Assembly (NCBI GenBank): GCA_030614915.1
Contig: JAUXAG010000021.1
Span: forward strand, 1-39,275
Length of the DNA: 39,275 nucleotides
Origin: Actinomycetes bacterium
GTDB taxonomy: Bacteria > Planctomycetota > Phycisphaerae > JAACET01
Direction: 5' to 3'
Shown: positions 1 to 39,275 of the stretch, in pieces
How the letters are laid out: each line of letters opens with the position of its first letter
Position numbering within the stretch: position 1 is the first letter of the stretch
Made by a program: the position numbers and the translations under genes
Notes under the pieces: generated by a model
Seen by the model: the letters and a program-made list of their open reading frames with translations, nothing else
Told to the model about the DNA's origin: nothing
The model's database searches: none

Positions 1-1
1 C

Positions 2-1723
2 CTTGAACGCTACAGAGTGGGAGCCGTCGGGGCAGAATGGGAAATCGCTTTTTGGCAGCGTTGGGTCATTGCCGGCCGGGCTTTGTTTTTCTATGTTTCC
101 AAACTGCTTTGGCCCGTCAATCTGGTCTTCATTTATCCTCGTTGGAATCCGGCGGAGTTCTCTACGCTTGGTCTGCTTTGGCCCGCGGCTGCGGTTGCCC
201 TGACCATCGTCTTGTGGTCTAGGCGAAAATCAATTGGACGAGCCCCGCTGGCAGCCTGGGCGGGGTTTGTCATTACCCTCTTTCCCGCCTTAGGCTTTTT
301 TAATGTCTATCCTTTCCGCTATTCATTTGTGGCTGACCATTTCCAGTATTTGGCTTCGATCTTTTGCATCACTCTGTTCGTTGGTTTGGGACACGGCCTG
401 TGTAAGCGTTTCTGTACCCAGCTATTCAAATTCTCAGTCTTTCCTGGTGCTCGAATTCTTTTGACCTCAATTGTTCTGCTTTTGCTGGGCTATCTCACCT
501 ACGCTCAGGCCCTTATGTACGAAGACGTTGAAAGTCTCTGGAAAACGACGATCCGCAGGAACCCTGGGGCATCGATGGCCTGGAACAACCTGGGGGTGCT
601 GTATAGGACCAGGGGTGACTACGACCAAGCCATCCGCGCTTGCAACAAGGGCATCGAGTTGAATCCCGCAGATCCCAAGGCCTACGGCAACCGGGGCATG
701 GCGTACAAGGGCAAAGGCGACTACGATCGGGCCATACGGGATTTCGACCAGGCCATCGCGTTGGATCCCGCAGATACCGAGGCCTACGGCAACCGGGGCG
801 TTGTGTACTTGGCCAAGGGTGACTACGATCGAGCTATACGGGATTTCGACCAGGTCATCGCGTTGCATCCCGCAGATGCCAATGTCTACTACAACAGAGG
901 CCTCGCCTACCGAGGCAAGGGTGACCTTGAGCAGGCCATCCGCGATTACAACGAGGCCATCGAGTTGAATCCCGCAGATGCCGAGGCCTACATCAACCGG
1001 GGCGTTGCGTACTTGGCCAAGGGTGACTACGATCGGGCCATAGGGGATTTCGACCGGGCCATCGCATTGGATCCCGCATATGCCAAGGCCTACAGCAACC
1101 GGGGCGTAGCGTACTTGGCCAAGGGTGACTACGACCAAGCCATCCGCGCTTGCAACAAGGCCATCGCGTTGGATCCCGCATATGCCAAGGCCTATAGCAA
1201 CCGGGGTATGGCGTACAAGGGCAAAGGCGACTACGATCGAGCTATACGGGATTTCGACCAGGCCATCGTGCTGAATCCCGCAGATGCTCTGAGCCACAAG
1301 GCCATCGGCCAGGCGTTAATGGCGTTGGGCAGGGCCAAAGAGGCTACCAAGCACTACCGCCAGGCATTAGAGCTGCATGGCGACTGGCCGGAGTTACTAA
1401 ATGACTTGGCCTGGATACTAGCTACGCACGAGGATCCTGAACTTCGTAATGGGGCTGAAGCTCTTCGCCTTGCAGAACGAGCCTGCCAACTGGAGAATTA
1501 CAAAAATCCTGCAGTTCTGGATACTTTAGCGGCCGCGTACGCGGAAGCAGGCCAATTCGACCAGGCCGTCGAAACTGCCCAAAAGGCTGTCCGCTTAGCC
1601 TTGGCTGCGGGGCAGCAAGAATTGGCCAAGGATATTCGGAACCGGCTGAAATTGTACCAAGCCAAACGCCCTTATCGCGAGCCGCCCAGCTCAAAAGCTC
1701 TTAGCAGGCCGGAGTCGAAATAG
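2..1723 (+). CDS. GT-C/TMTC-like membrane protein with C-terminal TPR repeats (5' end outside window)
   Basis: The frame is open from the first bases with no convincing start, so the gene begins upstream and only its C-terminal part (about 570 residues) is seen. The first 170 residues hold about five hydrophobic segments and a motif resembling KLLWPVNLVFIYPRW, which is typical of the membrane part of large bacterial TPR proteins related to TMTC/GT-C glycosyltransferases. After the last membrane segment come seven canonical 34-residue TPR units, one diverged unit (nt 560-1375) and two or three weaker TPR helices up to the C terminus. The TPR region should face the periplasm and bind protein partners; glycosyl transfer is possible but not provable because the catalytic N-terminal half is missing. 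The TPR units are unusually alike at DNA level. Function is otherwise unknown. Confidence 0.85.
   Translation, partial: LERYRVGAVGAEWEIAFWQRWVIAGRALFFYVSKLLWPVNLVFIYPRWNPAEFSTLGLLWPAAAVALTIVLWSRRKSIGRAPLAAWAGFVITLFPALGFFNVYPFRYSFVADHFQYLASIFCITLFVGLGHGLCKRFCTQLFKFSVFPGARILLTSIVLLLLGYLTYAQALMYEDVESLWKTTIRRNPGASMAWNNLGVLYRTRGDYDQAIRACNKGIELNPADPKAYGNRGMAYKGKGDYDRAIRDFDQAIALDPADTEAYGNRGVVYLAKGDYDRAIRDFDQVIALHPADANVYYNRGLAYRGKGDLEQAIRDYNEAIELNPADAEAYINRGVAYLAKGDYDRAIGDFDRAIALDPAYAKAYSNRGVAYLAKGDYDQAIRACNKAIALDPAYAKAYSNRGMAYKGKGDYDRAIRDFDQAIVLNPADALSHKAIGQALMALGRAKEATKHYRQALELHGDWPELLNDLAWILATHEDPELRNGAEALRLAERACQLENYKNPAVLDTLAAAYAEAGQFDQAVETAQKAVRLALAAGQQELAKDIRNRLKLYQAKRPYREPPSSKALSRPESK
560..1375 (+). 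repeat. Eight tandem 102-bp TPR-coding units
   Basis: In-frame units of 102 bp (34 codons) start at 560, 662, 764, 866, 968, 1070, 1172 and 1274; the last is diverged. Several are nearly identical at nucleotide level. The junction of units 1-2 closely matches that of units 6-7, including the unusual ACNK residues, which suggests copying of a multi-unit block. Confidence 0.85.
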
Positions 1724-1795
1724 AAAAACAGGAAATGTCGGTTCAATGAGTTGGTTGGTATAGAAAAGTGAATAACTTCATGTGAGGTAACAAGC

Positions 1796-2770
1796 GTGGA
1801 ATATCGAAAACTAGGTAAAAGCGGTTTGAAAATTTCGGAAATCAGCTTCGGGGCATGGGGCATCAGCGGGGGTTGGGGGCAGCGCGACGATGACGAGTCC
1901 GTGCGAGCGTTGAACCGAGCCGTCGATATGGGTGTGAACTTCTTTGACACGGCAATGGTCTACGGCAACGGCCTGAGCGAGGAACTCATTCGGCGGGCGC
2001 TCAAGGGGCGCAACGAGCAGGTTTATGTAGCTACGAAAGTCAGCCCCAAAAACCGTATTTGGTCGCCGCCTACCGGGACGATTAATGAGGTGTTCCCTAA
2101 AGAGTATATCATCGAATGTACAGAAGCCAGCCTCAGGCGACTGGGCCTGGAATGCCTGGCTCTGCAGCAGTTGCACACCTGGACGGATCAATGGGCTGAA
2201 GCCGACGAATGGCAGAAGGCGGCAGAACAACTCAAGAAGCAAGGCAAGATTTTGGCCTTCGGTATATCGGTCGACAGCCACGCCCCCAACAGTTGCCTGG
2301 AGGTGATTAGTACAGGCCTGATCGACAGCGTGCAGGTGATATACAACATTTTCGACCAGAGCCCAGAGGCTGAACTTTTTCCCTTGGCCCAGGAACTGGC
2401 GGTGGGCATTATCGTCCGTTGCCCTTTGGACGAGGGTGGCCTGACGGGTAAGATCAGGCCGGAAACAGAATTCGCAGAAGACGATTGGCGCAGCAATTAC
2501 TTCAAGGGAGATCGCAAAGAACAGACCTACCAGAGGGTTCGAGCGATAGAAGAATGGCTGGTGGGAGACGAGGTGGACAGCATAGTCTCCGGGGCGCTGC
2601 GATTCTGCCTCAGTCACGAGGCGGTAAGCACGGTGATTCCCGGAATGCGCAGTGTGGTACATGTGGAAGCGAATTGCGCCGTCTCGGAAAAAGGCCCCCT
2701 GCCGGCGGAGATGGTCTCGCGGCTAAAACAGCACGCCTGGGATCGTAATTTCTACGGAAAGGTTCCCTAA
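1796..2770 (+). CDS. Aldo/keto reductase
   Basis: A 324-residue protein of the NADPH-dependent aldo/keto reductase superfamily, a soluble TIM barrel that reduces carbonyls; the substrate cannot be told from sequence. It opens with the usual beta-strand consensus (YRKLGKSGLKISEISFGAWG). The catalytic tetrad is visible: Asp51 and Tyr56 in FFDTAMVYGNG, Lys81 in VATKVSP, and His127 in LQQLHTW. Length is normal for the family. The start is GTG at 1796, preceded by GAGGT about 9 nt upstream. It follows the TPR gene by 72 bp, so it could be cotranscribed or have its own promoter. A 9-bp inverted repeat lies across its stop codon, and a broken second aldo/keto reductase follows. Confidence 0.93.
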   Translation: MEYRKLGKSGLKISEISFGAWGISGGWGQRDDDESVRALNRAVDMGVNFFDTAMVYGNGLSEELIRRALKGRNEQVYVATKVSPKNRIWSPPTGTINEVFPKEYIIECTEASLRRLGLECLALQQLHTWTDQWAEADEWQKAAEQLKKQGKILAFGISVDSHAPNSCLEVISTGLIDSVQVIYNIFDQSPEAELFPLAQELAVGIIVRCPLDEGGLTGKIRPETEFAEDDWRSNYFKGDRKEQTYQRVRAIEEWLVGDEVDSIVSGALRFCLSHEAVSTVIPGMRSVVHVEANCAVSEKGPLPAEMVSRLKQHAWDRNFYGKVP

Positions 2771-2804
2771 CAGTTGAACTGGTGCTTCTGTCGTCAACTG
2801 TTGG
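2767..2804 (+). terminator. Possible hairpin after the aldo/keto reductase
   Basis: AACAGTTGA (2769-2777) pairs perfectly with TCAACTGTT (2794-2802) across a 16-nt loop, with an extra G-C pair and a wobble outside. It starts at the stop codon. No T tract follows, so it is not a classical intrinsic terminator and may only be a 3' end stabiliser. Confidence 0.3.
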
Positions 2805-2914
2805 TGACTAAGGTGTAACTGTTTGATTCCGAACAGGTTATGTTTGCGATTTGTGAGTGTTTGCCTCGCATTGTGGAATTGTGCAGGTAATAGCTCTTAA
2901 TTTTAAATGATTTA

Positions 2915-3064
2915 CCGCGGCACTACCGACAAAGAGGCGAATCTGTCAGCGTAATCGGCTTAGGAGGAGCCTGTCTTAGCCAACACTCGCGAGCCGAAGG
3001 CATCGCCACGGTCAGGCGGGCGCTGGAACTGGGCGTGGGCTATTTCGACACCTCGCCCTTCTAC
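2915..3064 (+). pseudogene. Remnant of a second aldo/keto reductase (N-terminal fragment)
   Basis: One frame reads about 50 residues with clear aldo/keto reductase features: SVSVIGLGGACL (first barrel strand), then VRRALELGVGYFDTSPFY (cofactor Asp and catalytic Tyr region). No start codon precedes it; the frame is bounded by TAG at 2891. Similarity stops right after the FDTSPFY motif and the frame ends at TAG 3092-3094. The rest of a 300-residue enzyme is absent. It is not a duplicate of the intact neighbour, because the residues differ and look like another AKR subgroup. The remaining sequence of the 2771-3164 gap shows nothing recognisable. Confidence 0.6.
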
Positions 3065-3164
3065 GTTGCATCAATCTTTCTTGCACGAAGATAGACCATC
3101 TGATATAGCTCTTGCCTGAGTTAGTGTCCAACCCGTCAAATCCAAGCCGTATCCACCCTAGAGC

Positions 3165-6100
3165 TTACGCTCTCCCCTTCTGGATCCTGTTTGTGTTGTC
3201 TGTGTTCGTTGCCGCTTCATCTCGTTTGATAACCGCCTCCGGCTCGACCCACTGGCCCGTCCGCAGCCAGCGCAGCGCCCGGCGGATGTCGTTGCCGACT
3301 AGGTACAGGCTGGGCACCACCAGCAAGGTCAGCATCGTAGCGAACATCAACCCAAAGACAATCGACACCGCCATGGGTTTTAGGACTTGGGCCTGGAGCG
3401 ACCGCTCGAACAGCAGCGGCGTAATACCCGCCACCGTCGTCAACGTCGTCAAAATAATCGGCCGAAATCTTATCCTGGCCCCTTCCTCCACCGATTGATA
3501 AACTCCTCCGCCCGCTCGCACCCGCCGGTTCACCAAATCTACCAGTACCAGCGAGTCGTTGACCACAATCCCCGCCAACGCCACCATCCCGAACATGCTC
3601 AGCAGCGTAACCTCGAACCCCACAATCCAGTGCCCCACCACCGCCCCCACCAGTCCAAAGGGAATAGCCACCATAATGATCAGCGGCTGAAGGTAGCTGC
3701 GGAACAAAGCCGCCAATATCGTATAAATCCCCAGCAGAGCCATCGGAAACCAGATAAACAGGGCGCTGAGCGACTCGAAAATCTGTTGCCTCTGCCCCCA
3801 CAGATCAATTTTTAGCTTCGGGAACTTCGCTCGCAGCTCTGCAAAGAACCCATCCTCGCGATTCAGCTCCTGGAGAATCTGTTCCGCATTGGCTGCTTCC
3901 TCATCCACGTCAGCCGAGACATTGATCACATTGTTTCGTTCTACCCGCCGCAGAGTGGTATATCCCCGCTTCATTTCCACTTCCGCCACCTCTGCAAACG
4001 GCACTTCCGCTCCCGTCGCCGTCCGCACCCGCATATTCTCCACGTCGCCAAGACTCCGCCGCTGCCACTCCGGATAGCGCACCATAACTTTGATCTCATC
4101 GCGTCCTCGCTGAATCTTCAAGCTCTCATTGCCGTAGAAGGCATCGCGAAGTTGCCACGCCAGGGTCTTCAGTTGAATCCCCAGATTCTCTGCCCCCATC
4201 TTTAGTCTAATTTTCATCTCCATCTTGCCCGGCAAAGCGTCGTCACGGATATCGCTTACCCCCTTGAACTTGGCCAACCGGGCCTTGAGCAGTTCCGCTG
4301 CCGGTTTGACATAATCAGTGCTAGGCCCCAGCATTCTAAATTCCAGAGCCTTGCCCCCAGGTCCGCCGTGAAAAGTCCCAAACTCCACACTGAGGGCATC
4401 GGGGATGTATCCGGTATTCTTTCGCCATAGTTGAGTAATCTGTTCGCTGGTCACCCCATTGGTTCGCCGTTCAGCCGGGGCCAGTTCTACGATTACCTCG
4501 CACACATGGCCCCCGCCATCGCTTGTTACCCCTTCCTGGCCGCCTGACCCGGTCATTTGGCCCAGCAGGGCGTAGGCGTGTCGAATCACCCGGCTACCTT
4601 CCTGGTCTTTGAGTGTTTCGTTGATCTTTAGAACTGCCATAGTCAGCTGCCGAGCCACTTGTGAAGTCCGTTCGAACGGTGTACCGCTCTGCAGCGTTAC
4701 CTGAGCCCGCAGTGTATCGCTATCGAACTTAGGAAATCCGATTACCTGTATGTGCCCTCCCAGCATCGCTCCTACCATTATCACCAATACCCCCGCAGCC
4801 ACAGCCAGCGTCACATAACGATTCCCGGTCGCTAGCCGAAAGATTCTCGTAAACGGTACTCCGATAAACCAACGCACCCCAGTATCTATCCGCCTGCGTA
4901 TGCCCCTGGCAAACTGCTTGACAAAATTGATATTTGTCTCATCAAGCCCCGGTAATCTCCGTAGGCTGTGAGCCAAGTGAGGCGGCAGAATCAAAATGCA
5001 TTCTACCAGCGAAAACGCTAGCGCCACAATAACCGTTATTGGAATAATCTCGATGAACGTCCCCATCAACCCTGGAATAAACATCAACGGCAGAAAGGCC
5101 ACCCACGTCGTCGTCACCGCCGCCACCACCGGCATTAGCACACTACGCGTCCCTGTTACTGCTGCTGCCATCGGATGCTCACCAAACTCGATCTTTCTAT
5201 AGACGTTCTCTCCCACTACAATCGCATCGTCCACGATCAAACCCAAAGTCATGATCAATGCGAACATGTTCATCATATTCAAGCTCTGCCCCGCCAGATT
5301 CATCACCAACAGCGTTCCTAAGATCGAAACCGGAATCCCCAGGGCAACCCAAAAAGACAGCCTCATCCCCAAAAATATCCACAAAATCACGAACACCAGC
5401 ATCAGACCCTTGATCCCGTTACCCTTCAGCATATTCAAGCGATCCAGGATGAACTTGGACATATCCGACCAGGTCTCCAGCGTAATCCCCTCGGGCATTT
5501 CCGCTCTCTTGCGATCCACGTATTCGCGCACCGCGCTGGCAATTTTAATGCTGTCCTCATCTGCGGTCTTATAAACGCTCACCAGGGCCGCAGGCTGACC
5601 GTTGAATTGCCCCCCCACGTCCACATCCTCAAAGCCTTCACGCACGGTAGCCACATCCGACAGACGCACCACCGTGCCGTCCGGCTTGCTCAGCACTACG
5701 ATATTCTCATATTCTTGGGCCGTATTCTTCTGCCCCACCACTCGAATACTCAGCTCCCCCCCGCTGGTCTTGATGCTCCCCGCCGGCAAATCGAAGCTGC
5801 TTTCGGCCACCACCTGAGCTACTTTCCCCAAAGTAAGCCCGTGCCTGCGCAGAGCTTCTTCCGAAACTTCCACCGTAATCTCGAAGTCCCGCACTCCCGA
5901 GACAATCACTTGCGAGATTTCCGGCAAATCGTTGATCTCATCCCGGATTTCTTGAGCGAGTTCTTTGAGAGTTCTTTCTTCAGCATTTCCTGCCACCGCC
6001 ACGTGGATCACGTGTTGCCGCCTGGTTAACTCTACCACTGACGGATCTTCAGCATCTTCCGGAAAATCTATCTTCTCCACTTCGCTTTTAACATCATCCA

Positions 6101-6413
6101 GCACCTTGCGTACGTCGGCTTCGCTCTGTAGTTCCAGGACAACCGTGCCCATCCCCTCTCGGCTCTGAGAGCTGAGTTCTTTGACCCCTTCCATTCCTGC
6201 CAGACGATCTTCGATTTTCAGACAGATGCTCTGTTCGATATCATCCGGACTCGCTCCCGGATACGCTAGGGAAACCGTAACCATATTTATGCTGAATTCC
6301 GGAAATATCTCCCGCGGAAGCAAAAAACCTGCTGCTAGTCCACCGCCGAGGATCAAGATCATCAGCATATTGCTGGCCACGGGATTGCGCACCATTCTCT
6401 GGATCACGCTCAT
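3165..6413 (-). CDS. RND-family efflux transporter permease (AcrB/HAE-type)
   Basis: A 1082-residue inner-membrane proton-driven pump of the resistance-nodulation-division family, the usual size. It starts with the typical short cytoplasmic helix and first membrane segment (residues 1-35, ending LLPREIFPEF). Two large periplasmic loops follow TM1 and TM7, and two blocks of membrane helices lie at about 335-480 and 860-1050. The proton-relay pair Asp395-Asp396 is present in TM4 (GLIVDDAIVVGENV). The start ATG at 6413 has AGGAA about 8 nt upstream. It lies 10 bp behind the adaptor gene and is surely cotranscribed with it. No outer-membrane TolC partner is in the window. The substrate is unknown; the sequence looks closer to multidrug or HAE-type pumps than to the heavy-metal type, but this is not certain. 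Confidence 0.95.
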   Translation of the reverse strand: MSVIQRMVRNPVASNMLMILILGGGLAAGFLLPREIFPEFSINMVTVSLAYPGASPDDIEQSICLKIEDRLAGMEGVKELSSQSREGMGTVVLELQSEADVRKVLDDVKSEVEKIDFPEDAEDPSVVELTRRQHVIHVAVAGNAEERTLKELAQEIRDEINDLPEISQVIVSGVRDFEITVEVSEEALRRHGLTLGKVAQVVAESSFDLPAGSIKTSGGELSIRVVGQKNTAQEYENIVVLSKPDGTVVRLSDVATVREGFEDVDVGGQFNGQPAALVSVYKTADEDSIKIASAVREYVDRKRAEMPEGITLETWSDMSKFILDRLNMLKGNGIKGLMLVFVILWIFLGMRLSFWVALGIPVSILGTLLVMNLAGQSLNMMNMFALIMTLGLIVDDAIVVGENVYRKIEFGEHPMAAAVTGTRSVLMPVVAAVTTTWVAFLPLMFIPGLMGTFIEIIPITVIVALAFSLVECILILPPHLAHSLRRLPGLDETNINFVKQFARGIRRRIDTGVRWFIGVPFTRIFRLATGNRYVTLAVAAGVLVIMVGAMLGGHIQVIGFPKFDSDTLRAQVTLQSGTPFERTSQVARQLTMAVLKINETLKDQEGSRVIRHAYALLGQMTGSGGQEGVTSDGGGHVCEVIVELAPAERRTNGVTSEQITQLWRKNTGYIPDALSVEFGTFHGGPGGKALEFRMLGPSTDYVKPAAELLKARLAKFKGVSDIRDDALPGKMEMKIRLKMGAENLGIQLKTLAWQLRDAFYGNESLKIQRGRDEIKVMVRYPEWQRRSLGDVENMRVRTATGAEVPFAEVAEVEMKRGYTTLRRVERNNVINVSADVDEEAANAEQILQELNREDGFFAELRAKFPKLKIDLWGQRQQIFESLSALFIWFPMALLGIYTILAALFRSYLQPLIIMVAIPFGLVGAVVGHWIVGFEVTLLSMFGMVALAGIVVNDSLVLVDLVNRRVRAGGGVYQSVEEGARIRFRPIILTTLTTVAGITPLLFERSLQAQVLKPMAVSIVFGLMFATMLTLLVVPSLYLVGNDIRRALRWLRTGQWVEPEAVIKRDEAATNTDNTNRIQKGRA

Positions 6414-6423
6414 CTGTATTTTC

Positions 6424-7875
6424 CTACGGTTGGACCTGGGCAGCGGGTTTTAGCCTGGAAACCTTCTCTTTCGTCCTATTTTCAGACGCAGCATTTGGAT
6501 TGGAGGTTATTGAGTCAACAGCTTCGACAGTCATACCGATGACCGGCTTGGCAATCGTGTTTATCACTACCCTATCCCCTCGACTAATGCCTGACCCCGG
6601 CAGAATTATGGCCTCTTCGCCGGCAAACCGACCCACCTTGACCGGCTCTTTGGCCAGTCGCCCATCAACCACCTTGTACACGCTGCCGTCCGGCAGAACA
6701 GCCTGCCGCGGAAGGATATAGACCTCGGCTAGCTTCTTGCCCAGAACTGTAACTTTACAGAACATATTGACCTCGAGCATCGGCTTGTCTTCATTTGACC
6801 GGCGCCCGTTCATATACGACGGTGATCGGCTGAGGGTATTATTAGATGTCCTTTTTAGCCTTGGGTTCTTCACCTGGGCCACTAGGCTGGCCGTGCGTGT
6901 CTTGGCCTCGAGCCCGGCTTCGATTCGATCGATCCGACCTCGCCAACTCACCGTTTGTCCATTACCCGGCCGCTGCCATTCGATGATTGCTTCTATATCT
7001 TCACCTGACTCGGTCTCATTCACTTCCTTGCTGGGCTCCAGCAGTTCCTTATCCATCCACTCCAAGTCGGTGTAGGCAATCGAGACAGGCACTTCCATGA
7101 TATCCGTGCCGTAGATTTCTCCGCAGTTGGCCCCGGTCTGAACCTGTTCGCCGACTTCGATATTACAGCTTAGCACCCGCCCAGCGACTGGACTCTTCAG
7201 AATGCAGCGGGCTAAGTTCGTTTGGGCCTGTTTAAGCTCCACCTTCTTCGAAGCAATCTCCGCTTCCAGCTTGGCTCGATCCGGCCCAATTAAAGCTAAC
7301 TTGTTAACCATATCTTGCAACCGTACTTCTTGACTTAGTAGCTCTTCTCTAGCTAAATCCAGTTCATTGTCGCTGGCTGCGTTGCGCTCCACTAGCCTGC
7401 TAACCTTCTTCACCTGGCTCCGGGCCAGCTCACGCCGTTCGGTCTCGATTTGCTGGGACTCCTCGAGGTTCTTCTCCTCTTGATTCAAACGCTCCAGCTG
7501 GGCGTTGAGCAGTTCGATGCTCTTTTCCACCCGTTCCACTGCCAACTTGTAGTCCGTCTCTTCGATACGACAGAGCACTTGGCCTTCGCTGACGTATTTG
7601 CCCGACAGAAAATTGGGGGCTTTTTCGACAATAATACCTGTAACCTGCGGCGTAATTTTCAGTTGAATCTTTGGACGGGCCGAACCGTAACCGATAATCT
7701 CTACTCGCTGATTCAGCCGTGGCTCTATCGGCGGGGCCACCACCCTGGGGACGACCTTGTGGGGTACTCGCTGGGCCGGCTGCCGACGCCAGGCGATCAG
7801 CCAGGTCCCGACAAGCACCGCCCCAGCCAAGAGTATTATCGGAAGCACGATATTCAAAACTATGCGAAGCTTCAT
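6424..7875 (-). CDS. RND efflux periplasmic adaptor (HlyD/MFP family)
   Basis: A 483-residue membrane-fusion protein that links the RND pump (next gene, 10 bp downstream) to an outer-membrane channel. It has one N-terminal membrane anchor (about residues 7-28), then the first half of the barrel-sandwich domain around IEETDYKLAVERVEKS. A long charged alpha-helical hairpin follows at about 90-210, predicted coiled coil. The second lipoyl half is LKSPVAGRVLSCNIEVGEQV, followed by beta-barrel and membrane-proximal domains. It is longer than many adaptors (about 370-400), partly through an Arg/Ser/Asn-rich insert near residue 345. The start ATG at 7875 has GAGG upstream. A promoter with an extended -10 lies about 40 bp upstream. 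Confidence 0.93.
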   Translation of the reverse strand: MKLRIVLNIVLPIILLAGAVLVGTWLIAWRRQPAQRVPHKVVPRVVAPPIEPRLNQRVEIIGYGSARPKIQLKITPQVTGIIVEKAPNFLSGKYVSEGQVLCRIEETDYKLAVERVEKSIELLNAQLERLNQEEKNLEESQQIETERRELARSQVKKVSRLVERNAASDNELDLAREELLSQEVRLQDMVNKLALIGPDRAKLEAEIASKKVELKQAQTNLARCILKSPVAGRVLSCNIEVGEQVQTGANCGEIYGTDIMEVPVSIAYTDLEWMDKELLEPSKEVNETESGEDIEAIIEWQRPGNGQTVSWRGRIDRIEAGLEAKTRTASLVAQVKNPRLKRTSNNTLSRSPSYMNGRRSNEDKPMLEVNMFCKVTVLGKKLAEVYILPRQAVLPDGSVYKVVDGRLAKEPVKVGRFAGEEAIILPGSGISRGDRVVINTIAKPVIGMTVEAVDSITSNPNAASENRTKEKVSRLKPAAQVQP

Positions 7876-7913
7876 TTTCTGTCAGCCTCAAAAATAGCCC
7901 CAACCCGCTTACG

Positions 7914-7922
7914 ATTATAGCA
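7914..7922 (-). promoter_or_regulatory. Extended -10 promoter of the adaptor-pump operon
   Basis: The minus strand reads TGCTATAAT, a perfect -10 hexamer with the TG extension, about 40 nt upstream of the adaptor start. No good -35 is seen 16-18 nt further up, as is common for extended -10 promoters. Confidence 0.4.
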
Positions 7923-8158
7923 TCGTGCCCCCCAAATTGCACGTATCCTGCCTATCTGTTTTTCGGATGAAAGCTAGCCCCCCGCGAGTACATTTCTAAG
8001 CCACACTGCTTATCGGACCGGCTGGCGACAATGCTCTTTCAAGCCGATTGCCCCTTCCCAAATCCGCCTACCATCCGCAGATAATGGTCAAAAAATACAG
8101 AGCTCACCCAAACCCGCGGCCCTCCAGCCCAAGTCTCTACCCCGCGTCCTTACCCTTA

Positions 8159-8468
8159 GGCACTCTAACAAGACCTGACGTGAGCCGCGTTGCCAGACAA
8201 ATCGGATGGATGCAAGGAAGAACGACGGCGGCATACCTGGATGGTATGCTTAGGAGTTCTGACGCAGCAGACGTCGATTTGGCTCGCAACCCGAAGGGGA
8301 TGGGGTCCCCAATCGCGACTTACTGCGATTGGGGGTGCCCCGCCGTCCTTTTGCCCGCCGCCGGCGTCGCTCGTCGTCAATGATACTCGCTGCATCGTAT
8401 CCTCCTCGCTTCTAGGCGGCAACCAAAAATCCAGGCGTCGCGGCCGCGTCAGGTGTTGTTAGAGTGCC
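8159..8468. mobile_element. MITE-like non-autonomous element with terminal inverted repeats
   Basis: The left end 8159-8180 (GGCACTCTAACAAGACCTGACG) matches the reverse complement of the right end 8447-8468 at 21 of 22 positions. The similarity fades gradually inward (GCCGCG..GCC on both sides with a one-base gap). Both ends are flanked by direct TTA (8156-8158 and 8469-8471), consistent with a TA or TTA target duplication. No transposase is encoded; the short frames inside match nothing I recognise. The centre carries a strong 15-bp hairpin. The right end reaches into the 3' end of the HMGL-like gene and supplies its last two codons and stop. The rest of the 7923-8158 gap shows no gene. Confidence 0.6.
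8302..8341. other. Strong hairpin inside the inverted-repeat element
   Basis: GGGGTCCCCAATCGC (8302-8316) pairs with the complementary arm 8325-8341 across an 8-nt loop with one or two bulged bases. There is no T tract on either side, so it is not read as an intrinsic terminator. It may be a structural part of the element or a small-RNA fold. Confidence 0.5.
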
Positions 8469-9850
8469 TTATACTTCTTCCAGTATTTGGGCAAGAGTTC
8501 CTTGACCTTGGCTTCAAGCTCCTGGTTACTGATGGCCGTGAGCCGACCGTGCACTTCGTATTGATCCATAACCCAGCGGGCCAGTTTGTGGATCTTAATC
8601 TTGTTGATTCGCTCTTCGCCTTCCAGGCCGAAGAATTCGTTTATCCATACCACTACTCCGTCCGTACCGCTCTTGTCTGTGATGGCCACCTTGGGTGGGC
8701 GGCCCAGGAGTTTGGTCGTGTCAAAGATGTTGTAGATTCTCTCGTCCTGGCGGAGCCCACCGGCGTGGATTCCCGCCCGCGTAGTATTGAAGGCCTTGCC
8801 CACGAACGGATAGTTGTCCGGAATAGGCAAGCCGATCGAACGCAAATAATCAGCCAGTTCGGTAATAGCAGTCGTATCCACACCGCACAAATCACCTTTC
8901 AGGCCGATATACTCGATAACCGCTCCTTCCAGGGGCTGGTTCCCCGTCCGCTCGCCGAAGCCGAAAATCGAGGTGTTGGCCGCATCGCAGCCGTACAGCC
9001 AGGCTGTTGCAGCGTTAGTGTGTACCTTGTGAAAGTCGTTGTGTCCGTGCCACTCTAGCCGACTGCTGGGCACCCCGCATTCCTGGTTGAGCTTGTAAAT
9101 CAGCTTGGCAATGCTTCGCGGCAGCTCAGCACCCGGGTAGGAAATACCGAAGCCCATCGTATCGCACAGGCGGATCTTTACCGACAGTTCCTCGGGCACC
9201 TGTCGGCTTCTCTCCATCAGCTCATCCACAAACGGCAGAACAAATCCCTCAATGTCTGCCCGGGTGATGTCTTCCAGATGGCAGCGCGGACGCACACCCG
9301 CTTCCAGGGCCGCATCGACTACTTCCAGGTACGTTGCCATGGCTTGCGAACGGTCCATCTTGGATTTCAAAAAGATATGATAGTCCGAGCAGCTGGTGAG
9401 CATACCCGTTTCCTTGAGTCCTGCCTCCTTGACCAGACGAAAATCACCCTTCACCGCCCGAATCCACCCGGTGCATTCGGGATAAGTGTGTCCCAGTGCT
9501 CGGCAGCGGTCCAGCGTCTCGCGGTCGTTTTTGGTGTATAGGAAAAACTCTGTCTGGCGTATCACCCCCTTGGGGCCGCTCAGCCGGGCCAAAAGGTCGT
9601 AGATTCTTACCATCTGTTCGATCGTATACGGAGGGCGAGCCTGCTGACCGTCGCGGAAAGTTGTGTCTGTTATGTGGATATCACGACTCTTGAGCGACTT
9701 GGGATCGAACTCGATCGGCTCACCGTCAATGTACTCTATGATTGGGCCGTCGAATTTGATCAGAGGTGGAAGGTCGTAATCAAACGTCTCGTCCAGCAAA
9801 TTGGGTTCTGCCACCGCCACAAGGCGATGGTTCTTTTTCCTGTCAGCCAT
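8459..9850 (-). CDS. HMGL/2-isopropylmalate synthase-like aldolase
   Basis: A 463-residue enzyme of the HMG-CoA-lyase-like (DRE-TIM) family, which condenses or cleaves acyl-CoA with 2-oxo acids (isopropylmalate, citramalate and homocitrate synthases). The Arg66-Asp67 pair lies in DTTFRDGQQA, the metal-binding HGHND (His268, His270) is present, and the glycine-rich GFGERTGNQPLEG (about 297-309) follows. It carries an N-terminal extension of about 58 residues and lacks the full C-terminal leucine-binding regulatory domain of LeuA, so LeuA is not claimed. The start at 9850 is chosen over an in-frame start 41 codons upstream because GAAGGGAG lies 5 nt before it and the extra N terminus is low complexity. 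It lies 34 bp behind an acyl carrier protein gene. Its last codons and stop come from the inverted-repeat element. Confidence 0.88.
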   Translation of the reverse strand: MADRKKNHRLVAVAEPNLLDETFDYDLPPLIKFDGPIIEYIDGEPIEFDPKSLKSRDIHITDTTFRDGQQARPPYTIEQMVRIYDLLARLSGPKGVIRQTEFFLYTKNDRETLDRCRALGHTYPECTGWIRAVKGDFRLVKEAGLKETGMLTSCSDYHIFLKSKMDRSQAMATYLEVVDAALEAGVRPRCHLEDITRADIEGFVLPFVDELMERSRQVPEELSVKIRLCDTMGFGISYPGAELPRSIAKLIYKLNQECGVPSSRLEWHGHNDFHKVHTNAATAWLYGCDAANTSIFGFGERTGNQPLEGAVIEYIGLKGDLCGVDTTAITELADYLRSIGLPIPDNYPFVGKAFNTTRAGIHAGGLRQDERIYNIFDTTKLLGRPPKVAITDKSGTDGVVVWINEFFGLEGEERINKIKIHKLARWVMDQYEVHGRLTAISNQELEAKVKELLPKYWKKYKAL

Positions 9851-9884
9851 AAAACTCCCTTCGTACTTTACATGCCCTGCGGTT

Positions 9885-10139
9885 CTATGCATCCACTCCC
9901 TGCTCTTTGCATACCTTGGCAATGAACTCGATTGCTCCCCCGACCGTCTCCACCGCCAAAGCCCCGTCCTCATCCATTTCGATACCGAACTCCTCTTCGA
10001 ACATGGCTACCAGTTCCACCGACTGGACGCTCTCAGCCCCCAGATCGACTGCGAAGTTGTCCGATGCCTTCATTGTCTTCGGGTCGATATTCAAAACCCG
10101 ACCGGTTACAGCCTTGACCCGTTCTTCTACTGTTGCCAT
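9885..10139 (-). CDS. Acyl carrier protein
   Basis: An 84-residue acidic helical protein. DLGAESVQSVELVAMFEEEF matches the acyl carrier protein consensus (usually DLGADSLDTVELVM), with Ser37 as the phosphopantetheine attachment site and Val in place of the usual Leu after it. The start ATG at 10139 has GGAGA about 8 nt upstream. It is read together with the HMGL-like gene 34 bp downstream and not with fab genes, so it may be a dedicated carrier for that enzyme's acyl substrate, not the general AcpP. That is inference from position; it could also be the housekeeping ACP. Confidence 0.9.
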   Translation of the reverse strand: MATVEERVKAVTGRVLNIDPKTMKASDNFAVDLGAESVQSVELVAMFEEEFGIEMDEDGALAVETVGGAIEFIAKVCKEQGVDA

Positions 10140-10553
10140 TATTCGTTCTCCTGATACCTAAAAGACTCCTTTAGCCTCTGCCGCCCTGATTCTGCAAATA
10201 CAGTCTTCCGCTTCTGCGAACTGCTCTCTCGAACCATCCCTAATAAAAGAAGTTATAGCAGTTTGTGCATCTGGGCCACACGGGCCAGGCTCATTGCAGA
10301 TCATGTGCTGCATACTCTTTTAGTCGTAACTTCCCCACAAGTCAAGACTTAAAACCCGCACCCACCCAGCCCGTCCGACAAATGCCCCTTTACCATCCCG
10401 AAAAGAAGGTTTCATCGGCAGGGCTTATCTTCACACACAACAGCCGTCGAGTAGAAGCTCTTTGGACCTGACGCTCTTGTGGTAGGTGTTTTTCACCGTA
10501 AGGAAAACCGAATTGATCCCCGCTTGGGCAAGACACCTCAACCAGATTGGATA
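10140..10553. other. Intergenic region between ACP and proA
   Basis: This 414-bp stretch has no supported gene. A short plus-strand frame at 10265-10471 has no protein-like character. It holds the ACP promoter candidate (10252-10260) and a weak 4-bp stem (GGTGTTTTTCACC, 10487-10499) downstream of proA. Nothing else was seen. Confidence 0.5.
10252..10260 (-). promoter_or_regulatory. Extended -10 upstream of the ACP gene
   Basis: The minus strand reads TGCTATAAC, a -10 with five of six consensus bases plus the TG extension, about 113 nt upstream of the ACP start. No clear -35 is present. Confidence 0.33.
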
Positions 10554-11828
10554 TTATTGTCGCAGGTGCCCTCGGCCATAGACCACATATTTATAGGTGG
10601 TCAAATCTGTCGCACCCATTGGGCCACGGGCATGCAGTTTGTCAGTGCTGATGCCCACCTCTGCTCCGAGCCCATAGACTCCGCCGTCGCTCAGTCGCGT
10701 CGAGGCATTAACCATTACCGAGGCCGAGTCAACCCGAGCGGCGAAATCCTCGGCCGCCTCGATGTTCTGCGTCACAATTGCGTCGGTATGGCCCGACCCA
10801 TAGCGGTTGATGTGCTCGATGGCCTCATCGAGGCTGGAGACAATTTTGATACTCAGAATCATCGCCAGATACTCACTGGACCAGTCGTCTTCGCTGGCCA
10901 CGCCCATCGAGTGGTACAACTTGCGGGTCCGCTCACAGCCGCGCAGTTCCACGCCGGCTTCAGCCAACTCGTCGCAGGCGCTGGGCAGGAACTCCTCCGC
11001 CACTTCCGCGTGCACCACTAGCGTCTCCGCTGCGTTGCACACCCCGGGCCGCTGAACCTTGGCGTTCATCACGATTTGATGGGCCATCTCCAGGTCTGCC
11101 CCCGCGTCCACGTACACATGGCAGATACCCTCGTAGTGTTTGATCACCGGGATATGGGAGTTTTCCACTACCGCTCTGATCAGTGATTTCCCCCCGCGAG
11201 GTATAACCACGTCGATCAGCCCTTCCTGCTTGAGCAGATTATTGACCAGTTCGTGCTCGCTATGCTCCACGAAGCCTACTGCGTCCTTTGGCAAGCCGGC
11301 CTCGTCCAAGGCCTGGCGGATTATCCGGGCAATAGCACCATTAGATGCCAGGGCTTCCTTTCCCCCCCGAAGTATCACCGCATTGGCGGATTTGAGGCAC
11401 AAGGCCGCCGCATCCGAAGTCACGTTAGGCCGGGATTCATAGATTATTGCCACCACTCCCAGCGGCACACGCCGTTTATGAATTACCATACCGTCCGGCA
11501 GGGTCCAGCCGTCTATAATTTGGCCGACCGGGTCGATGCCCAGGGCAATCTGCTCGATACTCTCCGCCATTCTTCCTATGCGCCCCTCATCGAGCCTCAG
11601 TCGATCCAGCATCGCCTCACTCAGCCCGGCCTTTCTAGCCGCTGCCAGATCCTGACCGTTGGCCTTAATGATCTGCTCGGCCTGCGAACGCAGATTCCGG
11701 GCCATCCCCCCCAGAGCCTCCCTGCGCTGCTTGCCCGAGCTGCTTGCCAAGACTCCAGCCGCCTGCTTGGCCCGTTGGGCCAAATCCAGAATATAGTCAT
11801 CTTCTACTGTCTTACTTATCTTATTCAT
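10554..11828 (-). CDS. proA: Glutamate-5-semialdehyde dehydrogenase (gamma-glutamyl phosphate reductase)
   Basis: A protein of about 424 residues that reduces gamma-glutamyl phosphate to glutamate-5-semialdehyde with NADPH, the second step of proline synthesis, in the cytoplasm. Family motifs are clear: PLGVVAIIYESRPNVTSDAA, NAVILRGGKEA, IDVVIPRGGKSLI, and the catalytic cysteine (about 264) in VQRPGVCNAAETL. C-terminal DGGVYGLGAEVGIST is also typical. The length is normal. The start is either GTG 11831 or ATG 11828; ATG is preferred because it overlaps the upstream TGA by one base (TGATG), with CGGAG just before. Translation is coupled to the YbbR-like gene. No proB lies in the window. Confidence 0.96.
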   Translation of the reverse strand: MNKISKTVEDDYILDLAQRAKQAAGVLASSSGKQRREALGGMARNLRSQAEQIIKANGQDLAAARKAGLSEAMLDRLRLDEGRIGRMAESIEQIALGIDPVGQIIDGWTLPDGMVIHKRRVPLGVVAIIYESRPNVTSDAAALCLKSANAVILRGGKEALASNGAIARIIRQALDEAGLPKDAVGFVEHSEHELVNNLLKQEGLIDVVIPRGGKSLIRAVVENSHIPVIKHYEGICHVYVDAGADLEMAHQIVMNAKVQRPGVCNAAETLVVHAEVAEEFLPSACDELAEAGVELRGCERTRKLYHSMGVASEDDWSSEYLAMILSIKIVSSLDEAIEHINRYGSGHTDAIVTQNIEAAEDFAARVDSASVMVNASTRLSDGGVYGLGAEVGISTDKLHARGPMGATDLTTYKYVVYGRGHLRQ

Positions 11829-12958
11829 CACTCCGTCGGCTTTCTTTCTAAACGAACCTTTACTGTCTTGGGCGCGCCGGAAATTTTGACTTCGTGGACA
11901 TCATCGTCAAATTCGAACCTTACCGTGACTGGATAATAAGCGTCGGTAGCCTTGGCGTGTTGGGGGCCCAGATCGATGTAGGCCCGCACCTTTTCCTGCG
12001 TGGGCGTTTCTAGTTTAGCCAGCTCGCCAACCGGACCGACCACATTCACCATCACTACCTTGTCAGCCTCCTTCTCAAACTTCAAGTCATACTTGCCGAT
12101 CATATCCACAGGCAGAACGGCATATAGCAGTAAAGGTCCCAGTTCAGCGCGGCTCTGTTCTCTCGGCTGCAGAATTACCGTGACCTTGGAGGGTTCTGGC
12201 CTGATCGGCAGATCTGCAAGTTCGCTCTGCACGGTTCCGGTCAGCTGCAGGTCGGGGGTGATTTCCTGCGGAATCTGCTCCAGCTCCACCAGCAATTCCT
12301 CCGGCAGGGCATCCTTTAGCCTCGACGGTACATCCACTGCGATTTCTGGCGGTTCGATAGAGGGCTCGAACCTGTGACTCCCGGCCGTATCCTTCAGAGC
12401 CAATTTAATTTTGTCTATATGTACCCATTTATCCAGCTCGACGGTAATATTCGCCGGCTCAGCCTCCACAACCGTAACTCCACGCTCCCGGAGCTCGTCA
12501 CTGGCGTTCAGCAGGTCGATTACTGCAATCTTATCAGCAGTAGCCCAGTAGCTGTCCTTCGAAATGTAACTCACCAGTTGCAGTTGGCCGGCTTGCAGAT
12601 CGGCTTGAAGTTCTTTCAGCCGGCTGCGCGTGCCTCTGAACTTCACCTTGGCTTCTATGCGCTTGCCGCCCGTGGCAGGATCAGGATCCGCAAGCGCTTC
12701 TTCGGAACCGTCATCGACCGACAGCAGTATCAGGGAGGAGTCCGCCTCCGTAGCCAGGACAAAGCTCAGAGGAATCTCCTGGATATCCAGCTGTGACTGG
12801 TCAGCCCAGACCCACAGCAGCCCGGTCAGCACCGCCACCGTCAGGAAAGTTCCGCCCATACTCAGGAGCTTTTTGACCTTTCCTCCGCCAGGGGCTCGTA
12901 CAGCAATCCCCGCCCCTCTTGGCGGCTCAGGTCCTGATGGATTCGATGCCGATACCAT
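11828..12958 (-). CDS. Membrane-anchored YbbR-like protein
   Basis: A 376-residue protein with a short Pro/Gly-rich cytoplasmic tail, one membrane segment at about 34-50 (GGTFLTVAVLTGLLWVWAD) and a beta-rich outer part. Repeated stretches such as IPLSFVLATE, ITVELDKWVHIDKI and KVTVILQPR resemble the tandem YbbR domains found in CdaR-type proteins, which in other bacteria sit next to the diadenylate cyclase. No cyclase gene is here, so a role in c-di-AMP control is not claimed. The start ATG at 12958 has AAAGGA 3-8 nt upstream. It overlaps proA by a base or more, so both are read together. The YbbR assignment rests on architecture and weak motif similarity. Confidence 0.65.
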   Translation of the reverse strand: MVSASNPSGPEPPRGAGIAVRAPGGGKVKKLLSMGGTFLTVAVLTGLLWVWADQSQLDIQEIPLSFVLATEADSSLILLSVDDGSEEALADPDPATGGKRIEAKVKFRGTRSRLKELQADLQAGQLQLVSYISKDSYWATADKIAVIDLLNASDELRERGVTVVEAEPANITVELDKWVHIDKIKLALKDTAGSHRFEPSIEPPEIAVDVPSRLKDALPEELLVELEQIPQEITPDLQLTGTVQSELADLPIRPEPSKVTVILQPREQSRAELGPLLLYAVLPVDMIGKYDLKFEKEADKVVMVNVVGPVGELAKLETPTQEKVRAYIDLGPQHAKATDAYYPVTVRFEFDDDVHEVKISGAPKTVKVRLERKPTE

Positions 12959-13064
12959 ATCCTTTTCATATCAGATTTTGCCCGGAATTGCCAAGCCCAG
13001 TCGAAGGTTTTTTTATCTCATCTCTACCTTGGCGGCCTTTTATGGTCTGTTTCTGGCTTTGTGT

Positions 13065-13093
13065 TTGACAGTTGCTCAGCGGTCCGCTAAGCT
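13065..13093 (+). promoter_or_regulatory. Sigma-70-like promoter of the HEAT/ROK operon
   Basis: A perfect -35 TTGACA (13065-13070), a 17-bp spacer and the weak -10 TAAGCT (13088-13093) lie about 50 bp upstream of the HEAT-repeat gene start. Confidence 0.45.
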
Positions 13094-13143
13094 GAAAAAG
13101 CGGAAATACCGATGGTCCCAAATCCGTGGGAGAGTCATTTATC

Positions 13144-15369
13144 ATGCCGGCTGTGCGGGTATTTCATAGCCTCTCTTTAGCCCTGCTGACAATATGCCTG
13201 CTGGCCGCCCCGGTCAGTGCCGCCGATCCCCTAATTACCCCCGCTGCCGAGCCACTCTCCCCTGAAAACAATCAGGAATTTGAGTTTCTTTGTGGGGTTC
13301 TTCGCAGCCCGGCCTACATTCTGGACCACCGGAGGACAGCAGCCCTTCTCCTGCTCGGACGTGGCTGGCCTGAAGGCATCGACGAGGTGCTCACCGTCCT
13401 GGAGAATAATGAGGACTCCCAGGGCCAGTTGGCTGTAGCCGAAGCCTTAGCCGAGGCCTTCCCCGAGCTCGGACTCCTGCGGAACCGCTTTCTTGAGCCT
13501 CTGATTGCTGCCCTCTCTGCCGAGGACGAAGACCTACGCCAGGCAGCCGCCTGGGCCGTAGCAAACTATAACCTCGAGGTTCTGCCCCAACTAAGCCGGA
13601 TCATTCTTCAGCCGGACCTCGCCACCACCGAAACCACCCGATTGGCTGCCGTTGCTGCCGTCGAACGCATCAAGGACAAAAAATCCGCCCAAATCCTCAT
13701 AGAGGCCCTCGACGATGAGAATCCCCAGCTTTCAGCTCGATGCCGTCAGGGCCTGCAGTACCTGACCAGCATTCGCTTCGGCGACGATAATGCTGCTTGG
13801 CGGCAATGGTGGCAACAGTACAAAGACAAAGAACTCGCTGAATGGCGGGAACTGTTTATAGCGGCTCTGATGAACCAGAACCGCGAACTGCAAAAGAGAG
13901 CCGAGCTATTAGCAGAGCAGCTTCGAAGCCAGATTGAAGTCCGCTGGGAAAACGCCCAGGACAAGGCCCAACTCCTCGAGAAGTTCCTCGATAATCCCTT
14001 GGAAGACGTCCGTCTGCAGGCCTTGTTTTTGGCCAAGAGGGACCTTGCCCCTGGGGCCTTTCCAGAGGAATTACGAGGCAATATTCGTGAGCTTCTCGCC
14101 GACCCTTTCCCTCCCGTGCGGGTCTTGGCTGCTGAGTTGCTCCGTGACCTCCGCGACAAGCAATCCGCAAAGATTCTTCTCGAGCAATTACCTCAGGAAA
14201 CCGACCCAGGGGTCCGTGCCAGTTTTGCTGACGCTTTGGGCTATATAGGCGGCGCCGAAGCAGTCCAGCCTCTAATCGAGCTGCTGGCAGACCCTGACCC
14301 TCTGGTAGTTGGAAAGGCCGCTTCGGCTCTGGGGAACCTGGCTTCTGCTGAGGACGTTGGCCCTCTAAAGGCCTCTATTGTGCAGGCCTTACTTGACCAA
14401 TATAAAGAGACCGCCCCAACAACCAATGGGGCCGATGCCAGGCTTCGCAGCGATATCCTTTCAGCCATGGTTCAAGTCGGCTCGTCCTCCTTCCGTCCGC
14501 TTTTCCTCCAGGCTCTGAATGACAGCTCGGCTCTTAGCCGCATCGCTGCCCTCGAAGGCTTACAAAGCCTTTCCCCTGATAATAGCAGGAAGGAAACCCT
14601 CGCCGCTATTCGTTCTTTGCTCGTTGACCATGACCGCGGCGTGCGTCTCGAAGTTCTTCGAGCCCTCGAATATTTCGCCGATCTTGGAGCGTTGGAAGCT
14701 CTTGAAAAAAGGCTTGCCCCCAACGTTGAACTCGATGACGATGAGCGGGATGCGGTCTGGCGCGTAATTATAAATTTGCTTGCCAAGGCCGGTTTGGACA
14801 TCCTCAACAAATGGGAACGGAAAGCTGTTGTCGTTGACGATCCTGAGCGGCACGAACAGGTTCTTGGAATTCTGGAGGTCAAATTAGCCGAGGCCCGGAC
14901 CAACCCAGTCCGGTTGATCGAAGTCCGCGAAAAGCTCGGTGATCGCTTTGAAACTTTGAAAAGCTGGGAAGCTGCCGCTATGAAGTACCGCTTGGCCTAT
15001 GATCAGGCCAAGACTATCCCCGCCCCAAGTATTTTGGACACTCGTGACAGATTGGCTTTGAAGCTGCTCAAGGCCCTGTTGAATCAGGGCGATTTTGACC
15101 AGGCCGTAGAGCACCTTGGTGCCATTGCTGTCGCTCCGTCGCTCCTGGAAGAGGACGCCCTCAACCTGGCTCTGGACTATCTCCAGACGCGCCTCGATCT
15201 GCCTGTTGCTTCCAAGAATATTGCTGCTGCCCTGGAGCTGATATCAGTCTTGGAAAATGCTCATCTTCCCGGCCTGAGCCGGCCGCCTTTATCCGACAGA
15301 CTGGACCAACTGAAGACCAAAACCCTCAATCTCCGCCAGAGCAGCAACAAAGAGCCGGGTGTGCCATGA
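13144..15369 (+). CDS. Secreted HEAT-repeat protein
   Basis: A protein of about 741 residues with a signal peptide (MPAVRVFHSLSLALLTICLL, cleavage likely after PVSAA), then tandem HEAT repeats over about residues 40-540, seen as recurring patterns like ALDDENPQLSARCRQGL, LLADPFPPVRVLAAELL and LLADPDPLVVGKAASALG. One repeat ends with AAWRQWWQQYKD, a signature common in planctomycete HEAT proteins. The C-terminal 170 residues look TPR-like, with helical pairs such as SWEAAAMKYRLAYDQAK. It likely acts as a periplasmic protein-binding scaffold. The ATG at 13144 is chosen over an in-frame GTG at 13126 because it begins the signal peptide directly and GGGAGA precedes it. Its TGA overlaps the ATG of the ROK gene (ATGA). 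Confidence 0.88.
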   Translation: MPAVRVFHSLSLALLTICLLAAPVSAADPLITPAAEPLSPENNQEFEFLCGVLRSPAYILDHRRTAALLLLGRGWPEGIDEVLTVLENNEDSQGQLAVAEALAEAFPELGLLRNRFLEPLIAALSAEDEDLRQAAAWAVANYNLEVLPQLSRIILQPDLATTETTRLAAVAAVERIKDKKSAQILIEALDDENPQLSARCRQGLQYLTSIRFGDDNAAWRQWWQQYKDKELAEWRELFIAALMNQNRELQKRAELLAEQLRSQIEVRWENAQDKAQLLEKFLDNPLEDVRLQALFLAKRDLAPGAFPEELRGNIRELLADPFPPVRVLAAELLRDLRDKQSAKILLEQLPQETDPGVRASFADALGYIGGAEAVQPLIELLADPDPLVVGKAASALGNLASAEDVGPLKASIVQALLDQYKETAPTTNGADARLRSDILSAMVQVGSSSFRPLFLQALNDSSALSRIAALEGLQSLSPDNSRKETLAAIRSLLVDHDRGVRLEVLRALEYFADLGALEALEKRLAPNVELDDDERDAVWRVIINLLAKAGLDILNKWERKAVVVDDPERHEQVLGILEVKLAEARTNPVRLIEVREKLGDRFETLKSWEAAAMKYRLAYDQAKTIPAPSILDTRDRLALKLLKALLNQGDFDQAVEHLGAIAVAPSLLEEDALNLALDYLQTRLDLPVASKNIAAALELISVLENAHLPGLSRPPLSDRLDQLKTKTLNLRQSSNKEPGVP

Positions 15370-16337
15370 CTGAAAAGCCTTATTATTTGGGAATTGACTT
15401 AGGCGCCACCTCGGTCAAAACAGGCGTTGTCTCCCCCGAAAAGGACCTCAAAGCCACTTTTGTGATAGATACCGCCGGCAAGGACGCCAAGGAGGTTCTG
15501 GAGGCAATTCTCGCCTCTGTCCGCCAGGCTGTGGCCAAGGCCGGTATGACTGTAGCCGATATTGCGGCTGTGGGGGTCGCCTCGCCGGGACCCCTCGATC
15601 TGGAGGCGGGCATAATATGCGATTCTCCCAATATCCACGGCTGGCGCAATATTCCCTTGTCTAAGCTCTTGAACGAAGAGCTCGGCCTTCCCGCCATCCT
15701 CGAAAACGATGCCAATGCCGCAGCTCTCGGTGAATACCATCATCAAGCCGACCCCCGGATCAGGGTCTTGGCCATGTACACTCTCGGCACTGGTATCGGC
15801 GGGGGAATTGTCATAGATGGCAAAGCTCTGCACGGGGCCCAGGGCAATGCAGCGGAATTGGGCCACATTATCGTTGAGCCTGATGGCCGGCAGTGCGCCT
15901 GTGGCCAACGCGGCTGCGCCGAGGCCTATGCCTCAGCCAACAGCACTGCCGCACGGGCTGCTCAAGCTCTTCAACAGGGATGCGAATCTTCTCTCAGTCA
16001 AGTTCTCCGGGCCGAAGGTGCCCTCACAGCCAAGGATGTTGCCGACCATGCCCGTCAGGGTGATGCCCTTGCTGTCAAGATCCTCGATCAGTCAGCCTAT
16101 TATTTGGCCTTGTTGAGTGTAGACGTTTGGCACGTAGTAGACCCGCAAATAATCGTCCTGGGCGGTGGAATGGCCCAGGCCGGAGATATCCTGCTTAATC
16201 CAGTCCGCAAGCATTTCCAGCAGCTCTGCTGGAAGCTGGAGGGTGCCGGGGGTGTCCAGATCGTCCTGGCCAAGCTGGGCAACCAGGCTGGGATGATTGG
16301 AGCTGCCAGCGCCGCTGCCCTGGCCTTTGGTCGCTAA
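15366..16337 (+). CDS. ROK-family sugar kinase (glucokinase-like)
   Basis: A 323-residue cytoplasmic kinase of the ROK family, probably phosphorylating glucose or an aminosugar with ATP. The N-terminal phosphate loop LGIDLGATSVKTG, the catalytic ENDANAAALGE (Asn114-Asp115) and the sugar-binding ELGH (Glu164, His167) are intact. The zinc site CACGQRGCAE (Cys177, 179 and 184) is also intact. IIVLGGGMAQAG near the C terminus is typical. Length is normal. The start codon overlaps the stop of the HEAT gene by 4 bp, so translation is coupled. The exact sugar cannot be told; being next to a secreted HEAT protein gives no clue. Confidence 0.93.
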   Translation: MTEKPYYLGIDLGATSVKTGVVSPEKDLKATFVIDTAGKDAKEVLEAILASVRQAVAKAGMTVADIAAVGVASPGPLDLEAGIICDSPNIHGWRNIPLSKLLNEELGLPAILENDANAAALGEYHHQADPRIRVLAMYTLGTGIGGGIVIDGKALHGAQGNAAELGHIIVEPDGRQCACGQRGCAEAYASANSTAARAAQALQQGCESSLSQVLRAEGALTAKDVADHARQGDALAVKILDQSAYYLALLSVDVWHVVDPQIIVLGGGMAQAGDILLNPVRKHFQQLCWKLEGAGGVQIVLAKLGNQAGMIGAASAAALAFGR

Positions 16338-16425
16338 CAGCGTTTTTTCGCTTGCCTTTGTGCACTGCACCATCGTAGTATGGCACCGGCAAGTTGCCCA
16401 TCATGTCAAGTTTGAGAAGGAAGCT

Positions 16426-17076
16426 ATGCAGGAAGCGAAAACCAGGCTTATTTACGATTTTCAGTCTCATTTCTACGACCAGCTCGCCTCGCGTACCTTG
16501 GCTCGTCGGCAGCGCGCTGCCATAAAGCGCATGCATATTCAGCCCGGCCAACGAGTCTTGGATATAGGTATTGGAACTGGGCTGTCTCTTGATGCTTACC
16601 CTGACTATTGCCATGTCGTGGGTCTGGACCTTTCGGAAAGAATGTTGGCCAAGGCTAGGCGAAAGCTGGCCAGCCTTGACTTGCACAATGTCGACTTGCT
16701 TTGTGCCGACGCCATGTTCTGCAACTTCGCCCCGCAGAGCTTCGATCACATCCTGCTCAGTCACGTAATCAGCGTGGTCTCCGACCCAGTGCAATTAATT
16801 CGTTTGGCATATTACCTTGGCAAGCCCGGTTGCCGCATTGTAATCATAAATCACTTCCGTTCGGCAAATCGGATGATCGGCCTGATCGAGACGCTGATCT
16901 GCCCCTTGTGTGTGCACTTGGGCTGGCGTTCGGATTTGTCACTGCAGGAATTGATCAAAGCCACCGGTCTACACATCGACTATCGCTACAAAATCGAGTC
17001 CGTCGATTTGTGGCAGACCGTATTCGCCCGCATACCGGATTCCGTCGATCACTCGCCTCTCCAGCGCAGCGCCTGA
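16426..17076 (+). CDS. SAM-dependent methyltransferase, PmtA-like
   Basis: A 216-residue class I methyltransferase. Motif I is VLDIGIGTGLSL, followed by VVGLDLSERMLAKARRK (motif II) and DLLCADAMFCNF (motif III). The order and the leading DFQSHFYDQLASRTLARR resemble bacterial phosphatidylethanolamine N-methyltransferases (PmtA), which make phosphatidylcholine. That activity is a guess; ubiquinone/menaquinone-type enzymes share the fold. The start at 16426 is chosen over upstream in-frame codons because AAGGA lies 5 nt before it and conservation begins there. It is 88 bp downstream of the ROK gene. The last 28 bp overlap the convergent YkgJ-type gene. Confidence 0.82.
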   Translation: MQEAKTRLIYDFQSHFYDQLASRTLARRQRAAIKRMHIQPGQRVLDIGIGTGLSLDAYPDYCHVVGLDLSERMLAKARRKLASLDLHNVDLLCADAMFCNFAPQSFDHILLSHVISVVSDPVQLIRLAYYLGKPGCRIVIINHFRSANRMIGLIETLICPLCVHLGWRSDLSLQELIKATGLHIDYRYKIESVDLWQTVFARIPDSVDHSPLQRSA

Positions 17077-17435
17077 CTCGATTCCCCGAAGCTGAATCCG
17101 CAGGGTCGTTCATTCATGTCCCCGCCCACGAGGCCCCGGTCGTTAAGGTCCGTCTGGTCCACCGGGAAGATGCGGCAATTCTTCGCTCGCTTCTCGTGGA
17201 TTCGGCAGCGGGTGCTCCCGTCGGCCAACTCTTCCAGCTCAGGGCAAACGTAAAGCAGTCTACAGCAAGCCCCGCAACGCAGACATTCTCCCCGGCGCAG
17301 GTTTATCTTTGATTCCACGTAACCTAGGCGAAAATGGCCAAGATAGAACCGGCGGATCTTCCCCCAGGCCAGCCGTAATTTCGCGCCCAGCCCAGACCCG
17401 GTCCCGGCCAAAAGCATGTTCCTCAGATGCCCCAT
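17049..17435 (-). CDS. YkgJ-type cysteine cluster protein
   Basis: A small protein of 128 residues with cysteines spaced as in the YkgJ/UPF0153 family: CLRCGACC (about 51-58), then a Cys in YVCPE, CRIHEKRAKNCRIFP and a last Cys in ERPCGF. These are thought to bind a metal or Fe-S cluster; the family's role is not firmly known. The N-terminal 40 residues are basic and have no recognised motif. The start ATG at 17435 has only a weak ribosome site, so an internal start cannot be excluded. It is convergent with the methyltransferase gene, overlapping it by 28 bp. Confidence 0.8.
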   Translation of the reverse strand: MGHLRNMLLAGTGSGLGAKLRLAWGKIRRFYLGHFRLGYVESKINLRRGECLRCGACCRLLYVCPELEELADGSTRCRIHEKRAKNCRIFPVDQTDLNDRGLVGGDMNERPCGFSFGESSQALRWRGE

Positions 17436-17504
17436 CTTCTGGTTTCTTGGCAGTGCTTTCAGTCAGTCAACTTCTCAGCTGGCCTCGAGCCTCTGCCCTG
17501 TAGG

Positions 17505-18056
17505 CTAATCTTTTTCCTCCGACCGAGCTCCGCGGCTGTCGTGTTCGATAATCCACTCGGCGATGACCCTGCCCATGCCTTCAGCCAGTTCCTCCGGCCC
17601 TTTGCGGAAGGATGATTTCGCCCGGCTGTCGCAACTGGCTATCCCCAGTACATCTCCGCTAGCCGCATCGATCAGTTTGACCCGGCAGACTGCTTGTTCC
17701 ATGGGACTGGCTATTTTATCTGTAGTCGTGCCCGGGTCATAGTTAATCAGCCTGCCCGTGATCCGCAGTACTTTGCTGCCCTGGCGCCTCAGGTAAGTCT
17801 TCTGGATGATTTCCTCGCTAATCTTCGCCGGCAGTACCGCCATGAACGCCTCATTACCTAGGCCTTGGCTGTCATCCGAGAAAGGCTCCACCACCACCGC
17901 ATCGTAGTCAGCCAGATTCGCCGTCACCGACTGGATCGGCCTTGCCCGACCGGTGGCTCCCGTAGCTCCGGAGTAACCTTCCCGAATCGCCCGTCCAATA
18001 CAGCCGGCACTACAAGCCATAATCAACAGACCCAACAAATATAAGTTCTTTTTCAT
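17505..18056 (-). CDS. Lipoprotein, DUF4410-like
   Basis: A 183-residue protein with a lipoprotein signal: MKKNLYLLGLLIMACSAGC, with the lipidated cysteine at position 19. The mature part reads YDAVVVEPFSDD, then ITGRLINYDPGTTTD and a C-terminal helix. This resembles DUF4410-type lipoproteins, which share a fold with other outer-membrane assembly or curli-like lipoproteins. An outer-membrane or periplasmic location is likely, function unknown. The ribosome site AAAGGAGG lies 6 nt before ATG 18056, the best in the window. It reads as a single gene; the UvrC-like gene begins 99 bp upstream on the same strand. Confidence 0.8.
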   Translation of the reverse strand: MKKNLYLLGLLIMACSAGCIGRAIREGYSGATGATGRARPIQSVTANLADYDAVVVEPFSDDSQGLGNEAFMAVLPAKISEEIIQKTYLRRQGSKVLRITGRLINYDPGTTTDKIASPMEQAVCRVKLIDAASGDVLGIASCDSRAKSSFRKGPEELAEGMGRVIAEWIIEHDSRGARSEEKD

Positions 18057-18154
18057 ACTAGCCTCCTTTGCACAGTAAAGCTCTTACCCACAGAACGGCT
18101 GGAAATCTACTTTTCTCCTTGCCTTTTTACAGTCACCAACCACTTATACAAGGA

Positions 18155-19357
18155 TTATTTCGTATTTGGTGGACTTTTTAAGCCTATATTTTGTCTAATT
18201 GCAGCATGGCCCTTGGCCCCGCGGGCCTTGCTTCGACCGAACTTGCTACTGATCTGCTCCACCAAATCAGCCGCCTTCGGCAGATGGTCCAGCTTGTAGT
18301 ACAGGCACTTATCGCTGTGTGAGCGAAAAAGAAAATAGCTCACCAGCCCTATGCTTTCCCGCCACTGCTGGATCTCGGAGACATTCGCTGGCGGGCGATA
18401 ATTGGCCCTCCTGGCCCAGTCCACAATTTCCCCGATCTGTCTTTCGACCTCACCCAGTCTGACGGCCTCACCCGGCTCGACCGTCCCCCCATTTACCCGC
18501 CAGGGCCGGACCTGATGCCGATCTTGCCCCGGGGCAATGATTAGATATTCAAATCGCCGCAAGCTCCCAGCCCAGCCGAAATCTTCCTCCTCCAATTTGC
18601 CTATTCTTTTTATGAGCTTCTTGTTCTTCGCAGCCGATTCGAAGTCCAGTTTGGCCGCCGCCCGGTTCATCTGCTCCTCCAATCGACGCCGCTGGCCAAG
18701 TCGCTCCTCTGGCTCAGCCAGCTTGATCGCCTCCAGCAGAAGTTCCCGGTACTCGCTGGCGGATACTCGGCCCAAGCAGGCCCCGCAGCACTTACCCATT
18801 TGGGCGTAGGCACAAGCCTGGGCCGCTTTCTCCGTGTTTGTCTGTTGCAAAATCTCGTAATCGCGGCACAGACCATACATGTCGCTAGCCAGATCGACGA
18901 AGTATTTGGCCGCCTTGCCATTGACGAACGGGCCTATATATTCATCCGGACCAGGTGGGCCGATTTTGCGGGCAGTTAGTAATCGTCCAAAAGGCTCCGA
19001 CAAGCAAATCCTGATCCACCAGGCGTCCGACCAACCCAGCATCTCGCCATAGCTGCTCGGATAGATTGCCCTGGCCAACTGGTGAAACTGCCAGTAGCTC
19101 ACGAAGCTCGAATCGGCCTGTGTCCAACTCACCCCTTTGGTAATCTCGGCCAGTTCTGTTCGACGACTCAGAGTTTCACTTTCAGATCGAGCGAGTTTCC
19201 TTCGCACCGACGCCCGCACTGACCCGCTTGTGGCCAACAGAATTGCTTCACGTTTGGCCCCACACAGCAAATAAACCCCCGCCCGGGCCGGCAGCGCCAG
19301 AGTCCATTGCTGGAGTTCTTGATCAGCCGGCACTTCTATGGAACCGTCGAAATCCAT
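18155..19357 (-). CDS. UvrC-like protein with degenerate GIY-YIG domain
   Basis: A 400-residue protein aligned in order with the N-terminal half of UvrC: the GVYLL strand of a GIY-YIG domain (about 25-60), EYIGPFVNGKAAKYFVDLA (139-157), the cysteine-rich CAYAQMGKCCGACLG (182-196), and a UVR motif AAKLDFESAAKNKK (234-247). The RNase H-like and HhH parts of UvrC are missing. In the GIY-YIG domain the second motif (usually YVGKAK) is ILLATSG, and the metal-binding Glu of the EALLLE stretch is not evident, so nuclease activity is doubtful. It resembles the UvrC-like half of DnaQ-UvrC or Cho-type proteins. It may bind DNA or UvrB. The start ATG has no clear ribosome site. Confidence 0.8.
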   Translation of the reverse strand: MDFDGSIEVPADQELQQWTLALPARAGVYLLCGAKREAILLATSGSVRASVRRKLARSESETLSRRTELAEITKGVSWTQADSSFVSYWQFHQLARAIYPSSYGEMLGWSDAWWIRICLSEPFGRLLTARKIGPPGPDEYIGPFVNGKAAKYFVDLASDMYGLCRDYEILQQTNTEKAAQACAYAQMGKCCGACLGRVSASEYRELLLEAIKLAEPEERLGQRRRLEEQMNRAAAKLDFESAAKNKKLIKRIGKLEEEDFGWAGSLRRFEYLIIAPGQDRHQVRPWRVNGGTVEPGEAVRLGEVERQIGEIVDWARRANYRPPANVSEIQQWRESIGLVSYFLFRSHSDKCLYYKLDHLPKAADLVEQISSKFGRSKARGAKGHAAIRQNIGLKSPPNTK

Positions 19358-19415
19358 GAGACTTGCTGAATATACTGCTTTGTTTGCTTGGGCAAAACCT
19401 TCCCCAAGCTCCTGT

Positions 19416-19901
19416 CTATGAGGGATTGGGCAAACGCATCCCCGTGATCTTACCCTCGAAAACCAGTATGGAGTCTACATAGGCCTGACAGTTGCTGATC
19501 ACGTGGCGACTCGATAGGGTTTCCAACTCGCCCGTGAGAATCAGCGTGCAGGGCGGTACTACCTGCTTACGGAATCTAACCCTGTCCAAACGGGCAAAAC
19601 CAATGAACGGACAGTCTTCGTATATGCTCATTGCCAGATAGCATGTCATCTGCGCCGCGGCTTCGGCTATCAGTACGCCGGGCATAATAGGCCGCCCCGG
19701 CAAGTGCCCCCGGGCCCAGAAATCGTTATCCCGCACATCCTTGTATGCCGCAATTCTTCGCTTCTCATGATCGATGTATAGGATTCCTGAAAGCATTTCA
19801 AATTCGTAACGATGGGGAATCACTTTGCGGATGTCTTTAATGGTGGCTACAACCTTGTTAGTATCAATCGCTTTTAAGTCAATTATCGGTTTACCAGCCA
19901 T
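19416..19901 (-). CDS. fabZ: 3-hydroxyacyl-ACP dehydratase, FabZ-like
   Basis: A hot-dog-fold enzyme of 161 residues that dehydrates 3-hydroxyacyl-ACP in fatty acid elongation. The active-site helix HLPGRPIMPGVLIAEAAAQ carries the catalytic His66 and Glu80; the usual HFPG is HLPG here. IPHRYEFEMLSGI near the N terminus is the FabZ consensus (IPHRYPFL.D). The start at 19901 (MAGKPIID) fits family length; an in-frame start 16 codons upstream would add a tail with no conservation. It stands alone, without other fab genes. A good promoter with a palindrome in its spacer lies 69 bp upstream. It is 58 bp upstream of the UvrC-like gene on the same strand. Confidence 0.9.
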   Translation of the reverse strand: MAGKPIIDLKAIDTNKVVATIKDIRKVIPHRYEFEMLSGILYIDHEKRRIAAYKDVRDNDFWARGHLPGRPIMPGVLIAEAAAQMTCYLAMSIYEDCPFIGFARLDRVRFRKQVVPPCTLILTGELETLSSRHVISNCQAYVDSILVFEGKITGMRLPNPS

Positions 19902-19969
19902 CTCTAAAGGCTCCGAATGAAATTTGACAAACTTGCTCCGGTAAAGCAAGGCTCGGATATCCTGTGCTT

Positions 19970-19998
19970 AAGATATCTGCCGGGAGCTCCCCCGTCAA
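19970..19998 (-). promoter_or_regulatory. fabZ promoter with a palindrome in the spacer
   Basis: On the minus strand TTGACG (19993-19998), a 17-bp spacer and TATCTT (19970-19975) lie about 69 nt upstream of the fabZ start. The spacer contains the perfect palindrome GGGAGCTCCC (19982-19991), a possible operator. Confidence 0.42.
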
Positions 19999-20096
19999 GC
20001 TCAGAGGCAAAACCCAACCCGGCCGACCCAGGCCCTCCACCCAGCCGGACCGATACACCCTTAGTTGTCCCATCTTCGAAACTCTCGTATTTACTT

Positions 20097-21068
20097 CTAA
20101 GGTTGACCGGCATCTTTGAAGTGGCGGGCAGTTCTAGCTAAAATCTCGTCGAGCGACCTCCGAGGCCGATAGTCGATGAGTTTTCTGATCTTTTCCAGGC
20201 TGGGTCGGCGGCGCAACAAATCCTCAAAACCCACTCCATATGCCTGCTCATAGCTCATTCGCCGGATCCGTGACTTGCTGCCCGTGACCGTGATTACTTT
20301 TTTGGCAAGTTGATTTATACTCACTTCCTCGTCGCTGCCCAGATTGAATACCTGCCCGATGGCCTGCCCTTCCGCCGGCAGTTTCAGCAAGGCTTCCACC
20401 ACGTCGGCCACGTCCACAAAGCAGCGGGTCTGTCGCCCCGAGCCGTAGACGCAGAGGTCTTCCCCATCGAGTGCCGCCTGGACGAAGCGCGGTATGACCA
20501 TCCCGTATCTACCTGTTTGCCGGGGGCCCACGGTGTTGAACAATCGCACGATAATTACTGGCAGACGCTGTTGCCGATGGTAAGCCAGGGCCAAGTGTTC
20601 GTTGACGATTTTGCTGGCCGCATACGACCAACGACTCAGCGAAGTCGGTCCTAGCCTTGTATCGTCATCCTCGTGAAAAGGCACAGCTTTACCTTTGCCG
20701 TATACCTCGCTGGAAGAAGTTAGCAATACGCACCGCCCGAACTGCGCCGCCGCGGAGAGAATCGCTTCGCTGGTCTGCAGATTAGTCTGGATGGTCTTGA
20801 CCGGCTCGCTTACGATTAGTTCCACCCCCACAGCTGCAGCCAAGTGATAGATTAGATTGCATTGCTCGGCCAGTTCGTCCACCAGGGCCTGATTCGCTGC
20901 TGATCCTTGGATGAATTGAAATCCACCTTTCTCCATCAAGTGACCGATGTTCTCCAGCCGACCTGTGGACAGGTCGTCAAGGGCCACGACGTCATCGCCT
21001 CGTTCAAGCAGGGCCTCGCAAAGATGCGAACCGATGAATCCGGCTCCGCCTGTTACCAGTGCCTTCAC
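20097..21068 (-). CDS. NAD-dependent nucleotide-sugar epimerase/dehydratase (SDR)
   Basis: A 323-residue extended short-chain dehydrogenase. The NAD-binding loop VTGGAGFIGSH starts at residue 6. SSSEVYG (about 118-124) and the catalytic pair Tyr149-xxx-Lys153 in SYAASK are intact, and VRLFNTVGPRQ follows. This is the layout of UDP-glucose 4-epimerase, dTDP-glucose dehydratase and UDP-glucuronate decarboxylase; the exact reaction is not set by the visible motifs. It begins with GTG at 21068 and has GAGGAGA 7-10 nt upstream. It is 41 bp behind the CapD-like gene, likely the same transcript, so it probably makes an activated sugar for surface polysaccharide. Confidence 0.9.
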   Translation of the reverse strand: MKALVTGGAGFIGSHLCEALLERGDDVVALDDLSTGRLENIGHLMEKGGFQFIQGSAANQALVDELAEQCNLIYHLAAAVGVELIVSEPVKTIQTNLQTSEAILSAAAQFGRCVLLTSSSEVYGKGKAVPFHEDDDTRLGPTSLSRWSYAASKIVNEHLALAYHRQQRLPVIIVRLFNTVGPRQTGRYGMVIPRFVQAALDGEDLCVYGSGRQTRCFVDVADVVEALLKLPAEGQAIGQVFNLGSDEEVSINQLAKKVITVTGSKSRIRRMSYEQAYGVGFEDLLRRRPSLEKIRKLIDYRPRRSLDEILARTARHFKDAGQP

Positions 21069-21109
21069 ACCTTGGTCTCCTCTAGTTGCCTGGAGTTGTT
21101 TCGCACGTA

Positions 21110-23080
21110 TTAGCTGCGGTCGTTGCTCGACTCAGCCGCACCGGCAGGGCGAAATTCCGGTACCGCCTCTTGCAACGCCCGCAAGATTTGCCCGTTAGAC
21201 GCCCTGAGCACAGCGGCCTGGAGCTTCTTCATAGTACTTCTTAATTCCTCGGGGTCCCAGGGACGGCATTGCCAAACGAAAATCTTCTCGTGCTTAGTCC
21301 GAACCATGTCTTCGCCCTTGGTCGACAATTCTTCGAAGAGCTTTTCGCCCGGACGGATACCGGTGAAAGTAATATCAATGTCCACTCCGGGCCGTAGCCC
21401 TGACAACTTGATAAGTTCCGTGGCCAGATCAATGATTTTGACCGGCTCGCCCATATCCAGCACGAATATCTCCGCCCCTTGGCCCATGGCTGCCGCCTGC
21501 AGAACCAGCTGTGACGCTTCCGGGATGGTCATGAAGTAGCGTGTCATTCGTTCGTCGGTAACTGTCACCGGACCACCGTTGCGGATCTGTTCCCGGAAAA
21601 TCGGAACCACCGACCCGTTTGAGCCCAGCACGTTACCGAAACGCACCGTCTCGAACTTCGTAGCCGACCGTGTCCCCAACTCCTGAATAACCATCTCCGC
21701 GACCCGTTTACTTGCCCCCATGACGCTGGTGGGATTAACCGCCTTGTCTGTGGAGATCATAACAAAGGCCTGGCATCCGGATTTCACGGCTGCTTCAGCA
21801 ATGGTGCGCGTGCCGAATACATTATTCTTGATTGCTTCGCCGGGATTGTTCTCCATTAGGGGCACATGCTTGTGAGCGGCCGCGTGGAAGACCACGTCTG
21901 GTTTCTCACGTTGGAAAATATCACCCACCCGATTATCATCGCACACGTCGCAGATGTAACTAAACCATGGGGCCTCGGGGAAAAGCTCCTTGATCTCCGA
22001 CTCCACATGAAAGAGAGGGTTTTCGGCCTGTTCCATAGCTACGATACGCGACGGCAAGAAACGTAGGACCTGGCGGCAGATTTCCGAACCGATGCTCCCT
22101 CCGGCCCCGGTAACCAGCACAACACGACCGGTGAGGAATTTACCGATAGCCTCGGCATCCAGAGACACCGGTTCTCGCCCCAGCAGGTCGTCGATGTCCA
22201 CATCGCGGATCTGCGAGATCGTGATTTTGCCGTCGATCAGATCGCTCATCGCCGGAATCGTGCGGAAACGCAGCTTCGTGGCCTGGCATTGTTCGATAAT
22301 CCACCGCATTTGCCTCCGGTCCGCCCCGGGCATGGCGATCAGTAGCTCTTCAACCATGTACCGCTGGCAGATTGTCGCCAGACGCGATAGCGGCCCCAGC
22401 ACCGCTGCGCCATGGATGAGTAGATGCATCTTGGTTGGATCATCATCAACGAACCCGACTACGTCGTATTGTTCCACCGGCGTTCGGCGGATCTGGCGCA
22501 GCACAGTTTCGCCGGCGCTGCCAGCCCCGACGATCAGCAACCGTTTGAGCCCTTCTTTAGCGATTGGCCGCCATTCTTCGTAATAGAATCGCACCAGAAT
22601 GCGTACCCCGCTGACCATCCCGATGGTTAGCATCAAATCCAGCAGAAATATGGATCTCGGCCAGCCTCTCAACAGCGGCCTGTGCAGCACATACGAACCG
22701 AAAAGGCGCATGGTGTATACGAACATAAAAAGCAGGGCCGTGCTCACCCAGGTGGCCTTGAGGGCCGCGAACAGATCGCGCATTCCCACGTATCGCCACC
22801 ATCCGCGGTACAAACCGTAGTGGTGGAAAACGAAAAACTTCATCGCCACAACAAACCAGAATATCGGGAAGAAATGCTGCCCCCACCAGTCTGGTCTGCC
22901 CATATCCGGATCAGGATTCCAGGAAAAATCGAACCGCAACAAGAAAGCCCCGAACAGGCTGAGGAAAAAGATCCCCAGATGCACTACCCGGATGAATATC
23001 CAGCGCAACGCGACTATCCCCTGCCGCTTGGGCTCCGGCAGAGGAGCACTACTTTCTTGGTTTGGTTCTGTTGGAGGCAT
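21110..23080 (-). CDS. Polysaccharide biosynthesis nucleotide-sugar 4,6-dehydratase (CapD/WbpM/FlaA1-like)
   Basis: A 656-residue membrane protein. Four or five hydrophobic segments occupy residues 25-160. A first Rossmann domain follows (LLIVGAGSAGETVLRQIRR, about 181-199), then the catalytic SDR domain from VLVTGAGGSIGSEICRQ (about 321-337). The catalytic triad appears as Ser443, Met454 and Lys458 (MISTDKA then MGASK): methionine replaces tyrosine, as described for WbpM-type UDP-GlcNAc 4,6-dehydratases. It should act at the inner membrane on UDP-GlcNAc for polysaccharide, O-antigen or glycan synthesis. The length fits the large (WbpM) subfamily. It is followed closely by the SDR gene. No transport or ligase genes are in the window. 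Confidence 0.93.
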   Translation of the reverse strand: MPPTEPNQESSAPLPEPKRQGIVALRWIFIRVVHLGIFFLSLFGAFLLRFDFSWNPDPDMGRPDWWGQHFFPIFWFVVAMKFFVFHHYGLYRGWWRYVGMRDLFAALKATWVSTALLFMFVYTMRLFGSYVLHRPLLRGWPRSIFLLDLMLTIGMVSGVRILVRFYYEEWRPIAKEGLKRLLIVGAGSAGETVLRQIRRTPVEQYDVVGFVDDDPTKMHLLIHGAAVLGPLSRLATICQRYMVEELLIAMPGADRRQMRWIIEQCQATKLRFRTIPAMSDLIDGKITISQIRDVDIDDLLGREPVSLDAEAIGKFLTGRVVLVTGAGGSIGSEICRQVLRFLPSRIVAMEQAENPLFHVESEIKELFPEAPWFSYICDVCDDNRVGDIFQREKPDVVFHAAAHKHVPLMENNPGEAIKNNVFGTRTIAEAAVKSGCQAFVMISTDKAVNPTSVMGASKRVAEMVIQELGTRSATKFETVRFGNVLGSNGSVVPIFREQIRNGGPVTVTDERMTRYFMTIPEASQLVLQAAAMGQGAEIFVLDMGEPVKIIDLATELIKLSGLRPGVDIDITFTGIRPGEKLFEELSTKGEDMVRTKHEKIFVWQCRPWDPEELRSTMKKLQAAVLRASNGQILRALQEAVPEFRPAGAAESSNDRS

Positions 23081-23176
23081 AGATTTCTTAGGGGCTTTAG
23101 TTATCGGACGTAGGGCTTGGAGCCGTCACAGGTTGTGTATATCGGCCTCATCGACAAAGTCGTTTGCTCCAAATCC

Positions 23177-25495
23177 TTACTTGTCTTCAGCAGCCGCACC
23201 GCCGCTGACATAGATGCTGGCCATCTGGCGAACGAGCGGATCGCTGTCCGTTTCGGCTACGCGTCGGAGTATTTCACGCCAGCTCTGGCCCCGGTTTCCG
23301 GCTGCTCTGACACCCATTAATCGTACGAACCAATGCGGATCGCGGATTTGGTCTGCCAGGGCCTTACTGAGTTGCCCATCGAGTCTGACAAACTGCAGGG
23401 CCTCTCCCAACCAGGCTCTGACCCGCCAATCGGCATCCTGGGCTGTTTCAACCAAGGCCGCGGTTATTTGTTCCTCATTGACCGCCCGGGGCTTTTTGGC
23501 CTCCGCAATTGCCTGTGGATGCTGACTATTGGCTAGTAGATCGCCCAGCAGCACTGTGGTGTGGATTTTACTGCGTACCGAACCTTCTTCGAGCACCCGG
23601 TACAATCGTTCCATCGCTTCCCGGCTGGGGCGGAAGCCATAATGCACCAGCACCGCCTCTTTACTGGCTTGCCCTGCCAGTGAAGGAAAATACTCGTCTT
23701 GGCCCACAACCTGAGGATCCAGAATGCATGATATCCTGATGGTTACTGTTTCCTGCGGGCACTGACGCAGGAGTTTCCGCAGCTCACCGCGATCCAGCCG
23801 CACCGTGGTGCTCAGGCCTTGACCTGGATTCATACGCCGTTTCTTGTATAGCGAGACGAAGTCGTGTTTCAGCTCCCTTTGTAAGCCACCACTGAGTCGG
23901 ACAGACATAACGACCCGCGGGTTAAGCATCATGCCCGGCCCCATGGCTATGACCATCGAGCCCATGTTGCTCAGCGAAATGTGCAGCATCACCGGCTCAC
24001 GATAGTCATAGTCTGGTTTACTCGGCAGAATTTTCAGAAACAGGTAATCCTCCGGATGGCGGTAGAAGTCCCGCAACTCCGCTGCGTTGCCTAGTTCCAT
24101 GCCTATTGTTTGTCGATATGAATCAACATATGCGTTCATGTCGATGTTGACGTCTTGCGTCCGGGCCAGTTCGCGCAGGGCCAAACCCACCCAGCCGCCG
24201 GGGTGCAGGCTAAAGGCCGCTTGCACGGCCCGCATAATTTCTTCTTCCTTCTCTTCGGTGCCCTCCTCCGCCAACATCGCCCGGATCATGCCCAGACGGG
24301 CCCAGGCTTCATTTTCAGTCAGCGGCTCCAACTGGGTTCGAGCTGCGCCTATTTGTCCATCGCCAAGCAGAGCCAAACCCATGCAAAGTTGGGCCCGACT
24401 GTTCTCCGCATCCAGCTCCATCGCCTTATTAGACAACTCCATGGCTTTATCTTTGTCTGGCTTGTCTTGCAGATAAAACCAGGCCGCCTGACTCACCGCC
24501 GTCAAATCCGACGGGTTCTGTTGGACCTGTTCCAATAACAGTTCTTCAGTGGCGGATAATTGAGTCTCAGCGTCTTCCTTTTGCCCCCTGCCTGCCTTCG
24601 CCCGCGAGAGCCAGATTCGTATGTCCACCCGCTCGGGATGTTGCTTGACCAGGCGATCCAGAATTAGTAATGCCTTATCGTAATCTTGGCTGAGTACGTA
24701 ACTTGACCCCAAATCCAGTAGTACATCAGCCGTGATTTCCGATCCGCTGGCACCGGCCAAGTGTACCCCCAAGGCGTATTTGTACCACTTCTGCGCTTCT
24801 AAATGTAAGCCGATCTCATCCAGAGTATTGGCGAAGTCCCATATCACTTGCACCCGCAGGGGGTTGATCCGCACCATCTGAGTCAGCAACCTCAGTCGTT
24901 GGAAGATATTGCCCTCGACCTCCGGGTGCTCGAGCATTTTTTGCCGGGCAGCCAAGTTATAGGCATCGGCCGTGATGGCTTGATTGACTAGGGCCCAAGC
25001 ACGCTCTTCTTCGGCAGCCTCAAAGCTCAATCTGGCCAGCTCTTGGAAAATCACCCCTTTGACGCCGTCCGGAACCCCTGCCCGTATTGCCAGACTAGAA
25101 AGGTACTCCTGACGTTGTTCGCTCGTTTGTAGGGCCTCCAGATTCAAGGAGATTGCTTTGGCCAAGGCAACCTCATCTTCTGGTGCCAGGGCTATGTAAT
25201 TGCCCAGTGCTTTGGCAGCCCCCCAACCGTCGCCCAGGGCTTCTAAACTTTCCGCCAGCAGGATAATGGCATCGGGGTTGGATTCATCTAACCGTCTGGC
25301 AGCTTCCAGCATAGTGCTTACAGCTCGAAGGTCAGCATCTTGGCTGCGAGCATCGCACTGGGCCAAATCAGTGAGCATGGCCGACAGTACCGCTTCTGGA
25401 CCGTCTGCCTGCAACTGCTGGCCGATACATAGACTTGATTTCGGTCCCAGGCAGATCATTACCAGCATAGTCACAACGGGCTTGAAAAATTTCAT
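23177..25495 (-). CDS. Secreted TPR and HEAT-repeat protein
   Basis: A protein of 772 residues. A signal peptide (MKFFKPVVTMLVMICLG...) is followed by TPR-like helical pairs over residues 60-430, for example DYDKALLILDRLVKQHPER and DKAMELSNKAMELDAENSRA. A beta-rich middle follows (residues 490-630, with MLHISLSNMGSM), and the C-terminal 110 residues have HEAT-like repeats (DWRVRAWLGEALQ, HWFVRLMGVRAAGN). It is probably a periplasmic scaffold. The start at 25495 is chosen because the signal peptide begins there and GGAGA precedes it; 40 codons further upstream also read open but add an unlikely N terminus. It follows the two membrane-TPR genes on the same strand at 79 bp. Confidence 0.82.
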   Translation of the reverse strand: MKFFKPVVTMLVMICLGPKSSLCIGQQLQADGPEAVLSAMLTDLAQCDARSQDADLRAVSTMLEAARRLDESNPDAIILLAESLEALGDGWGAAKALGNYIALAPEDEVALAKAISLNLEALQTSEQRQEYLSSLAIRAGVPDGVKGVIFQELARLSFEAAEEERAWALVNQAITADAYNLAARQKMLEHPEVEGNIFQRLRLLTQMVRINPLRVQVIWDFANTLDEIGLHLEAQKWYKYALGVHLAGASGSEITADVLLDLGSSYVLSQDYDKALLILDRLVKQHPERVDIRIWLSRAKAGRGQKEDAETQLSATEELLLEQVQQNPSDLTAVSQAAWFYLQDKPDKDKAMELSNKAMELDAENSRAQLCMGLALLGDGQIGAARTQLEPLTENEAWARLGMIRAMLAEEGTEEKEEEIMRAVQAAFSLHPGGWVGLALRELARTQDVNIDMNAYVDSYRQTIGMELGNAAELRDFYRHPEDYLFLKILPSKPDYDYREPVMLHISLSNMGSMVIAMGPGMMLNPRVVMSVRLSGGLQRELKHDFVSLYKKRRMNPGQGLSTTVRLDRGELRKLLRQCPQETVTIRISCILDPQVVGQDEYFPSLAGQASKEAVLVHYGFRPSREAMERLYRVLEEGSVRSKIHTTVLLGDLLANSQHPQAIAEAKKPRAVNEEQITAALVETAQDADWRVRAWLGEALQFVRLDGQLSKALADQIRDPHWFVRLMGVRAAGNRGQSWREILRRVAETDSDPLVRQMASIYVSGGAAAEDK

Positions 25496-25574
25496 AAGAC
25501 ATCTCCGCTTTTTCTCCAGCCAAACGGGGCCGCCAGTTTGGCTCGTTTTTGTTATCCAGTTCATCGGCTCGGAA

Positions 25575-26435
25575 TTATACCTGGCCACTAACGTTCTTGC
25601 AAGCCTGTGTTTCACCAGTGCTTATCGCCTGTGCCACCGGTCCAAAGGCTGGCTGCCCAGCTAACAATTCTTTTGCAGGACAATATAGACTAGCCTTTCG
25701 CCACAGCCAATCTCGCCGGGCTGATTGGCCCGCAAAATGAGCCGCCAGTGCCAAAGACGCGTGGGCCAGTCCCGCCTGCTCTGTCGGTAGTAATCCCGCC
25801 AGGGCCACCTTATTAGGCAGATCGGCCATTACCGTATCGCTCCGTCCGACCCGGATGCCGTAGCTTATCTCCGCCTGCAGTACGCCCAATCGCTCGCTAA
25901 TGTTCAAGGCCGTCCTGCTGAGCACTGATAACGATTCGTAGGCCCCAACCAGGTTATTCATGGCCAGGCTGCACTCAGCCCGTATCGCCTCCGACAGGAT
26001 ACGTATTCTATTGCTGTTTTTACGAGCCCAGTTCCGCACCAGTTCGCAGAATTGCCACGCCGCCGGCCATTGTCTTTGTTTCTGAAGGATCACAGCCAGA
26101 TTGTGACAGGCCATCAGGAGCACAGGTTTGTATATGCATAAACCTCGGCAGACCCCTGAGAGGATCTCCCGGGCCTGGGACAGTTGTCCCGCCGCGATTA
26201 ATTGGCTGGCCCTGGTGGTTAAGTTGGCTTTTCGTCTGGCTTGGATGCTCAGGCCTATCCAGACGACGCACACGGCTATAAGCACGCTGGTTCCCGTGGT
26301 ACCATCGTTGGAGTCTGAGGCCCTGACCAGGCCGTAAAACAAAGCGCACAGCAGTCCGCCGCGCACCGCACGCGTCAGTCGGATGCTGTTGTATGCCCGA
26401 CGTATAAGTTGTTCGGCCTGTTGGTCGCTGATCAT
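25575..26435 (-). CDS. Membrane protein with TPR-like helices (paralogue B)
   Basis: A 286-residue protein with two hydrophobic segments at about 26-36 and 50-65, separated by a short acidic loop, then alpha-helical TPR-like repeats (QLIAAGQLSQAREILSG, QKQRQWPAAWQFCELVRN). It has the same build and order as paralogue A at 27157-28065 (two membrane segments then TPR helices). Function unknown. The start ATG at 26435 has AAAAGG about 6 nt upstream. The upstream gene would end only 17 bp away if the island at 26451-27168 were absent, which suggests an original tight operon A-B-TPR/HEAT. It lies 79 bp before the TPR/HEAT gene. Confidence 0.75.
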   Translation of the reverse strand: MISDQQAEQLIRRAYNSIRLTRAVRGGLLCALFYGLVRASDSNDGTTGTSVLIAVCVVWIGLSIQARRKANLTTRASQLIAAGQLSQAREILSGVCRGLCIYKPVLLMACHNLAVILQKQRQWPAAWQFCELVRNWARKNSNRIRILSEAIRAECSLAMNNLVGAYESLSVLSRTALNISERLGVLQAEISYGIRVGRSDTVMADLPNKVALAGLLPTEQAGLAHASLALAAHFAGQSARRDWLWRKASLYCPAKELLAGQPAFGPVAQAISTGETQACKNVSGQV

Positions 26436-26450
26436 GGAACCTTTTATGCT

Positions 26451-26464
26451 GCCTAGCCCTCAGT
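26451..26464. repeat. 14-bp direct repeat, inner copy of island
   Basis: GCCTAGCCCTCAGT, identical to the copy at 27155-27168. It lies in the non-coding stretch 16 bp upstream of the paralogue B start. Confidence 0.8.
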
Positions 26465-26580
26465 AATACCCCCTGTTATATCTCCTTTATTACTAATATC
26501 GTACAACACCTAATTTTTAATTAAGAGAATATCAAAAGAATTGACTAAAAAAACTCCCAGCCTCTGAAAAAAGAAACAGC

Positions 26581-27045
26581 TTAATAATATTGCGGAACCT
26601 CTATATGAAGGAGAATACCAATAGAATTTATATCTTCAACAAAAATAGTTTCTGAATCTAGTTCGAATGCAATTTGTGGTAGAATCTTCTGGGTATCTTG
26701 ACGACATTCTTCAAGTTGAACAAATATATCCCAATTATATAACCAATATGTAATTTTAACCTCTTTATTTTTCTTGTATATTTCGAAAAGAGTTTTTACC
26801 TGGTTTTCTAAAGCATAAGACATTTCTAAGGTAAAAGATTGACCATCTTCTTTATTTGCAAAGCAATTCCAGTCTATTATTATTACTCGATTAGTAAAAA
26901 TTTGTTCAACATAAGATTCTGGATAATTGATTATATCAGAAAGTTCAATTGTATCGGTCTTGGAAAAAAAATTGGCGGCAAAATAAATACATACACCTAT
27001 AGTTATCATTATGCAAATAAAAATAAAATAGGTTTTCATTTTCAT
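26581..27045 (-). CDS. Orphan membrane-anchored protein of AT-rich island
   Basis: A 154-residue protein rich in Ile, Asn, Lys, Phe and Tyr. It has one N-terminal membrane segment (about 5-25, YFIFICIMITIGVCIYFAANF) and a mostly soluble remainder with alternating hydrophobic residues (EVKITYWLYNWDIFVQLE) and two internal Cys. I do not recognise a family. The frame is AT-rich, unlike every other gene here, and lies in a direct-repeat-bounded island, which points to a foreign origin. The start may be ATG 27045 or the next ATG at 27039, as AGAG precedes both closely. Being anchored near two membrane-TPR proteins may be chance, as the island may have inserted anywhere. Confidence 0.6.
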   Translation of the reverse strand: MKMKTYFIFICIMITIGVCIYFAANFFSKTDTIELSDIINYPESYVEQIFTNRVIIIDWNCFANKEDGQSFTLEMSYALENQVKTLFEIYKKNKEVKITYWLYNWDIFVQLEECRQDTQKILPQIAFELDSETIFVEDINSIGILLHIEVPQYY

Positions 27046-27059
27046 CTCTTATATAAAGG

Positions 27060-27103
27060 TTATTGTTCTTCTATTCGACATTTGCCTTTATTGTTCCTCT
27101 ATT
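27060..27103. repeat. Two 16-bp direct repeats upstream of the island gene
   Basis: TTATTGTTCTTCTATT (27060-27075) and TTATTGTTCCTCTATT (27088-27103) match at 15 of 16 positions with a 28-bp period, just upstream of the start of the island gene. They could be a binding site or simple low-complexity AT sequence. Confidence 0.45.
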
Positions 27104-27154
27104 GTTTTCATCCATTTCTTGAAATTTGCTAATCGTTGTACCGTGTGTTCTGGC

Positions 27155-27168
27155 GCCTAGCCCTCAGT
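27155..27168. repeat. 14-bp direct repeat, outer copy of island
   Basis: GCCTAGCCCTCAGT, identical to 26451-26464. On the minus strand it reads through the last codons and TAG stop of paralogue A. Confidence 0.8.
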
Positions 27169-28065
27169 GGTTCCCGGCAGTGGCGGAGCACTCGGATAGC
27201 TCTCCTCCAGCTCGGCTAATTCCGGAAACTTTTCCACTAGTATGTCTGGCCCCAGTAGCATGGTCGCTTGCTGCCAGAGCACTTCTGCATTGCTGCCACC
27301 GGCCTCTGGACTATTACCGGGCGATTCATCGCTGGATGCAGACATCTCCTGATGTCTGTACGCCAGGCCTAGAAGGGCATAAACATACGCCGCTTTGCTA
27401 CTCATTCCTGTCCGAGCCAGCTCGCATTTGTTTGAGCTTTCTGTCAGGGCATCGGAGTAGTGACCGGTCTTGATCTGCTGGTACAACCGCCCCAGCAGTA
27501 CCAGCGATTTCAGACTCCGGCTTTCCACACTTACCTCCAGCCGACGGATGATAGTATCTGCATCGGCTAGTTGGTCCAATTTCAATAGAACAATTGCCTT
27601 TCCAACCAGCGCCAGGCTGCCCAATAGGCCATGCGGCTGTTCCCGGGCGATGGCTTCGTATATTTCTGTGGCCCCTTTCAGCTGTCCAGTGTGTTCGGCT
27701 ACCCCTGCCAACTCCAGTAAGCCTTGGTAGCGGATCTGGGCCAGGGCCACCGGCTTGCCAAGCAACCGACGCAGCGGCTCAATAGCCTGCGACCATTTCT
27801 CCTGCAGGCAAAGGTCCGACACCTGTTGGGAACATTTGGCCAAAACTTTTCGCCGCGTAACACTCCTGATTACCGATATCCCCAGACCGACGAGAATGAC
27901 CAAGCTCAGCAACATGCGAATCAATTGGCCCTGCTCGGTTTCCGGGGAAATAAGCAGGCTCCAGATCAGCAGTATAAAGCCGATCAGAATGAACGTGCCG
28001 ATCTTAGTCAGCCTACGGCGTGGGCGGCTGCTGGCAATCAAATCAGTAAAGTCTACCTCAGCCAT
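27157..28065 (-). CDS. Membrane protein with TPR-like helices (paralogue A)
   Basis: A 302-residue protein with two hydrophobic segments (about 22-40 and 48-66), then about 200 residues of TPR-like helices (LCLQEKWSQAIEPLRRLL, AEHTGQLKGATEIYEAI, ALTESSNKCELARTG). It is built like paralogue B. The N terminus is basic and cytoplasmic. The protein has no enzymatic motif; a role as a membrane scaffold is inferred from TPRs only. A strong promoter sits with its -10 only 9 bp before the ATG at 28065, so the mRNA may be leaderless. Its stop codon lies inside the 14-bp repeat that bounds the AT-rich island. Confidence 0.78.
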   Translation of the reverse strand: MAEVDFTDLIASSRPRRRLTKIGTFILIGFILLIWSLLISPETEQGQLIRMLLSLVILVGLGISVIRSVTRRKVLAKCSQQVSDLCLQEKWSQAIEPLRRLLGKPVALAQIRYQGLLELAGVAEHTGQLKGATEIYEAIAREQPHGLLGSLALVGKAIVLLKLDQLADADTIIRRLEVSVESRSLKSLVLLGRLYQQIKTGHYSDALTESSNKCELARTGMSSKAAYVYALLGLAYRHQEMSASSDESPGNSPEAGGSNAEVLWQQATMLLGPDILVEKFPELAELEESYPSAPPLPGTTEG

Positions 28066-28073
28066 ATGACGCT

Positions 28074-28102
28074 CTTATATCTGCCTTTTTGGCTTTAGTC
28101 AA
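28074..28102 (-). promoter_or_regulatory. Promoter right at the start of paralogue A (leaderless candidate)
   Basis: The minus strand has TTGACT (28097-28102), a 17-bp spacer (28080-28096) and TATAAG (28074-28079). The -10 ends 9 bp before the ATG at 28065, so the transcript would start at or within a few bases of the start codon. The spacer contains a GCC/GGC inverted repeat. Confidence 0.42.
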
Positions 28103-28194
28103 TACCGCCGCTTGTGGCCTTGGTTTGCCGCTTCCAACCCGTTGCCAGGCCGGCACCATGGAACCTCCGTTCTTGCCTTCGGGGATATCCTCTA

Positions 28195-28224
28195 TTGACG
28201 CTGGCCCGGTTTACCTGCTAAAAT
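28195..28224 (+). promoter_or_regulatory. argG promoter
   Basis: TTGACG (28195-28200), an 18-bp spacer and TAAAAT (28219-28224) preceded by TGC (extended -10) lie about 125 bp upstream of the argG start. The leader of roughly 118 nt has no clear hairpin that I could identify. Confidence 0.45.
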
Positions 28225-28348
28225 CCCCGCTTGACCAAGGTGAGCAGGCTGCCGGCTCGACCATTGTCTGACATCTTGGTTTCGTCTCAGCGATGTAGGT
28301 ACTACGCTGGTCCGCGTCGTTTTGTTCCCTGTGATTAGGAAACACCAA

Positions 28349-29590
28349 ATGGCAAATTCGGATATCGAAAAGAAAGTACTGAATCAGCAGGTTGCCTCCG
28401 TGAGCAAAGTCGCGGTCGCCTATTCCGGCGGCTTGGATTCATCCTTGGCTATAGAGCTCCTGCGCCGGGTGTACAAGGCCGAGAAAATCGTGCCTATTAC
28501 TATCGACGTTGGCCAGGGCCAGGAGGAAATTGACCTCGGCAATGCCAAGGCTAAGCAATTAGGTATCCAGCCCATCATCATTGACGCCAAGGAGGAATTC
28601 AGCACCCAGTGGCTCACCAAGGCCATTCAGGCCAACTCCGATTACAACGGCTATCCGGTCAGCACTTCTATGACCCGCCAGCTGGTGGCTCGCATCGTAG
28701 CCCTGGAAGCTCGCAAGCAAGGCTGCGACGCTGTCCTCGAAGGTTCCACTGGCAAAGGTAATGACCAGTACCGCATGCATAATGTATTCAAGTTTTTCGC
28801 TCCCGAGCTTACCATCCTTGTGCCCGTACGCGATTTTGACCTGACCCGCTCGCAGGAGGAGGAGCTTTGTCGCCTTTGGGGCGTTCCGGTTACCGAAGGC
28901 ATAACTGGCGGTGACGACAAGACTCTCTGGTGCCGTTCGATTGCCTCCGGCGCCATCGACCTCGACCAGGTCCTCCCCGACGACATCTGGATGTGGTATG
29001 TTCCGCCAGCCAAAGCCCAGGACAAGTCCGAGTCAGTAACCTTGGATTTTGTCGAAGGCTTGCCCGTCAAGCTCAACGGCAAGGACTTGCCTCTGGATGA
29101 TCTGGTGGCCGAGCTTAATCTCATAGCCGGACGCAGCGGCCTGGGCCTTATTGACATGTTTGAGGACGGTATTATGTCTCTCAAGAGTCGGGAAATCTAC
29201 GAAGCCCCGGCCGCGGAGGTGATCCTCAAACTCCATCGCGACCTCGAGGCCCAGTGCCTGACCAAGGAGGAGATTCATTTCAAAAATATCGTTGAGGACC
29301 GCTGGGCCTACATGACTTACCACGGCGAATGGTATCATCCGCTCAAGAATGCTTTGGACGCTTTCATCTTGGCTACTCAGAACGTGGTCAACGGCCGGAT
29401 CACCGCCTCGCTCTACAAGGGCAATATCGAAATTACCAAGCGGGTCTCCGATTCCTCGCTGTTTAGCCGGGAAATCCGCTCCATAAAAGCCAGCGGGTTC
29501 GACCAGCGTTGGTCCGCGAATGCCGCCAAAATCCGCGGTTTGCCCTTCGAGATTTTGGCCAAACGCAGCGCGGCCATGAAAAAAAGTTAA
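28349..29590 (+). CDS. argG: Argininosuccinate synthase
   Basis: A 413-residue enzyme that joins citrulline and aspartate with ATP to form argininosuccinate, in the cytoplasm. The ATP-binding signature AVAYSGGLDSSLAIELL lies near the N terminus, STSMTRQLVARIVALEA and EGSTGKGNDQYRMHN in the middle, and EITKRVSDSSLFSREI near the end. Length is normal. The start at 28349 is chosen over an in-frame codon 9 residues upstream because TAGGA precedes it and the family N terminus fits. argH follows 67 bp downstream, and argG has its own sigma-70-like promoter. No arginine-type operator was recognised. Confidence 0.97.
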   Translation: MANSDIEKKVLNQQVASVSKVAVAYSGGLDSSLAIELLRRVYKAEKIVPITIDVGQGQEEIDLGNAKAKQLGIQPIIIDAKEEFSTQWLTKAIQANSDYNGYPVSTSMTRQLVARIVALEARKQGCDAVLEGSTGKGNDQYRMHNVFKFFAPELTILVPVRDFDLTRSQEEELCRLWGVPVTEGITGGDDKTLWCRSIASGAIDLDQVLPDDIWMWYVPPAKAQDKSESVTLDFVEGLPVKLNGKDLPLDDLVAELNLIAGRSGLGLIDMFEDGIMSLKSREIYEAPAAEVILKLHRDLEAQCLTKEEIHFKNIVEDRWAYMTYHGEWYHPLKNALDAFILATQNVVNGRITASLYKGNIEITKRVSDSSLFSREIRSIKASGFDQRWSANAAKIRGLPFEILAKRSAAMKKS

Positions 29591-29657
29591 CCGGTACCCT
29601 AGTAACCGGTGAATAGGCATTTGGTTCCCGTGTCTCTACCAAGGCAAAAGGTGTATT

Positions 29658-31037
29658 ATGGCCAGACTTTGGGATAAGGGCTACAAGGTTGACCGTGAGC
29701 TGCATCGCTTTACGGTGGGTGACGACTATCTCTTGGACTTGGCCCTGGTGGAGCCGGACTGTATCGCCTCAGCCGCTCATGCCCGGATGTTGGCCAAAAT
29801 CGGCATCCTGAAACCCGACCAGGCCGATAAGTTGGTGGCCGAGTTGGCTGCCATTATCGATGACGCACAAGCGGGCAAGTTTACTATCACTCCCGAACAG
29901 GAAGATTGCCACACGGCCATTGAGAACCGTTTGACCGAAAAGCTCGGCGACTTGGGAAAACGCATTCACACCGCCCGCTCGCGGAACGACCAGGTTACTG
30001 CTGCTTTACGGATTTACGGCAAGGTTCGGCTGTTTGAGCTCATGCAAAACACCCTTGAGTTAGCCACCATCCTGCTCAATTTTGCCGATGAACACCGCAA
30101 CGTTCCCATGGTCGGCCGTACCCACATGCAGCGGGCCATGCCGTCCAGCCTGGCTCTCTGGGCCGCCGCCTATATGGAAAGTCTGCTTGATGACGTCGAA
30201 CTGCTGCTCTGTGCCTTCAAGCTAAACGATCAATGCCCTCTCGGCTCAGCCGCCAGCTATGGCGTGCCTCTGCCCATCGATCGCCAATACACCTCTGATT
30301 TGCTCGGCTTCGCCCGCTTGACCAACAACGTGCTTTATGCCAACAATTCCCGGGGCAAAATCGAGTCAGTCATTCTTTCTGCCGCCGCCCAGGTCTGCAC
30401 GGATCTCTCGCGTTTGGCTCAGGACCTGATTATCTTTTCCATGCCTGAATTTGGATATTTCACCATCCCCCAGGAGCTCTGCACCGGCTCGAGTATCATG
30501 CCCCAGAAACGCAATCCTTGTGGCCTGGAGTTGCTCCGTGCCAAGGCCTCCACCGTTACTGCTGCTTTGGCCGAGATGCTCAACATTATGACCGGTCTGC
30601 CGGCCGGCTACAACCGTGACCTGCAGCAGACCAAAGGGCCGTTCATGCGTGGCCTTAATACAACCATCGGCTGTGTTCGGGTAACCAAATTGACCATTGC
30701 TAAGCTCAAGGTCAACGAGTCGGCTCTACTGGACGGTTTTGACCCGAGTGTTTTCGCCACCGATGCCGCCTTAGAGCTCGTAGCTAAGGGTACGCCATTC
30801 CGCGACGCTTACCGACAGATTGCCAAGGATTTGAATAAGCTCGCCGACCGCGACCCTGCCGCTGCCATTTCTGCCCGCACTCACGTCGGCTCGACGGGCA
30901 ACCTCAACCTAAAGCAATCCGACCTGCGAATCGTCGAGGCTCACAAGTTCTTGACTGATTCTTCTCAGACCTTCCACAAAGCCGTCGAGAAGCTCTTCGG
31001 TCCCGACCTGGCCCCTCATTCCCCCCAGCATATTTAG
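29658..31037 (+). CDS. argH: Argininosuccinate lyase
   Basis: A 459-residue member of the fumarase/aspartase superfamily that splits argininosuccinate into arginine and fumarate. The signature SSIMPQKRNPCGLELLRAKA, the stretch DCHTAIENRLTE and HTARSRNDQVTAAL are intact. Length is typical. The start ATG at 29658 has AAAAGGTG about 8 nt upstream. It lies 67 bp behind argG and probably shares its transcript. The gap contains a repeated TAACCGGT (29588-29595 and 29603-29610) that could form a small hairpin. Confidence 0.97.
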   Translation: MARLWDKGYKVDRELHRFTVGDDYLLDLALVEPDCIASAAHARMLAKIGILKPDQADKLVAELAAIIDDAQAGKFTITPEQEDCHTAIENRLTEKLGDLGKRIHTARSRNDQVTAALRIYGKVRLFELMQNTLELATILLNFADEHRNVPMVGRTHMQRAMPSSLALWAAAYMESLLDDVELLLCAFKLNDQCPLGSAASYGVPLPIDRQYTSDLLGFARLTNNVLYANNSRGKIESVILSAAAQVCTDLSRLAQDLIIFSMPEFGYFTIPQELCTGSSIMPQKRNPCGLELLRAKASTVTAALAEMLNIMTGLPAGYNRDLQQTKGPFMRGLNTTIGCVRVTKLTIAKLKVNESALLDGFDPSVFATDAALELVAKGTPFRDAYRQIAKDLNKLADRDPAAAISARTHVGSTGNLNLKQSDLRIVEAHKFLTDSSQTFHKAVEKLFGPDLAPHSPQHI

Positions 31038-31056
31038 CCCCCGGTTTTACCGGGGG
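31038..31056. terminator. Hairpin between argH and the GH10-like gene
   Basis: CCCCCGGT (31038-31045), loop TTT and ACCGGGGG (31049-31056) form a perfect 8-bp stem starting right after the argH stop. It sits between two convergent genes and may serve both; the run of T after it is weak (TTAGCAC), so its strength as an intrinsic terminator is uncertain. Confidence 0.55.
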
Positions 31057-31091
31057 TTAGCACATTATCCCCCCTGTTTTACTGTCATCTT

Positions 31092-32615
31092 TTACGTTAG
31101 GGAAGAGCCGCCTCGGCCTGATCGCTCGTTGTATTGCGCCGTCAGCTCTAGCAGCGCCTTATATGCCGGCTTGGGTGAATAGTTGGCGTTCAGCAGTCCT
31201 GAATACGGCAAATTATGGGGATGGGCATCAGCCAGGTCTGTCCAGCATATGGATTCCACGAATGGTTTGGAGATCGCGATATGCACAAACTTCCGCAGCC
31301 ATTCAGTTTGCAGCTCCTCGTCCCAGGGGCGGTGCCAATAACCGCCGCTCTTGGCCGTCAAGGACCCCCCCCAGGCATCACGCGGATCGGCCTTGCTACT
31401 TGAAGGCACTTCTACTCCGGTTATGTGCAGCGGCTTGCCCAGCGAGGCAAACTCGTCCAACAGCGACGAAATCTGGAAAAAGTCCCGCATGAACAGTCCC
31501 CCCTGGCCGATCCCGAAGTATAGCCTTACTCCCAGGGCATCGAAGTTCACTCCCCCCTGTACAGCCATATCCGCAAACATTGCCGCCGGAACCGTCTGAA
31601 CATCCTTGGCCCGATACTCTCCCCACGGTTCGATCAGTTCTATGATCGCATTGCAGCGTGGCATCAGGCGCTTGGTCGCCAGGGCTGCCACTCGGGTCAG
31701 CTCGATTAATTGCTCCAAGGAAAACTTGAAGGGATTCTCAGAGTTTAGCCCGCTAGCTACGTCCCAGGCCGCCACCTGATCACCATAACGGCTCACGGTT
31801 CGCTGAACGTGTTCGTACATCAAATCGCGGAGACCCTCGAAGTCATTCTCCCAAAGGTAAACCCAGTCGGGAAGGTGCCGGGCCGAAAGACTGATCAGCG
31901 GGCCGCATCGTACCGGCAAATGCTGCTCAGCTAACCAACTGATCCATTTGTCGGTCTGTTCCCAATTGAACTCACGCTCTCTGGCTTCCACATCCCGCCA
32001 GTAGATCGGCAGGTAAAAATGGCCGAACCCTTCCAGCAGCCGTTCCTTGTAAAGCTTGTTGGTACAGGCCGGATTAATTCCACTGGCTATCCATGTAGAG
32101 TGAATTGTTCCAGCCTGTACTCTGTGGTCCAATAGCACGGTAGCGCAGAAATCGGCCCATCGATCGGAAACATCCACCGATTTGGCCACTGATTCATCTG
32201 CCAGTTTGGCGGCCTTGGCCTGATTATCCGTGCTCATAGCTTCCAAAAACAGGTTTGTCGCCTCATCCGTCTGTTCAGCCAGTTTCTCGATACCGTCATA
32301 GTCAAACAGACCCCAGTCCTCGCGTTTTTGAAGTACTCGCATCAGTCGCGACCGGGCCAGTTCCAGATTCAGATTATAAGGCTCGTCCCGTTCCTCCAGA
32401 CGCGTGGTGTTCATCATGAACTGTCCTATGCCCTCTACCGGCCAAAGTAGGGTCAGCCCTGCCAATCCCGGGCTGTGTTTACTGCATTGCAGTAGATTAT
32501 CACTATAAACGATCTCTGCCGGAGCAGGTATGTCGTCTTGCCCGAAAAGGTACGCCCCACGCAGCAACAGCCTCTTGGGACGTCGGCCTTTGATGTACAC
32601 CTTAAAGTTGAGCAT
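31092..32615 (-). CDS. GH10-like protein lacking both catalytic glutamates
   Basis: A 507-residue protein whose C-terminal 330 residues follow the glycoside hydrolase family 10 (endo-xylanase) pattern: KERLLEGFGHFYLPIYWRD (N-terminal barrel), NWEQTDKWISWLAEQHLPVR, AAWDVASGLN (where GH10 has WDVVNE) and PLHITGVEVP (where it has ITELD). The acid/base Glu is Gly289 and the nucleophile Glu is Gly400. The N-terminal 190 residues form an added domain of unknown type. No signal peptide is seen. It should bind but not cleave sugar, if anything. It is 17 bp behind the phosphofructokinase and likely cotranscribed. The GH10 call rests on fold-like motif order. Confidence 0.7.
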   Translation of the reverse strand: MLNFKVYIKGRRPKRLLLRGAYLFGQDDIPAPAEIVYSDNLLQCSKHSPGLAGLTLLWPVEGIGQFMMNTTRLEERDEPYNLNLELARSRLMRVLQKREDWGLFDYDGIEKLAEQTDEATNLFLEAMSTDNQAKAAKLADESVAKSVDVSDRWADFCATVLLDHRVQAGTIHSTWIASGINPACTNKLYKERLLEGFGHFYLPIYWRDVEAREREFNWEQTDKWISWLAEQHLPVRCGPLISLSARHLPDWVYLWENDFEGLRDLMYEHVQRTVSRYGDQVAAWDVASGLNSENPFKFSLEQLIELTRVAALATKRLMPRCNAIIELIEPWGEYRAKDVQTVPAAMFADMAVQGGVNFDALGVRLYFGIGQGGLFMRDFFQISSLLDEFASLGKPLHITGVEVPSSSKADPRDAWGGSLTAKSGGYWHRPWDEELQTEWLRKFVHIAISKPFVESICWTDLADAHPHNLPYSGLLNANYSPKPAYKALLELTAQYNERSGRGGSSLT

Positions 32616-32632
32616 CGCGTCTCGCTTCCCGT

Positions 32633-33910
32633 TTATTCCAAAGCATAAGCCGCTGTCTTTTTGTCCAGCATGTGTTTTTCCAGACGCACGTACACCGGCA
32701 GGCCGTCCTCACCTACTTCTACGTCCACTTGCCCGCGAATCAAGGGCCCTGCATATTGCCTGAAAGCCTCGGTGATAAAATTCCCCTCTTGATTGATGAA
32801 CTCAGCCGGCACTTTTTTCTCGCCGTTGGCTACCGCGGACAAGTCCGCCAATCCCGTGGTGCACTCATAACCGTCACCGTTTTCCTTTCTCACCAGGGTT
32901 ATCATCTTACACCAGACCCCGGACATGGCTGCTTGCACAGCAGCCCGCCCGCACATCGCCGCCTCCTCAGCGTCAGTAGCCGAGGCAAAGTGCATGGCAT
33001 TGCGCTGGGCCGTGCCGAGTTTGATATATCGGCACTTGAAACCCGCCTCCTGCTCCACCACATTTTTGAGCATTTCCGCTACCCCCCCCAACTGAATATG
33101 CCCAAACGAATCCTTGGCGAAGTCTCCCGTCTGCGTAGTAACGTAGTTGCCGTTTTTATCCTTTAGTCCCTCGCCCACTATGATGAACGCTCGGCCCAGC
33201 TTGGACTGCACGGACTTCACGTCAGCCACAAATTGTTCCAGGCTGAACGCAGCTTCCGGTAAATAGATCAGATGCGGGGCATCTTCATCGCACCGCCTGG
33301 CCAACCCCGTAGCCGCTGCGATCCAGCCGGTATTGCGCCCCATTACCTCCAGCACCGTACAGGTATCCGTGGTGTAAAGGGCTTCGGTATCTCGCCCAGC
33401 CTCCATTGCCACCGTAGCCACATATTTGGCCACCGAGCCGTATCCCGGGCAATGGTCCGTGTATGCCAGATCGTTATCGATGGTCTTGGGTATACCCACA
33501 GCCACCAGTTCGTAACCCGTCTCCGCAGCCAGCTTAGCTGTCTTGTCCGCCGTATCCATCGAGTCGTTGCCGCCGGCGTAGAAGAAGTAGTGGATATTGT
33601 GAGCCTTGAAGACCTCCAGGATGCGTTCATAGTCCGCCTGGCTGCTCTGGAGCTCTTTGAGCTTATACCGGCAAGAGCCTAGCGCCGCCGACGGCGTGCA
33701 GTGCAGCCCCCTGATATGCTTGCTCGGCTCTTTACCTAGATCGAATAGCTCCTCCAGCAGCACTCCGCGAATCCCATTCAAAGCCGCGTATACCCCGCTG
33801 ATCTCCGAATGCTTCATCGCTTCTTCAGCAGCCCCGGCCACGCTGGCATTGATCACCGCCGTCGGCCCTCCCGATTGAGCAATCAGACAATTTCCTTTCG
33901 CTACCGACAT
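32633..33910 (-). CDS. 6-phosphofructokinase, pyrophosphate-dependent type
   Basis: A 425-residue cytoplasmic enzyme of glycolysis that phosphorylates fructose 6-phosphate. The N-terminal loop AQSGGPTAVINAS binds the phosphoryl donor. The donor-specificity site reads AGGNDSMDTA (Gly-Gly-Asn-Asp116 where ATP enzymes have GGDGS), and the catalytic PKTIDND (141-147) has Lys at position 142. Both mark the PPi-dependent class. MGRNTGWIAA and the C-terminal substrate sites are also present. Length is like other PPi-PFKs (about 400-430). The start ATG at 33910 has AAGGCG close by and GGAGG further up. The promoter at 34016-34043 reads it together with the GH10-like gene. Confidence 0.92.
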   Translation of the reverse strand: MSVAKGNCLIAQSGGPTAVINASVAGAAEEAMKHSEISGVYAALNGIRGVLLEELFDLGKEPSKHIRGLHCTPSAALGSCRYKLKELQSSQADYERILEVFKAHNIHYFFYAGGNDSMDTADKTAKLAAETGYELVAVGIPKTIDNDLAYTDHCPGYGSVAKYVATVAMEAGRDTEALYTTDTCTVLEVMGRNTGWIAAATGLARRCDEDAPHLIYLPEAAFSLEQFVADVKSVQSKLGRAFIIVGEGLKDKNGNYVTTQTGDFAKDSFGHIQLGGVAEMLKNVVEQEAGFKCRYIKLGTAQRNAMHFASATDAEEAAMCGRAAVQAAMSGVWCKMITLVRKENGDGYECTTGLADLSAVANGEKKVPAEFINQEGNFITEAFRQYAGPLIRGQVDVEVGEDGLPVYVRLEKHMLDKKTAAYALE

Positions 33911-34015
33911 CGCCTTGCTAACCTCCGATCAATCCTGCTAAAACTCGGCAAAAAACCTCCCACGCTTTCAAATCCCCAAGGCACACCCTGGACAGCGTCC
34001 TGCATTTTCCCTGCT

Positions 34016-34043
34016 ATTATAGCTACTAAAGCAACCGACTCAA
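34016..34043 (-). promoter_or_regulatory. Promoter of the phosphofructokinase operon
   Basis: The minus strand reads TTGAGT (34038-34043), a 16-bp spacer and a perfect TATAAT (34016-34021), about 105 nt upstream of the phosphofructokinase start. Confidence 0.45.
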
Positions 34044-34180
34044 GCCTAATCCATCTGAAACACTCGCTGCTTCCCGCAATGCCTCATCCGTTCCAATCAC
34101 GCTCAAAAGTGGTGGATTATGTCTGCTCCTCCGCTTACAATACTCCAACCACGGATTGATATCTTCTGTAGGAGGCGTTT

Positions 34181-35419
34181 GTGGACCCGAGCAAGATATA
34201 TACCCATCAACTGGACAACGGCTTTGTTTTGGTGGCCGAACACATGGAGGCCGTCTCCTCAGCCTCCTTTACCTTTCTACTGCCCGCTGGCGCCAAGCAC
34301 GACCCTGCTGACGGCCTGGGATCGGCCGCCGTCCTGCTCGACTGGGTCTTCCGCGGAGCCGGAAACCTAGATTCCCGCCAGCTCGACAGTCTTCTCGACG
34401 GCCTGGGCTTGCACCGCGAAAGTTCCGTGGCCATCGAGTACACCGTCCTCGCTGGAGCCCTCTTGGGCGACAACCTACATCAGGCCCTCGATGCCTATGC
34501 TGGCATCATCCGCCGCCCCCACCTGCCCGCCGAGCGCTTCGACCCTTCCCGTCAGCTTGTCCTCCAGCAGTTGGCCAGCCAGGACGATGATCCCCGCAGC
34601 AAGCTCATGGTCGGGCTTCGCAAACGCCACTTCCCCGAGCCTCTCGGCCGAAACCCCCTCGGCGTTCACGACCAATTATCTGTCTTGCAGGGCTCCACGG
34701 TTGCCGATCTTCACCAAAAGTCCTATCTTCCCGACCGAACCATTCTGGCCGTGGCCGGCAGCTTCGATTGGCCCAAGCTTCGCGAAAAAGTCTCTTCTCT
34801 TTTTACCGACTGGTCGGGCCAACCTGCCCCCGAGCCTGAACTCGGCTCAGCCGGCCCCAAGACTGACCACCTCAGTCAGCAAACTGCTCAAACGCAGATC
34901 GGCATTGCCTATGATTCGGTGCCGCCAACTCATCCGGGCTATTACCGGGCCTGCCTGGCCGTAGCCGTCCTTTCCGGAGGAATGAGCGGACGGCTCTTCA
35001 CCGAGGTCCGCGAGAAGCGAGGCTTGTGTTATCACGTTGCCGCCAGGCACCACGTCCTCAAGGGCCGCGGCACGGTGCTCTGTTATGCCGGCACCGCCGA
35101 TGACCGAGCTCAGCAGACCCTCGACGTTACCCTCGCCGAGCTCAAGCGTCTGCCCGAAGGTATCACCCAGGCCGAGCTCGACCGGGCCAAGATCGGCCTC
35201 AAGGCCAGCCTTATCATGCAGGGCGAATCCACCACCGCGCGCTCGGCTTCTGCCGCCGCTGATTATTATCATCTTGCCCGGGTTCGCTCTCTTGATGAGA
35301 TCAGCGACGCCATCGATGCCGTCCGCGTTTCCGACCTGCTCGATCATCTGCAGCAGTTCCCTCCGACTGATTTTACCATCCTCACCTTGGGCAGCAAAAA
35401 ACTGGAGGTCCCATGCTGA
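34181..35419 (+). CDS. M16-family peptidase subunit without zinc site
   Basis: A 412-residue protein of the M16B (insulinase/processing-peptidase) family. The N-terminal domain has the family fold (YTHQLDNGFVLVAEHM, LPAGAKHDP) but the zinc motif HxxEH is replaced by SAAVLLDWVF (about 48-57), so it cannot be a protease alone. Its C-terminal domain keeps the R/Y motif SGRLFTEVREKRGLCYHV (Arg280 and Tyr284), which binds substrate in the partner. This is the non-catalytic half of an M16 heterodimer, like MPP-alpha. It begins at GTG 34181 with a strong AGGAGG 5 nt upstream and overlaps the next gene by 7 bp. No signal peptide is seen. Confidence 0.9.
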   Translation: MDPSKIYTHQLDNGFVLVAEHMEAVSSASFTFLLPAGAKHDPADGLGSAAVLLDWVFRGAGNLDSRQLDSLLDGLGLHRESSVAIEYTVLAGALLGDNLHQALDAYAGIIRRPHLPAERFDPSRQLVLQQLASQDDDPRSKLMVGLRKRHFPEPLGRNPLGVHDQLSVLQGSTVADLHQKSYLPDRTILAVAGSFDWPKLREKVSSLFTDWSGQPAPEPELGSAGPKTDHLSQQTAQTQIGIAYDSVPPTHPGYYRACLAVAVLSGGMSGRLFTEVREKRGLCYHVAARHHVLKGRGTVLCYAGTADDRAQQTLDVTLAELKRLPEGITQAELDRAKIGLKASLIMQGESTTARSASAAADYYHLARVRSLDEISDAIDAVRVSDLLDHLQQFPPTDFTILTLGSKKLEVPC

Positions 35420-36645
35420 AGTTTCACCAGGCCAAGCTGGACAATGGCCTGCATATCGTCGCTGAATCCTCCGATACCGCCCGCTCCGTGGCCTTCGGCT
35501 TCTTCATCCGCACCGGCGGCCGAGACGAACTCGGCCCGGAGATTGGCCTGAGCCATTTTCTCGAGCATATGATGTTCAAGGGTACCGACCGCCGCAGTGC
35601 CCACGACGTCAACCGTGAGTTTGACGAAATGGGCGCCAAGTACAATGCCTTCACCTCCAACGAGAATACCGTGTACTACGGAAACGTTCTGCCGGAGTTC
35701 TTGCCTCGCCTGGCCGACCTTTTAGCAGACATGATGCGACCTTCCTTGCGGCAGGAAGATTTCGACATGGAGAAAAAGGTCATCCTGGAGGAGATGGCCA
35801 TGTACGAGGATTTGCCGCAGCACGATTTGGCCGACAAGGCCCTCAAAACCCATTTCGGCGAGCACGGCCTGGGCAACCCGGTCATTGGTACCAAGCAGAG
35901 CATCACCGGCCTAACCTCCGCCCAGATGCGCGACTATTTCAGCAGACGTTACGCCGCCGGCAATATGCTCGCCGTAGCTGCCGGGGCCTTGGATTTTGGC
36001 CAATTCGTCGATTTGATTTCCGAACGCTGCAGCCAATGGGATAAGGTTTCTGCCCAGCGAGACCTTACGCCAGCCAAACCCTCTCTGGGCACTCAGACTT
36101 TCCAGAAGACCACCCTGACTCGCCAGCACTTGCTTCTTATCTCCCCTGCTCCCAGCGCCCAGGACCAGGATCGGTTTGCCGCAGCCATATTAGCCAATGC
36201 CGTCGGCGACGAGACCGGCAGCCGATATTTCTGGGCCCTGGTCGAGCCCGCCTTGGCCGATGTTGCTTGTTGCGCTTATCAACCGCTCGACGGTGCCGGA
36301 ATGTTCATGAGCTATTTCTGCTGCGATCCGGACCAGGCCGAGAAGGTCGTAAAGATAGCCCGCGCAGAGCTAACCCGCTTCACTCAGGACGGCATTACTC
36401 CCGATGAGCTTGCCCGTTCAGCCAACAAGACTGCCTCAGCCCTTACCCTCAGCTCGGAGGTCCCCATGGGCCGCTTCGTTTCTCTTGGAATGAATTGGCA
36501 GTATCTGCAACAGTATCGCAGCTTAGCTGCGGATTTGGATTCCATTCGCGCCGTAACCGCCGAGCAGGTCAATCGATTAGCTCGCGAACTCACTATCGAC
36601 CGCACCACCACTGTCGCCCTCGGCCCCCTGGAAAAAGTTGTCTAG
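35413..36645 (+). CDS. M16-family zinc peptidase subunit
   Basis: A 410-residue M16B protein with an intact zinc site: HFLEH (His48, Glu51, His52) followed by the third ligand Glu126 or Glu127 in VILEEMAMYED. The N-terminal domain is a close family match (GLSHFLEHMMFKGT). In its C-terminal half the R/Y motif expected around GSRLFQEVREKRGLAY is decayed (GSRYFWALVEPALADVACC), which complements the partner encoded just upstream. The two likely form a heterodimer that degrades or processes peptides. The start overlaps the previous stop by 7 bp, so translation is coupled. The same operon probably includes nothing else; the next gene is 105 bp away behind a hairpin repeat. Confidence 0.92.
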   Translation: MLKFHQAKLDNGLHIVAESSDTARSVAFGFFIRTGGRDELGPEIGLSHFLEHMMFKGTDRRSAHDVNREFDEMGAKYNAFTSNENTVYYGNVLPEFLPRLADLLADMMRPSLRQEDFDMEKKVILEEMAMYEDLPQHDLADKALKTHFGEHGLGNPVIGTKQSITGLTSAQMRDYFSRRYAAGNMLAVAAGALDFGQFVDLISERCSQWDKVSAQRDLTPAKPSLGTQTFQKTTLTRQHLLLISPAPSAQDQDRFAAAILANAVGDETGSRYFWALVEPALADVACCAYQPLDGAGMFMSYFCCDPDQAEKVVKIARAELTRFTQDGITPDELARSANKTASALTLSSEVPMGRFVSLGMNWQYLQQYRSLAADLDSIRAVTAEQVNRLARELTIDRTTTVALGPLEKVV

Positions 36646-36680
36646 TCAGCTAGCTCTGTCATAGCTCAATTTGTGTCTGT

Positions 36681-36703
36681 CATTCCTGCAAAAGCAGGAA
36701 TCC
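36681..36703. repeat. REP-like dispersed hairpin
   Basis: ATTCCTGC (36682-36689), loop AAAA and GCAGGAAT (36694-36701), within TGTCATTCCTGCAAAAGC. This is the widely seen bacterial repeat whose translation contains WIPAFAGMTD. It lies between the M16 pair and the protease. Confidence 0.6.
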
Positions 36704-36750
36704 AGTATTGTTGGCGGCTCAAGTAAATAGCTGAACATCTTGAGGAAGCG

Positions 36751-37989
36751 ATGACTTCATCCGACGCTCCAACACACGCCACACGCAAAAGCAGGCTACT
36801 AAAGATAGTATTGGGCCTTTTCCTGGCTGTACTGATCTGCATTGTTGTTTTCCGCTTGACCAAGACAATCTTTCAGCCTGCATCGAAGCCCTTTAGCTAC
36901 ACACGCTTGTCCCAGCCCGTGGTGAAACTGCCGTTCCGGCTGGTAAACGGCCTGCCCGTAGTGGAAGTAATGATCAATCAGCGCGGGCCATACAGACTTG
37001 TGTTAGATACTGGCTCAAGCAACGTCCATATTTGTCCCTGTTTGGTCAAGAAACTGAGCTTACCTGAAATGGACACTAAAACCACCTTGCATGATGCCGC
37101 GGGAAACACTCGTGAGTATTCGCTTGTTCGAGTGGATTCACTACGTGTAGGCCAGGCGGAATTCCTGCGTTTCGCAGCCGTTATCGATCCTATCGGTCAT
37201 AGATTGTTGAGTACAAACGATACACAGGTGGATGGAATAATCGGATATCACTGTTTCCGGGAATTACTGCTAACCCTGGATTTTCCGAATCAACAGCTCA
37301 TCTTGCAAAGAGGTACTCTGCCGGAACCGGACGGACACGATGTTTTTGGGCTGTCCCTTGGTAAGGCAGGACCAGAGCTAGTGGTGTCTGTTGGGCGAAC
37401 GGAGGTGGAACTGTTGATTGATTCTGGAAGCCAGAACTGTGTGAACTCGTCCGAGCCGATTGCCAAGACCTTTTCTTTTCATGCAGCTCCATTTGAAAGG
37501 CGCCACGCCACTGACAGCGGCGTGGTTTCTACCTACCAGGCAAGGGTAAAAGGCAAGCTGGTTTTCGGCCGGCATATAGTGATTGATCCGATCATCGGTT
37601 GGGACGCCGGGACAAAGGGTAGAAACCTGCTGGGTATGAAGATACTGAAGCATTTCGTAGTTACACTAGATCAGACCAGCGGTTCGGTCCGCTTTTCACG
37701 CAACGACGATGACCCAATCCGAATCCCGCCTGTACGTGGCATCGGACTGATCATTGGGGTGAAAAAGGGCACGGCGGCCATAGAGTTTATCAACCCAAAC
37801 ACGCCGGCCGCTCAACTGGGCCTCAAAATTGGTGATCAAGTATTGACGGTCAACGGACAGCCTTTTTCCGAGTTCAATAACAGTAGCTTTTCTACTCTAT
37901 TCGAAGAGACCGATGCTGTCCGGTTGGAGCTGATGCGGGGCAAGAAGGGATTTGCTGTGGACGTCCCGGTGGTCAACCTGATCGAGTAA
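36751..37989 (+). CDS. Membrane-anchored two-lobed aspartyl protease with PDZ domain
   Basis: A 412-residue protein with one N-terminal membrane segment (about 16-36). A first retropepsin-like lobe carries VLDTGSSN (Asp86), a second lobe carries LIDSGSQN (Asp224), and a C-terminal PDZ domain (about 330-410) includes PAAQLGLKIGDQVLTVNG. Both active-site Asp motifs are present in one chain, so it may act as a monomer, unlike viral-type dimers. It is probably periplasmic and attached to the inner membrane, with a role in proteolysis that cannot be named. The start ATG at 36751 has GAGGA 7 nt upstream. It is downstream of the M16 pair on the same strand but separated by a repeat. Confidence 0.88.
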   Translation: MTSSDAPTHATRKSRLLKIVLGLFLAVLICIVVFRLTKTIFQPASKPFSYTRLSQPVVKLPFRLVNGLPVVEVMINQRGPYRLVLDTGSSNVHICPCLVKKLSLPEMDTKTTLHDAAGNTREYSLVRVDSLRVGQAEFLRFAAVIDPIGHRLLSTNDTQVDGIIGYHCFRELLLTLDFPNQQLILQRGTLPEPDGHDVFGLSLGKAGPELVVSVGRTEVELLIDSGSQNCVNSSEPIAKTFSFHAAPFERRHATDSGVVSTYQARVKGKLVFGRHIVIDPIIGWDAGTKGRNLLGMKILKHFVVTLDQTSGSVRFSRNDDDPIRIPPVRGIGLIIGVKKGTAAIEFINPNTPAAQLGLKIGDQVLTVNGQPFSEFNNSSFSTLFEETDAVRLELMRGKKGFAVDVPVVNLIE

Positions 37990-38046
37990 ATCCAAAGCAC
38001 GCATAATCGGGATTCTGGACCTCCCCGCGGATTCGGCTTGGCCTGA

Positions 38047-38063
38047 ATTGCGAATTTCGCAAT
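38047..38063. terminator. Small hairpin between protease and dehydrogenase genes
   Basis: ATTGCGA (38047-38053), loop ATT and TCGCAAT (38057-38063) form a 7-bp stem in the gap of two convergent genes. No T tract follows, so it is only a weak terminator candidate. Confidence 0.25.
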
Positions 38064-38087
38064 CCCCTTCCGCTCTTAACCTTTCCC

Positions 38088-38115
38088 CTCAAGCCTCAGG
38101 CCTCAAGTCTCAGGC
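38088..38115. repeat. Tandem 14-bp repeat at the dehydrogenase 3' end
   Basis: CTCAAGCCTCAGGC (38088-38101) and CTCAAGTCTCAGGC (38102-38115) differ at one base and touch each other. The second copy includes the stop codon of the dehydrogenase gene. Confidence 0.5.
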
Positions 38116-39108
38116 CTGCATTCTCAGCAGCACCTTGATACTGTCTGGCTCGGCGGCAAATTTCAAGGCTTCGTCAATCCGCTCCAGTGGGAAAGTCCGA
38201 CTAATCAATCCGGATATGTCGATTTCACCGCTGCTCAAGGCTTCGATTGCATCACTGAAGGTACCACAACGGGAACCGATCAGGCGGACCTCGTTAATCA
38301 CCAACGGCGACAAATCGCACTCGACGGGAGCGGCAATGGTGGTTTTCAATATGATCGTACCTCTCGGACGCACCATCTTGACCGCCAACTTCAAACCCGT
38401 CGGCGAGCCGGTGCAGTCTACCACCAGGTCGTAGTCGTTCCGCCCGACCACCTCATCGACCAGGCTTACTCGGATCCCCTTTTTATCTGCCACCAATAGC
38501 TTATGGCGGTGCTTGCCTACCAGCAGGACCGATCGGTTATCCCTAGCCAACACCTGACAGGCCAACAGCCCCAGCCGCCCGTCACCCAGCACAGCTATCT
38601 TCCACCGCTTATCTATGGAGACCTGCTTGACGATCTGCAATGCCGCAGCCAACGGCTCCACGAAAACCGCCTGTTCATCTGTGAGCTTCTCGTCAAGTAC
38701 ATGTAGGTTATCCTGCGGCAAAACCAGGTATTCGGCAAAGGCCCCGTCCCGACCGGCAATGCCCAGCACCGTGCGATTCCGGCAATGGTTGCTCAGGCCC
38801 GACGAGCACATATCGCATTGTCCGCAAACGCAATTGATTTGCCCCACCACTCGCCTGTCCGCCAGGCTCGCTTCGGAGGTCCGCACCACTTGCCCAACGA
38901 ACTCATGTCCCCCTACCCCCTCGAACTTCATATACCCCTTCAATATCTCCAAGTCCGTTGCGCAGATGCCGGCCTGCAAAACCTTAATCAGGGCCTCGCC
39001 CTTAGCCGGGACCGGAACAGGATAATCCCGGACCAGCTTGAGCTTGCCTTCCCGGAAGACCGCTGCCTTCATTCGCTTGGCTTCGCCGGAAACTGATTTG
39101 GCACTCAT
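38110..39108 (-). CDS. Zinc-dependent medium-chain dehydrogenase (alcohol dehydrogenase-like)
   Basis: A 332-residue MDR-family enzyme, probably NAD(P)-dependent and acting on an alcohol or sugar alcohol. Catalytic zinc ligands are Cys49 (AGICATDLE) and His68-Glu69 (GGHEFVG). The structural zinc cysteines are Cys95, Cys98, Cys101 and Cys109. The Rossmann loop is LGDGRLG (about 174-180). The start is either ATG 39108 or the Met12 codons later (MKAAVFREGKL) where conservation begins; neither has a good ribosome site, so the longer form is kept. It lies 25 bp downstream of the partial gene at the window edge. The substrate is unknown, threonine/sorbitol-type enzymes being the nearest in style. 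Confidence 0.9.
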   Translation of the reverse strand: MSAKSVSGEAKRMKAAVFREGKLKLVRDYPVPVPAKGEALIKVLQAGICATDLEILKGYMKFEGVGGHEFVGQVVRTSEASLADRRVVGQINCVCGQCDMCSSGLSNHCRNRTVLGIAGRDGAFAEYLVLPQDNLHVLDEKLTDEQAVFVEPLAAALQIVKQVSIDKRWKIAVLGDGRLGLLACQVLARDNRSVLLVGKHRHKLLVADKKGIRVSLVDEVVGRNDYDLVVDCTGSPTGLKLAVKMVRPRGTIILKTTIAAPVECDLSPLVINEVRLIGSRCGTFSDAIEALSSGEIDISGLISRTFPLERIDEALKFAAEPDSIKVLLRMQA

Positions 39109-39133
39109 CTTACTCTTTTTACTCTCTTCTGCA

Positions 39134-39275
39134 TCACTCGGCCGGTTTAGCTAAAATCTTGACCGAGGCAAACGGGTCGCCGTTTTCATCCAACCAACTT
39201 TGCCAGGCCCGACTAGTCTGGAACGAAGCACCCGTAAGTTTTTCCAACGACTGCTGGGCCTCAAAGACGATGCTG
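39134..39275 (-). CDS. C-terminus of a HEAT-repeat-like protein (5' end outside window)
   Basis: The last 47 codons of a minus-strand gene, ending in TGA at 39134-39136. The text EKLTGASFQTSRAWQSWLDE matches the ending seen in planctomycete HEAT-repeat proteins, where LTG..F....AW..W closes a repeat (compare YLTSIRFGDDNAAWRQWW in the gene at 13144). The first part lies beyond the window. It is 25 bp upstream of the dehydrogenase gene on the same strand and probably cotranscribed. Confidence 0.6.
   Translation of the reverse strand, partial: SIVFEAQQSLEKLTGASFQTSRAWQSWLDENGDPFASVKILAKPAE

Follow-up and report, generated by a model that had tools for sequence, protein, structure and literature searches.

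An AT-rich island of a few hundred base pairs, bracketed by short perfect direct repeats, separates two genes, here called B and A, in a window of 39,275 nucleotides (the whole stretch of DNA that was analysed). This raises the question of whether the island was inserted between two genes that were once adjacent and, if so, when and by what route it came to be there.

Boundaries of the island

The 14-mer GCCTAGCCCTCAGT was found exactly at both edges of the island with a period of 704, the bordering bases differing on both sides, as the preliminary description had reported. The shift in base composition coincided with these repeats, G+C being 28.8% in the island against 54.9% for the whole window. 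On the minus strand the gene order was B, the island gene, A and then an 812-aa TPR/HEAT protein (coordinates are given in Table 1). The stop codon of B is the TAG inside the outer repeat copy, and the claim that B is left intact was confirmed. When one repeat unit was deleted in silico, 17 nt remained between the B stop and the ATG of A at 26435, which is the gap that had been predicted. Both B and A had weak, TPR-like family matches only; they had been taken for paralogues, but BLASTP detected no similarity between them (best E 5).

Table 1. Positions in the window of the repeat copies, the island and the genes within and beside it
Feature	Position	Strand	Remarks
Inner 14-bp direct repeat copy	26451..26464	.	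15 nt upstream of the gene A start codon; identical in G001
Outer 14-bp direct repeat copy	27155..27168	.	contains the final codons and stop of gene B; identical in G001
AT-rich inserted segment	26465..27154	-	690 bp, 28.8% G+C; missing from the B-A junction in G002 and 14 class relatives
Island gene	26581..27045	-	154 aa, membrane anchor at the N terminus; one of a small family, its long homologues in the genus being of coiled-coil type
Gene B	27157..28065	-	upstream neighbour of the island, intact; 302 aa with weak TPR-like matches
Gene A	25575..26435	-	downstream neighbour of the island, intact; 286 aa with weak TPR-like matches

Chance occurrence of the repeat at many unrelated places had been named as evidence that would tell against insertion; a search of the whole genome found no further site matching GCCTAGCCCTCAGT at 0 or 1 mismatch. 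As a control for chance, 250-bp stretches spaced 700 bp apart were compared in the rest of the window, and these rarely shared 14 bp. With two exceptions, exact 14-bp pairs in the window fell in a single tandem-repeat gene at about 600-1300, a TPR gene with an internal repeat of 102-bp period that supplies most of the exact direct repeats in the window. It had also been proposed that the same island and repeat might be found at other gene ends, and here the search of the genome was negative for a second copy of the island, of its protein and of the 14-mer alike. Terminal inverted repeats were absent (the longest inverted match between the island edges was 7 bp, at chance level), and there were no Rfam or tRNA matches.

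Other AT-rich islands were surveyed for bracketing repeats in 457 kb of the 2.56 Mb genome. The present island was the most AT-rich of all islands in this sample, and none of the others had edges of this kind. A 17-bp repeat pair (C35:143577 and 143922) looked alike and was rejected, lying inside a multi-domain sensor kinase gene.

Polarity of the insertion

The present genome (G000) was compared with two sister species of the same genus (G001 and G002) and with 14 further genomes of the class. G001 (record DAOVKO010000063.1) carried the same island, repeats and neighbours. The island was absent from the junction in G002, where 5 nt separate B and A, and in the 14 class relatives a homologue of A directly followed B, the spacing ranging from about -4 to +175 nt and often consisting of an ATGA overlap. 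A B-A gap of 721 nt was therefore confined to G000 and G001 in this comparison; the gap values depend on start codons, some of which are uncertain, and three additional loci gave no usable distance. The possibility that all relatives carry the island, which had also been raised as evidence against insertion, was thus not realised. Since island-free adjacency of B and A is usual in the class, while the long gap occurs in two sister species, these comparisons indicate that the island is almost certainly a derived insertion.

The B-A junction in G002, CCTGAGGTAAAATAGgaaaaATG, could be aligned with ACTGAGGGCTAG, and the copy of the repeat at B was accordingly taken to be the native sequence, the second copy having either arisen through the insertion or arrived along with it. 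An empty site in relatives, holding one repeat copy between adjoining genes, had been suggested as a check. The adjacency was found, as described above; an exact single-copy 14-bp site was not, the sole empty sister, G002, being too diverged there (CCTGAGGTAAAATAGgaaaaATG) for the 14-mer itself to be preserved. Because the outer copy is the 3' end of B itself, the best interpretation of the repeat is a target duplication or an att-type core.

Divergence of the island between sister species

The island differed between G000 and G001 at 11 of 690 positions (1.6%), compared with 82 of 1502 (5.5%) in the flanks and about 11% in other sampled shared DNA. It was the least diverged interval of its length: within the surrounding 9.45 kb of shared sequence the next lowest 690-bp interval had 21 differences (median 47), while 18.9 kb shared elsewhere gave a minimum of 31 (median 78). 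Four of 88 silent sites had changed in the island, the comparison value being 17.4%. Since the island is so much less diverged than its flanks and the other shared DNA, it is suggested that it entered late, or repeatedly, in both lineages, and this is the reading favoured here.

A single old insertion, by whatever route, would also account for these data if the low divergence reflected purifying selection together with a low mutability of AT-rich DNA, or if G000 and G001 had later exchanged the region by homologous recombination; this is a substantial possibility, although well short of an even chance. The frame of the island gene has been kept between the two species, with a dN/dS of 0.35 (based on ten changes), which is consistent with selection. 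AT-rich intervals elsewhere had roughly 6-7 differences in every 100 positions, compared with 11-12 (few intervals were available), and one other shared AT-rich stretch was 97% identical; as such intervals are less diverged than average by about half, composition accounts for part of the apparent youth of the island. Against an old insertion, only 1 of 225 positions differed in the noncoding part of the island, compared with 21 of 343, and among A/T bases alone 1.2% differed in the island, compared with 7.8%. Homologous exchange through the flanks would be expected to leave longer identical tracts than the 46 and 24 bp observed; divergence at the flank rate began within about 25-50 bp outside the repeats. 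When other unique AT-rich segments of G000 were considered, five of the six tested had no match in G001 (a genome with a completeness of only 83%), as would fit a view of AT-rich DNA as a shifting accessory fraction.

The island gene

The island carries a single open reading frame. Its conserved frame and low dN/dS suggest that the product is probably a working membrane-anchored protein. There was no family-model match, and structure prediction for the 154 residues gave a model too poor to use (mean pLDDT 43). The gene had been considered an orphan; however, longer homologues were present elsewhere in the genus. Identity to the island protein was 38% for a 519-aa protein in G001 and 32% for a 591-aa protein in G002, in each case over the N-terminal part and the last strand; these homologues lie at unrelated loci, and in both a coiled-coil-like region separates the two matching parts. 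L071 (295 aa), from another family of the class, was a weaker relative. It was suspected that the short protein arose through internal deletion of a long homologue, and this was dropped as unproven because L071 has the same N-terminal part and final strand joined by a short variable linker. Third-position G+C was 20% in the island gene, 44-50% in the long homologues and 62% in B and A.

A search of the genome collection matched the G001 and G002 records only. In G000, three AT-rich genes of unknown function lie 3' of an ftsQ-like gene (L065 6401-9100; G000:C2 about 60400-63100), with GGGGACAGT...ACTGTCCCC palindromes between them. In G001 the site is occupied instead by the long homologue of the island gene, and in G002 by yet another sequence, making this a variable accessory-gene site. 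Direct repeats were absent from the edges of the long homologues in G001 and G002, and from those of the AT-rich genes at the ftsQ-like locus in G000.

Route of insertion

The route favoured, tentatively and at somewhat less than an even chance, is targeted insertion by a recombinase acting in trans. A single-gene segment from an AT-rich source would have entered the B-A junction in the G000/G001 lineage, exactly where B has its stop codon, keeping B whole and the upstream region of A in place. The 14-bp repeat would be the target duplication or att-type core of this event, the recombinase would most likely be a phage-type tyrosine integrase, and the segment may have arrived in both species late in their divergence or afterwards. 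Several observations support such a route: the repeats are exact at the island edges in both species, the outer copy is native, the island is little diverged, and the genome of G000 encodes eight tyrosine recombinases (two Xer-like, several of phage type), none of them in the window region. Against it, the island contains no recombinase and has no second copy in the genome, no excised form was seen, and no donor emerged, homologues of the island being absent from viral contigs, phages and plasmids; moreover, the target is a protein gene rather than a tRNA gene, and AT-rich composition partly explains the low divergence. The att-like integration in trans proposed in the preliminary description therefore stands in part: the repeat at the 3' end of an intact B, the integrases elsewhere and the apparent youth of the island agree with it, and the missing recombinase and second copy do not. 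Illegitimate recombination, offered there as the alternative, is also a possible route.

A substantial rival possibility, also well short of an even chance, is a single event in which a linear foreign fragment was taken up at a staggered double-strand break: end-joining would have inserted it, and fill-in of 14-nt overhangs would have duplicated the target. No dedicated recombinase would be involved, and its absence would be explained, as would the 14-bp repeat, the single copy and ends that are not inverted. However, the break would have had to fall precisely at the stop codon, harmless to B and A, and the low divergence of the island relative to its flanks is not predicted unless there was constraint or later exchange between the lineages.

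That the island is what remains of a DDE or casposase-type transposition which duplicated 14 bp of its target is very improbable: casposases do duplicate 14-15 bp and are able to insert at gene 3' ends (PMC6977970), but terminal inverted repeats, a Cas1-family gene and further copies are all absent.

Were targeted insertion in trans correct, single genes could spread by this means without integrons or transposons. A stronger version appears unlikely, namely that a trans-acting enzyme has repeatedly placed a minimal cassette of about 700 bp, with one gene and with neither inverted ends nor its own recombinase, at the 3' end of a single chromosomal gene in different species; if true, such a cassette would represent a novel type of very small, site-specific passenger element. 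Whatever the route, this is a clean case in which the direction of change is known, one foreign gene having entered a conserved gene pair and broken neither member, and from the pattern of divergence follows a claim that can be tested, namely late arrival in both hosts.

Comparison with known systems

The island resembles integrase-dependent islands and integrative mobilizable elements in being distinct, foreign DNA between short perfect direct repeats, one of which restores the target gene at its 3' end. The empty arrangement by which such islands are recognized was seen in G002 and the 14 relatives, where B and A adjoin, although G002 does not preserve the 14-mer. It differs from them in comprising only 690 bp and one gene, in lacking an integrase and in having a protein-coding target. 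With casposons, whose 14-15-bp target duplications can overlap a gene 3' end (PMC6977970), it shares a 14-bp duplication so placed; unlike them it has no inverted ends, and no PF01867 (Cas1) match was found in the genome, which is about 96% complete. Integron gene cassettes are comparable in size, in having one gene per segment and in reading in the same direction as their neighbours. However, the repeat reads GCTAGGC rather than a GTTRRRY core, and no attC-like fold was found in the 3' part of the island, where folding was no better than in shuffles. The absence of inverted ends, of an attC-like fold and of Cas1 counts against DDE transposons, integron cassettes and casposons.

Other features of the genomes

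Two dispersed repeat families were observed (G000:C35:216300-216637 and C35:7467-7729), with dozens of matching places in G001 and G002; one has tandem CACAGATGAACACAGATAAACACTGATT and the other AAATCAAAAATC-type inverted arms. Public records of the sister genomes (L074-L076) are labelled Actinomycetes or Actinomycetota. A FEPLEERMLLSG-type motif in G000 (L065 10413-13067) recalls Planctomycetota, and the deposited labels may be wrong.
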